Part shown: piece after piece, positions 1 to 64,000 of the stretch
Position numbering within the stretch: position 1 is the stretch's first letter
How the letters are laid out: every line of letters starts with the position of its first letter
Origin: Romanomermis culicivorax
Lineage: Eukaryota; Nematoda; Enoplea; Mermithida; Mermithidae
Length of the DNA: 64,000 bases
Direction of reading: 5' to 3'
Assembly (NCBI GenBank): GCA_963922205.1
Contig: CAWUHX010000045.1
Coordinates: 310,001 to 374,000, forward strand
Program-made: the position numbers and the translations under genes
Notes under the pieces: model-generated
Told to the model about the DNA's origin: nothing
What the model saw: only the letters and a program-made list of their open reading frames with translations
Databases searched by the model: none

Positions 1-196
1 TCATGAAAAATGTCCGAAAAACGGTTTAAAAAGTAGTAATTTTTGTCTAAAAAATGATAAAATATGTACTTATGGCGCGAAGCGCCAAAAAATTTTCGTT
101 TTTGACCATTTTTTGTTCAAAAATTGACATTTTTCATGAAAAAATGACATTTTTCAGTATTTTTCCGACTAAAACTATGGGGGTCCCTAGGGCTAC

Positions 197-270
197 CATA
201 TGGCTAGCCATAGGATTGGAAAATCCTTGGGGGGGGGGGGGGGGGGGTCGCCCAATGGCTAGTCATATGG
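197..270. repeat. Inverted repeat flanking a long G run
   Basis: Two arms, CCATATGGCTAGCCATAGG near 197 and its imperfect reverse complement ending near 270, enclose an uninterrupted run of about 17 G. A second G run follows near 286-294. The arms could fold into a hairpin with the G run in its loop. It resembles the other G-run inverted-repeat elements of this window but lacks their CATACCTGTA ends, so I treat it as a separate element of unknown class. Confidence 0.5.
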
Positions 271-454
271 TCGACGATTTCTGGGCGGGGGGGGGTTCCC
301 ATAGCACTTCCCCCCAATTACATGTATATGGGTCACTGGTTGCCTAATTTTGAGACAAAATCAAGTGTTTAGTGGACATTTAGCTACACTACCCCTGCAA
401 ATTTCCAACTTTATCTCTATCTGAAAAATCTGACCTTGGGGACCTCTGCATGGA

Positions 455-760
455 AGTCAAAATTTTTATGAAGATCGAAATTTTTATGAAGAGAAAATGA
501 CCGAGAAAAATGTTAGTTTTCATCAAATTCGTCAACAAACAATACAGGATCAAACATTTATCCATAATATGTTGATAATTAGAACCTATAAGCACTAACT
601 AGAATGACCTTTTCTAACCGCGAACTAGAATATTATAAAAACTTATAAATTAATTGAAACCCGGCGCTAGGCGCCGGAAAATTTTCACTTTTTTCCATTT
701 TAGAACGCATAAAAATGCATCTCCGGACAGAAAACCCTATAAGGTAAACTGGGGTGATTT
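455..760 (+). repeat. Partial copy of CAGGG-type hAT-like repeat
   Basis: This stretch closely matches 16510-16790 and, in reverse, part of 36890-37240, including the shared words around the phrase for TGTTGATAA and the GC-rich palindrome CCGGCGCTAGGCGCCGG at 661-677 followed by AAAATTTT. No ends or target duplication are visible, so it is a fragment. No coding capacity is seen. Confidence 0.55.
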
Positions 761-774
761 TGATCAGAGTATGG

Positions 775-927
775 CATACCTGTAAGAGGTCGGAGCAGTT
801 GGGGGGGGGGGGAGCAAATCGGAAAATTTTGGGGAGGGGGTCGAAAAAGTCGAAATTTTTCCCAACAAAGGCCAAAAACATACACTTTCTGCCAATTTTT
901 TCCGAACTGGCGGGGGCACTGTTTTTT
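775..927 (+). mobile_element. Truncated CATACCTGTA G-run MITE
   Basis: It begins with CATACCTGTAAGAGGTC and follows the family order: a G run, an AAATTTTGGGG block, a GTCGAAATTTTTCCCAA block and ACATACACTTTCTGCC. It breaks off in a G-rich stretch before the second terminal repeat. Only one end is present, so no target duplication can be tested. Confidence 0.65.
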
Positions 928-1084
928 TTCCACGAACTTCTTTCCACAAATGTGGAAAGGGGTCAAATTTTTTTACCACATGAAGAAAAAATTTTTTTCG
1001 TCTTAAAATCCTCGTTTTTCGCTTACAAATGCTCACAGACGCTTTATCGCACTGTTTTTGAGCTTTTTCAAGCCTTCCAGTGTT

Positions 1085-2440
1085 TTTAGAGAAGTTAATT
1101 CATTAAAATAGAAGAAAAATTGAAATGTTCGACTTAAAAGCCTAATCTACAAGCACTGTTGAACAAATTTTCTAGCAAACTATCCAAGAGCATAATTGAC
1201 TTGAATTACACGAGAAATCGATGGTCAAGTCCTCTATGATGACAAGTCAAAGCCCAAAAACGCACCGGAAAATTTTTTTAGTATATTGACATTCTGGGAT
1301 GTTGGAAAATCAATTTACCGAACATTTATTTCAATAATTAAATTCCAATTTTGTGTTCAAAAGTCGTAATTTCTAGAATTTTACTTGAAAAATTTTAAAA
1401 TCTGTAATTTATTTGTAAACCCTCATGAACTTGGTCGAAAATATATGAGTAAGAAGAGTATAAATTTCCGAAACATATTTCCATGAAGCTTTTGAATTGA
1501 TTTTACGTAAGCAAAGAAATAATCGCATCAAAAGCATAGAGACTTGACGTATACGTATTGATCTTTCTCAAAAGGAAAAAATGCAAATCTTCATTAAATA
1601 TTATGATAAAATATTGAAGATTACTAATTTAAACATGGGATAATACGTTTAAGATGATGAAAACTATTACAGATTGAGTGTCAGTGAGATAAGTGAGGTA
1701 ACCAAGTCAGTGGGATAAGAAAACACTGTGCAAGTAGTTCACGACGGGTCGAAAAGAAATGGAATGCTGAGAAAATTTAAATAACTCTGGAATTGTTCAG
1801 GAAGTTCAAATTAGATCAGATTTGATTAGATAGATTTTTATTCGTCATTCCAAAAATAAATTCAGAAAAGAATTCGAAAAAATATCACGAGCTTAGAGGC
1901 GATTAATATCGCGCGGATATAAGCTCAAAAATTGACTAATGATCTTATATAAATATTTGAGAACAATGTGAAGACTAGTGAAAATAAAATCGAAAATTGT
2001 ATAAATTTTCGGTCGGAACAATGTACCGCTACCAACGATATTGAATTTTTTTATTTGAATGATGAATCAAGCACAAAAAGTAAGGATTTCAGTTTTAAAT
2101 CCGAATGTCACTGAATGAACAGAGAATATTCAGAATTAATTTCCATTCATCATTGTTTAACAGCCTATAAACTTTGCTGCAAGGATGCTGATAACTGTTC
2201 GTACTCATCCGCGTTCGGGTCAAATACGAGTAGATAATATTATATTCATTGACTCGGCGCGAAGCGCCGAAATTTTTTTGTTTCTTCGACCCCTAAAGCG
2301 TTTAAAAATCAAGGAAATTTGATGTTGAACAGCCGAAAATCTTGTGCCAATTGGCACAAACGCTCGAAATTTTTTGTGCCATTCCAAATTTTTTGTGTGC
2401 CAAAAACCATGTTTTGGCACAAAAAAAACACTGGGCCTGA
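1085..2440 (+). repeat. Dispersed repeat cluster with GC hairpin and TTGGCACAA palindromes
   Basis: Positions 1085-1690 match 9470-10120 (same strand) and 11200-11830 and 61800-62340 (opposite strand). Positions 1690-2440 match 12060-12840. The cluster holds the palindrome CGGCGCGAAGCGCCG at 2255-2269 and TGTGCCAATTGGCACAAAC near 2341. It ends near 2433 in CAGTGTTTTTTTTGTGCC on the minus strand, which looks like a transposon end. These are non-coding fragments of the hAT-like repeats annotated in full elsewhere. Confidence 0.6.
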
Positions 2441-2559
2441 CTGCCCTTTTGACTAAGTTAAGGTAAAGTGTGGGTGGCTTTGATCAGGAGGGCTTTGATA
2501 ACTATTTGAGATAAGCAGGTCATTTTTGCTGTGTAGAAAACGTTGTCTGTACTTAATTG

Positions 2560-3004
2560 GACTGTAACTGTAATTGGGGGGGGGGGTGGGTTAGGGGGAC
2601 CCCCCCAACTTGGCCAACCATGTACCCAAATTTACCCAAATTCATCTAACCATACCTGTAAGACCTCCGACCAGTTGGGGTGGGGGGGTAAACCCGAAAT
2701 TTTGGGGAGGGGGGGTAGAAAAAAGTCGAAATTTTTCCCAAAAAAGGCCAAAAAAACATACACTTTTTTGCAAATTTTTTTTAATTTTTTCCAAACTGGG
2801 GGGGGGGGGGGGGGTAAATGATTTTGGGTACAGGGTTGGCCAAGTTGGGGGGGGTCACCCCCAAGTACAGGTATGCATCTAACCCCCCCCTACTTTGGCA
2901 AAAATTAAAAGAATTTGCAAAAAAGTGTTGTTTTTTGGCCTTTTTTGGGAAAAATTTCGACTTTTTTCTACCACCCCCCCATGGTCGGAGGTCTTACAGG
3001 TATG
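2560..3004 (-). mobile_element. Older CATACCTGTA G-run MITE, split by a younger copy
   Basis: Read on the minus strand it starts at the CATACCTGTAAGACCTCCGACC end (3004) and continues through the family blocks to about 2884. It resumes at 2642 and runs out near CTGTAATTGGGGG at 2560. The gap is exactly the younger copy at 2651-2875 with its target duplication. This is a nested insertion of one family member in another. Confidence 0.65.
2651..2875 (+). mobile_element. CATACCTGTA G-run MITE, complete copy, 8-bp TSD
   Basis: Ends are CATACCTGTA and TACAGGTATG. The flanks are CATCTAAC at 2643-2650 and again at 2876-2883, a perfect 8-bp target duplication. Terminal CA and an 8-bp duplication fit the hAT superfamily. 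The 225-bp body has no open frame of note. It carries several runs of 7 to 17 G on the plus strand, so it has G-quadruplex potential. It sits inside an older relative. Confidence 0.8.
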
Positions 3005-4350
3005 TGTTTTGAAGTCTACTACAACCAACAAGAATTGTTAAAATCTCTTTATAATGCATCAAAATGCCCCAAAAAATTTTGCGCTATTAAGCGTAAGAGC
3101 CCAAAACTTTTTTCGCCAAAAATACCGATTCGGCGAAAAAACTGTGCTAGGCTACAGTTAAGGTTGAGTATTTAGAACATTCACGAAACATAAACAAACC
3201 TGCTTGGCAATCAGTGTAGCTGCCACCATACACAAGGGTATCAAGTGGACCTACGCTTATATTCTGTTTCTATAAAATGCTCGAAAATTAGACAATAGGG
3301 AAAAAATTATTGCTCTGAAAGTCGTTTACATAAGGTTCTTACGGTAGGATCTCTGCAAAGAGCGGTGAAGGTTATAGTTGAGAAGGCGCAAAAATTTTCA
3401 GTTTTGTATTGTGTGACATATGGTTTTTTGGAAAAGCGTGAAAAAAGAGTGTTTGCTTTTCACTATTTGTATTCACAATCATTCAAGAAAGACAGACTAT
3501 GTAGTTGAACCGTGGTCAGAAATTCCGAAGGACGTGCCATCACACGAAAATTGGCGTTCTTCTAGAGGACGAATTCGGTAAAAATAATGACAAAATAATC
3601 AAGTTTATCAAGAACTTATGCCGTATATTTTCCCTGAATGTTATGAGAGTGGAAAGCAACTTTCTCATGTTTCATTCATAAGTTTGACTCTTGCCCTATG
3701 ACGTACGCAATCGGTATTTAAGGTGGCCGATAGAACAGGGTCTCTGCAAGAGCGATCTTGGCTGAACCTCATGCTATAGCTTACAGGTTCGTAACTTTCC
3801 ACTTCTTCTTGAAGATATTCGTGCGAGTGCTCGTGCATAGCAAGTACGATTACCGGTCCGCAGCTGTGTGTCAACAAGTCACGGAAATGACTGAATTTCC
3901 CGGGGCAAACTTCGTAAACGTGAATTCTGCAGAGATACAGCCAAAATAAATCTTTCCCTTAAGCCTTGTAAACGGAGAGAACCGAGAGGCAACTAAGCAA
4001 TAGCCTATGATATGACATGAAAATCTTTTCTATTCTCGAAATCTAAAAACAAAGTTTCCGACAGCAGTCAAACAATCAACTTCAAAAATTTAATCCAATA
4101 GACTCATGAAGTTTAAAAAACCATTTGAGCTGACAATTTACATTCAAACAATGCACAACTCCACCAGAAAAAGTATGGTCGGATTATTCAAATTTGAAAA
4201 AGCTGGGGAAGAGAGTCACAGAAGATTAAAGGCCAGGAAGTCGTCTGTCAAAACATCAACATTTGGTACAATATCACATAAAAAATAAGACGGCTGTTTA
4301 TAGAAATGTCAAATAGATCATAATCTTTGAGGGGTTCTCACATAGAAAAT
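3005..4350. other. Intergenic, nothing recognised
   Basis: No exon, RNA gene or repeat boundary that I can support. Two similar short phrases occur near 3350 and 3738 (ATCTCTGCAAAGAGCG and GTCTCTGCAAGAGCG), probably remains of an old duplication. The open frames here are short and show no family resemblance. Confidence 0.5.
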
Positions 4351-6545
4351 TCACGAAACCAAAGAAACGTCGAGCATGCAAAATGTAGCTCGGCACGTCG
4401 GACAAGGCGATTTTCCAGAAAGCCACCTGTTTACTGTTTCGGGTCTTTGCCTGGATGCGAACCATCGACCCATGCAGGAAACGCACCTTTAAGATGACAG
4501 AAAGGGTATTCGTCAAAATTCACTTTAGGATTAAAATTGAAAGGAGATTATTCATATCAACTAAAAATCCGAAAACAAAAAAAGAGGAGGTAGAATGAAG
4601 TAAAATCATTAAAAATTTAGATGAACGATATGTTTCTAAAGATCAATTTCAATATGAGAGTGAATATCTAAAAAATGAAAAAAACGATACAGAAAGATGA
4701 GAAATAGAAAAAGATACAACAAAAAGTAAATTATAAAAATCTGTATTTTAATTCATTATTCATACGGAGTTTTTACCACATCGGCCTGCAATAGCATCTC
4801 CGGCAATGGGGGATAATTTGCCCTTCTTCATCAAATATATCAAACGTCGAATCTGCGCATCGTTTTTGTAATTTAACGTCAGCTTTTACTTGCATACAAC
4901 CAATACAATTGTCTAAATTCTAAAGATGCATAATGCGTGGATAAGAACTTTCTGAGAAACTGATAAAGTCAAAAACGATATGAAACAGTTCAATATGCAG
5001 ATATGCATAACAAGTTATCTTTTTGAAACGATTCACAGAAAAATCAGTTTTTTTTTATTTTCTGGTTGTTTGTCTTTCAGCCTCGGACAACAAAGGCATC
5101 ATCGTCTCAAGAAATTTTCAGCTGTTCCAGCGAAAAACATAATTTCTGAGCCATCATTTAAAAAGATTTCATGACTCTATTATCATAAACTAAGTATATC
5201 CCACTCACTTCTTTTTCCACATCAGTCATCGGGTAAAGAGGATTCTGCATGGCATGTTCGCGAAACGATTCAACGAACCTCTCATGTAGAGTGAGTTGTA
5301 TTACCACGCCACGGGCAACCTCTAAGGGCGCTTGAACTTTAGTCTGCATTTCCCTGTATTCCCGAGACGTCATTCTGAATTAATTAAATTTTTCTGGCAA
5401 CGAAAAATACGGGGGTACGTGCCGCATGATAATAAAAATCAATTGTTCTCAAAAGGTTCCCGCTATATCTGAAAATCTTCGGAAACAGAATAATCGAAAA
5501 TTCGTCTAATGGTTATTAATTGAATGCAAATAAGAGAAACTTCTGCGGCGATATTTATATTCGAAAATAATGGAACATGTGCGTTTAAGGTGTAAAATGA
5601 TTCAATTTTCGTTTGTTAAATGAAAAAAGAATTTTATTTTAATTTACCTGATAGTAAATGGAGGAAGAGCCTTTGAAATGTGTTCCACTTTAATCTTTAC
5701 GTATTGCACTTCAGATCGCGATTCGATGGACAGAATGTGCTCGTCGGAAGATACGACCGTTAATTTACAATCTGCCTGTTGAGCAAAATGTACAAAATAC
5801 GGATCGACTAGAATAATCCACGAATCTGTAACTATAACGCGTCCCATGGCTCCTAGAATAAAATTTGGTTGCATGAATAAACGACTACCAGAAGAGATGA
5901 AGGAGTTTAAGACACTCCTTAACCTTCTCAAAAATATTTCTTAGAATACCACTATTCACGTGCAGTAGTATAAAATAACAGTAAATTCCAACCTAGATTG
6001 ACGACAAATTTATCAATTCTTCTATATTCTTCTTCAACGGCTATGGCTGCACGGCGCCAATTTTCGCTGTCGAAGGTCCTTAAGTTATGTACAATAGGAT
6101 GTTTGACCCAATCATCCGGTTTAAAATAAAAATTGATAAGGCAGATCGATAAAATCGGCAATAAAAAAGAAAAAGAAATAAATAAACGCCAGCAGTAATC
6201 GGATATGAAATGTTCATAAAATAAGGCGACGCCTCGCTCATCGTTCAAGCTCAATACGAAAAGAAAACCTGAAAAATTGAGTTGTCTAGGAAATGATTAG
6301 CATATATCATATCAAAAAAAAGTCAAGCGGCAAAGATATTTACCTAGAGGCAGGCATGAATGGGCGAAAATATTCAAACAACTTCGTCTTATATGGTATT
6401 CTACGAAATTCGGTATTTCAGGTCCAAGATATGAACTGAATAAACTGCTCAACGTTAATCCGGAAGATACGAATTCGTTCGGCGGGAAAACAATACAAAC
6501 ACAAAATAATGCGTAAAGAATGGCGTAAATGAGATAATTATCCAT
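4351..6545 (-). CDS. TMEM129: TMEM129-type E3 ubiquitin ligase, complete, 6 exons
   Basis: TMEM129 is an ER-membrane RING-type E3 ligase that ubiquitinates proteins dislocated in ER-associated degradation. Exons on the minus strand are 6545-6344, 6268-5993, 5852-5648, 5374-5209, 4919-4777 and 4486-4351. All introns are GT-AG and the phases join to one 375-residue frame (human about 362). The N-terminus has a membrane segment and the family stretch FPPNEFVSSGLTLSSLF, then HSCLPLG. Further membrane segments follow in exon 2, with EYRRIDKF, and exon 3 has GRVIVTDSWII. The C-terminal RING is intact: CIGCM, HCRRCYCRPMW, then CVSCMGRWFASRQ and CPTCRATFC, ending in a short tail. The tryptophan codon of RPMW is split by the last intron. 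The start is the ATG directly before the first membrane segment. No frameshift is seen, so it is probably functional. Confidence 0.95.
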
Positions 6546-7092
6546 ATTTGACTAAAAATCAAACAGTTATGCATTAAATTAAATGCGAGCCAATAAGTTT
6601 TTGGAGCGAACCCGATTAGTGGATTTAGATTACAGTCTTATATAGTCAAAAGCGATAAGTACCATAAATTTAGGTCAATTCGATTCGTTCAGATGCAGAC
6701 TTCTAGAAAATACCAAAAATTTGCATCGCCAGTGAAGTAGAAAATCTCTGAAAAATTAGAACACTTTGCGTCTTCAGTAGAGCATCGTAAAATTTTACAA
6801 AATTTCAGAAATTGTTCCAAGCCAGCGTTTTTTCCTTTTTTTAGCTCAATAAATTTTATATTGGCACAAATTTTTTTGGCGTTTTTGCCGAAAGTTACAA
6901 GATTTTCGACCAGTCAAAAACTAAAAATTGCATTGATTTTTTAAGAGATGAAAACAAAAGCGCTTAATATGGAAATAATGGACCCGACGTGATGTGCTCG
7001 TATCTGGCTCAAACGCGAGCAAATTTGCGTCGAATATTCTATTAGTACTACTGCAAAAAATTTGCACATTGTCGTTGATAAATGATTATAAG
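6546..7092. other. TMEM129 upstream region, nothing specific
   Basis: This should hold the TMEM129 promoter on the minus strand, but I see no convincing core promoter motif. The sequence is AT-rich and without open frames of interest. The first 8 bp of a hAT-like target duplication lie at its end (7085-7092). Confidence 0.4.
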
Positions 7093-8260
7093 TAGGGTAC
7101 TCCCAGGCCCCGGCCCCGGGCTAGGGTTGCCCCGGTTCGGGGCAAGACTACAAAAAATTAGTATTTTTGATAGTATAACAAGCTCGATTTATAATAAAAT
7201 TGAAGTTTAGACTGTGACAAGTAAATATTCAGTAGTTAGTTCGACAGTAATACTTTTAGGAATCACTAAATTCATGTTCTATTTGAATAAAAGTTTAAAA
7301 GTTTTCATTATATCCGGAACTGCACTTCAACTTCAATTGATTTTTCCAGAAAACGTACGATTATATTAGCTATTCATTATTACTGATTTGTCTAAACTTC
7401 AGCATACATGTCAAAACATGTTTTCAAATTACCTAAGTAGTGTCAAAGAAGTTAGAGCTGAAGGGAATTCAGATTTGAGCCACAGTCATTCACTATGCAA
7501 AAGTGACAAAGAGAATGAGGATGTTGACAAAGTTGTTATTTGGGAAAATGGTGATTTTTGATTTTTCACCACAATTTTGTGATATCTCCAACTTTCTTCT
7601 CGAGTTTTGTATTGTTTCTTGACATAGTTGAAAAAATCAAGATTTTTCTCGATTCTTTTGTAGTGTTTGAATATTTTACTGTTTTGCAGCAGAAAAATGA
7701 CAGATATTCCATCTGTTTGGGGAATCTAAACTATCGGGTGCGTGCATAATTTTTGTATTAAAGATGTTGAGCAAGATACATTTTCCTGCATTCTAGAACA
7801 TTGAAATTTGAAAAATTTTCGACAAAAAGATTGAAAGTTGCTGCTCAATTTTTCGCAACCTTAATTCTCGTGGTTTCATTGATCTGAAAAGACTGTTTAT
7901 TATTATGATTACCTATGCTAACAAACAGTGATTACGATCGATAGCACCATGCTAAAAAACCATGCAGATGAATTGATACAAGTTCATGTATGCAATGCAG
8001 TTTCTTCGGGAAAAGAATGAATTTCCTATGTTTTAGTAATGACAATTATCTTGAAAAGTTTAATTTTTTTGTCTGCATCAGACCCCATCTAACCTATCAA
8101 CCAATGCAGTATCATAGCTGACATGAAATAAAAAGAAAAAAATCACCTTAAAAATTTTTCGATGTGATACATGAAGTATGGTACCACTAGTGACGTATAT
8201 GTTAATATGTTATATGTCTGCCCCGGCCCCGGCTAAAATGTCTGCCCCGGGACAACCCTA
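7093..8260. mobile_element. TAGGGT-ended hAT-like non-autonomous element
   Basis: The element is flanked by ATTATAAG at 7085-7092 and 8261-8268, a perfect 8-bp target duplication. Its ends are TAGGGTACTCCC and, inverted, TAGGGTTGTCCC. Next to the ends lie GC-rich blocks with repeated GCCCCGGCCCCGG (7109-7150 and 8219-8255), in sharp contrast to the AT-rich core. At 1168 bp and without a transposase frame it is non-autonomous. Confidence 0.75.
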
Positions 8261-9272
8261 ATTATAAGTTCTAAATTTCCGTTTATTTTGTGCGGTGACT
8301 GAAATTCTTGATGGTGTTTAATTGAAAAATTGACATTTTCTGACAGAAAATTGTGTGCAACATTCAATTGAAAGCATATTTTTTTATTACATTTTCATTA
8401 GAAAGAAATTCCTGACGGCAAATGAAAGGAAAATATGAGCTCCATTCAAAATCCGCCAGATATCATTTAATTCTCTCAACATTCTATTCCAATGTGACTT
8501 GAAAATCGTCTTCTTGGACTGGTTTTTAGACATTTTAGAGGCTGAAAACGCAAACATTCTCTAATTTGAGTCGGATATTTGAAAATTGTAATACGTAGCC
8601 GGAAATGAAAGGAAAATGTAAGCTTCCTGATCAATTTAATATAGATATTTTAATTCTCGCAACATTCCAATTCTTTCTAAAGTTTAAACCCTTTTCTCCA
8701 CAGTTTTTCTGGCGTGAAAATAAATCAAAAATAGGTTGAGAACCATTTTTACGTTTACTCAGTGTACTCCGCGGTAAACGTTGCAATTTTTATAACATTT
8801 TCATCACATTTTTGGCCAAAAACTATTTCGCAATGTTTGGCATGTTTTTAATGACAAAAATTTTTCTGTGCCGTTGGCACAAATTTTTATGCCCCTTGTA
8901 TTGGCACAATTGTCCGTGCACAAAACAACACTGGTGTACGTTACGTGTAGTGGAACACTGCTTTTTTCGCCAAATCGATGTTTTTGACGAAAAAATCTGG
9001 AAATTCGAAAAAACTTTGGGCTGCTTCGCCAAATGGCGGAAATTTTTTTTGGGATTTTCAAGTCGGAAAGCCGCCTTCTGGAGCATTTTAGAAAGTCAAA
9101 ACCTCACATTTTTCTGGCTCTTCGCGCCGGTAATGATTATTTTGATTCTTGTTTGCTATAATCCAGCTCAGGCGCAACCGTAAACATACTTTACTTAGTA
9201 GTAGGTATTTAATAATTTTTACCATTTAGAATGTCTCATCTCCAGGTTTAATCAGTTTATCTTTGATACTGC
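8261..9272. repeat. Fragments of hAT-like repeats between two complete elements
   Basis: From about 8770 to 9180 the sequence resembles the TTGGCACAA / TTTTCGGCGC repeat group, with words such as CCGTTGGCACAAATTTTTATG, a CACTGCTTTTTTCGCC end-like motif near 8957 and half of the GC palindrome at 9121-9129. The part from 8261 to 8760 holds nothing I recognise. Open frames here are artefacts of the repeats. Confidence 0.45.
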
Positions 9273-10375
9273 CAGGGTTTTTTTTGACCTACGAGTCACA
9301 AGCCAAGTGGCTTGTTGACCTAAAATTTTACAAGCCAATTTAATAATATCAGTATACGTGAATAAATTCCAATGCTAGGTTATTTTTTAAAGAAATGTAT
9401 ATATTGAGCAGCATCATGGCAATCGATCAAAAAAGAGATGTCATTCAACATTTATTCAATAACATTTTAGAGCCGTTAATTCATTAAAATTCAGGAAACA
9501 TTTGAAATTTTTGAGTTTGATCGAAGTCTAATCTACAAGCATTGTCGAAAAAGTTTTCCAGCAAACTATCCAAGAACATAATGACTTTGAATTACATGAG
9601 AAATCGATGGTTAAGTCCTCTATGATGACAAGTGAGAGCCCAAAAAAGCTATTAATCTTTCCTGCCTGAAACGCCGGAAAAATTTTTTGGGTATTGACAT
9701 TCTGCGATGCTGGAAAATCAATTTTCCAACCACTTATTTGAAGAATTAGTTTCGAATTTTCTGTTCAAAGGTCGTAATTTCTGGAATTTTATGTTTGAAA
9801 AATTTTAAAACCCTTAATTTATTCACACACTCTCATGAACTTGGCCGAAAAGATTATGAGTAAGAAGAGTAGAAATTTCCGAAAACTACTTCTATGAAGC
9901 TTTTGGACTGATTTTACGTTAAGAAAGGAATAATCGCTTCAAAAAAATTTCAGACCTGACGTATTGATCTTTCTCAAAAAATGTGTCAAGGGAAAAATGT
10001 GAATCTTCATTTAATATCAAGATAAAATATTGAAGATTACCAATTAAAACATGAGATAATACGTTTAGGATGATTAAAACTATTAAAGATTAAATGATAA
10101 GTGAAGGCAGACATGTTAAAAGCGGCGCCTGAGCTAGGAAATAAGTAATAGAAATAAGTAATAACAATCTCAAAATATAACCGGCGCGAAGCGCCGGAAA
10201 ATTTTGAGATTGTGACCCTCTAAAATGCACTAAAATGCATCTTTTCTGTATCCGATATGATCAAACACATGACTCAAAAAATTCTGACAAGCCATTTTGG
10301 CTAGTTGGACTAAAATTCTACAAGCCATTTTGTCAGTCTAACAAGCCATGGCTTGTAAAATGCAAAAAAACTATG
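9273..10375 (+). mobile_element. CAGGGTTTTTTT hAT-like element, complete, 8-bp TSD
   Basis: The flanks are GATACTGC at 9265-9272 and 10376-10383, a perfect 8-bp duplication. It starts CAGGGTTTTTTTTGACC and ends TGCAAAAAAACTATG, so the termini are imperfect inverted repeats. Just inside each end are short palindromes of the type ACAAGCC...GGCTTGT. The hairpin CCGGCGCGAAGCGCCGG stands at 10181-10197, followed by AAAATTTT. Its body (9470-10120) recurs at 1085-1690, 11200-11830, 14735-15000, 52940-55020 and 61800-62340. There is no transposase frame. Confidence 0.8.
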
Positions 10376-10383
10376 GATACTGC

Positions 10384-13084
10384 GTCTAAGTATTAAGGAA
10401 AACCAATATTTTTTTCAGTTTTTTCAACAAAATTTGTCTGCGATCTTTATAAATCATTTAAATTTGAGAACACAACTTTTTTCATTCAGCAAATGATTGC
10501 AACAACACCAGTTTGGGACTGTGACAAATATTGCCGGTTAAAAAATAAAATTTTTGGTTGCTTGTCTGATGTCTCAAGTTTAATCACATGTTTTCAATAT
10601 GATTTTTATAATTTAGGAAAACTATGAAAAAACGATTTAACTGACTGCCAAATCAGACTACTTACCAAAGAAATAGATGTTGAAAAGATGTATTTTTCGG
10701 CTTTTTAGAATATCAAAAACGCTTTCGACGCTTAGCGCCGCGCAAAATCGTTGACTTGAAGTTGATTTTTTAGCGGGTTGGCTGACATCCGCACATTGTT
10801 CAGGCTCGAACATCATTAGGCAGAAAAAAATCAGATTTTGAATCATGGTATGAATCAATGTTAAAAACATTCGTCTTTTAACGTACTAGAGTACCAGGAT
10901 ACAAAAATTTTGATATATTCTCATCATAGTTCGACCCAAAAAGCAGAAATTTTTGTTTTTCCTTCATTTTTGGTAAATTACTGACTGCAAAAGCACTGTT
11001 ATTACCGGAATCGTGCTTTTTGGGGCAGAAAATTCGGAAAAGGAAAAAATTTTGGACTCTTTCCTCATTTGGGGAAGAAAATTTTGGGGATTGGATTAGA
11101 AAAGGTGCATTTTGATGCGTTTTAGAAGGTCCCAATCTCAAAATTTTTCGGCGCTTCGCGCCAATCATCATTGTGTATTACCAACTCAGGCGTGACTTTA
11201 GCATGTCTGCCTTCATTAATCATTTACTCTTAAACAGTTTTCACCATTTTAAACGTTATTATCTAATGTTTTAATTGATAATCTTGAATATTTTATCTTG
11301 ATATTCAGTGATTCAAATTTTTTCCTGGACATATTTTTTGAGAAAGATTAACACGTCAACTCTCTAAACTTTTTCAAGCAATTATTCTCTTCTTAACGAA
11401 AATTGAATTCAAAAGCTTCATGGAAGTATTTTTGGAAAATTTCTACGCTTCGGACTCATAGCTTTCCGGCAAAATTATGAAAGGTTACGAATAAATTACT
11501 GGTTCTAAAATTTTTCAAATTATAAATTTCTATAAATTACGATTTATGAACAGAAAATTCGAATCCAATTTTTGAAATAAATGCTTGGAAAATTGATTTT
11601 TCAGCCTCGCAGAATGTCAAACACTGAAAAAATTCCGCACCGGAAAGATAAACATCTTTTTTTTGATTATCACTATTCATCGTTGAGGCCATGACGGTCG
11701 AGTTTTCATGTAATTCAAAGTCATTACACTATTGGATAGTTTGCTGAAAATTTTTCCCCACAGTGCTTGTAAATTAGACTTCAAGAACTGAAATATAAAT
11801 TTTTTGTTCAATTTTATTGAATTAGGGGCTCAAACATCCGAATGTTTTAAAAAGCTTGTTTTTTGTGCACGGACATTTGTGCCAATTGGCACAAGAGGCG
11901 AAAAGAATTTGTGCCATGGCACAATAAATTGTTTTCTGCTAGAAACATACTGGAAACTGCTGAAAGTTTTTAAGCTAAATGTTCGATAAAAATATAACCT
12001 AATTAAAGCTAAGTACGTTATTTTTTGTAAAAATCGAGCCTAACCTATTTTTCAGCTGACCGTGTCAGTGAGATAAGAAAAAAACTGGCGAAGAAAATGG
12101 TCTACGACTGAAAAAGAAAAAAAAGCTGATAAATTCACTCTAAAATTGTTCGGGAAGTTCATATTATAATTCAATTTTCGGCTACGAATCCAGGAGTCAG
12201 GAGTTTTTACGGGGGGGGGGACCACACATTTTTCCACTAAATTTACTGTAAAATTGGCATATCTGACTGGACTATTTCTTGAAGAAAGAACGAAAGGCCA
12301 ACCTTTGCTTTTTTTGACACTTGTACGTTTTGGGGGACCGTGGCTCCCCAACCCCACTGCCTACAGGCCTGTATAAATGACAACAATATAAAGACTCTGG
12401 AGTAAATTAGTTGTCGAAAATTAAATTTTCGGTCGAAACATTGTACCAAGGATATTGATTTTTCTACTTTAATCAATCAAACGTAAAAAGGTAACAGTTT
12501 CAGTTTAAAATCCGAATCCGACTGAATGGCCTGAGAATATTCAGAATTACTATTCATTCATCAGTTATTGACAGCCTATAAAAATTGCTGCGACGATAGA
12601 TACAAATACACTATTCAAAGAGAAACATTCTGGCCAATTATTTACTGATTCGGCGAAAAGCGCCGAAATTTTTTTGCATTTTCAGCCCCTAAACCGTCTA
12701 GAAATAAAAGAAATTTAGTGTTTGATCAGTCAAAACTTTTGTGCCAATGGACATAAAAGCCCAAAAAATTTTTGTGCTATTCCGAATTTTTTTGCGCCAA
12801 AAACCATGTTTTGGCACAAAAAAAGCGAAAAGCGAAAAAAAGACTTACAGAAAAAATTGTGAAAGTGCATTAATGAGACATAATGGTGGCACAAAAAATG
12901 GGCCCATTTCGTCAAATGACGAAGGGGTCTCCAATTGACGAAAAAAAGCACGGGTGAACACCGTTTTTTCCCACATTTGCACTATAACGTGGAAAAAATC
13001 CGGAATGTGGAAAAAAATTTGGGGTTTTGATATAGAAAAAATGCATTTTGGTGCATTTTAGAAGATCCAAACCTCAAATTTAAA
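10384..13084. repeat. Clustered hAT-like repeat fragments, both orientations
   Basis: Positions 11190-11835 are a reverse copy of the 9470-10120 body. Positions 12055-12850 match 1690-2440. GC palindromes, some degenerate, stand near 10726-10740, 11149-11162 and 12651-12665. The palindrome TGTGCCAATTGGCACAAG is near 11878. A G run occurs at 12211-12220. The words TTTTTGGGGCAGAAAATTCGG near 11022 and the TTTCCTCATTTGGGG phrase near 11060 recur at 59680-59720 and 62410. No host gene is visible. Confidence 0.55.
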
Positions 13085-14478
13085 CATTATGAATGAATGA
13101 ATGGATTTATTACTTGCATTAGAAAAAATAAACAACGATGACAGTCAATGGAAATAAATATAATTTGAGCGGTAATTACAAGAAAAGAAAACAAATACAA
13201 AATTGTTACAATAGTGAACAAAATGCGAAAAAACCATATTAAAGATGTGACGATAGGCGAAAAATAATTACAGTAAATCATGCTGCAAGTAATAGGGAGC
13301 GCAGGTTACTATGCGTAACAGAACTAACGCGCCCCCCCCCAAGATACCTTGAAAAATCTATTTTTGACACCATAGTTTTAAAGGCCTGTAGATTGGAAGA
13401 ACTAATAATATCATTTGGGATGTCGTTCCATATGTTTACATATCTGTTGGAGAAATCATAAAGCCTTGCATTTGTTTTGGCTTTACCAGTAATCAGTTTG
13501 TAGTCATTTTTACGGCGAGTACAGTCAGAACTGCTGCTAATGAAAAAATCTGATGGTTTAAGGCAGGATTGGTTCTTAAAGATTTGGAACGTGAGATTCA
13601 ATGCAAATAACAGTCGACGAACTTCTAGGCGTTCTATACCCAACTTTGATAAGCGCTGGTCAAAGGAAAGTTCACACTTAAAACCAAAAATTCGCTTAGT
13701 AAACCTCCTCTGAACATTTTCAACTAAGTCGATATCAGAAGCATAATAGGGATTCCAAACAGTGGAACAATACTCTAATATTGGTCTAACATAAACTGCA
13801 AAGGCACGGATAAGATTAGAGGTGTTACGAGAAGTAAATGTTTTCATTATCAAATAGCTCCGTTGGTAAGCCTTTTTAATTATATAATTGAGGTGATCCC
13901 TGAAATTTAAATTTTGGGAGATAAGTATACCAAGATCTCTAACGTATGGATTGTTGCTGGGAATAACAGAATTACCCATTGTGTAATTGTATTTTGGATT
14001 TGAAGAACCCAAATATAGAACAGTACTTTTTTCAGCAGAAATTTCTAATTTCCATTTTTTGAACCAACCAAAAATTTGATCAAGATCATCTTGGAGGATA
14101 CGTTTGTTTCTGGAACAATTAAAGATCTTAACATCATCAGCAAAAAGATAGATATCAGATTTTAGATTGTCAGGGAGATCATTGATGAATAACAAGAAAA
14201 GTGTAGGACCTAGAACACTACCCTGAGCAACACCACTAGAGACGGGAGCAAACTGAGAAGTGACATTATTGATACAGACTCTCTGGGTCCGAGTTGAGAG
14301 GAAATCTAAGATCCACTTTTCAAGAAAGCCTGAGATACCATAGGTTTTCAATTTAAGCATCAATTTTTTGTGAGAAACGGAATCAAAGGCTTTCTTGAAA
14401 TCAATGTAAATTGTGTCGATTGGCAAGCCGGAATCGATGTTTGGTCCATACATTTTTGCATTGAAGTAATTGTGTTTC
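13085..14478 (-). mobile_element. 5'-truncated CR1/jockey-type LINE with partial reverse transcriptase
   Basis: An uninterrupted minus-strand frame (about 14480 to 13278) encodes the second half of a non-LTR reverse transcriptase. It shows IYIDFKKAFDSVSH, GVAQGSVLGP and the catalytic FADD box, then the thumb region with AVYVRPILEYCSTVWNP. The endonuclease and the start of the polymerase domain are missing, as expected for 5' truncation during target-primed reverse transcription. After the stop a short 3' UTR ends in about four ATTC units near 13088, a tail style seen in CR1-like clades. It interrupts a hAT-like repeat. It has no internal stops, so it is a fairly recent insertion, but it cannot move by itself. 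Confidence 0.9.
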
Positions 14479-14547
14479 ACAAGATTTTGTTGGGAATTAT
14501 AATAATCATTATTTATTACCAAGCCCAGGCGCGGCTTTTAGCATGTC

Positions 14548-14729
14548 TTACCTGTAATTAGGGGGGGGGAGAATCCCCTCAACTCGGCCAAGCCTATACC
14601 CAACCCCCCAAACTTAGAAAAATTGGGGAAAGAAGTGCCTTCTTTGGTAAAATTTCCTACTTTTTTCGACCTCCCTCCCAAAATTTCGGGTTTACCACCC
14701 CCCAACTGGCCGGACTTCTTACAGGTATG
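14548..14729 (-). mobile_element. CATACCTGTA G-run MITE, reverse copy
   Basis: On the minus strand it starts CATACCTGTAAGAAGTCCGGCCAGTTGGGG at 14729, follows the family blocks and ends near TTACCTGTAA at 14548. It sits in the repeat phrase GGCGCGGCTTTTAGCATGT, which is unbroken at 11185-11200 and 10107-10140. That gives an empty-site comparison. The duplication is decayed. Confidence 0.65.
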
Positions 14730-14734
14730 TATCT

Positions 14735-15160
14735 ACCTTCACTTACCATTTACTCTTCAATAGTTTTCATCATCTTGAGCGTATTATCTCATGTTTTAAT
14801 TGGTAATCTTCAATATTTTATCTTGATAGATTAATATCCGTATTTTTCCTTGACACATTTTACGAGAGCGTCAACTTTCTTAACTTTTTGAAGCGACTGT
14901 TCTTTTCTTAACGTAAAACGAATTCAGAGCTTTATGGAAGTATAGTTTTCAAAAATTTTTACTCTTATTTTATATCTTTTCGGCCAAATTCATGAAAGTT
15001 AAACCGAATGAACAGAGAATATTCAGAATTTCTTTTCATTCATCAGTCATTGACAGCCTATAAAGATTCTGCAACAATACTAATACACTGTTCGAAGAGA
15101 AATCGTTCGCGTTCGGGTCAAAAATACGAATATAGGAAATATAACATTCATTGACTCGCA
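14735..15160. repeat. Fragments of hAT-like repeats
   Basis: Positions 14735-15000 match the reverse of the 9470-10120 repeat body. Positions 15000-15165 match 2090-2255 and 12500-12650, including the phrase GACAGCCTATAAA and GCGTTCGGGTCAAA. There is no coding capacity. Confidence 0.55.
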
Positions 15161-15556
15161 TACCCGTATCCAGGATTTTCGAAAAAGGGGGGAATTTTCC
15201 AAATTTTTTTTAGAATTTACTGAATAAAAGAAAATCAAAATCATTTAAAGACGACTTATTTTCAGCTAGTTTATGTGTGCTTTGATTAGTGTCAGATATG
15301 CACGGCAAGAATTTCCCAGGGGGGAGGGTCCATGGACCTTTTTCCCAGGGAGGTAGGGGGGTGGGTGAGCAAAAAAACAAAAAAAGTTCTACAAGCCTGT
15401 TTTTCATACAAAATATGCACGAAAATCATGAAAAAAGCTGTCTTGAAAAAAGTTCGGGAGTGGGTGTTTTGACGATTTTTTTGGCCAAGGGGGTGGCTAG
15501 GGTCTCAGGTATGGGGGTATACCTCACCCTATCCCGGCAATGTGCATGTACGATCA

Positions 15557-16896
15557 GGATTTTTTTGCACAGGCCAGGTTGCAATGTGCAACTTGGGGAA
15601 AAATTTTGGTTGCACAGATAAATTTTTGGTTGCTCACTCTAAAATCGATAAATTTGCTCAAATTTATCGGAAAAACTATCGCAAATTAGTTTTCTTGTAT
15701 TTCATTCGATCCGCGTCGGTTTTAGGCATTTAAAGCCCAATTTTCCGAGTTTTGAAAGAAAATGAAAAGATAATTATGACCATGTACAACATAATCCACA
15801 AAAAACAATTCTAAATCCTGATGACTTTTTCTGTATAAACAACAACAATAACGCGTCGTAATCATGATCTAAGATTGACGATAAAGTCAGTTCATACTAC
15901 TGCTTGCCAGTTTGATTTTTTTAACCGTTATATTAATGTCTGGAACTCTTTATCTTTTGATATCGTTAATTCTCCCAGTTTGCACAGTTTTAAAGAAAAA
16001 ATTAAACTTCTAAACTTTGATAATCGAATTGGGGGGTGCATGTAAGTTGTTACTTTTCAAGTAACCTTTGCACCCTATTGCTGCATGATTTTTCTATTTC
16101 TTAAAATATTTACATTACTTGCGAGTCGATTTACGAATCTTATTCTTTATATGACATTGTATTATGTATTTCACTATGCATTTTTCTTTCGTTTTTGTTT
16201 TGTGTAACAGCAATAAATATTTTTCATTTCAAATATTTTTCATTTCATTTCATTTCACTAAACTAGAGTAATTTGTTCGGCGCGCAGAGCCGAAATTTTT
16301 TTCTGAATTTTAATAATCAAGAACGCTGGAAAATGAATCTTTCTATCTTTTATTTCCCAGACGGAAGGTTTAATTTCTCAGAGAATTTAATGAATTTTCA
16401 GTCGGACAAAGTAAAATTCAAGGACTAGGCAAGCAACTAGGAATTTGGATCATTCAACCGGCAATAATTTCTAGCACTGTCTTACACTTGAAATGTTTGA
16501 ATCACAGGAAAGTCAAAATTTTTATGAAGATCGCAAAAAAATTTGGGAAAATGACCGACAAAAATGTTTAGTTTTCATCAATTTGATTTGTCAAAAAACA
16601 ATACCGGATCAAACATTTATTAATGATATGTTGATAACTGGAACCCATAAGCACTAATTAGAATGACATTTTCTAACCGCGCACCAGAATAATATAAAAA
16701 AGTATAAATGAATTGAAGAAACCCGGCGCGAAGCGCCGGAAAATTTTCACTTTTTTTCTAGAATGCATAAAAATGCATCTCCGGACAGAAAAGCCTATAA
16801 CCTAGTCCAAAGGCAGTTAGGCCTCAAGTTGCATTGTGCAACTTGGCAGAAAAAAATTGGTTGCACAGCCCGAAATTTGGTTGCTGAGTGCAAAAA
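15557..16896 (+). mobile_element. CAGG-T-run hAT-like element interrupted by a LINE fragment
   Basis: It starts CAGGATTTTTTTGCACAGGCC and ends GCAAAAAAAAGCCTG, imperfect inverted termini like the CAGGGTTTTTTT group. Inside are the repeated phrase AACTTGGGGAAAAATTTTGG / TTGCACAG and two GC palindromes, at 16279-16292 and 16723-16739 (CCGGCGCGAAGCGCCGG). A LINE tail is inserted at about 15775-16258. The flanking 8-mers do not match, so this may be a chimera of two copies. Confidence 0.55.
15870..16258 (+). mobile_element. 3' end of a second LINE (plus strand)
   Basis: The frame reading FNRYINVWNSLSFDIVN, then SFKEKIKLLNF and a stop near 16043, is the C-terminal tail found in the reverse transcriptase ORF at 13278-14522 (there FSNRYVNIWNDIPNDIIS). 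About 210 bp of 3' UTR follow, ending in TTTCA units. Only the last 50 codons and the UTR are present, so it is a dead 5'-truncated copy of a related LINE family. Confidence 0.8.
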
Positions 16897-17023
16897 AAAG
16901 CCTGGCCACCAAAACGTCTAAAAATCAAGGAAATTTAATGTTTGACCAGCCAAAAATTTTGTGCCAAGTGGCACAAACGCCCAAAATTTTTTGTGTCATT
17001 CCAATTTTTTGTGTGCCAAAAAC

Positions 17024-17262
17024 CATACCTGTAAGACCTCCGACCAGTTGGGGGGGGGGGGGGTAAATCCGAAATTTGGGGGGGGGGCAGGAAAAAGTCG
17101 AAATCTTTCCCGAAAAAGGCCAACAACATACACTTTCTGGCAAATTTTTTTAATTTTTTCCCAACTGGGAGGGGGGGTTGGGGGGGAAACGATTTTGGGT
17201 ACTGGGTTGGCCAAGTTGGGGGGGGGTCCCCCCCAACCCCCCCCCCCCCAAGAACAGGTATG
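17024..17262 (+). mobile_element. CATACCTGTA G-run MITE, complete copy, 8-bp TSD
   Basis: The flanks are CCAAAAAC at 17016-17023 and 17263-17270. Ends are CATACCTGTA and ACAGGTATG. Runs of 9 to 14 G, and a run of about 14 C near the right end, make it highly polarised. It interrupted a GTGTGCCAAAAACCATGTTTTGG phrase that is intact at 2394-2416, which shows the empty site. Confidence 0.85.
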
Positions 17263-17506
17263 CCAAAAACCATGTTTTGGCACAAAAAAACACTGCTGCG
17301 CGCGGAAGTGAAAGGAAAAATTGAGAATTTTTGACGATACAGTGAATTTTACATTTGTAATTCATAAAATGTAAAAATATAAACTTGTTCACTGTAGCAT
17401 GGAATCAAAATAAAGCTCCAAGATCACAGAGGGAAGCTAAGCCATATTTTTGAGGGCATAAATAATTTTAATATCAATTTTTCCGCAAAAAATTACGAAA
17501 TATCAT

Positions 17507-20500
17507 TCATAAGTTATAATTCGAATCCAGATTTTCTATATCTCTCATCATCGGTGTATAAACCTTTTCGACCGAATCTAAAGCCCACAGAAAGTCCAGA
17601 TGGCTATATTGATCCAGTCTGTAGACTTTCTTCAACTTTCTTATTTTATTCAAAAGCGGTAGAACGTCCCGATCGTCGGCGAACGCGTCTCTGGGGCTAT
17701 AAAATGCTACAGTATCGACTTCCATTCGCTCGATTTGGTACTCCGGTGGCCAAGTCTGCAACATAGTTTCGGTGGTATACTATCGTCAGGAAAATATTGA
17801 ATACACAGATGCGTTTCAATATCAGTGCAAAAAGTAACTAGTCATCTGAGGCCGGTTTGTCATTGGTTCAAGTTAGCCACCAGTCAACAGCGAACTTTTT
17901 TCATCACATAGCCGTTGTTAGCCCAAAGCCGAGCCTTTTCTGGCCAACTTTTGACCATGCACCCGGAAGTTTTTCGGATCTCAGGGTCTGGTACTGCGGT
18001 AGCAGTGAGAAACATACCTCACTAGGTGAAGTCTTATATGAAAGAATAATATGGCCAAACGTGTACAACTGTCCTTACAACATATCAGTCTCGAAAATGT
18101 ATAGCGATAACTTGTTTCACGCCTCCTGGGAATTTGAGATCTGACGTCCGTAACTGGTTGAAAATTGTTCACGTAAGACAAATAATTCACTGCTATAGAG
18201 AATTTTAGACCTCCACTGCAATTAGTAGCTTCAGAAACGGTCAAAAACAATAATACTCAAATTTTTTTTGACCCAGTGCGATTAAGGATTAATTTAGCCA
18301 GTTTTCGTGTTTCATTCATAACTGTGGCTAACTTGGCCAGTATCAATAGGTGTTTCTCAATGTGGCTAATTTAACCTCCACGCTCATATTGTCGTTCAGC
18401 TGTGGTCAATATGTTAGCCCCTGGTCTCTTTCATTGTGGGCATTTTCTCATTGTGGTGTCATGGTTATAACGAAAATCGCTGAAAAATTCTGTAAACACG
18501 TAATACTTTCAATAGTGTTATGGTGTATTGCTGAGTATTACAGTGGCACTTTTTCTGTGTCCTGACAGATCCGTTCTGAAATTCGAAAAAATTCTAATCC
18601 ATCGGACGTTTTTTCTAGGTAAACTTCTGACTTTCGAAAAAATTCAAATGTGTTTTCAAATTTTTCACTGTAGAAGTTTGCGTTAGATCTGTCAGTACCG
18701 TAACACCATCAGGCAAGATCGTTGTTGACCTCACACCTTCTTTACTGTTGGGTTCATCCATGATGCAACACTTCCAAAATCAACTATTCCGGTCGGGTTC
18801 AAGTGCTCCAGAATCTATGATCAATCATCTAAAAAAGCTGATGAAAAATTCAAAACATGTGCGAAACTCCAACACTCACCAATAGCAACACAAGGGGAAA
18901 ACCAAACAAAACCAAAGAACCAATGAAGTTAGCAGTGACTGACTCCTCATTAGTTCATTATTTATGGCCAATTAAGCAGAAGTCAAGCAGGCTGCCTCTT
19001 CTTTTTTCATCCCATGTGATCACGACGGCCACAGTGTAGTAAGTCATTACAGTAAAGTAACCATCCCAAGATTAGCCGTAGTCACAGTCAACTTGCTCGT
19101 AGTCACAGCCGTAATCAATTCATCTGAAGTCATTTTATCCCATAGCGATTCATTTTAGCCCATAGACAACTCAGCCATCATATTGGCCCAATCTACTTTT
19201 TAGCCACGATAAAATGTTTATGGTTCAACACATCTTATGAACCACTGAAAATTCATTTAGCAGCATGGTGGATAATATGGATTTTCACGAATGATAAGTC
19301 TTTTTGATCTGTGGGCACGTGGTAGTCATGGCTCTCGTTCAAGAATTGATGAACAATGGGTGCTACTAACTTGGCCATAAACCATCAAATTCTTGATAAA
19401 TCCATAATCGTATTTCTGCATTTTCCCGGTATTGACCATTTGAGCGTAATGGACCAAATTTTTCATGGATGTGTCGTCCGGGTTATGAGCCAAATAGACC
19501 GGTATTCGGGTCTATGTAAATTAATGACCACTATGTGAATTGGTTCAATTTTCGCAAAATCACTCTTACCTGATTCAACATACGTTTGGATTCTGGGCCT
19601 GCTAAGAAAAAAATGATATTTTCACACAACATGAGGCCTTCGGGGACAAATTCGCAAGCAGGCTTCACGTAATTCAATATCCAAGTGATGGAACCGAAGG
19701 AATAATCACCAAATAGTTCCAATGTTTTCTGAAAGAATGATAAATTCTATGTCATCGAAGTTCACCTTTCAATATGAATTTTTATATGGACCACAACGCG
19801 GAATGAAAAATTACAAAATAGAAATCAAAAGCAAATGTTTTCAATCTCTCCTCGCTGTTACTATTTTTCCATTTCCATCATTTAAGTGACATGCCTTTCG
19901 GAACTTTAATATGGATTCCATTTAAAAAATGGCAATCCACCCTGGGACTACCAAATGTAACTTGGCAGTTTCAAGCTCTAATTCACGAAATAGCATTTTC
20001 TCCACAGAAGGTCATTTACATTAAAATTTGCATATTCTGAGCAATACTATAGCCTGTAAATGATCTCACGAGTCATGACTGATACAACCATAGGAAAGAA
20101 TGCTTTTATCACAAACTGATGCCTAGAAATTAATCTCTGCTCTGCTTTTCTTAAAAAATACTCGCAAGTAATAAAAGTGGAAAAAAGTAATGCTTGATAT
20201 TTTTGTGATTCTCTGTAAGACAATATGTAACTTTGGTACGGACATTTGTGAGTATGCTCAATTAGCTCAAGAATTTTTTGAGGAAAAAATTCTACCGTAA
20301 AATCCTTAAACAAACTATTTTGATTCCAGTACTATTGTTTTCGTTCTTCATTTATATAAAAGCATTTTATAAAAAAAACTGACTATCTTGAAATGCTATG
20401 AAGCTGGAAAACAACCACTATTTCATATTTTTGTAATTTTCTGCTAAACCAACGGTCAAGAGCTGCAAAATTTCAAACCAACCTAACTAAGCCTGAACAA

Positions 20501-23500
20501 TTTTTGCGTAAAAGAACAGTAGAGATGCCTGCTTAGGAGCGATTTTGAAGATATAAAAAGGTGGATTATAGGAGCTTTCACAAATCTAGTGCCGTTTTCT
20601 ATCGGCAAGTACTCAGTCCGGCGGACTTAATCATTTTTTCCAAATGAAAATTGGCGGGCAGAAAGATGTTACTATAGTTGAAACTCGAAATTGTATACAT
20701 CTCCTGCAAATAAAGATATGAAGACGAGATTGTATAGTCGATTTTTCTTCAAATGCTTGTAATTACTGAAAGTTGAAAGTTATTGAATATTTACGATTTC
20801 CTGCTAAATTATATCTCATATAGGACTGGAAATTTGTGTGCCTACTCAACCCTATCACCGATTTTTCATGTAAAAATCCTACCGAAAGAACTTTGTAAAA
20901 CGACTTTAAACTACTTTATTTGTTTATGTTATTTATCAATTTTTATGCATTTTATAAAAAACGCCATTCTATAATATCAAACTTTTCACGGTAGAATCTG
21001 TCGATTGAATCATGTTATAGCCTGTCCATTAACTAAATTTATGCAAAATTTAGCTGAAATATGATTCACTGGTAGGAATGTATGCAACATTGCTCAGGCG
21101 GATTATCGAATGAACTATAGAAGCAATTTGTGTAATATAAAACGTGATCTCGTCAATTTTCATCAAAAATTCTTTCCAGTCAATTAGAACAGGATAACTT
21201 CTGATATAAAGCCGGCGCATATTCCGATTCTCGATTCCTATTTTATCGTGAAATATGTATAAAAGTCTCAAGTACTCACCTCATTTACAACAATTTTTAT
21301 GAAAATAAATTTAAGCTAACCGTTTGCTGCAGCTACAGTGGCGGAAATTTCGAAATAAGAGACTGTTGTAGAGCCATTCTGGCTTGACCGGATGGATTAT
21401 TATGTTGATATGCATTTCATATTTTTGTTCTGCATGAATGCAGTGAAACTGGATTTACTTCAATAGGCCAGCTAAATGGTGCCAAATATCTCACAGGCGT
21501 CGTTATATAATAAACAGTGGACACTGGTGCAAGGGCCACGAACAACTTGATCTAAACAATAAAACGATCAAATAAGAAATTTCGAATAATGACACGGATT
21601 GGGCCTATCACCTTTTTCGCGAATTCTAGATCAGTGGAAAATTTAGCAAATCCGATCAGCGTTCCCTGAGAATGACCAACGTAGACAATCTGTTTTGTAC
21701 CCGTTTTGTTCAATATAAAGTTGATCATGGCTGGCAGATCGTATTCGGCGATATCTTGCCAGCTGTAATGAATTTTAGTGAACAAAATTTTGTCGCTTTA
21801 TACTCAACATTCACTAACCTGAAATCCCAAAATTTTGCATCTTTTATCGTAAGATTCACGTGTTTTTTAGAGTAAATGTTGCCTCTAACGTTGCCCAGCC
21901 ACACGTCGTATCCCTTGTCGGCCAGAATATATCCTATAAGACTCTTAATATTCAAGAAATGCGCGATGACCGTTCGTCTGCATTGACAAGCACTGGATCA
22001 AAATTTTACTTAAATTATAGAGCGATAAGTTTTTAACTTCTTTGAAAATTCTGAACACAATGAGGAGATCAGCTAGAAACGGATCAGTTATGCAGAAAAT
22101 TCAAGCTTATTATGATTAAAGTTGAACGAAAATCTATGCTCATTTCGCAATTTAAATTTTATACGAACTTACGTTCGAAAAGGTATTTGCATTCTGTTTT
22201 GGTTCAGCCAATAATCTATTGGGGTCGGCAGGCGCGCTGTTGAGGCTCCACTCCAGTAAAGGCTTTGTCATACTTCACCGCGCGGCGTCGCGCGGCGCCG
22301 ATTGTTCTATCCATACTAAAAAGCGGCGCCGCGCGGTACTGCCTTTGAAGTATGAATAGGTTTTTGTAATTTTTGCGGCGCCGCCATCAAGTTTCAACTG
22401 AACCGAAATTTTCGAACAAGTTATGTGTTCTAAAGTTGCCGCATACTGTTGTTGTAACATGTTATTGCATACTGTGACATCTATACATGTAGTTGAATCA
22501 TATTTTTCACTTGAATAGTGAATTCTGACACTTGTCAAATTATTTTACCAAATTGATTACTTAATTTTCAATGAAGATTTACTAAGTTGATCACTCAATT
22601 TGCAATGAAGACATTATAATGTAAAAAAATTATGAATATGCAAAGTAGGTGTAAACATGTTCCTACAGCAAGTGTACTCCATTTCGATTATTCCCCCAAC
22701 GTCCCTTTTCCGCAAATATCCCAATTGTCCGAAAGTTCATATTCCCCGTAGGTCCCGATTCCCCGAATAATGAATAAATTTTTTATTTCCCCTAAAAATG
22801 CATTAGTCTCTATTCCCTGAACGTCCCGATTTCCCGAATACTAGGGAAAGGAGATGAATCCACTTTGAATCTGGGTCCTAAACAGCATGTCCGACCGGAC
22901 CCAGATCAGATCTGGATCCTGTATATAGCACATATGTGAATGAATAATCGTGTATATATATTCAATTTTTCAAAATCAATTTATGTAAATTGATATTTCT
23001 CAGCAGTTCAAGAGCTATTAATTGTTGGAATGATAAGCAAATTAAAGCAAGAGCCCAAAATCTTTAGACTAGGGTTTTTTGCAAGCTTCTATCTGCACCG
23101 TGCAGGAATGATTGATTTTTATTTTTCTTTTGCGCTTTTTATTTTCGGATTTTTTTCGTATTTTTCATCTTTTTCGCATTTTTCGTATTTTGCATTTGTC
23201 GAGATGAGCAATACACATTTTTTGAGAAGAGCAAAATCCAAAAGTAAAAAAGCGGCGCCGTACGGTACCGCGTGGCAAAGTATGACAAGCCACCGTGCGA
23301 GTCACCGCGCGGTATCGCGCGGTACCTCGCGGTGAAGTATGACAGGGCCTTAAGTCTTTTTCAATAACATGTATTATATGGATGAATGACGCAAAAGAAT
23401 TCTACCATGAAAATATGTCCGACATCGACTTTTTACGAATTCATTTGAAATAAATAATATTGAAAGCGACGAGAATCATCAACTGCTGCCCAACTTATAA

Positions 23501-24988
23501 AGTAAGCTCTCAGACTTGAAATTATTATTGCTGAATTGGCGTACAGGTAAGTCTCGATTGATACTAGAAACTGAAACAGAATGCATTGATGGATAAATGA
23601 AGCATGTTAATAACTGATTGTTTCATAGAATTTTCTCTTTGTTACGCATAACATTGCTAGTTTACCCATGAACTGAAATAGACATAATGAAAACTGAATA
23701 ATAGTATCGAAAATTCTTCGATTCGGCTAAACTAAATTGTATTGATCATCCTGTAAAAACTGGGATTTCTCTTAATAAGATGGATACGACACTGAAATTC
23801 AATATCCAGGAAACTCAGCTCATCTATCGTGGTCCTGTCAACAATCTACGTTCTTGTATGGTTTTTGTTGACCGCAACGATACATTTGTAAAAATTAGAA
23901 AAGAGTTATAGTTGGAATGGCTTTCGACACCACTGCGAATAATACCTTCTAATCATCCACTAGCTTTGTTTTATATATTTCTTCAAATTTGAATAAAGTT
24001 TATACGGAACAAAGTCAAATTTAGCACAACGAAATTGAATCCTATAAAATTGAATCCACTAACCCCAGAAAATTTTCATAACTAAGGGAGCTTCGATTCC
24101 TGATTCACATAATCAAAAAGACCTAAATTCATTAGCATTCGAAATTGTGTGATAAATTACCTCAAGGAACAAATCGACAACAAAATGATTTCGTATAATT
24201 TTATGTTCAAAGACCTGAGCCAAAAAATTAAAACATGAGGATATGAAGGAAAAACCGTAATTCCAATGGCTTGCATTATTATCATCAAAAATTTTGTCTT
24301 TATTATTGATCCTGAGCATTTCATATTTGATAAAAATTTTATGAATGATTTATGTTCATTTTGCCTTCGCATTTATTATGCTTGCGTGCGGTACTACTGC
24401 ACTTTGAATACGAATGATTGTTCCTCGTTTGGCCCCTGCGCCCTGATTTACAGATAAGATCACGTGAAAATGATTGGGTTAGCATATTATTCGCCATTTT
24501 TATTTCCGCTTTCTACCTAAACTTTGATTCGGCAAATTTGTCAACCAATTGGTCGACGTCGTGGACAAACCGTGCTGCAACAGGACTGCCTGCTTGGGCT
24601 TTCCGTCGGGGGCCGTCACACCTGCTCCTACTGTACCGTTTCTGCCGCGCGGGATTCTTTGCATGGTCAAAATGTAGCCGTCCTCCGTTTGGGCGTAATG
24701 AGTTTCGGCCGGATAATTATAGTATTCGATTAATTCGATCTATATTTAGTTAAAAAATTCTATGTTTTCCGTGTAGCATATAAATTCGTAAATAAAAGAC
24801 GTCTGCACGTCTGTAAAACTGCACAAGCAGTGCTAAATTTAGGAGTGTTTTTTGAAATATCGAAAACTCACAGCAGTCATGTTTTCTTCTGGCAACCGTT
24901 CGTAGTTTTTGGGATCGGTTTTAGACCTAGCCGTTGATACGGTAATTAATAAAGAAATACAAATTAAAAGGCGCGTTGTAATTAGCAT
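17507..24988 (-). CDS. Lysosomal-type acid lipase (LIPA/gastric lipase family), complete, 8 exons
   Basis: AB-hydrolase lipase that cleaves triglycerides and cholesteryl esters in the lysosome or gut lumen. Exons on the minus strand are 24988-24872, 24739-24517, 21933-21819, 21762-21612, 21551-21459, 19728-19570, 19511-19371 and 17755-17507. All are GT-AG and in phase, giving 415 residues (human LIPA 399). There is an N-terminal signal peptide ([14 protein letters not shown]). Exon 2 carries the lid-side [15 protein letters not shown] and QHGL. Exon 3 has [12 protein letters not shown]. Exon 4 has the nucleophile motif GHSQG (Ser183). Exon 8 has the other catalytic residues in SPRDAFADD (Asp356) and SHLDFLWAL (His385). 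The usual HxPAGTS segment reads AHNPDDTS here. The start is the ATG just before the signal peptide; longer in-frame starts upstream would bury it. Introns contain transposons. The family contains both lysosomal and digestive members, and sequence alone does not decide which this is. Confidence 0.95.
17756..19370. other. Last intron of the lipase gene, repeat-rich
   Basis: This 1.6-kb intron contains many scattered copies of short words such as GTGGCTAA, TTAGCC and TTGGCC (for example 17874, 17919, 18321, 18331, 18363, 19194), in both orientations. That suggests an old transposon with subterminal repeats. I could not fix its ends. An open frame at 17857-18144 on the plus strand is not supported as a gene. 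Confidence 0.4.
20390..20980. repeat. Two fragments of a dispersed ~250-bp AT-rich repeat in a lipase intron
   Basis: Around 20395-20470 and 20750-20965 occur phrases that recur at 26670-26910, 32315-32410 and 36480-36560: TTGAAATGCT, GGAAAGCAA, GATTTTCTG and, in two copies, ATAGGACTGGAAATTTGTG, closing with CATTTTATAAAAAAC. No ends or duplications are resolved and there is no coding potential. Intron 5 of the lipase hosts both fragments. Confidence 0.45.
22260..23350. mobile_element. PIF/Harbinger-like MITE in lipase intron 2, TAA TSD
   Basis: Inverted ends AGGCTTTGTCATACTTCACC and AGGCCCTGTCATACTTCACC match at 18 of 20 positions. They are flanked by TAA at 22257-22259 and 23351-23353. A 3-bp TWA duplication and ends beginning with a GGC core fit PIF/Harbinger. 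Next to both ends lie GC-rich blocks with repeated CGCGCGGTAC and GGCGCCGCGCGG words. At 1091 bp, with no DDE transposase frame, it is non-autonomous. It lies between lipase exons 2 and 3 and is spliced out. Confidence 0.75.
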
Positions 24989-25061
24989 CTTGAAGAATGA
25001 GACGCTCCTAGAATAGACCGATGCTGTCAGACACGATCCCGTTTTGGTGTGCCTTATTTGG

Positions 25062-25131
25062 CTTATCGCTTCGATATGCGCACAGCAAACATGACTTATC
25101 ACCTGACTTTTCAATGCTTTCTCTTATCAGT
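25062..25131 (-). promoter_or_regulatory. Cluster of three GATA-factor sites upstream of the lipase
   Basis: On the coding (minus) strand GATAAG occurs at 25067-25062, 25100-25095 and 25128-25123, that is 75 to 140 bp upstream of the lipase ATG. The second reads TGATAAG. The third lies in ACTGATAAGA, which is identical to the extended consensus known for intestinal GATA factors in nematodes. Gut enzyme genes in many animals are driven by such sites, so endodermal expression is a reasonable inference. Confidence 0.55.
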
Positions 25132-28100
25132 AGAAGTGAAAACTAGCGACTCACATTCGAACCAGAATACAACAACCATTTTAGATTACTAATCATGGAA
25201 GAAATGTCTTACTTGAAATACAATTGGTTTTGTTATTCCACGTCATACATTTCCAGAAGGATTGGTTCATTAATATAAACTTCAATTGTCGCTTTAGTAG
25301 TTCATTTAATCAATAAATCGTATTTACATATAAATTTTCATGAATGTGGTCAACAAAGCCCATAGTCTTTCATTTGGATCTGAGCTTAGCAATCAAAGGA
25401 ATAAAGCTTTTGCTAACAATATTCTGGGTAGTATGGAATGAACGACGGCATTCTATCCAATTTTTCACTTTGTTAGAAGTAAAAAATCAGTCGTGCACTT
25501 TTAATTTCCGTTCATCTCAACTGATGTCCCCAAAAGATCACTCAGAAATAATGTGTCCATTGTTTGGCGTATTTATGCCAAGTGAGATACACAACGCTAA
25601 TAATTATCACTACAATACCCTTGTAAGTCCAGGTGTACACTGTAACATGTCTTTTATAAATTATTTACTCTGGAATTTATATAAATGTTCCAAACGATTG
25701 ATCGTTGCATAACGGGCATTTGTAGTGTATAGTCTAGAAATTTAGTAACCGTTTAAATACGAACGGCACTCTACCGAATACGTGGAAATCAAATATGTGC
25801 TGTAAAATTATTCATTTTCCGAAGGATAATGTTCATAACTGATTGAGGAAAATTGAAGAAAATTGTATATTTTCGACCTGGAAGTTCAACATGAACTCTA
25901 CATTTACAAAGAGAAAAGCCTTATGATTTTGTTAAGCTTTTTTTGGGATTGTTTGTCTGCCTTGGATCATTCTGAGCCGATAATGACCGTGAATTTTTCT
26001 CTTTATTGGAAGAATATAAGTTCTCATTTTGAAAGCAGAGTGATTTTTAGCCGGATGATGCATGATTATACCCCGTTACACCCTTTTCCCCGAATATCTA
26101 GCTCCTTTAATGCTAAAAGAATGACATGGAAATTTTCTTCACCCGGCTATGACGTTACCCCGATTGCTCCTTTATTCCGAGTATGCGTCAGTTTTAAAAG
26201 GTAAACAGTAGTAAATCTCTAAATCATGAGTCTGTGCATGAGACTTGAAAAAGTCTTGGAGTCAAGGGTGCAATGATCAACGATAATGTAGGAAGCTCAA
26301 CTATGGGACTCGAATAAGGATAGACAGGGCAGGAAACTCAATTATGGGACCCGAAGAAGGATAGATAGGGGAGGAACATCAACTATATGAAACGATAGAA
26401 GGTATGGGAGTCTTGTCATCGATGGTAAATTTGTCTTCAACTACGGTTTCTGACCTCAGCGAGCAGACTGCATCCTTTGGGAATCAAACATTGACATCTT
26501 TTTTTGAATTTTTCTATGAGCAAAGTCAGCACAATGACATTACAACAGATAATTGAAAATTTGTTGAGAAGACTAACAAAAACTTTACCTTGAGAAATTG
26601 AATAACCTCGAATCAAAAAGTATTTTCTCAAAACTATGGAAAAAATACAGATAAAAAGAACTATAGTTTGTTTTTCTTGAAATGCTTCTAAACAATGCGA
26701 GTGGAAAGCAAGTAGTATTTCAGATCTTCACGATTTTCTGAAAAACAATATATCACATAGGACTGGAAATTTGTGAGCATTCTGGGCTGACCGTCAACAA
26801 TTTTTTCGAGTGAAAAATTTCACAGTAAGAGCTCTATATAAACGATTTTGACGATAGTACTGATTTGTGCCACTTTCCTATTTGGTAACATTTTATAAAA
26901 AACAGACTATAAATATCAATTACTCAAAAAAAGAAACATCACATTACACTTCTCCTTTTGTTGATGTATGTTTTTTTGTTTTTGTGATTCAAAATACATG
27001 TGATTTTAAAAAGCACTTCAAAACTTGATTTTCGTGTTGTAATTTTGATTTGCAAAACACAGTCGGAGTAATCAGTAACCCCTCTCAAAAATACGTTGCC
27101 TGAAAAATTTTTATTGGTCGGTGTAACGATAATTTTGTGACCTAATCGGAGGAACGGGAAAAATAGGACGGTCGGAGTAAGGGAACAATCTGAGTAATAG
27201 GACAGTCGGATTAACGCGTTGTGTTGCTTTACCTAGAGCCTCCCTTAGCCTCGACTATTTTATCTCGATCCTCCCTTTACTTCAACCATACCGTTACCTC
27301 TTAAAATCCCCGTTACTTTATTTCAAAAACACTGTTGTTACAATCTCTTTACCTCGACTGACCAAATGGTATTCTTATGTGTGAAAATTTAACATTAAAT
27401 GCAGTTTCATGAATTACTGACTGAATTCCAGGGATTTTTAGAATATACTGCAAAATATACCCTTGGAAATACACTAAAGAAACATGCATCTACGCTTGGT
27501 GCGACACTGGATAATGTATATCTGGAATCGTTTTGATGATAATTTTCAGACGTGTCCATTTTTTCATATATAAAAAAACAAGTGTAACTGACTTCACAAT
27601 TCACAATTCACTATTCCCACAGTAATTATAAAAGTATGACTGATAAAATTGCGACTGGAAACACTTGCATAAGAAAAAAATAAAAAATTCATCTGGGACG
27701 ATTTTTTTTTAGTTTTTCGAAAATGCATAATTTACGGTAACTTGCTGCAGATTCACCGATTTATGAGCAAGACATTCAGTTCATTTCTATCAAAGCATAT
27801 TACTTTCTAACCACAATTCCAAATTTCTAGCGTGTATACCAAGCATATGTTGTGGCTATCTTTCATGTTCCTTTCTCAACCAAGAAAAAAGCTAAAATTC
27901 GTGAGAAAGCGTTTCCAGATGTCAATTTTTTCACAGCCATGGCACACACAAAACAGCGTCGTCATCATATATCAAATTAGAGTTCCTTTTTAATGGTTCG
28001 ACCAAACTTGATTTTTTTCCATCTTCTTCCTATCAACCGAAACGTACGAATTTATTCTTTCTTTTCTTTTGTTCTGCAAAACGTGGAGAAAATTATGCTA

Positions 28101-29717
28101 TATGCAAATGAAGCGGTTCGCGAATACAATGTGAACAACATCAGAGTACCTAGTTCTTTTTGCCCGTTACCTGGTAATAGGCCGCTTTTGTCATCGTCCA
28201 TGGAGTTTTTATTCAATCGAACTGTGAAAATAGATAAACTTTTAAAAAGGGTGCTTGAAGAGACCAAATCATGAATGGCATCTCCGGATCTAACGTCCTA
28301 TTCAATTTTTGATATACGGTAATTTATCAGTCTTGATAACAAAACGAAAAAAAAGATCACGTAGCACATAACTTCTGATGAGGTTAGATATACATATCAT
28401 AGTTCCCTACTAAAACTGTGATTTAGCGGTTGTCACAAAATCTTGATCGACTAATTGCATAATTGACGATGAGTCCACCCACTAAAGACATTTTTGTTGA
28501 AAATTAATCCAGAACAAGCTACTAAGACCAGAATAAAAACCCGAATGTTATATAAAAATCAATTTTCTGAAATTTCTTATGTTTTATAGCCTTGTAAATT
28601 TAATCTTGATCGAAACCTGAATTTATATAAATAGACAAGTACGAAATGAAGATCTAAAAGTTTGTAATGTTAACATACATAAATCAATTAAAACATTGGA
28701 TTCGTTTATTATGCTTTGGAGATTCTATGTGTGTTTTCATTCAAATTTCATATATACAGCAAGAGTTGTACCAACCTATAACATCATTTCTTAATTAATA
28801 CTTCATGTTCGTAAGCTACAATAAATCTTTGCCGAAGCGACAGAGGATTTCTGATCACGCGGAATAATATTCAATAAAATTTCATATTATCCAAATTTCA
28901 AATTCTTTGGAACATTTCAGTCCCTTCTTCATCCAATGCTTCTTAACCAAAAAGCATATCCAATATCAGTTTTTTTCTGTACTGACTGCCGTGCAAAATA
29001 TGATGTTTTTTAAATTTTGCACCGAAAAATTCTACAGTGCAACTTTTTATTTGCGATTTTGAAAACCCTACTTGCTTGCAGAATTGGTTGCTTTTTTCCC
29101 ACGTCCCAAAATAAGCGAAACTTTTGATGAATTAAGTTCGAAAGCAACGTTGAAGACTTAGGCAAAGATGGAATCTCCTCAAGCCTAAGCTGATCCATAA
29201 ATTTTAGGTAAGAGATAAACTTTTGAAATAGGAATAAAGAATTTTGGTTTTGAACACGGAAGATAGGAACCTGGCACGTATCAGTTTTAATTGCTGTGTT
29301 TTATGCAGCATTTTTTTGAAAGTATCGCATGCTAACACGTGTTCCGCGGATTTCTCGTTCCATAATTCTATGAAGCTATAGTAAGCTATGAAACTACTCG
29401 AAAAGAAGTTCCACGAGTATCTTCATTCGTAGCTCGATAACTCACGTAGGATAAAAAATGATATTCCCCTTGTGATGTATGCCTTAATGATGAGAAATTA
29501 GCATTAAAGCCCTGCAGATTTAATTAAGAGATGAAAAAAATTTTCGGTAATAGCGAAATCAGCCTTGCTTCACTGATTTATCTGCACTGCTTGTTGCTGT
29601 TTAGTCGCTGATAAAACGGCGGGAGGCGAACATTTTCCGTCGGAAAGCATCAAAATTGATCATATTTTTGCTCTAGAGACTCAATCTTCTTTTTCAGCTA
29701 AGTCGTCGCTGTGAAGT
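25132..29717. other. Intergenic, few clear features
   Basis: A copy of the dispersed AT-rich repeat lies at about 26670-26910. Two stretches look faintly coding on the plus strand: 26403-26556 (51 codons) and 28093-28274, the latter ending in KIDKLLKRVLEETKS and a stop. A minus-strand frame at 29010-29198 is similar in quality. I could not join any of them into a gene or match them to a family, so none is annotated. Otherwise I see nothing. Confidence 0.4.
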
Positions 29718-31123
29718 TCATTTTGGATTAGTGTACGGCTGATATCGGAAGAACGACAAAGGAATACTAATTTCTTGCGGGAATTGATCACTGTTATATG
29801 CATTTATCATCAATGAGAAACGAGCTGTCGTTACAGTAATTCTTTGCTCACTTTTGAAAAACCACATACAAAAATTGTCGTTAAAAACGGAGATTAATTC
29901 TCGATATAAGTTGAAAAATTCGGCTAAGTAAAAAGAAAAGAAAAGAAAAGAAAAGAAAAGAAAAGAAAAGAAAAGAAAAGAAAAGAAAAGAAAAGAAAAG
30001 AAAAGAAAAGAAAAGAAAAGAAAAGAAAAGAAAAGAAAAGAAAAGAAAAGAAAAGAAAAGAAAAGAAAAGAAAAGAAAAGAAAAGAAAAGAAAAGAAAAG
30101 AAAAGAAAAGAAAAGAAAAGAAAAGAAAAGAAAAGAAAAGAAAAGAAAAGAAAAGAAAAGAAAAGAAAAGAAAAGAAAAGAAAAGAAAAGAAAAGAAAAG
30201 AAAAGAAAAGAAAAGAAAAGAAAAGAAAAGAAAAGAAAAGAAAAGAAAAGAAAAGAAAAGAAAAGAAAAGAAAAGAAAAGAAAAGAAAAGAAAAGAAAAG
30301 AAAAGAAAAGAAAAGAAAAGAAAAGAAAAGAAAAGAAAAGAAAAGAAAAGAAAAGAAAAGAAAAGAAAAGAAAAGAATAGAAAAGAAAAGAAAAGAAAAG
30401 AAAAGAAAAGAAAAGAAAAGAAAAGAAAAGAAAAGAAAAGAAAAGAAAAGAAAAGAAAAGAAAAGAAAAGAAAAGAAAAGAAAAGAAAAGAAAAGAAAAG
30501 AAAAGAAAAGAAAAGAAAAGAAAAGAAAAGAAAAGAAAAGAAAAGAAAAGAAAAGAAAAGAAAAGAAAAGAAAAGAAAATAAAAAAGGAACACAAGTTGT
30601 GAACACGGGAAATTGTTTTTTTCATTTTGAAGTTATTTTCGGAGTGAGAAAAATTCCGAAGAAAAACCGATGTTCGATTAAACTTTTGATGAGTTCAAAA
30701 TCGACAGTGACTTAGTTTTTTTGCTCCCTGTGGAGCTGCGCAATGGTTACCGTGCCCACGAATACTGCAAAAGTTCCGTGCAGTTCTTTTCAAATTAGTT
30801 CAATCGAATGTATGACGAATGGAATCAGTAATGATAGTTACAGTAAGGCAATGAATACTAATGCTTAGTGTGAGCATCTCACCTTGATCCGTACCCGAAA
30901 TTTCGTCGAATATATCAGCTCTGTTGATCAAATCTGCCAATCCACCTTCAACTTTGTCTACAGTATCGATCAAATGCTGCAATTTCAACAAAATTTCTTC
31001 TTTTCGAGCGTCGTACAGCGATTTGCCTTCGTTTTTGTGCCAATCGGCCGACATCAAGGTGGAAGTGACCATCATACCGGACGAGAAAACGGCAAAAATG
31101 AAGCTTATTTTGGTGAACAACAT
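29718..31123 (-). CDS. Small secreted or membrane-anchored protein, unknown family, 2 exons
   Basis: Exon 1 (31123-30883) starts with a hydrophobic signal (FTKISFIFAVFSSGMMV). It continues into a charged helical stretch with DARKEEILLKLQHLIDTVD and ADLINRADIFDEISG, ending in phase 1 at a good GTGAGA donor. Exon 2 (29923-29718) starts after CTTAG in the matching phase with AEFFNLYRELISVFNDNF and ends in a stop, giving 148 residues. Exon 1 is convincing. Exon 2 is supported only by phase, acceptor and an open frame. The intron is mostly a pure CTTTT tract on the sense strand. I do not recognise the family. The helical N-terminus recalls the protein at 62904-63882 in style, and the two could be related. 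Confidence 0.55.
29931..30580. repeat. (AAAAG)n microsatellite, about 130 units
   Basis: 650 bp of AAAAG on the plus strand (CTTTT on the minus strand) with a single substitution, an A to T at 30378. It lies wholly in the intron of the gene at 29718-31123 and stops 7 bp before the proposed acceptor. The long FSFLF open frames across it are artefacts. The purity points to recent expansion. Confidence 0.98.
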
Positions 31124-32442
31124 TCCGACCTTTCTGTGCGTTATTTTCAAATGGACGCTGAAAAGCAACGGATCATTCTTACTGTAGAATAATAACTGCA
31201 CTTGACTATCATCTATCTGAACGTCGGTAGATAACTACTCTCTTGAAAATGATGAACCGCACGGCTAAAGACTTCATGCAAATGAGGCTGTTTCTGTATA
31301 ATGACGTGTATTTATATACGAAAATGAAGGGCCCTTAGCTGAGATAAGGCACTCTACAGTCCCGGCAGCCTTGAGGACAACAAGAAATTATTTTCTCAGG
31401 GTCTAGAAAGGAAAGCACCTTTTATATTTACTCTTCTGTGAAATGGTTCTAGAAAATGTATTCCTCAGGTTACAAGAGAGAAAGAAAGGCGGGTGCGAGG
31501 CACGGGGACAAAATTTTCAGCATCCAACAAAAAAGAAACCACTTCGATGGAAAATATTCCTCATGTGATATTTGAGACACAATGTTGCAGTGCCAATTGA
31601 CCTATATGAATAGGAAGCATTTACAAGAAAAGCGGATTTTGTAACAAAAAATATCATCGGATGAGTGTTAGAAAATTCAAAAAGGCGCCGTGAGTGCTTC
31701 GTTCCATTAAAAGCATCCGTCACAAAAACTTTTCTCAGCAACGTGGGAGATGTGTGATGTACCTCAGAACAGCATGAATATAAATCAGAGAGGAAAAATA
31801 AAAATAAAAAGTATGGAAAAATTAAGAAATAATTCAAGTCAAAAAAGTCACTGAAAAAATCATCTAGTTCTTGATGATCAAAATGATTAACTGCTGCAAA
31901 GGAATAAAGATCTTCAGTTTAATCCACTCGGTTTCCATTGCTTAGCATTTCCAGTTACAAGATATGTATAAAATCAATTCGTTGATTAGTTGATTTTCAG
32001 ACTGAAATGCAGATGATCTCAAACATCGCAAATGATCTCAAACAAACTTTGGTTCACTGCGGATAAGTGCGATGCATAAACAAAGCAGAAATTGAAAAAA
32101 TAAAAATCTAACACTCCTGGCCTATATAAGCTTAAAAATCACACCACTTTTCATCGCACTTGTATTTTATAAAAACTTTCACGTATCATTTGAACCAAAT
32201 AAATATGCTAAACAGAATCACATGATTCTGTATGTTTTCTTATACAGTACGCCATTTTTTCAAGTTTGTATAATTTTTGACTTCGGAGTGTTTAACTCAT
32301 GCCAGGATATAGTCTGTTTTCTTGAAATGCTACTGAACAATAAAACTGGAAAGCAATTACTATTCTACTGTTTCATATTTGTCCGATTTTCTGATAAATC
32401 ATCCCCTTTTTACAATTTTCTACTGAGCCATATCATGTTGAA
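31124..32442. other. Upstream region of the small secreted gene
   Basis: No gene is recognised. A fragment of the dispersed AT-rich repeat (TTGAAATGCTACTGAACAAT, GGAAAGCAATTACTATT) lies at 32315-32410. An ORF-like stretch at 31517-31837 on the minus strand has no family resemblance and is not called. Confidence 0.4.
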
Positions 32443-33143
32443 GGTACCGAGACATTAGATCGCGGGACAATAGAGCGCGGACATTAGAGCGCAAAGACAT
32501 AAGAGCGCAGGCAATAGCGCACAGGGACATTAGAGCGCAGGACAATAGAGCGCAGGGACATTAGAGCGCAAGACAATAGAGCGCAGGGACATTAGAGCGC
32601 AAGACAATAGAGCGCAGGACAATAGAGCGCAGGACAATAGAGCGCAGGGACAATAGAGCACAGGGACAATAGAGCGCGGACATTAGAGCGCAGGACAATG
32701 CAGTGGCGGATGCAGGGGCGGGGGCTCATGGTCTAAAAATAAAAATTATCAACAAAATGGTCAAACGCAAATCATCAGAAATCTACTAAACTTAATTAAA
32801 TACTTTAGTTAAAATTACCTTTTTGTCGAATTTTTTCTTCTTTCAGCTATCCTCTATTTTCTTGCCAGTTGCCCCATTGTTTCGTCTTTTTTTTAGTTTT
32901 GTCTTATTTAGAAAAAATTTTACGAAAAAAAAGAAAAAATCGTTTGCATGCCGAAACAGCAGGACAATAACGGATAGGCACCTGCGCTCTAATGTCCCTG
33001 CGCTCTATTGTCCTGCGCCTTATTGTTGCTGCGCTTTATTGTCCTGCGCTCTAATGTCCCTGCGCTCTAAGGTCCTGCGCTTTAAGGTCCTGCGCTCTAA
33101 TGTCTCTGCGCTCTAATGTCCGCGCTCTAATGTCCGGTCACGC
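32443..33143. mobile_element. MITE with opposing arrays of GGACATTAGAGCGC repeats
   Basis: The left 260 bp hold about 16 direct units of the type GGACA(A/T)TAGAGCGCA(G). The right 160 bp, from about 32980, hold about ten of the same units inverted. A 280-bp AT-rich spacer lies between. The terminal regions pair as inverted repeats. The flanks ATGTTGAA (32435-32442) and ATATTGAA (33144-33151) match at 7 of 8 positions and may be an 8-bp target duplication. No coding capacity is seen. Confidence 0.65.
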
Positions 33144-33910
33144 ATATTGAAAATTGGGGAGCGCATTCAATTGTATGCTATAATCTTTTTCGCAAACGAT
33201 TGAACGACAGTACTATACTCCATTCATTTTGAATGATCGATGCACTGAGGTCACAGCGAATTTTTATTCAAAATTATGGAAGGCTGGTTGACTCTAATCG
33301 GTAAATTTTTCTTTCATTATACAGGGTCCTTGATGATTACTGTCTTCGACCATTTCAAGATTATCGAAATTGATTTCCTGATTTTTGGTAAGTCTGAGTT
33401 TGCCAAAGCTCTGCCGGCGGCACCGATCATTTCAAAATGAATGGAGTAGAGTACGCAATAAAAAATAGACAATGTGCCTCAGTCATGACTCACAATTGAT
33501 CCAATTTTGCTGACGTTTAAATTTATATAATAACTTACCAAAAAAAACGCAATTCCGCTAGGACTTTAATACTAAATTATTACAAGTCAATTTAGGAATG
33601 TAAACACATATCGAATAAGAATTTGCCATGAAAGCATGAATTGCTCAGCTATTATTGTAGACACTAGAATCAATCATTATGTTCGGAGAACGACAAATAT
33701 TCCGCTATCTGGTAGACGAGATTTTAATTTACCTAGTAATGCAAGCTTTTAGTCCAGCCGTTGTTTTTGTATATTCTAGCAATATTAAAAGAAAATTACG
33801 AAAATTCGTATTGTTCAAACTGATTCGGGTTTCTACATATTGTTCCCTCAAACTATAAAAGTATCAAATTACACATCACGAATAGGTTGATCAAAAGTCA
33901 TTTCAACGAA

Positions 33911-34256
33911 AATTGGGGCTTGTTTCACCAAAGACACTTAAGCTCCAGCTGAGCTGCAGAACTCTATATGTTATACCATTGTCGTTAAGCTGCAGCTCAG
34001 CTGTAGCTTAACTCATACACACAAAACATATTGGGAAAGTTAAGCTGCAGCTGAGCTGCACCTTAACGGCAATGTTATAACATACAGAGTTAAGCTACAG
34101 CTCAGCTGTAGCTCAACTTTGTCGACATGTTTTGTGTGCATGAGTTAAGCTGCTGCTGAGCTACAGCTTAACGGAAATGTTATAACATATAGAGTTAAGC
34201 TACAGCTTAAGCTGCAGCTCAGCTGGAGCTTAAGTATCTTTGATGAAACCGGCCTC
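33911..34256. mobile_element. Palindrome-rich MITE built of AGCTGCAGCT blocks
   Basis: Outer ends read GTTTCACCAAAGACACTTAAG and, inverted, GTTTCATCAAAGATACTTAAG, followed on both sides by CTCCAGCTGAGCTGCAG. Between them run at least six further copies of the word TTAAGCTNCAGCTNAGCTGCA in alternating orientation, separated by ATGTTATAACAT and GTTTTGTGTG phrases. The whole could fold into several hairpins. The target duplication was not resolved. Confidence 0.65.
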
Positions 34257-34731
34257 TGGATTAGACGAAAAGATAATTTTTTCATGCAATGATTGATTGC
34301 TCGAATATTGTTTGTACCATCAAATGTTATTGGTGGTAGACACTGAAAAATTTGTTACTCAAAGCAAATTCAACGTCGTTTGATAGGTATTATCTATACT
34401 CTGTTCATTTTAAAATGAGCCTGGAGACGCCAAAAATTCCAAAAAAATCCATAGGCAGGTGTTGACAACGCATTGTACATCAAAAAAAATTTTTTAGTTG
34501 TAGTCCTGACTTACTACAGTTAATCTGAGAGAAAAGGCGGCCGTGTACGCTTTTTTCATTATTTGTTGCATGAGCATCCTTTTTCTTCCTGAAGCTCATT
34601 TGCAAAAAAATAGCTACAGATATTTGAAAAAATATTAATCACTTCACTTTAGCTCTATGTTGAACAGAGTGTTGAGGATTCAAAGATTTATTTGATCTTT
34701 CTAATTGTCTATTAATCCCTGCAAAGTTACT

Positions 34732-34804
34732 TCTACTACTACTACATTAGCAACTACTACTGCTACTACTACCACTATTACTACTGCTATTATTATTACT
34801 ATGA
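34732..34804. repeat. Imperfect CTA/ATT trinucleotide repeat
   Basis: A run of CTA units passing into ATT units, about 73 bp, with interruptions. Frames across it give Thr/Ile-rich artefacts. Confidence 0.85.
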
Positions 34805-36792
34805 TTATTGTTACTCCTTCCTTCGCTTGTTATCCTCTAAGCATTAGACAACTTCATAAAATTACACAAGCCAATGGGTCTACGAGTGCTAATACATCAG
34901 TATTCATACAACAATCTGATCTCTATAGGTAAATGCTTTGAAACGAGACGCTGACATAAAGTTTATTGAAGACAATTTGGATGGAGAAATTGTTTCAATA
35001 ACGCAATGATTATAGAGCTTACTCACTGATAATGTCAGCAAACATAAATTCAAGAACTGAGGGTTGGAGACAGTTCAACTCTCGTTAGTGAGTATTTTTA
35101 ATTTTTGGGAACAAAAGACTGAACGACGGGAGAAGAAAAAGCAGAGCTAAGCGACAATTTGGCTAAACGAAAGTGCCAGTATTGATACTGCTTGTTGAAC
35201 AAAGCTAATACTTTTAATTTTTAATATTCCAGATGATGTCTTTCCATCTTTTCAAAGTACATAGTTATGGTTCGGGACTCATTAAGATAGTATGTATGCC
35301 ATTTATTTTGAAAAGATCAATACTTAATGCCTCTATACAAGGTATTTTTCTTCATGATTTTCTAAACTATTCTGTGACTACCGGAATAGATTTCTTCTTG
35401 ATCTCAGGTACGGCTGCATTCGCTGAAACTTTGACAGCTTCATCTCGTTATTTCAAGCGTAAATCAAGTATATTCCATTTACTAGTCCGGTTAACTAATG
35501 GCCAAACAAATTTTAAAATTTTTTGTCAGAATAAAGATCATTCAGAAGAACATGTTATGGTCCACAGTCTCTAAAAGAAAATAAATCATTTTCTCAACTT
35601 AATTGGTAAATAACCTAATTTGTCTATGAAACCGGACCCTGATGCCAAAGTCCAATCAAAGTCACCTCTATGGGCCAACTATTTTTGGAAATTGTATTGC
35701 TCAGTGTTGACGCGAATTTTCATAAAAGTATACACATCAACAGTGAGCATTTAAAAAATTGTCTTTAAAACAATGAGCGGTATCATAGCTTACACGGTGT
35801 GCGTAAATTTCCGTTCCAGAAATCATATGTTTTCCCCTGATGATGTCCTAATTGACATTAATCACACTTCCAAACGCCCGCTGACTGTCACGCTGCGAGT
35901 ACAAACATTCTAGAGCATTTGATGTGTCGGCCTTCTTATCTAAAGGGTCTTTATAAACATTTTTCAATAACATTTTGGTTATGCATGGTTTAGTTCTTTT
36001 TGAATGGGTTTAGTCTGTTTTTTAATGCCTGTAAAAAATGAAAAATGACAAAAAAAGCACTGATGTCAAACACGTCAAATGAGTTTTTACTGTAAAAGTT
36101 TTACACTTACATAGTTCCATATGACGTGGAAACAAGAAAATGACACAAAAATATTGAATTTTTACACATGAACTTCCTCCGCGATAAATTTTTTTAATAA
36201 AAAAACAAGGAATTGAGTATGTTCACAGCTTTTCAATCGTTATGTATAATTCGGCGGCAGAAGATCGTTAAAATATTGTTTCCACACAAGCATTTCACCA
36301 GGAATAGGCTGGTTTCAATCAGCATTTTTTCTCACTCAAAATACTGAAGTTCTCCACACGCATCGTGTGGTTTGTCCATTGATTCATTCTTGATTACATT
36401 TTGTTGTTTACTTCCCCTTCTCCTTGACGCCCCAGCTTTTCATCCACCATAAAGAGAAAGTTCGGTAAAGCTATCAACTGTTTTTCATGAAAAGCTTGTA
36501 AACATTGAGAGTGGAAGGCATGTAATAATATTGTAGAATTCATCTACGATCTAGTTAACTGATTGATGGACAAGTGCGAAAGTCTATTGATTACACATTG
36601 TAATAAACAACATAAGGACTTCACTTCTCTAAAGCTTCAGTGATATGGACATTTGTAATCAGTGAAAATAATGTTAATAATCCTAATCATTTTCATGATG
36701 AAAAATTGCCATATTTTGATTTTTACGAGATGTAAGCATGCACGCACGGCATATAAATTCTGCAGGGGGTCAACCAGTGCAAGGGGTGGGAT
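34805..36792. other. Intergenic, nothing recognised
   Basis: No exon, RNA gene or clear repeat boundary apart from a fragment of the dispersed AT-rich repeat at about 36480-36560. A plus-strand frame at 35233-35574 lacks family resemblance. The last 8 bp are the left target duplication of the next element. Confidence 0.45.
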
Positions 36793-38233
36793 CAGGGTTT
36801 TTTTAGGCCAATTTGGAGCCATGGCTCCTAAAAATTCTGAATTTAGGGGCACAAGCCAAATTGGCTTGTAAAAATGGGCGCCTAACCACCTTTTTGATTA
36901 GGCTATAGGGCTTCCTGTGCGGAGATGCATTTTTATGCATTTTGAAATGAAAAATACCAAAAATTTTCCGGCGCTTCGCGCCAGATTTCAATTCATTTAT
37001 GATTCTTGGCATCATTTCTGTTTTGCGGTTAGAAAATGTCATCCTAGCCTATGCTTATTGCTTTTAGAAACTAGCAAGTTATGGATGAATGTTTGACTAT
37101 GTAGTTTTTTTTCCACGTATTTTGCAAAAATCAACATTTTTCTACATTATTTCTACAAAATCGTTTTGTGACGCTTCAGAAATTTTGACTTTGGTGAACA
37201 TAACTTTTTGCATCTGGAAAATGATTAAAACATCATCAGCATGGGAAAATGACCGAAGTTCTTGCTATCCGAAGAAGCCATTCAGATTCATTGTTGCTTG
37301 CCTAACTTTTTAATTTTAGTCTGCCCTACTGAAAACACAATTAATTCACTGAAAAAATAGACCCTTCATGCAGGAAAAAAATATTAAATGTATTCAATTT
37401 CCAACACTATAGAATATCATAATCTAAAATTTCCTTTCAGTGCTAAGCGCCGGAGATATTCAAGTCCGAAGTAAAATACCTATCGCACTTTTTTATGTTA
37501 TAGATCATGTGAAAACAATCGCTTTTGATAAATAATTGTGATTGGTAAATTGCTGCTCCAGATATATAAGATCCAAAATAGAGGTAAAATGTTTGACCTC
37601 TTCCACCAATCAAATGGTGAAAAGATTGGTCATCGGCAGTTGCACTGGAATGTGCTGAAAAAATTCATTTTCCAATATTCTAGGGGCCTCGGAATCAAAA
37701 TTTTTCGGAGCTACGCACCGAACAAGTTACTTTAGCCAGACTTTTGGTATCTCACCCAAAACTCGAGAAATTCAATTTTAAAAGTTAGGAACTGACGCGA
37801 AGTGAATGAAATACAAGGGAAGTAACTTTTAATCATTTTCCTGATGAAATTTAGAGAATTTATCAATTTTAGAGTGAGCAACTAAATATTAATCTGTGCA
37901 ATCAAATTTTTGCTCAAGTTACAGATCAACCTGGCTTGTGCGAAAAAAACCCTGATGATTAATTTGAATAATGGCTGATCTAATTTGTGAGCCTTATTAT
38001 TCTGTGTGTGATTAAGAATGTATTCAAAATGATTGATCTGTTACATATGTGGGATTCTTTTTGAAGATTTTGAAGAGTGTTTTTGACTAAATTTGCTGAA
38101 AAAACCATTGTGTTTTATTACCACATTTATCTACATACTTTTTAGTTTTGGCTTTTTGAAATTCCTTTTCGCCTGTAAAATTTTGATCTTAGGAACCAAA
38201 TAGCCTGTCGAGAAAAAACAAAAAAAAACCCTG
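36793..38233 (-). mobile_element. CAGGGTTTTTTT hAT-like element, complete, 8-bp TSD
   Basis: The flanks are GGTGGGAT at 36785-36792 and 38234-38241, a perfect 8-bp duplication. Both ends begin CAGGGTTTTTTT. Beside the left end is the palindrome TTTGGAGCCATGGCTCC. GC palindromes lie at 36968-36984 and near 37441-37455. An internal CAGGGTTTTTTTCGCAC motif (minus strand, near 37955) marks what looks like the end of a second element of the same group now carried inside. At 1441 bp it matches 53296-54722 in reverse over its length. No transposase frame is seen. Confidence 0.8.
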
Positions 38234-38392
38234 GGTGGGATAGAAATTTTTTTCGTTCGTGATAACGACAAGAAAACGTCTTCTAACATCCAAGAATCAT
38301 ATTTTTCAACCTATATTAGCCAGATATATGAAATTATTCGCTTAGACAGCACCTTTTCAAGCTTTAATGTTAATTTTTTGGGATCAAGTATA

Positions 38393-39809
38393 TGTAGTAT
38401 AATCAAGTTTTTTTGTTTATTCCAAATTTTATTTGTTCTAGTCTATTTTTGTTTTTCTTTCTCATGTATCACATTTCCAATATCTGCACGTCTGTTTGGC
38501 TTCTGTTTCGATTGGGTAGCAGATCCGCTACCTACTGCACATCTGCTACCTAGTGCACATCCGCTACCTAGTGCACGACTGCTACTTAGTGCACATCCGC
38601 TACCATAGTCAGATCCGCTACTAGACAGCAAAAAATGTGAAAAAGGCTTTGCTATTGTTTTCATGAGGGCTTTCCGAAGACAAAAGAATAAAAGAAAATG
38701 GAATATGGTTGGCGTTCTGCGTGGTAAAAAATATTTTGTTTGCCACTTTTATGGAACCGCAAGAATGGTTAAAAAACGTAATACTACAGAGAGTCTAGCC
38801 AAAGATGAGTCACTAATGAGTAAAGATACGTAATAAAATCAAAAAAATGTCCATGCAACCACATGCTAATGCGTGAAAAATTCTTATTTACATAACAAAG
38901 TGACCACACAAGCACCTCGAGTGACGGAACAATCAGCCTAGACGGACGTTTTTAATTTTTTACCTGTACCAATCCGGGTGATGAAAATATTGTTTTCGTT
39001 TTGTTTTTTAAAATTATTTTCAAGTATTTTATCATTTTGAGTTCAAAATTAAAAAAAGAACTATTGTTGAATATACCTCCCGAGTAGACCAAGGACTGAT
39101 TATTTTCAGCAAACGTGGATCCATGGCAATTATCCCATTTCTATCGAAAATTATTGGGATAACCCTGGGTTTAGAACAACAAACCACTGCATCTCACCAG
39201 GGTTCATGGCACGCATTTGGCAGAACACAATTTCTTGCATTTACTTCAAAAAATATGGGGAAAATAGAAAATTGGAACCGCATATTTCCCAATTTTCAAC
39301 AAATGAAATTTTTAATTTTCACGATACATGCGCCATCTAATTGGTAAAAAAAATTAAATGAGCCTAATAATTTGTAAATGTATACTGTACATTCTTCCAT
39401 AATGAAATCCTGCCTAGGTTATTCAACGCAAAAAATAAATGTAACGTGTTACTTATATACCTCAGCAGAAAGTAGCGGATGTGCACTAGGTAGCGGATCT
39501 GGCACCGACCCTCTGTTTCATTTTCTGTTGTTTTTCCTCATTTTTTTAGACCACCCAATGCACTTTTTTCGCGACGTTTTTCGGCCAACTGTTCTTTGTA
39601 TCAGTTTTCACCCTTGTCTTGCAAATGATTATTATTCTGTTGGTAGAGAATCATTATTGTTGTATTCCGTAGCCCACTGGTGAGGCGTCTTTTCTTTCTT
39701 TTTTGTTCTTGATAATAAATCAGGCGCGAACCTACAGTAGCTCGGTGGACTTTGTCCAAACCAGAACCCGGTCCCTTCACCTCCTACTATCCATAAGCAA
39801 ACCATTACA
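38393..39809 (+). repeat. 5' LTR, split by a hAT-like insertion
   Basis: Segments 38393-38509 and 39520-39809 align with the 3' LTR at 45237-45640, with scattered substitutions. The shared landmarks include ATATCTGCACGTCTGTTTGG, TTTTTCGGCCAACTGTTC and the terminal CCATAAGCAAACCATTACA. Excluding the insertion and its duplication, its length is about 407 bp against 404 bp for the 3' LTR. Confidence 0.85.
38510..39511. mobile_element. hAT-like element inside the 5' LTR, 8-bp TSD
   Basis: TCTGTTTC stands on both sides (38502-38509 and 39512-39519) and occurs once at the matching site of the intact 3' LTR, so insertion site and duplication are certain. The ends carry inverted AGATCCGCTACCTA blocks. 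Several direct copies of TAGTGCACATCCGCTACC follow inside the left end. It is 1002 bp long and has no transposase frame. Confidence 0.85.
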
Positions 39810-39827
39810 TGGTGCATTAGCTGGGAA
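39810..39827 (+). other. Primer binding site, tRNA-Gly type
   Basis: TGGTGCATTAGCTGGGAA directly follows the CA of the 5' LTR. It matches the complement of the 3' end of animal tRNA-Gly (TGGTGCATTGGCCGGGAA) at 16 of 18 positions. This fixes the element's orientation as plus. Confidence 0.8.
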
Positions 39828-39986
39828 AAACAAGGAAGACAGACAGTAGGAGTCGCCAATGGTCAGACAAGGAGGAGGAGTTGCGACTCTAGTCTCAAAA
39901 CAATATAAACTGGTCACTTAATTTGTTTTCGTCAAATAATTCTGATAGGTCGAATTTATTATTGCGTTTCTTTTCAATTTTTGGAC

Positions 39987-41850
39987 ATGGATGCATTGAA
40001 TATCGGTAAGAAACCAAATTTTGTTAGTGTTAATATTAATGATATTATAAACGCACCATATGACTCGCCCTGGTTTAAGTAACTTGATAATGAGTATGGC
40101 GTGAAAGTTGACCTAGCTGAACAAAGAGGCGTTAACAGCAGCATTATAAAATTGTTGTTGAAAGCTTGAAAAATTCTAAGAAAAGATTTAAGAATATAGA
40201 CACCTTTATGTTCAAGTTGCCCGTCCCTGATGAAAAGTCTACTGTAATGAATGATGATAGTAGTGTTCCGAAACAATTTTTTGGTCCTACTGATAAAACT
40301 GATCCAAACTTATCTGAGTCAGAAGATGAAGAGTCTACTAGTGCACATGTAAAAGCAACTGATCATCTTTTCACTCATAAAAATCTGAACACTGAACTTG
40401 TGTCTATGAAACACTTCGAGGAAATGATAACCGAATTAAAGGTAAGTAGTGTTGAACTGAAGCAGATCTTTAGATCTCACTTCGTTGAATTTGCTCAGCT
40501 GAAAGACGTCTTCTACAATTTTAAAACTGCCATGGAACTCGACATCGAATTTGTTCTATCTGATGAGTTCAGTAAAATTCTTTTGAAAAAATCTCGAACT
40601 TTCTCTGATTTGAAACACAATTTTGAATCACGTGTGAATTAAACCCAAGGTTCTATCGATCGTCTCAATAACATGCGTAGGGATTTGTTCTCGAAGATTG
40701 ATGGTCACGTTTCGACTTTGTATTCTGCTGTCGATTCGAACAGATCAGAGATCAAAAAAATTCAGTCCCAACTTTGTTAAAAGAATCTCGATTCAGTTGA
40801 TGATGATGATGTTAAAAACATTTCTGGGCCTTCTCAAGCAAATCTTGAGACTCCCATGCACAATTCTCATGCTAAACAATTCAAGTTCGATTCGCCAAAT
40901 TAAACAAATTTGTCACATACTGATAATGATAATTTCAAGGTTCCGTGTCAATTCAAGTGTTGTAATGGTTCTTCTCCTGAAGAATTTCTTGAATTGTTGG
41001 CCAATCTCGAACGTGCAGCTCATATTTCAGACTGGTCTGATGAGTATAAATGTTGGCTTGTAGTTAACTTAACTGAAGATCGTACAGCTTCTATCCTTGA
41101 TTCTATGGAGTTAGATTGTCAGAAAGATTGGACAAAACTTAAACAGGAGCTGGTTCAAAAATTAGTTCCATTCCAGCATTTTGACAGACTCAAAAATGAG
41201 TTGCGTCAAAGAGGTCAAAAACTTGATGAATGCATTCTAGATTTTTTGAAAGATTTCAGAGAAAAAGCTAGAAATGCTTACATAAGCAAAAAACCTAGTT
41301 TTGATGAATCAGAATTGGTCAATTTGTATATCCAAGCTCTGTGTGATGAAAGTCATGCCTAGAACTGTTCAAACAGAAATGGGCAACCTTGGATGAAGCA
41401 ATTAACTTTGCTGAAAACGAAATTTCGCTCCATCAGTTAGCTAAACTCCGAAACTCATGTTTATTTTCTACGAAAGATTTTGAGGGTATTGGTAAAACTA
41501 GCTCACCTAAGAAAGATTTTGAATCCAGGCAAAATATACCATTTGGTGCCTGTAAACGTAACCAAAATCAATCTTTTTCATTCCAAAATCCTAATCTTTT
41601 ATAACAAAATTCTAAAAATTTTCATGGTCCTACATCGTCCGATTCCAAATGTTTTGGGTGTAATCAGCCAGGCCACTATAAAAAAGAGTGTCCAAATATT
41701 AGTCAGCCACGTCTGTCTGTTTGTTTCAATTGTAATGGCGAAGGGCATAGAGCTTATCAGTGTCCGAGCACCTGGACAAAATCCTGGAACTTCTCATGCT
41801 ACAAATTCGAGACCTACAACAAATTCTAATTCTAACAGTACTTATTGAGC
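39987..41850 (+). pseudogene. gag pseudogene of the Gypsy-type element
   Basis: A gag-like frame starts at the ATG at 39987 and soon meets stops. It continues through frame changes (40166-40639, 40910-41359). The middle has the usual retrotransposon gag capsid pattern around EEFLELLANLERAA, SDEYKCWLVVNL and LKNELRQRGQKLDECI. Near the end are two CCHC zinc knuckles, CFGCNQPGHYKKEC from 41650 and CFNCNGEGHRAYQC shortly after. At least five in-frame stops and two frame changes make it non-functional. The first part (40166-40640) is acidic and helical. Confidence 0.8.
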
Positions 41851-42027
41851 AAATCACCGATTTCTCTCTGCCTTTGATGTTATTGCTGAATAATCTTCAG
41901 CTGTGAAACATGCTAAAACAAAGTTACATGCTAATATCTATGTTCATGGTGGTGAAAGCATGTTGAGAGTGGCCAAAGCAGCCACCTCAACTACGAATTG
42001 TTGCAAAAAGAGAGCACCTTTCTCGCT

Positions 42028-42101
42028 GCTCGGTTGGCTCAGCTGGTTAGAGCGTGCGGATGGTAGCCGCAAGGTCCTGGGTTCAAGTCCCAGACCGAGC
42101 C
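42028..42101 (+). tRNA. tRNA-Thr(GGT)-like unit in mini-LTR 1
   Basis: It folds as a full cloverleaf: acceptor GCTCGGT/ACCGAGC, D stem GCTC/GAGC, anticodon stem TGCGG/CCGCA with loop ATGGTAG (T33, anticodon GGT), T stem CTGGG/CCCAG with loop TTCAAGT. The A box TGGCTCAGCTGG (42035-42046) and B box GGTTCAAGTCC (42080-42090) are intact. A TTTT terminator lies at 42106-42109. The discriminator base would be C, which is unusual. Because it sits in an LTR and GGT is rare as a eukaryotic Thr anticodon, a transposon-borne tRNA-like gene is more likely than a working host tRNA. Confidence 0.6.
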
Positions 42102-42256
42102 TAACTTTTACTGAAGCCCCGAGTGGCGGGAAGAGGTTGCCTCAACACTGGTGGCCCTTGACGGTCCGTCAAACTCGACGGCGGAGGGGTGTTGAGAGTG
42201 GCCAAAGCAGCCACCTCAACTACGAATTGTTGCAAAAAGAGAGCGCCTTTCCCGCT

Positions 42257-42330
42257 GCTCGGTTGGCTCAGTTGGTTAGAGCGTGCGGACGGTAGCCGCA
42301 AGGTCCTGGGTTCAAGTCCCAGACCGAGCC
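42257..42330 (+). tRNA. tRNA-like unit in mini-LTR 2
   Basis: Same cloverleaf as the first copy with all stems paired, A and B boxes intact and the downstream TTTT preserved. The anticodon loop reads ACGGTAG, so the normally invariant T33 is C. That argues against use in translation, while the polymerase III promoter is kept. Confidence 0.55.
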
Positions 42331-42485
42331 TAACTTTTACTGAAGCCCCGAGTGGCGGGAAGAGGTTGCCTCAACACTGGTGGCCCTTGACGGTCCGTCA
42401 AACTCGACGGCGGAGGGATGTTGAGAGTGGCCAAAGCAGCCACCTCAACTACGAATTGTTGCAAAAAGAGAGCGCCTTTCCCGCT

Positions 42486-42559
42486 GCTCTGGTAGCTCAG
42501 TTGGTTAGAGCGTGCGGACGGTAGCCGCAAGGTCCTGGGTTCAAGTCCCAGACCAAGCC
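42486..42559 (+). pseudogene. tRNA-like unit in mini-LTR 3, acceptor stem broken
   Basis: D, anticodon and T arms are kept (loop ACGGTAG), but the acceptor strands GCTCTGG and ACCAAGC no longer pair well. The surrounding LTR also has the most changes. Of the three it is the least tRNA-like. Confidence 0.55.
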
Positions 42560-42611
42560 TAACTTTTACTGAAGCCCCGAGTAGCCGGGAAAAGGTTGCC
42601 TCAACAAGCAA

Positions 42612-43750
42612 AACTCGATGACCCTTGTAGACAATAGGAGCTTATGGAACATTATCCCTTTAGATTTTCTCCAGCTTTTACAAGACAAAGGCGATAAATT
42701 TGTTTATAAGTCGACCAATATCACGAGTATTAAGAGATTATCAGCAAAACTTATTGCAGTTCTGAGTGAAGTTTTCACTGCAATCACATTGGGCAAAGGT
42801 CATAATTCGTTCGCTTTCAAAACGTCATTCCTACTTGTTAAAACCCTGCCTTACAAAATCTTGCTGGGTGCAGAGGTCATGTCAGATGGTAACATATTTG
42901 TCGATATTCCTCAACGGTTGTTCTGAGTAATTTGTCTGAATAGTCGCGAAATTCAAATTCCTCATCTTTTGTCTGTTCTATAACTTGTGAAAGTACTGTA
43001 CTCGTTCTACCAAGTGCAATAGTCTACGCTTATGGCCTAGCCGATGAAAGAGTAGATGGTGTCACTGGTTTAATGGAAAGCATTTCAAATTTTTCAACAA
43101 AAGATGACTTCTGTGGTGCGAATTCATTTGTGGAAGTCAGGAATGGATGCATTCCTGTCATGTTTGTGAATTTCGGAAGAAACGCGTTGTTGTGTGAAAA
43201 AGGTACAGTGGTAAGAATGTTATTTCCACTGGACCAGGAAAGTGTTGTCGCTCGAGCTAGTTGTTCTGCCGGCTTAGCCAATGTTGTGGCACAAGTAAGT
43301 GGGTCCCTCCCAGATAAGGAACAGGGTATTCCAGTGTGTTCTTCACAGTGCACAATGAATGAACATTGCAGACAGGGTTCGTTGAGTCAGACGCCTGTGG
43401 AAGCCAGTGGGACTGATAAACAGATTCTGGTGGAGGGTTGTCAGGATGACCCAATATTTTGCAAAATACTATCTTCCTCCACTGGAATGGATTCAGTTTT
43501 GAATGAAGTTGATAAAAATAAGCTCGTGGCATTTTTGAAACAGAATTCTGATCTGTTTACAGAACTAACAGGTAGAATTGGTCATACCAATGTTGTGAAA
43601 CACAATATTGATACAGGTAACTCGAGTCCATCTGTGCAAACTTCAGCCGGAGTTTGTCCATCTGAGCTTATTTATGGATGAAAACCAATGTTTCCTGTGG
43701 ATCAAATTTTGAGAACCACAATTGATACATCCATAGAAGGTCCATAGGAT
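42612..43750 (+). pseudogene. Protease and internally deleted pol remnant of the Gypsy-type element
   Basis: The frame from 42618 resembles a retropepsin region (TLVDNRSLWNIIPLDF, later YKILLGAEVMSDGNIF), with the usual D-T/S-G changed to DNR. The frame at 43073-43681 is the linker before reverse transcriptase (DLFTELTGRIGHTNVVKHNI, then DTGNSSP). It passes directly into GVCPSELIYG and FPVDQIL, which belong to the C-terminal part of integrase. The breakpoint lies near 43640. The deletion removes about 2-3 kb of normal pol. Stops at 43679 and 43746 follow. Confidence 0.75.
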
Positions 43751-43756
43751 GTCAAC

Positions 43757-45060
43757 ATAGTGAAAGAGAGACTTGAAGCTGCTCAGAGTTCTTCCCAAAC
43801 ATTAGAGCCTGAGTTTTTTGACTTGATTTTAGATGACATCGAGAATGATCAAAATTTCCATAACACTAACAGCCTTATAGAGCGTTCATTTGATTTAGAA
43901 GTTGAGGTTGTTATGGAAGAGTTGAAAAGCCAACAAAAACAGAATACTCAAATAGACTTGCTACCAATTTTAGTTATGCCTCCTCATTTACCACGTCCAC
44001 CTCACAAGCTTCCCACTTTTCTTCATGCAATAGTAGCATCATTTGCTAATCAAGTACAACTTTTTACCAAATGATTACCATTAGCACCAGTTTTAAGAAC
44101 AAATCTCGCCTATTCAAAATTTTGATTTTACTCGCGCGAAATCATCATATTATTTCATGAATTAAATTGTATTGAACATATTGGTACTGCACTTTTAACC
44201 TTATGTTCTGTAATATTTTCGTGCATAAACTATAAAAAGCATTCCACCATAAAAATTGTAAATGGAAACGCCATCAAACGCCAGAGAAGACTGAAAAATG
44301 CTGTCAGAGTAGCCCAGCCAAAACTGAAATCTGCCAAGGAACGTCTTGCTTTCTTCCATCAACAATGTCCACAATATCCTTGTCAGGGAGAAAAAGTGCA
44401 GCTGCCGTCATTGACGTCGAAATTTTCTAGAAGGACGAGTGACCCTGTTACTGCTGATAGCCTAAAAACTTTATTGAATTGTAGGAACGAATTCCAAACA
44501 ATCGATTCGCTTGATAATCAAATGATTTTCCTCGAAAATTTTGTCGACAAATTCACAAAAACGAAATTTGCAGACTACTCTCCTCCTGTAGTTTTACAGC
44601 CCTAGGAAAATTTGCCCCTCCCCAGCAACTTCATCATCCTCAGCATCAAAACCATGTGCCATTTAACCACTGCAACTCAAATCCTTACATCAACCGTCCT
44701 CCACCCCAACATCGTCACAATAATTATCAACATCAATATCGCCATAATGAGAACAATCCTTGCAATAGTAATAATTCTTAAAATGGACGATTGATGAGGA
44801 GCGAACGAAATTACCAACAACCGAGTCATGATTATCATCATCATAATCCCGATATTATCATCATAGCATCATCATCATCACAACGCCCATAATAACAATT
44901 CCTCTCGTCCAGCGAACTCATCTCAAAATCGACAGGGATATTCGAACGAAAATCATAATACTAACAATTTCCAATCTCGACAAAATTGCTACGGCTACAG
45001 TACCCCAATTATGGACAATCGAACAGCAGAAATGGACATCGACAATACCAAAGTTTTTAA
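43757..45060 (+). pseudogene. 3' region of the Gypsy-type element, extra ORF remains
   Basis: After the integrase remnant a frame to 44073 continues with acidic residues (FFDLILDDIENDQ). A second, from about 44280 to 44604, is basic and helical (RQRRLKNAVRVAQPKLKSAK). Beyond its stop the neighbouring frame (44606-44778) is rich in His, Asn, Pro and Gln (PPPQHRHNNYQHQYRHNENN), and the sequence goes on in CAT/ATC units to about 44890. I do not recognise a family; an extra ORF 3' of pol is common in Gypsy-type elements. Confidence 0.5.
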
Positions 45061-45236
45061 ATTTTGTGAGTTGGTTTTTTTGTAATTTTCATTTATTTTG
45101 ATTTCGAAAATTATAGAGTTTTGAATCAACATATTCATGTTATCTTGGTGTATATTTGTTTTTTATTCATGTTTCACTTGCATTTCACATAACCACTTTT
45201 TTTAGTTCGCAGAGCTCACTTTTGGGATCAAAGAAG

Positions 45237-45640
45237 TGTAGTATAATCAAATTTTTTTGTTTATTCCAAACTTTATTTGTTCTAGCCTATTTTTGTTTTT
45301 CTTTCTCATGTATCACATTTCCAATATCTGCACGTCTGTTTGGCTTCTGTTTCATTTTCTGTTGTTTTTCCTCATTTTTTTACACCACCAAATGCACTTT
45401 TTTCGCGACGTTTTTCGGCCAACTGTTCTTTGTATCAGTTTTCATTGTCTTGAAAATGATTATTTTTCTGTTGGTAGAGAATCATTATTGTTGTTTTTTG
45501 CAGCCCACTGGTGAGGCGTCTTTTCTTTCTTTTTTGTTCTTAATAATAAATCAGGCGCCAAACTACAGTAGCTCGGTGGACTTTGTCCAAACTAGAACCC
45601 GGTCCCTTTACCTCCTACTACCCATAGGCAAACCATAACA
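45237..45640 (+). repeat. 3' LTR
   Basis: 404 bp, TG...CA, preceded by the purine-rich GGGATCAAAGAAG as polypurine tract and followed by TATA, the partner of TATA at 38389-38392. It retains the empty site TTCTGTTTCATTTTC of the hAT-like insertion in the 5' LTR. The long frames across it are artefacts. Confidence 0.85.
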
Positions 45641-46736
45641 TATACTTTGTTTAGAAAAATTATTAAACTAACAGCATCATTTCCATTTTCATGATGACTT
45701 TCTCTTCTCTCCTGCCCATTTTCCTTCGTCATCTTCTCAATCATTGCTGGGGGAGTCAAATCTGCTGGGGGCCAATCAAAGTCTGCTAGGGGTCTAAGCC
45801 CTCACGTGCATGTATGATGTCAGTCATTGGATTTCAGCTATTGGAAATATGTACTCGATTTGGAAAAAATAACTATAATTGTAGACGTTGGTGTAGTTTC
45901 TGTCTGGACCATTCGAAACACGCTCCATCTCTTATCTGTCTTAAAAAACAACTTAGATTCGTCTTCCTGGTGTACTATCGTTACCCATACGGTTTGCTAT
46001 TTTAAGAATGTTTATGTTTAAATAAGATATTCTTTCTTCGTATATATACAACCCAAAACATAATTTTGTACAAAATCATCGAAAACCAAAAAATCACGCG
46101 AATCACGTAAGTTCCGAAATCGAGTAGAGGTTCGGATGAAAAGTATCTACACAAAACAAACACAAACTGAGCAAATCGTACGGAAACATGACGAGAAAAA
46201 ATCCAGACATAACGATAGACTATGTGCGTAAATACGCATTATAAACCGTACAGATGCTGATAAGGCCGAAAATTCAAATTCACGTATAATACACGCACGT
46301 GTTAGAAGTCACTGGATGAATAGAGATCTAACCGATTTTTCGATCTGAATACATTTTTATTTGAGAATTTCAAATTGACTACAATTTTAGAATATAATTC
46401 ACCCCCAAATTTAAAAAAATAAATTAAACCAAGTTCTACAACGGAAAGAGCCAGTATGTACATAAGACACCAAATACTGGCGAAAATATTTTTAATAGAG
46501 TTCCATTTTTGCCAAAATACTGAATTTTACGAAAAACAAGCATCATAGCGTAGCCGAAGGATATTCTTGACCTATGTCGAAGTGCGCGTATCACATGATT
46601 ATCTACTAAAAATTTTTTGTAGTTTGACTACATAAGAATCTGCGAGTCACAATAACTATCGATGAAATCCAATTCCGTGGTATAATTAATTAATGCTACG
46701 TAATGTATACGTTTAAAGAAAATTGTGTAGACTTCT
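45641..46736. other. Intergenic, nothing recognised
   Basis: Ordinary AT-rich sequence between the retrotransposon and the GPAT gene. No motif or repeat that I can support. Confidence 0.45.
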
Positions 46737-49700
46737 TCAGTCTTTTGTTGCTCCGTTAGGCGATGTAAATTGCAGACGTTTGCTATAATTTTCTCGTTGC
46801 TTTTCTAGCATCTCTTTTTTAACCGGATAACGTTTCAGTTGACCGTCCCTGATAAAAAACGGAGAAAGTTCAAGACGATAGTCAAGGGAGAAGAGGTTAA
46901 ATTTTATCTTTAACTAGAGACTTTCTTAGTTTAGAATATCTGTACGGAAATTGAGAAAATAAAATTATCTAAAATACCGAACAAGACTTACCAGTCTAGA
47001 TCAACAAGACCACCAGCGGCAGCAATTTCTCTTTTGACGCGATTTGCAAATTGTATGGCGGATTCTGATTCCTTAAAACGAGAAGCACAGTTTATTCTAT
47101 AACTTTCGACGAATAAAATCACTGGAGTTACGAGTAAATGTTGGACTATTTTTTCTAAAACTACCGAACTCGAATAAGGCGATTGAATAATTCTTTTAAT
47201 CTTTCTGTTGTCAGTTTTGGATAAGAAAGATAGTTGGTGATTTTTGGACGAACATAATAAATTTTAGACACTTGGGAACAATATATTTTAACGCGGGCTT
47301 TTCAGGTCAATTTTCCAGCTTAAAAATGTCCACAGCCGCTTAATTGGCGAGTTTTCGGTCTTATTAGGATATTATGTTTCTTCTACATTTGATTACCATG
47401 AAAAACAATGAGGAAGAGAATAGACCAGAATGCGGCATCCAGTTACTTAACTCCTCATTTATGGAAGAACAGAAGAAGAAAAAATTCTACGTTTACTTTC
47501 TTTTTCTGAGCTATAGAAAAAATTACATTTTTCACTATGCTCAAGTAAAATGGTGGATTATCGATTAAAAAATGAAATGAGGCACTGTGGAAGCACGAAT
47601 CCATCAAAGATAACTGACACTGTACAAACATGATTGGCTTCGCGGTTTAGCTACTTTACGGTAGCTAATTAAAATCTAACAGATAAGGCAGCACGAAGCG
47701 CCGCAAAGTTTCGAAATTTTCACCTGCTAAAATGCTCCAAAACATATCTTGAGAACCCAAAACTTTTTTCACTATTACCTGGAAAACTGTGCTCTTAAAT
47801 TTCAAAAACAGCATTTTAAATTGATGAAATGGTTTGATGATTTTTTTTTGATGATCACACGAATTTTATAAAACTGAGTGTTAGTTTATACAGATTCTAT
47901 GCTCACTAATCTGGTCATAGGCGGCAAATACCAAACGTCGACCACTATCGCCCAACTGGTCATCATCATGATGATATATTGAAAATAGGTTTGTAGCGAA
48001 CTATTCCAAAAAGCATCACCGAAACGCGGATCGTACTTTACGGCTACCGGGTATACTGTAGCTCCGATTTCGAAAGATCCTTTTTTGAACATCATCACAG
48101 ACGTGTTGTTTATACAAGTGCCTTCGGGAAAAATTAAAATCGGTAATTTTGTCGAATCTTCGGCGTGCGAGCGCAACCTGATGAATGCAGAACGTCGAAA
48201 TTAAATTTAACTTAGCAATGGAGCGATTCAAATTGTAATTTTGCAGATACAAGACTACATTGTTTACATCTTAATGGTAACGCAAAATTAACTGGAAAAT
48301 GAGATAATTATTAACATATTTGGCTTAAATTTTAATAGTTATAGCTAAAAAATACATAAAGTCGAATTCAAACATTTGAAAAAATCTGATTTTTTTCACG
48401 TCACAGTTCCCATTCAAAAAAGTTACTTTCTACTGACGGCTGATCGATCCTCAAGTTCCGATCGATCGAACCATATGTGGGAACTCGCGCGGCTCAAAGA
48501 ACGTTGAATAAGACCTAATAAACCTCCGTGCTTTTGACCAACCTGGATGAAAAAGCAGAGTGAAATTCACGAGAAAATAGCAATATATAAGCTTTTAATA
48601 GTGCAGTAAAACACCATTACTTTGGAAAGTTTTCAAATCAAAATATTAATAGTTTTTAATAACCGAGGACGAAGTTTCATTATTGAAAAATTCATACCAG
48701 GGCATAACAATTATCTTGAGCCAATATTAAAACGTCGATAGGTGAAGTGTGATTAGCTACGCAAATTCCGCCGCCTTTAGCCGAGTTCTCTCTAAATACA
48801 CGAAACAATTATAATTACAGGGTTGGATTTAAAATCATTTGACATTGGCAACCTAAACATTTACATTTCAAGTCGTACGTAAATAACAAAGGAACAAAAA
48901 AAATACCGGGTGAAATTTCTCAGAAAATTATAATCTATGGAACTTTTGAACGGTCATTAGATATAACAGAATTCTATTTAATATTCTGCAAGTCGCATCT
49001 GTAGTATTGGATATACCTGTTATGAAAAGTAGCAATAACGGAGACGGCTCGGGCCAAAACGCGATAACACATCACGCTAATATGCCAATTTAAATATCTT
49101 TTTATTCTAAAGTATGAAATTTTTTCAATATGGAGAAAGAATTCAAAGGTTAAATAAAAAACTGTTTTTCAATTTATTAGTCGAAGAAAATTCATTTCTT
49201 TTGAGATGAGACGTTTTAAAAAAATTTATGGAAAGTGTCACACTTTCTGGTACTCCGAAAATTTCAGCAGACCTTATTATGCGGCTTGAAGTTTAAAAAA
49301 CAAGTTAAACACACGAAAAATATAGAATGCTCACTCGCCGTCTGGAACATATCCAATAAACGCTGTAGCAACGACTAGGAACGTGAGGCCAACACTCAAA
49401 ATAATGAGTCTTAAGAAGACAACGTAAATTTTCGAAACAGGTCAAAATCTCAAAAGTAAAAGACGAACCGAAAAGGCAACAAAACGGCATACCGGAATAT
49501 AAAGCCCAAACACCAAATAATGGTCAAACGCAGACTGAAGTTGAAAAAATGAAATTCGTGAATAAACATCCGAATATGGAAATTTCATTTGCACCTCACG
49601 TATTGATACCCGTAACTTGTTCTTGAAAGCAAATTCCACGAAGTCAATTCTTCTGCTGTGAATCGCATAGTCACTTCGTCTTCGATGATAGATTCGATGC

Positions 49701-50756
49701 CGACCTGAATAACGTCACATGAATGAATTTCCAAAAAATTTTAATATCGACTTGAAAACTATGTAACGAGCAGGGTTTTTTCGCATAGTGTGGATTTTTT
49801 GGGTTCGAGCAGAAATTTTTTGGGGACCTTTTCACACAGAACGGAAATCTTTTTGAATGTTTTAATGATGTGACGGAATTCCTTTGGTCGATTTCCGCAC
49901 GGCGCCGAATGGACGGCATATCACATTGAAAAAAGAAATTTTTTCTCGTTTAACTGCAGAATCTACTATCCGATCGAAAATAAAGTTATTTGTAACCTAG
50001 TATGAAATTTGTTGCATTGAAGTTACTTTCATAAAATCTAAACTATCGCCAAATAAGGATAGAGCGTTTTTAGCCCCTGAGTAATTTTCGCTCGTAATTT
50101 TTCTACGCATGATTGACGTTTCGTCTTTGACGATAAGGTCTGAAAATTTATAGAATTAGGTTCAAGCTAAAACGGAGGGAGGAATTGAAACGCGAACAAA
50201 CTTTTAGCTGAAGAGGAACGCTTCCGCAAAGTTAAAGCTCCATTCGAAATCCCATTAACAAACGAGGTAGTCACTTTGTCTTCGCCGCCGATATCGCTGA
50301 TGTCAGGGTCAATGTCGACCTTTGTTTTAGATTTTTCGATGCGCTTACTTGCCCACTAAGATAACAGAAAAAAGACGTCTCAAATAATATTAATCAATAA
50401 CCACTATGATTGAATAATAAATTTTATCATTTCTCAATTACACAGCAATTATGGAAAAATAAATCAACATTGTTCAAATTTAGGTATTTACATTCGATTC
50501 AACTCTAAACAAGATTTGTAATTTTTAGAAACTTGGAAAAAATATTTGCGCAATCAATTCAAAATTATGGTAAACAATAATTAAAATTTTTTACTTCAAA
50601 AGTAGCCAGAAGAACGTCGACATAAGCCCGACGTATGCCTAAAGATCTACCGAATGTCGCCAATAACAGAATCAAAATAATAAGTACGGTAACCGGCGGG
50701 AAAAGCAACGCAACCAGCAGAATTAACAATTGTTCAGTGGCCGGGGAATATTCCAT
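46737..50756 (-). CDS. GPAT4: Glycerol-3-phosphate acyltransferase, GPAT3/4 type, complete, 12 exons
   Basis: ER-membrane enzyme that acylates sn-glycerol-3-phosphate to lysophosphatidic acid, the first step of triacylglycerol and phospholipid synthesis. Exons on the minus strand are 50756-50595, 50355-50202, 50139-50027, 49704-49595, 49534-49469, 49409-49335, 49106-49017, 48791-48698, 48542-48427, 48177-47907, 47071-46992 and 46848-46737. Every junction is GT-AG and in phase, giving 480 residues (human GPAT4 456). There is an N-terminal membrane segment, then EDEVTMRFTAEELTSWN, then two membrane segments. The acyltransferase block has NHTSPID (His271, Asp276), WFDRSELEDR, and FPEGTCINNTSVMMFKKGSF (from 343). 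The end has FANRVKREIAAAGGLVDL and WDGQLKR. Introns are short, one only about 59 bp. All catalytic motifs are intact. GPAT3 and GPAT4 cannot be told apart here. Confidence 0.95.
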
Positions 50757-52939
50757 GATGTAACGTTGTAAAGTCGTTGATTCGATTTCGAGTATAGAAG
50801 ATTACTGTTTCATGACTTGTAAATAAAATCTAAACTATATCTAGGAAGTCAGCATTAGTATTCAACACACATTTTAAAAGCAGACAAGTATAAACCGTAA
50901 GTGTAAAAAATAAGTGTTGAAAAGAAGTTCTAAAACGACAATATGAAAAAAGGAATGACGAACTTCGAATACAATCTATAATCTTTTATCTCTAATTACA
51001 GAAATTTCAGCGACCGAACTTTTTTCATAACCTGAACTGGCTCTCCGGAACATGATCTAGATCTTGAAAACGATTATTTTCTCAAGTTTTGGTGCATATT
51101 ATTAGTGACCCTAGTTAGAGACATCATGAAGTATATACAAGTTCAAAAACGCAAAAATAAAGCAACAGATTGGGATTTTCGTAATTTATTGTTTTCTAGT
51201 CGAACTGGATCAAGGAACTGTATCACTTATTGCTCAAAAGCTTGATGACATTTGAATAGAACTTATGAAAGCTTTGATAGACGACACCCTGTCATCACTC
51301 AAACGTCTAGATGTTAACTTTTAATTAAACATGAGAAAACTCGTCGACAAAGTCATGTTTTACAAATAAGTATTAAATTTTCAATTTAAATCCTTGTAAG
51401 GGTTTTTTCAAGTTCTTTTGTTACTATTGGTATTATTTTAGAAATTCGTCGAAAAGAACACCTATTTCGTTGTACTTGCGAGAAAAATATAATTGTTTAA
51501 ACGATTTCATTTAAAATCATGTTTTGAGCAATTTTCAATATTTCTTTCTTTTTGATTGATTCTATTTTACACCAGGTACACGTGGGTCATTAAACTAACC
51601 AACAGAAACCCGCAAAACACCCAAGTCTAAATTTTGGAGAATGAATTTTCGCCGGCCTTCCTTTTTTCACATGGAACTTTTTATTCTTCATTACATAATA
51701 TAATGATTTTTATTTTTCAAAAGGAAAAAAATCCAAAAGTGCAAAAAATACGAGCTTAAAGGATGAACGAGATCAAATTTATTTCCACCACTTTCACCAA
51801 ATCGATTTTTCACTTAAAATTGACCCCAGATGCTTTACTTGTGCATTTTTTGGCTTGTAGATCTTGACAGACAAACTTTCCCCCCACTTTTGTGGAAAGA
51901 GCCCACATTTTTTACACATTATAGTGGAATTCTGGAAAAAGTTGAACGGAAGCCTACCTGTAAGAAATCCGTCCAGTTGGGTAATTTCAAAGTACATCCT
52001 CTGGTTAAATCGATTAAAAAAGAAAAAGAACATACAAAGTTACACACAGTTTCCACAAAGCTTGCTGATAAGTTATCGCAATAAACAGAGTAGATTATGA
52101 GTGAAATTTGTGTTTTGTGGGAAAGCTTCAGCCTGGAATCACTGAATTTTTTGTTCATCTCATTTTCTTATTGACAAATTTTGGCTATAATAAAAGAATA
52201 TGTACGAGACAACATGATGGGAAATTTACATTTAGAACTGATTGTGCAGAAATTCTTCGTGTAATTCATTTTAGCTAGGGGGAATCATGATAAAAAATCT
52301 AAAAACAAGCAGAAACTGTCAAACATAGGAGAGGATAAACTGATAAAAAGACAGGAAAAGTTTAAATTTGTCAATATACATAACAGATTTACCGTTAGCG
52401 CTCAACTTTTTTACTCGATTACTTTGCATTGATTTGAATTTACTCGTCTGTCTGTTCAACGAATCTACTTTGTGCTCCGACTTAGTTATTTTTATTCGTC
52501 ATCGGTGAAAAAAGTTTTCTATAAAATATGCGGATATCCGAATACATTTCAATATCCGGATATCCGACAAACATTACTAGTGTTCTGTGAATTTTTGCTC
52601 TAAAGGTAATACGGAGCATTATTTCAATGCGAGCCGAAAACTGTTCGCTTTCTGATCGATTTTTGCTCTAAGTCATTTTTGACCAAAAGATTGGTACTTT
52701 TTGTCGATTTGTGGCAGGCTGGGGCTAGAGCAGTGGAAATCTGAAGGTGGGTAAACGGTCATTGACAACTACCTAACCTATACGAATGAACTTTTTGATG
52801 GTGAGGGCACAGTTTTTTCCCCCGGCCTTTCCCCAAATGAGGAGAAGGGTCCAATTGTTTCTCCCTATTTTTCTCAGGTCACTTTTTCCTCATAGCATTT
52901 ATTCAAGTGTTTTTGAACTTTTAAAAATATTTTGATATT
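50757..52939. other. GPAT upstream and intergenic region
   Basis: No gene is recognised. Near 51955-51985 the phrase CTACCTGTAAGAAATCCGTCC followed by AGTTGGG looks like a decayed end of the CATACCTGTA MITE. Near 52810-52890 lie remains of the T-run / CCTCATTT repeat group. The short overlapping frames at 51790-52160 are not convincing. Confidence 0.4.
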
Positions 52940-55020
52940 TTTAGAGCCATTAATTCATTAGAATTGAGGAAAAAGTTGAAATTTTCGAGTTTGAAGTCTA
53001 ATTTACAAGCACTCTGGAACAAATTATCCAGCAAACTATCCAAAAGCGTAATGACTTTGAATTACATGAGTGATGAGAAATCGGCCGTTAAGCCTCTTCA
53101 ATGATATGTGAGCATCCAAAAAAGGATGTCGATCTTTCCAGCGCGGAGCGCCGGAAAATTTTTTTGGGTTATCAGTTTTCCGAACATTCTTTTCAATAAA
53201 ATTAGATTCGACTTTGTAATTTTTAAAAATTTTTCACTTGAAAAATTTTAAAACTAGTAATTTATTCGTAAACTTTCATAAGTTTTGTCGAAAAGCAGAT
53301 TTTTTTGGTTTTTTCTCGACAGGCCATTTGGCTCCTAGGGTCAAAATTTTACAGGCCAATAGGAATTTCAACATGCCAAAACTAAAAAGTTTGTAAATAA
53401 ATTTGGTAGTAAAAAACAATGTTTTTTTCAACAAATTTAGTCACTCTTCAAAATTATAGTAGATGCCCGCATAACAGATATAACAGATACATTCTTAATC
53501 ACGCACAGAATAATAAGGCTCACAAATTAAATCAGTCATTATTCAAATCAATCATCAGAGTTTTTTTCGCACAAGGCAGGTTGATCTGTAACTTGGGGAA
53601 AAATTTGGTTGCACAGATTATAATTTTCAGTTGCTCACTCTAAAATTGATAGATTCGCTTAATTTCATCAGAAAAATGATTAAAAGTTACTTCCCTTGTA
53701 TTTCATTCACTTCGCGTCAATTCCTGACTTTTGAAATTGGATTTCTTGAGTTTTGAGTGAGAGATCAAAAATCTGGCTAAAGTAACTTGTTCGATGCCTA
53801 GCGCCGAAAAATTTTGATTTCGATGCCCCTAAAATGTCGGAAAATGCATTTTCCATCACATTCTGCTGCAACTGCTGCAACTTTTCACCGTTTGATTGGC
53901 AGAAGATTACAAACATTTTATCTTCATTTTGGATCTTAAGCCAGTAATTTACCAATCACAATTATTTATCGAAAGCGACTGTTTTCACATGATATACATA
54001 TATAACATAAAAAAGCGCGATTAGTATTTTACTTCGGACTTGAATATCTCCGGCGCTTAGCACTGAAAATAATTTGAAAAAACTGAAAAGTGACTTAGCA
54101 CTGAAAAACGATTGTGAAGCGTTGAAAATCTTTTTCCAGCATGAGAGGTCTATTTTTTCAGTGAGTTCAATGTATTTTCAGTGAGGCAAACTATATATAT
54201 CAAAAATTAGGCGAACAACAATGAATCTTCTTCAGATGGCAAGAACCATTGCCATTTTCTCATGCCGATGTTATTTTAATCATTTTCCAAATGCAAATAA
54301 ATATATCCCAAAGCCAAAAATTCTAAAGCGCCGCAAAACGATTTTGTAAAAATAATCTACATATAGAAAAATCTTGATTTTGTCAAATACGTGGAAAAAA
54401 CAATATACATATACAAGATCAAACATTCATCCATAACATGCTGGTCTCTGAAAGAAGCATAAGCTAGGATGACATTTTCTAACCGCACAACAAAAAATGA
54501 TATTAAGAATCATAAATAAATTGAAATCAGGCGTGAAGCGCAGGAAAATTTTCAGTATTTTTTGTTTAAAGATGCATCTCCGCACAGGAAGCCCTATAGC
54601 CTAATCAAAAAGTGTGGTTAGGCTCTCATTTTAACAAGCCAATTTGGCTTTTGCCCCTAAATTTTTAGAAGCCAATCAGAATTTTTAGGAGCCATGGCTC
54701 CAAATTGGCCTAAAAAACCCTGCCGAAAAGCAAAAGCTGTGAATAAGAAGATTAGAAATTTTACAAAAATGTTCCATGATGAAGCTTTTGAATTCAATTT
54801 ACGTTAAGAAAGGAACGATCGCTTCGAAGAGTCTAGAAAGTTGACGTATTGATCTTCTTCAAAAAATTTGTCAAGGAAAAAATACAGATCTTTATTGAAT
54901 ATTAAGACAAAATATTGAAGATTACTAAGATTACTAATTAAAACATGAGATACATAGTGCGTTTAAGACGATGAAAATGTCTGGTAAGTGAAGGTATACT
55001 TGCTAAAAGCCGCGCCTGAG
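52940..55020 (+). repeat. hAT-like repeat body split by a younger hAT-like element
   Basis: Segments 52940-53295 and 54731-55020 together match the body at 9470-10120, including AGCAAACTATCCAAAAGCGTAATG and the GGCGCGGCTTTTAGCA phrase in reverse. The gap is filled precisely by the element at 53296-54722. A GC palindrome of the degenerate form stands at 53141-53154, and a further one at 55057-55073 just outside. Confidence 0.65.
53296..54722 (+). mobile_element. CAGGGTTTTTTT hAT-like element, near-complete, 8-bp TSD
   Basis: The flanks TCGAAAAG (53288-53295) and CCGAAAAG (54723-54730) agree at 7 of 8 positions and rejoin the repeat it interrupts. It ends TAAAAAACCCTG beside GGAGCCATGGCTCC; the left end has decayed to CAGATTTTTTTGG. 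At 1427 bp it is the reverse counterpart of 36793-38233, including the internal second end near 53570 and GC palindromes at 53793-53806 and near 54050 and 54530. Confidence 0.75.
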
Positions 55021-57474
55021 CTAGATAATGAATAATAATGATTATTAAAGTAATAACCGGCGCGAAGCGTCGGAAAATTTTGAGATTCGGATCTTCTAAA
55101 ATGCACTAAAATACATTTCTCTGTATTCGATTCCCTAAAATGTTTTTTTCCAAATAGGAAAAAAACCCAAAATTTTTTTCCTTTCCGAATTTTTTTCTCC
55201 AAAAAGCACGATTTGATGCAAAAACCGTGACTGAAGGTTCTCCTCCAATTCCCCATAATAACTCTGCTACGGCATAAAAGAACATAAATAGAATAAGGCA
55301 AGCGTTTTTTTATATATAAACTCGTTTCCACCCCATTTTTCATTTATTCACGTTAGTGAGATGAAAAATCTTGTGCGAAAAAACGGTTTAAGAGTAACAA
55401 AAGATAGAATGCTGGGAGAATTCAGAGGAGAATTTAGCCTTTCATATTGTTCAGAAAGTTGTGCTGATCATTTTTGATCTATGCTGAATTACCGGAAACG
55501 ATTATGAAGGCGTGAGATGCTACTGAAGATTGATCGATTTCAATACGAAAAGTATAAACTACTTTTTAATAAAATTAACATGGATGAACAAGAACAAGCT
55601 CAAGTCTAAGAATTAGGTAGTGTAAACTGATTTAAGTGTAAAGATTGTTACCTGCCCTAAAGTAACGAAAACTACAATGTATTGCCTGTCATTTAAGTAC
55701 CTAATTCTTAGTCTTAGGCTCAAGGCGGAGCAGAGCCACGTAGGCGGGCGCCTAGCGCCCGTCCCTTTAGGCATCTTCAAAATTAAGTTCATTCTGATAG
55801 CTATGCACGGATTGTACAAGGGTGGGTGCTTTTTTCTGCATTTACCGGTTTACACATCCAAGTTAACACTCTGATACTTACTGTGTCAAAAAGATTTTTT
55901 AGGGTGGGTGGCTGATGGGAAGAGGCGGATAAACATCCGAGTATTCCTTACACGCTGAAAAACCGTTGCATCATACGCGCTGTATTATAAATTAAAAACC
56001 TTGCAAAAATTCAGGGGTGGCTAATGTGCATAAGTACCGCAATTTGCATATTTTTCACTACTAAAAAATTGCATAGTCTTCCTTGAACTTGCTTTCCACT
56101 GATTTTTTTTATCTGCATTGATTATTGCAGGTGATAAGCTGTCGAAAAATATTCATTTTGTTGAGTTTTTGGACTTCGTTGCTAAAAAATATTCAGCCCG
56201 CGAAAAGTCTATGTTTACGAAAGTCAATTCTTAACTACCAAAATAAGATTTTGAGAAAATAATCGGGAACAATCTTGATTTTCGTCAAATACGTCAAAAA
56301 ACAATACAGGATCAATCATTTGTCCATTATGTTGCTGATTAAAAGTTACAAGAATGAGCTAAAATGACACTTTATAATTGCGCACTAGAAATTGTACCAA
56401 AAACTAAAACATATGTATACAAAGATCGGCCGAGAAATTTTTGTGCAAAGAAAATTTTTTAGCAAAAAACACAATATTTCGTCAATTTTCGCACAAATCT
56501 TCTCCTAAGATAGCACTTGAGTTCATTTCCTTCTGACTCAAAAGTATAGGGTTTTGAAAATGCAGCTGCTGTGCTTATTGTTCTGTTGTTTGCTATATTC
56601 CGACGCTACACAACGAATTTTTTTTAGATTTTGACACTCTAAAACACTGGAAAATCAATTTAAGCATGACTTATTCAATAAGCGTACAAGGTTCCAAAAC
56701 ATGTATATATCATTTTACAAATTAAAAAATATGTCCATACTATCATAAGATTGAAAAATTCAAATTAAACTTGAAATTCATGAAAATCGCCTCCATTATG
56801 ATCATGAATTAAAACTCGGTTCCATATTTGAAATAAGAGTTATAAAAAATGGGAAAATTAAGATTTTAATCTCTTAAATGCACCAAAATTCATCTTTTCC
56901 ATGTCGAACCCCCATATTTTTTAATTTTCTCGAGAATTTTTCCCCCCAAAAAGTTTGATTTGTAGAAAAACAGTGAATAGACTAATTTGAAAAATTATAA
57001 AATGAGATCAGGCGCGAAGCGCCGGAAAATTTTAGATATTTTATGATTTTAGAGCCTGTAAAACACTTATTTTAAATCTAAAATTGAATGAAAATTAAAA
57101 AGTCAAAATTTTAGGAGCGACTTTGGCTTCTAGACCAAAAATTTTAGGAGCCATTTCCAAACTTTTAGGGGCCCTAAAATGGCTAAAGAAGCTTGCTACG
57201 AAAGCATCAAAATGTTTGGATATACTCCCTAAATGCAGAAAAACGTCAGTGGCAGCGTTATAAACGTGTTTAAAAATGTGGAAAATTTTTTCAAAACGAG
57301 AAAAAAATTTCGGGTCCGGTTTTATATGGAAAAAATTCTCAGGGGAAAACAGTGATCTCTAGACAGGAAACCCTATAATCTAATCAAAAGCACTATTATG
57401 TTTTTGGTTGCACTACTGTGCGAATTGACACGAAAAACGTTGTTGCCCTGCCCAACCCGAAATTTCATTGCTGT
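55021..57474. repeat. Repeat fragments and unassigned AT-rich sequence
   Basis: GC palindromes with trailing AAAATTTT stand at 55057-55073 and 57011-57024. Phrases such as TTTTAGGAGCCATTT and TTTTAGGGGCCC (57110-57180) belong to the terminal regions of the CAGGG group. A GC-rich island at about 55725-55780 contains GGCGGGCGCCTAGCGCCCG, another palindrome. No gene is recognised. Confidence 0.45.
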
Positions 57475-57927
57475 CATACCTGTAAGAGGTCTGACCAGTT
57501 GGGGGCATACCTGTAATTGGGGGAGGGGTTGGGGGACCGCCACCTCCAACTTGATCGACCCATATAACCCAACCATTCCCAAACTAGAAAAAAATTGGCT
57601 TCTTTGGCCTTTTTTGTGAAAATTTTCGAAATTTTTTCGACTTTTTCGGATCTTTCCGACCCCCTCCCCCAAAATTTTGGAAAATTTGGGAACCCCAACC
57701 CAAAATTTTCGGTTTACCCCCCCTCAACTAGTCGGACCTCTTAGAGGTATGGTTGGGTAAACCCGAAATTTTGGCCTTTGGGGGAGGGGGTCAAAAAAAG
57801 TCGAAATTTTTTCTAAAAAAGGCACTTTTTTGCCAATTTTTTCAAGTCTGGAGGTTGGGGGGGGGGTTTGGTATATGGTTGGCCAAGTTGGAGGAAGGCC
57901 CCCCAAATCCCCTCGATTACAGGTATG
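57475..57927. mobile_element. Two nested CATACCTGTA G-run MITEs
   Basis: The outer copy starts CATACCTGTAAGAGGTCTGACC at 57475 and ends ATTACAGGTATG at 57927. Its flanks are ATTGCTGT (57467-57474) and GTTGCTGT (57928-57935), 7 of 8 alike. At 57506-57751 a second copy in the opposite orientation is inserted at its GTTGGGG site, with the outer sequence resuming as GTTGGGTAAACCCG. Neither has coding capacity. Confidence 0.75.
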
Positions 57928-58429
57928 GTTGCTGTGTGCTGCAAAAATTCCTGCAGAAAAATAATAATTATCACAACAGTGTTTTTTTGCTCAAAACTTT
58001 TTGCTCCATTTGAGGAAAAACTCCAAAAAATTTTTCCTCATGAGGAAAAATCCATTTTTTTAGTTTCTTTGCTTAAAAATCGCTCAAAATTATTTCTGAT
58101 GTGTTTTTTGAACGTTTTTCATTAACTTGCATCTTATTCCGCCAAAAAACCGACATCTTTTTGCAAAAAGACTCGAGCTATGACCTGCTTGTAGATAAAA
58201 GTGGTTTACATGAGAAAGAGAATATAATTCAACAGCATAACCTTTATATCTTATATTTTTTTGACGACACAAAACAACCTAATTTTGACATAACATACAA
58301 AAAGACATAGCAAAAATAAAAGACATAAAATAAACAGTAAACTTTGATAAAAAGATAACAATGAAAAATAGAATTTTAAAACTGATTCTGAACAGCAGAC
58401 AATCTGAAGTAAAGCTATGAACTTGACCA

Positions 58430-59416
58430 CAGGGCTTTTTTCTGCAAAGGCCAGGTTCCAATGAGCAAGTTAGGGAAAAATTTTGGTTGCACAGATAAAT
58501 TTTTGGTTGTTCACTCTACACGTAAATTCATCACCGGAAAAATTAAAATTCGGTACAGCGTTGCTTCAGTAATAACGAAATAAAAAGCATTTCTGATAAT
58601 TACATATATTTCAACGAAGGAGCAACCAATTTGAGCGCATGATAATGAATTTTGCATAATTATCTATTATCTTCAACATAGCGTTGCGATATTTGGATAT
58701 TACTTGCGTTTTTTCATTTTGGTATCATGGTTTACTGTAGCCGAAATTTTCAAATTCGGCTATGATAGTTACGAAACTTTTCAAGGCGGGATTTCTCATT
58801 TGGTGTGAATTATTTTATGTTCTACTGAACTCTATCACACAAAATTTATATTTTCAGATCGAAAAAAGAATGCTGATTCTAAATCTAACTTTGTTTTTTC
58901 CTATGGTAGTAATTTTAGAGCAATCTGTTCCACAATACGAACTATCCAACTATCACCTCAATCGACGTGTCTAAAATTAATAATTTAGCTTAATTTTATC
59001 GGAAAAAACACCAAAAGCTAGTTTTGTTCTATTTCATTCGATTCGCGTCGGTTTCAGGCCTTTAAAACCAAATTTTTTGAGTTTTGAGGAGAAAATGAAA
59101 AGATTGGTACGAGTAACTTGTTCGGCGCCTAGTGCCAAAAATTTTTCTGGGATATTGATATTCTAGAACGCTGGAAAATGAACCTTTTCAACTTTTATTT
59201 CCTAGACAGAAGGTTTAATTTTTCAGTGAATTCAATAAATTTTCAGTCGGGCAGACTACAATTCAAAAACTAGGAAAGCAACCAAGAATTTTGATTCTTC
59301 AAACAGCAAGAATTCCCACTTGGACCCAAATAGTTTTAATCACACAAATATCAAAATCTTTTTAATGACCGCAAAAAGATTTTGGAAAAATAACCGAGAA
59401 AAATCTTGCTTTTCGT
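58430..59416 (+). repeat. Partial CAGGG-type hAT-like element
   Basis: It starts CAGGGCTTTTTTCTGCAAAGG at 58430 and has the AAAAATTTTGGTTGCACAG phrase, a break of about 460 bp of other sequence (58520-58985), then the shared TTTATCGGAAAAAAC and TTCGGCGCCTAGTGCC palindrome (59122-59136). The far end is not visible before the MITE at 59417. Confidence 0.5.
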
Positions 59417-59618
59417 CATACCTGTAGGTAGAGGTCCGACCAGCAGGGGGGACGTAAATCCGAAATTTTGGCCGGGGGAGGGGGTCGAAAAAAGTCGAAA
59501 TTTCTTCAAAAAAAGGCCAAAAACATACACTTTTTAAATTTTTTCCAAACTGGGAAGGGGGGTTGGGTATATGGTTGGCCAAGTTGGGGGGGGGGGGGTC
59601 CCCCCAATTACAGGTATG
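59417..59618 (+). mobile_element. CATACCTGTA G-run MITE, complete copy, 8-bp TSD
   Basis: The flanks are CTTTTCGT at 59409-59416 and 59619-59626. Ends are CATACCTGTA and TACAGGTATG. At 202 bp it is the shortest complete member. The host phrase around the insertion (TTTTCGTCAAAT) matches the sequence at 56279-56290 where no insertion is present. Confidence 0.85.
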
Positions 59619-59727
59619 CTTTTCGTCAAATTCTCAAAAAAACGACACAGAATCACTGTTTTTTCCCAAATCGTGCTTTTTCAGGAAAAAAATTCGGAAA
59701 ATGGAAAAAATTTTGGACTCTTTCTTT

Positions 59728-61796
59728 GGTATTACTGCGTCTGGTTCACACCCACCCTATAGCGTTAGCAATGTAAAAGGTACCTACAGTAAACGTAGTA
59801 GCATGTTGACGTCATACAATAAACGCAAACACTTGCGCATCGCGTTGTTTGCGCGCGAAATTCAAACTGGCTATTCGGTTACGCATTGCGATTTCGGACG
59901 CGATGAGGAAAATTTAGTCAACCTTTGACCAGAGTGACCTGAACACTAACTTTACGAGTATAATGCTTGCGTTATATTTTAAAGAATAAAGAACAAAGTA
60001 AATACTATGTGTGCTGTGCTAAATCGAGTTTGGGACAAGTGATCATGCGAATGACCAGTGGTCAACCGAGTGACCAATGGTCACTCAAATCAACGAACAT
60101 TTTTTTTTATGGAAACTTAGCCCATCAACTGGCAATTTGAATGTTATCTAATATTCACTCAAGATTGGTGCCTAGGGGTCATCCGAGTGACCAGACCACC
60201 TGACTGACCACTGGTCAATCAACTCGACACACCTTTTCTTTGGTGGAGAATTGGCCTATAACTTCCGTTTTGTGGCTAGTGATCATCCAAGTGACCACAC
60301 CTGGTGAGTGGCCAGTGGTCACTCAAATCAAAAGACGTTTTTTCTTATGGATAGCATTACAAACACACAGACTAATTTTGAATAAAAGCAGACTGCGGGT
60401 CATATGAGTGACCACTCCATCAGGTCAACCGTTTACTCCGTCTCATTTTGAAGTTTATTGGTTTAAAATTGGTTACTGTAAATATAAAAGGTCTCTTGAG
60501 TTTTTGATGGTGTTCAAACGAATAAGTGTGTAGACCTAAAAATTAAACCATTGTAGCTCATTAACTGTAGAAACTTCACAGTTCTAGTTTATTGTTGACT
60601 TTTTCTGCTGTTTTTGCTTTTGTTTGCTGTCTATATCATCAAAATTCACTGAAAAATGATAGAAAATAAAATTTTAGCCAAAGCTGATTATTCCAGGACT
60701 TTGAAACAATTTAGCGGATTTTTAAACTAACTACAATTCAGCAGTAACATTTTTCAAATCAAAATAATAATTGGTAATTTTTACTAAAGATATATTATTC
60801 ACTAGCCATAGAATCAGATCTATTCCTTTAGCAGATTCATACTGTCATCAAAATGACCTTCACTAGGCTTTACAACAGATATTTTGATCTAATATTTTCA
60901 AAAAACTAAACAAAGATGCTAAAACCCAGGACCAAGTCCTGGCGTTCGTCTTACACAGCGTCTAATAGATGATCTTCACTGACACATGATCCTTGCTTGT
61001 CGGTACAGTGTCTTTGCGGTCCACAGAAGATCCGAACATGGTCAGGTGCAATGCAAGATCCTTGCTAGATCGGAGGTCACTAAAATTGGACTGTTGTATG
61101 ATCCATGCAATGTCTTCGTAACTATGCAAGATCATGTGCAAGATCTGCATTAATTTCGTTATGAAGATCTAGCAAGGATCTTATACAAGTTCTTTTGCCT
61201 TACATTACATCAGAATAATTATATGACATGGATCTTATGCGGATCACTAGCCACAAAACGGAAGTTATAGGCTAATTCTCCACCAAAGAAAAGGTGTGCC
61301 GAGTTGATTGACCAGTGGTCAGTCAGCTGATCTGGTCACTCGGATGACCTCTGGGCACCAATCTTGAGTGAATATTAGATAACATTCAAATTGCCAGTTA
61401 ATGGGCTGATTTTCCATCGAAAAAATGTTCGTTGATTTGAGTGACCATTGGTCAATCGGTTGACCACTGATCATTCGCAGGATCACTGGTCCCAAGCTCG
61501 ATTAAACACAGCACAAGATAGTATTTATTGTTCTTTATTCTTTAAAATATAACGCAAGCATTATACTCGTAAAGTTAGTGTTCAGGTCACTCTGGTCAAA
61601 GGTTGACTAAATTTTCCTCATCGCGTCCGAAATCGCAATGCGTAACCGAATAGCCAGTTTGAATTTCGCGCGCAAACAAAGCGATGCGCAAGTGTTTGCG
61701 TTTATTGTATGACGTCAACATGCTACTACGTTTACTGTAGGTACCTTTTACGTTGCTAACGCTATAGGGTGGGTGTGAACCAGACGCAGTAATACC
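59728..61796. mobile_element. DNA element with ~560-bp terminal inverted repeats
   Basis: Left arm 59728-60300 and right arm 61235-61796 are inverted copies with scattered differences, starting GGTATTACTGCGTCTGG. Each arm has a unique outer 200 bp followed by a series of TGACCA / TGGTCA words (for example CCGAGTGACCAATGGTCACT). The centre, 60300-61235, has no transposase frame. Its right half repeats GCAAGATC and GATCCTTGC words. The target duplication is uncertain; a TA duplication is possible if the ends are read as TTACTGCG. It interrupts the hAT-like repeat whose parts lie at 59640-59727 and 61797-62340. Confidence 0.75.
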
Positions 61797-62460
61797 TATT
61801 TAATGAAGATTCGCATTTTTTCCTTTTGAGAAAGATCAATACGTCAAGTCTCTAAGCTTTCTGATGCAATTATTTCTTTTCTAACGTAAAATCAATTCAA
61901 ATGCTTCATGGAAATATCTTCCGGAAATTTATACTTTGCTTACTCATATATTTTCGACCAAGTATGAGAGTATACAAATAAATTATATACTGGTTTTAAA
62001 ATTTTTCAAGTAAAATTCTAGAAATTACGACTTTTGAACACAAAATTCAAATCTAATTCTTGAAATAAACGTTCGTAAAATTGATTTTCCAGCGTCGCAG
62101 AATATCAATAACCCAAAAAATTTTTCCGGCGCTTAGCGCTGGAAAGATTAACATCCCTTTTGGGTTCTCACTTGTCATCATAGAGGACTTGACCATCGAT
62201 TTCTCATGTAATTCAAAGTCATTATGCTTTTGGATTGTTTGCTTGAAAGTTTGTTCCAATGCTTGTAGATTAAACTTTGAACTCGAAAATTTCAATTTTT
62301 TCCTCAATTTTAATGAATTAACGGGTCTGAAAACACCAGAAGGCTTGAAAAAGCTCAAAAACACGAGCATTTTTAAGCGACTTCGGGAAAATGGGGAAAG
62401 AAATTTCGATCCCTTTCCTCATTTGGGGAAAAGGCCCGGGGGAAAAAAAACAGTGATCAC
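61797..62460 (-). repeat. Reverse copy of the hAT-like repeat body
   Basis: It matches 9500-10060 in reverse, with GC palindrome CCGGCGCTTAGCGCTGG at 62126-62142 and the phrase TTTCCTCATTTGGGG near 62416. It ends near AAAAAACAGTGATCAC, which resembles the other CAGTG / T-run ends. Confidence 0.6.
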
Positions 62461-62874
62461 AACATGAACAACGCGCACGGGATCCTGGTGGATACCGTAC
62501 AGTCACGACTTTCAGCATAGTAAACTGCATGAAGCTAAACCTGCGCACATTGTGTCAGAATGCCACACTAAGTAGCTTATCCATGTCAGTCAAATACGCC
62601 TCAGCAACGCAAGAGAATGTTGGTGCTTATCTTTTCTCGTACAACCCTACTGTAGAGATGTTCGAAAAAGTCCCTATTTGTTTTTACTGTGCCGAGCAGT
62701 GGTTTTTTCATATCTACAAAAGCCACTTGAGTAATGATACGCAATAGCCTCAGTTTTAGGGAACTTTAGGATGATTTACGCTATTTGCTAATTGTAGAGG
62801 AATTATTTGGCGAGGTCGCCTCGACACGTCACGAATGATTTTGATTCTATAGCTTCGGAAAACACATACATAAG
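62461..62874. other. Intergenic, nothing recognised
   Basis: Short non-repetitive stretch between the last repeat and the 3' end of the terminal gene. A 72-codon plus-strand frame at 62529-62747 shows no family resemblance. Confidence 0.4.
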
Positions 62875-62880
62875 TTTATT
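62875..62880 (-). terminator. Poly(A) signal AATAAA
   Basis: AATAAA on the minus strand, 24 bp downstream of the stop of the gene at 62904-63882, the usual position for a short 3' UTR. Confidence 0.6.
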
Positions 62881-62903
62881 GGTATCAATTTAGTGTGTGA
62901 AGA

Positions 62904-63882
<979 letters not shown>

Positions 63883-64000
63883 CTGAAATTTGTTTTCATC
63901 ATACTATAACTATATCAATATTTGTCAGTCCATTATTGATACTCGACGCGTAAAAAATGTGCAAAGTAATGAACAGGCCTATAGGGACACTTTTTTCTCC

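Follow-up and report, generated by a model that had tools for sequence, protein, structure and literature searches.

The window, by which the whole 64-kb stretch of DNA analysed is meant, contains a tandem array of three LTRs that very probably represents a Helenus-type TRIM (TRIMp3) with the unit LTR(187)-spacer(42)-LTR(187), in which some tandems seem to have been assembled before insertion and others to have been recombined later. The element has LTRs, a spacer, TG/CA ends and target-site duplications, and it is present as solo LTRs and in a high number of closely similar copies.

Anatomy of the copy in the window

The array occupies positions 41957-42610 and consists of three TG...CA repeats of 187, 187 and 188 bp, which alternate with two 42-bp spacers and are bounded on both sides by AGCA, in agreement with the earlier note on this DNA. 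The left and right target-site duplications lie at 41957-41960 and 42607-42610, and the repeats extend on the forward strand from 41961 to 42147 (LTR1), from 42190 to 42376 (LTR2, the middle one) and from 42419 to 42606 (LTR3). Each of them starts with TGTTGAG and ends with CTCAACA. Four of the 187 positions distinguish LTR1 from LTR2. In BLAST comparisons with LTR2, LTR1 is 97.9% and LTR3 96.3% identical; LTR3 belongs to another LTR subtype (74G, 76A, 165A, 173A). Tandem Repeats Finder scores the array at 1208.

All three repeats contain a tRNA-like sequence with the anticodon GGT (42028-42101, 42257-42330 and 42486-42560, forward strand), called by ARAGORN as tRNA-Thr(GGT); no further tRNA was called across the 64-kb window. 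The Rfam tRNA scores of the three repeats are 59.7, 56.7 and 41.5 bits (cut-off 29), LTR3 being the weakest. In LTR1, the A box was read by eye at 42035-42046 and the B box at 42080-42090, and a TTTT at 42106-42109 may serve as a weak polymerase III terminator. An A box, a B box and a TTTT at most 8 bases past the tRNA were read by eye in 3/3 repeats. ARAGORN, Rfam and the by-eye reading agree on what had been noted before, a tRNA cloverleaf with both boxes and a nearby TTTT in each repeat.

The two forward-strand spacers (42148-42189 and 42377-42418) differ only in their last base and have a purine-rich end. Spacer 1 consists of a C, followed by TGGTGGCCC at the position of a primer site (42149-42157) and by the palindrome TTGACGGTCCGTCAA (42158-42172). 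The spacer start begins CTGGTGGCCC, which corrects the earlier reading by one C located between the LTR end and TGG. The palindrome recurs at 42387-42401 in spacer 2 and is intact in 64 of 75 spacers of the family. Being self-complementary, it could provide a pairing site for two RNAs.

The TRIM is inserted within a broken Gypsy-like gag/protease remnant on the forward strand, which is separate from it and has the approximate outer limits 40136-43681. Upstream of the TRIM, this remnant shows a gag domain (PF03732, E 2.4e-5, frame 40904-41359) and, by eye, two CCHC motifs (frame 41605-41826, forward strand); a protease-like stretch downstream was also recognized by eye. Viral contigs contained neither a relative of the gag frame nor a match to the A-box pattern. 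Elsewhere in the window, a 419-aa open frame on the reverse strand (13278-14537) was recognized by eye as a non-LTR retrotransposon reverse transcriptase (PF00078, E 8.7e-24) and has 1683 protein matches, of which a single one among the 120 listed carries an organism name (Naja naja, not diagnostic of the host), and an AAAAG repeat of about 131 units with 99% matches is located at 29930-30586. Exons on the reverse strand (46991-48200) resemble glycerol-3-phosphate acyltransferase by eye, and a host gene at 62.9-63.9 kb gave no protein match as one exon and one match as two exons.

The family in the source genome

The search covered 359,112,060 bases in 595 contigs. The LTR start, with at most 2 mismatches, is present at 1110 places (560 + 550), and its reversed control pattern at 0, which excludes chance. 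Exact internal LTRs, i.e., a spacer end, an LTR and a spacer start in succession, were found at 68 places (control 0). Copies occur as solo repeats, as two-repeat elements of about 416 bp and as arrays of three to seven repeats.

A total of 99 loci holding 248 full LTRs were read. They comprise the window and its 39 best matches (40 of 1300 candidates scored), 19 loci from the first 30 LTR-start places, 11 later places with at least two close starts, and 29 loci picked for an internal LTR, so that arrays are over-represented. L001-L008 and many of L048-L077 were repeat places of loci already counted and were dropped, and L088 was replaced by L118, which is the same place. In a hand count, the first 30 places with an exact LTR start correspond to 23 loci: 7 solo, 9 two-LTR, 1 three-LTR and 6 broken. 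Two full LTRs with no partial LTR are present at 34 of 71 loci, and in one sample all 19 two-LTR loci span 414-417 bp.

Of 75 complete-ended loci, 52 are bordered by exact 4-bp duplications, while mismatched pairs of left and right flanks agree in only 29 of 5550 cases; the count excludes L111 and L112, which nearly duplicate L110 on the same contig, and a further 22 loci whose ends are cut, partial or edge-bound. Sorted by the number of LTRs, duplications are exact at 5/9 loci with one LTR, 27/36 with two, 12/20 with three, 4/6 with four and 4/4 with five to seven. These duplications are the signature of an LTR retrotransposon insertion made by an integrase. Of the spacers, 73 of 75 begin with CTGGTGGCCC, and 73 of 75 carry GGAGGG, the polypurine end, within their last 8 bases. 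Within the 34 two-LTR loci, the median number of differences between the aligned LTRs is 6 (range 0-27); between LTRs of different loci it is 9. The family appears to be young, although not all of its insertions are fresh.

Some individual copies depart from this layout. L016 (G000:C185:720716-721127, forward strand) is an older, decayed relative with the same arrangement (69% identity for the unit, 66% for the LTR and 90% for the spacer), in which the tRNA part is no longer called; a young three-LTR copy with the duplication CAAC lies at its edge. The second LTR of L025 (G000:C233:5300-8600) ends at position 66, just ahead of the tRNA-like part, yet the copy has AATT on both sides. A near-identical four-LTR array with ATGA duplications is found at three places on G000:C205 about 32-36 kb apart (L110, L111, L112), a triplet that looks like a segmental duplication. 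LTR position 173 (window 42133, 42362 and 42592) is C in 41, A in 37, G in 34 and T in 1 of 113 LTRs, and its states occur with both states of position 165, while most other sites are nearly invariant; this pattern suggests either recurrent change or heavy recombination.

ARAGORN called a tRNA in 113/113 LTRs of 40 loci (108 GGT, 5 AGT); in the same LTRs, CTTTTAC is present in 108/113, GGTTCAAGTCC in 108/113 and the A-box core in 103/113. Variants per 100 bp per LTR amount to 1.86 in the tRNA part, 1.80 upstream and 3.46 downstream. The similar variation of the tRNA part and the upstream part gives no sign of a stronger constraint on the former.

For comparison with the host, 20 of 38 listed tRNA genes were fetched, eight of them tRNA-Thr; the list resulted from scoring 63 of 23,456 candidates. 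The tRNA-like part is identical to tRNA-Thr(AGT) at 49 of 74 positions, and the best value, 57/74, was obtained with tRNA-Thr(TGT) (L130). An origin from tRNA-Thr, as proposed before, thus finds no support in the host tRNAs retrieved; 'Thr' is a reading of the anticodon.

These data also bear on two other views of the repeats. The cloverleaf called in 113/113 LTRs might point to a family of functional tRNA-Thr genes spread by the element, but the identity to the eight host tRNA-Thr genes fetched amounts to 49-57/74, the nucleotide that follows the acceptor stem is C, and 23/113 LTRs vary at acceptor-stem position 74. Most Helenus tRNAs were likewise judged unlikely to be functional by Kojima (PMC10886601). 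This possibility is therefore very improbable. Even less credible is a SINE or tRNA pseudogene family turned satellite. The repeats are tRNA-derived, short and present in tandem copies, as such a family would be, but a SINE is expected to have a variable 3' end or an A-rich tail, and satellite DNA to have no insertion boundaries of its own. Fixed TG/CA ends and 4-bp duplications were observed instead, along with solo repeats and two-LTR copies that carry duplications. The genome thus showed neither of the outcomes named beforehand as fatal to a retrotransposon, namely tandems only, lacking TG/CA ends and duplications, or copies with variable A-rich 3' ends. The reading as a miniature LTR retrotransposon whose LTRs each harbour a tRNA-like sequence is upheld.

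TGG sits at the proper place for a primer site in the spacer, and TGGTGGCCC would presumably fit the 3' end of tRNA-Ile, by analogy with bivalve Helenus. The comparison of the bases following the LTR with host tRNA 3' ends, which had been suggested, yielded no matching tRNA among the 20 fetched, the longest run of matches being 6 bases. A strict genome pattern for tRNAs ending in GGGCC gave 4 places versus 2 for the control, none of them tRNA-Ile-like by eye, a result that does not support tRNA-Ile as the primer. Two loci in which an LTR is followed by primer-site bases were considered as partner elements sharing the LTR. L068 (around G000:C3:2439323) proved to be a deletion copy, with an LTR, about 12 bases of spacer start and the last 17 LTR bases between GAAT on both sides, and L074 continues into DNA with no visible element.

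Origin of the tandem arrays

Normal reverse transcription renders both LTRs of a copy equal. A template with several LTRs would thus give an insertion in which the outer two are equal, while the middle one keeps its own sequence. This arrangement is seen in L014, L019, L020, L031 and L108, where the outer LTRs differ by 0, 0, 1, 0 and 1 positions and the middle LTR by 5-10 from both. Accordingly, 5 of 19 complete-ended three-LTR arrays have outer LTRs at most 1 apart and a middle LTR at least 5 from both. An LTR that is odd in this way is never found at an array end (0 arrays) and is in the middle in 5/5 (permutation p 0.004, with the thresholds of at most 1 and at least 5 picked after seeing the data). 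Four of the five arrays have exact duplications, and L108 has none. In the middle LTR of L031, several variants are also present at other loci. The variants G106A of L014 and A138G of L022 occur in both outer LTRs but not in the middle one and are unique among 71 loci, and the four-LTR copy L011 has identical end LTRs. Since the outer LTRs are near-copies whereas the middle one represents a different subtype, some tandems were probably complete at the time of insertion. A multi-LTR template could come from reading through a tandem locus or from a jump between two RNAs, and the sequences look alike in either case.

Across all arrays, the signal is weaker. Among the 19 complete-ended three-LTR arrays, 7 have the outer LTRs as their strictly closest pair (p 0.33; summed-distance p 0.28). 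The same holds for 6 of 12 arrays with exact duplications (p 0.12; summed-distance p 0.16) and for 7 of the 14 arrays in which all pairwise distances are at most 12 (p 0.066; summed-distance p 0.02). The first 9 arrays with exact duplications gave p 0.02, and the signal weakened as more arrays were added. Among the 12 arrays with exact duplications, L018, L093, L097, L099 and the window do not fit, and the array at L016 is a tie. In the window, LTR1 and LTR2 are 4, LTR2 and LTR3 7, and LTR1 and LTR3 11 positions apart. Because its outer LTRs are the most different pair, the window copy belongs to a group that was recombined later or has been altered since insertion.

An alternative is that all tandems form from inserted two-LTR copies whose LTRs undergo unequal crossing-over. 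Several arrays show a duplication of units: in L021, a three-LTR block is present twice, in L040, LTRs 2, 4 and 6 are identical, and in L116, LTRs 2 and 4 are identical. In 12 of the 19 complete-ended three-LTR arrays, the outer LTRs are not the closest pair, and the distances in the window are additive (4 + 7 = 11), as if LTR2 had arisen by recombination between LTR1 and LTR3 and had changed afterwards. Recombination is also inferred by the authors of the maize Wukong study (PMC4528315). However, crossing-over would not readily give outer LTRs 0-1 apart around a middle LTR that is 5-10 away and carries variants from other loci. The five odd-middle arrays hence speak strongly against crossing-over as the only route, barring a conversion of the outer LTRs that spares the middle one, and an exclusively post-insertional origin is unlikely. 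Assembly before insertion and a later enlargement or mixing of other arrays by unequal crossing-over or conversion both seem to act. The earlier note proposed recombination or template jumping between copies; a joining of templates is supported for some copies only, and others point to later recombination.

There is no clear sign of arrays multiplying as arrays. Subtype 16C is present in 8/81 internal LTRs, 5/91 LTRs of pairs and solos (p 0.39) and 5/76 array ends, and subtype 74G/76A in 16/81, 8/91 (p 0.048, uncorrected) and 14/76, respectively, in counts where loci cut at the fetched edges are possibly misclassed. Enrichment at internal positions is therefore absent for 16C and marginal for 74G/76A. 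The same array at two unlinked sites was not noticed in an informal reading of the loci.

Relation to known elements and a proposed life cycle

The element is a Helenus-type TRIM and no new kind of element, as the class was named in 2024. The novelty that had been assumed for it is thus superseded by the description of Helenus in Kojima 2024 (PMC10886601), where TRIMs with tRNA-derived LTR parts are reported from fungi, animals and a lycophyte. According to that paper, these TRIMs are non-coding, 311-1263 bp long and, in animals, have 4-bp duplications and Gypsy-like primer sites; their mobilisation is ascribed to Gypsy in animals and to Copia in fungi. Seven bivalve families, as well as fungal families, can encode tRNA-Thr, tandem arrays are mentioned for LTR-11_DR of zebrafish, and transcription by polymerase III is putative there as well (PMC10886601). 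The present element shares with Helenus its size, the lack of coding capacity, the tRNA-derived part of the LTRs with its A and B boxes, the 4-bp duplications and the polypurine tract before the 3' LTR, a likeness judged from the published description. Among the matches listed, Kojima 2024 was the one original description of Helenus in a literature search that left subscription papers mostly outside; a 2026 meeting report (PMC12859917) mentions Helenus in passing.

Plant TRIMs offer further parallels. Cassandra (PMC7215508) likewise carries a small-RNA promoter in its LTRs and forms long tandem arrays, but it contains 5S rRNA where the present element has a tRNA; Gao 2016 (PMC4717578) reports the 5S sequence from no TRIM but Cassandra. 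How Cassandra tandems form was posed as a question by Kalendar 2020 (PMC7215508), with two candidate routes. At least three LTRs in tandem are also described for the plant TRIMs of Gao 2016 (PMC4717578) and for Wukong (PMC4528315), and one target duplication flanks the array in the examples of Gao 2016, as in the present family; the duplications of the plant examples in both papers are 5 bp long, in contrast to the 4 bp found here. The criterion applied here to the outer LTRs was used before by Sabot and Schulman 2007 (PMC1950507) on four template-switch complexes of grasses, with an internal third LTR, outer LTRs that are alike and a flanking duplication. Those cases concern the large retrotransposons Angela, Squiq and Opie, whereas the units described here are short and non-coding.

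Judged from its sequence, the element could replicate as follows. Polymerase III would start at the tRNA-like promoter of the first LTR, sometimes pass the short TTTT of this LTR and stop at the TTTT of a later one. The resulting RNA would have the tRNA-like region at both ends, which would act as the repeat (R). Reverse transcriptase and integrase would be borrowed from a different LTR element, for which Gypsy is the likeliest candidate given the analogy with Kojima 2024, and would copy the RNA and insert the copy with a 4-bp duplication. A template with several LTRs, obtained by tandem read-through or by RNA-RNA jumping, would be reverse-transcribed and inserted whole, and later unequal crossing-over or conversion would enlarge or mix some of the tandems.

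A more far-reaching idea, which is put forward tentatively and appears doubtful at present, is that multi-LTR arrays are themselves replicating units: polymerase III would read the entire array, and its reverse transcript would be inserted at another site without loss of LTRs. Internal LTRs would then be passengers and the outer pair would be renewed in each cycle; owing to the short TTTT, and perhaps to the palindrome, tandem templates would be commonplace, and satellite-like arrays would grow from TRIM insertions.

The present family adds one abundant member to a class that has a single original description in the literature searched. What is new is the evidence on the origin of tandems, as five arrays favour assembly before or during reverse transcription and others favour later recombination. 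With more than 1000 LTR starts in one genome, copies are numerous enough to decide the tandem route by a full count. In such a genome, hundreds of the tRNA-Thr genes predicted by tRNA finders may be false.
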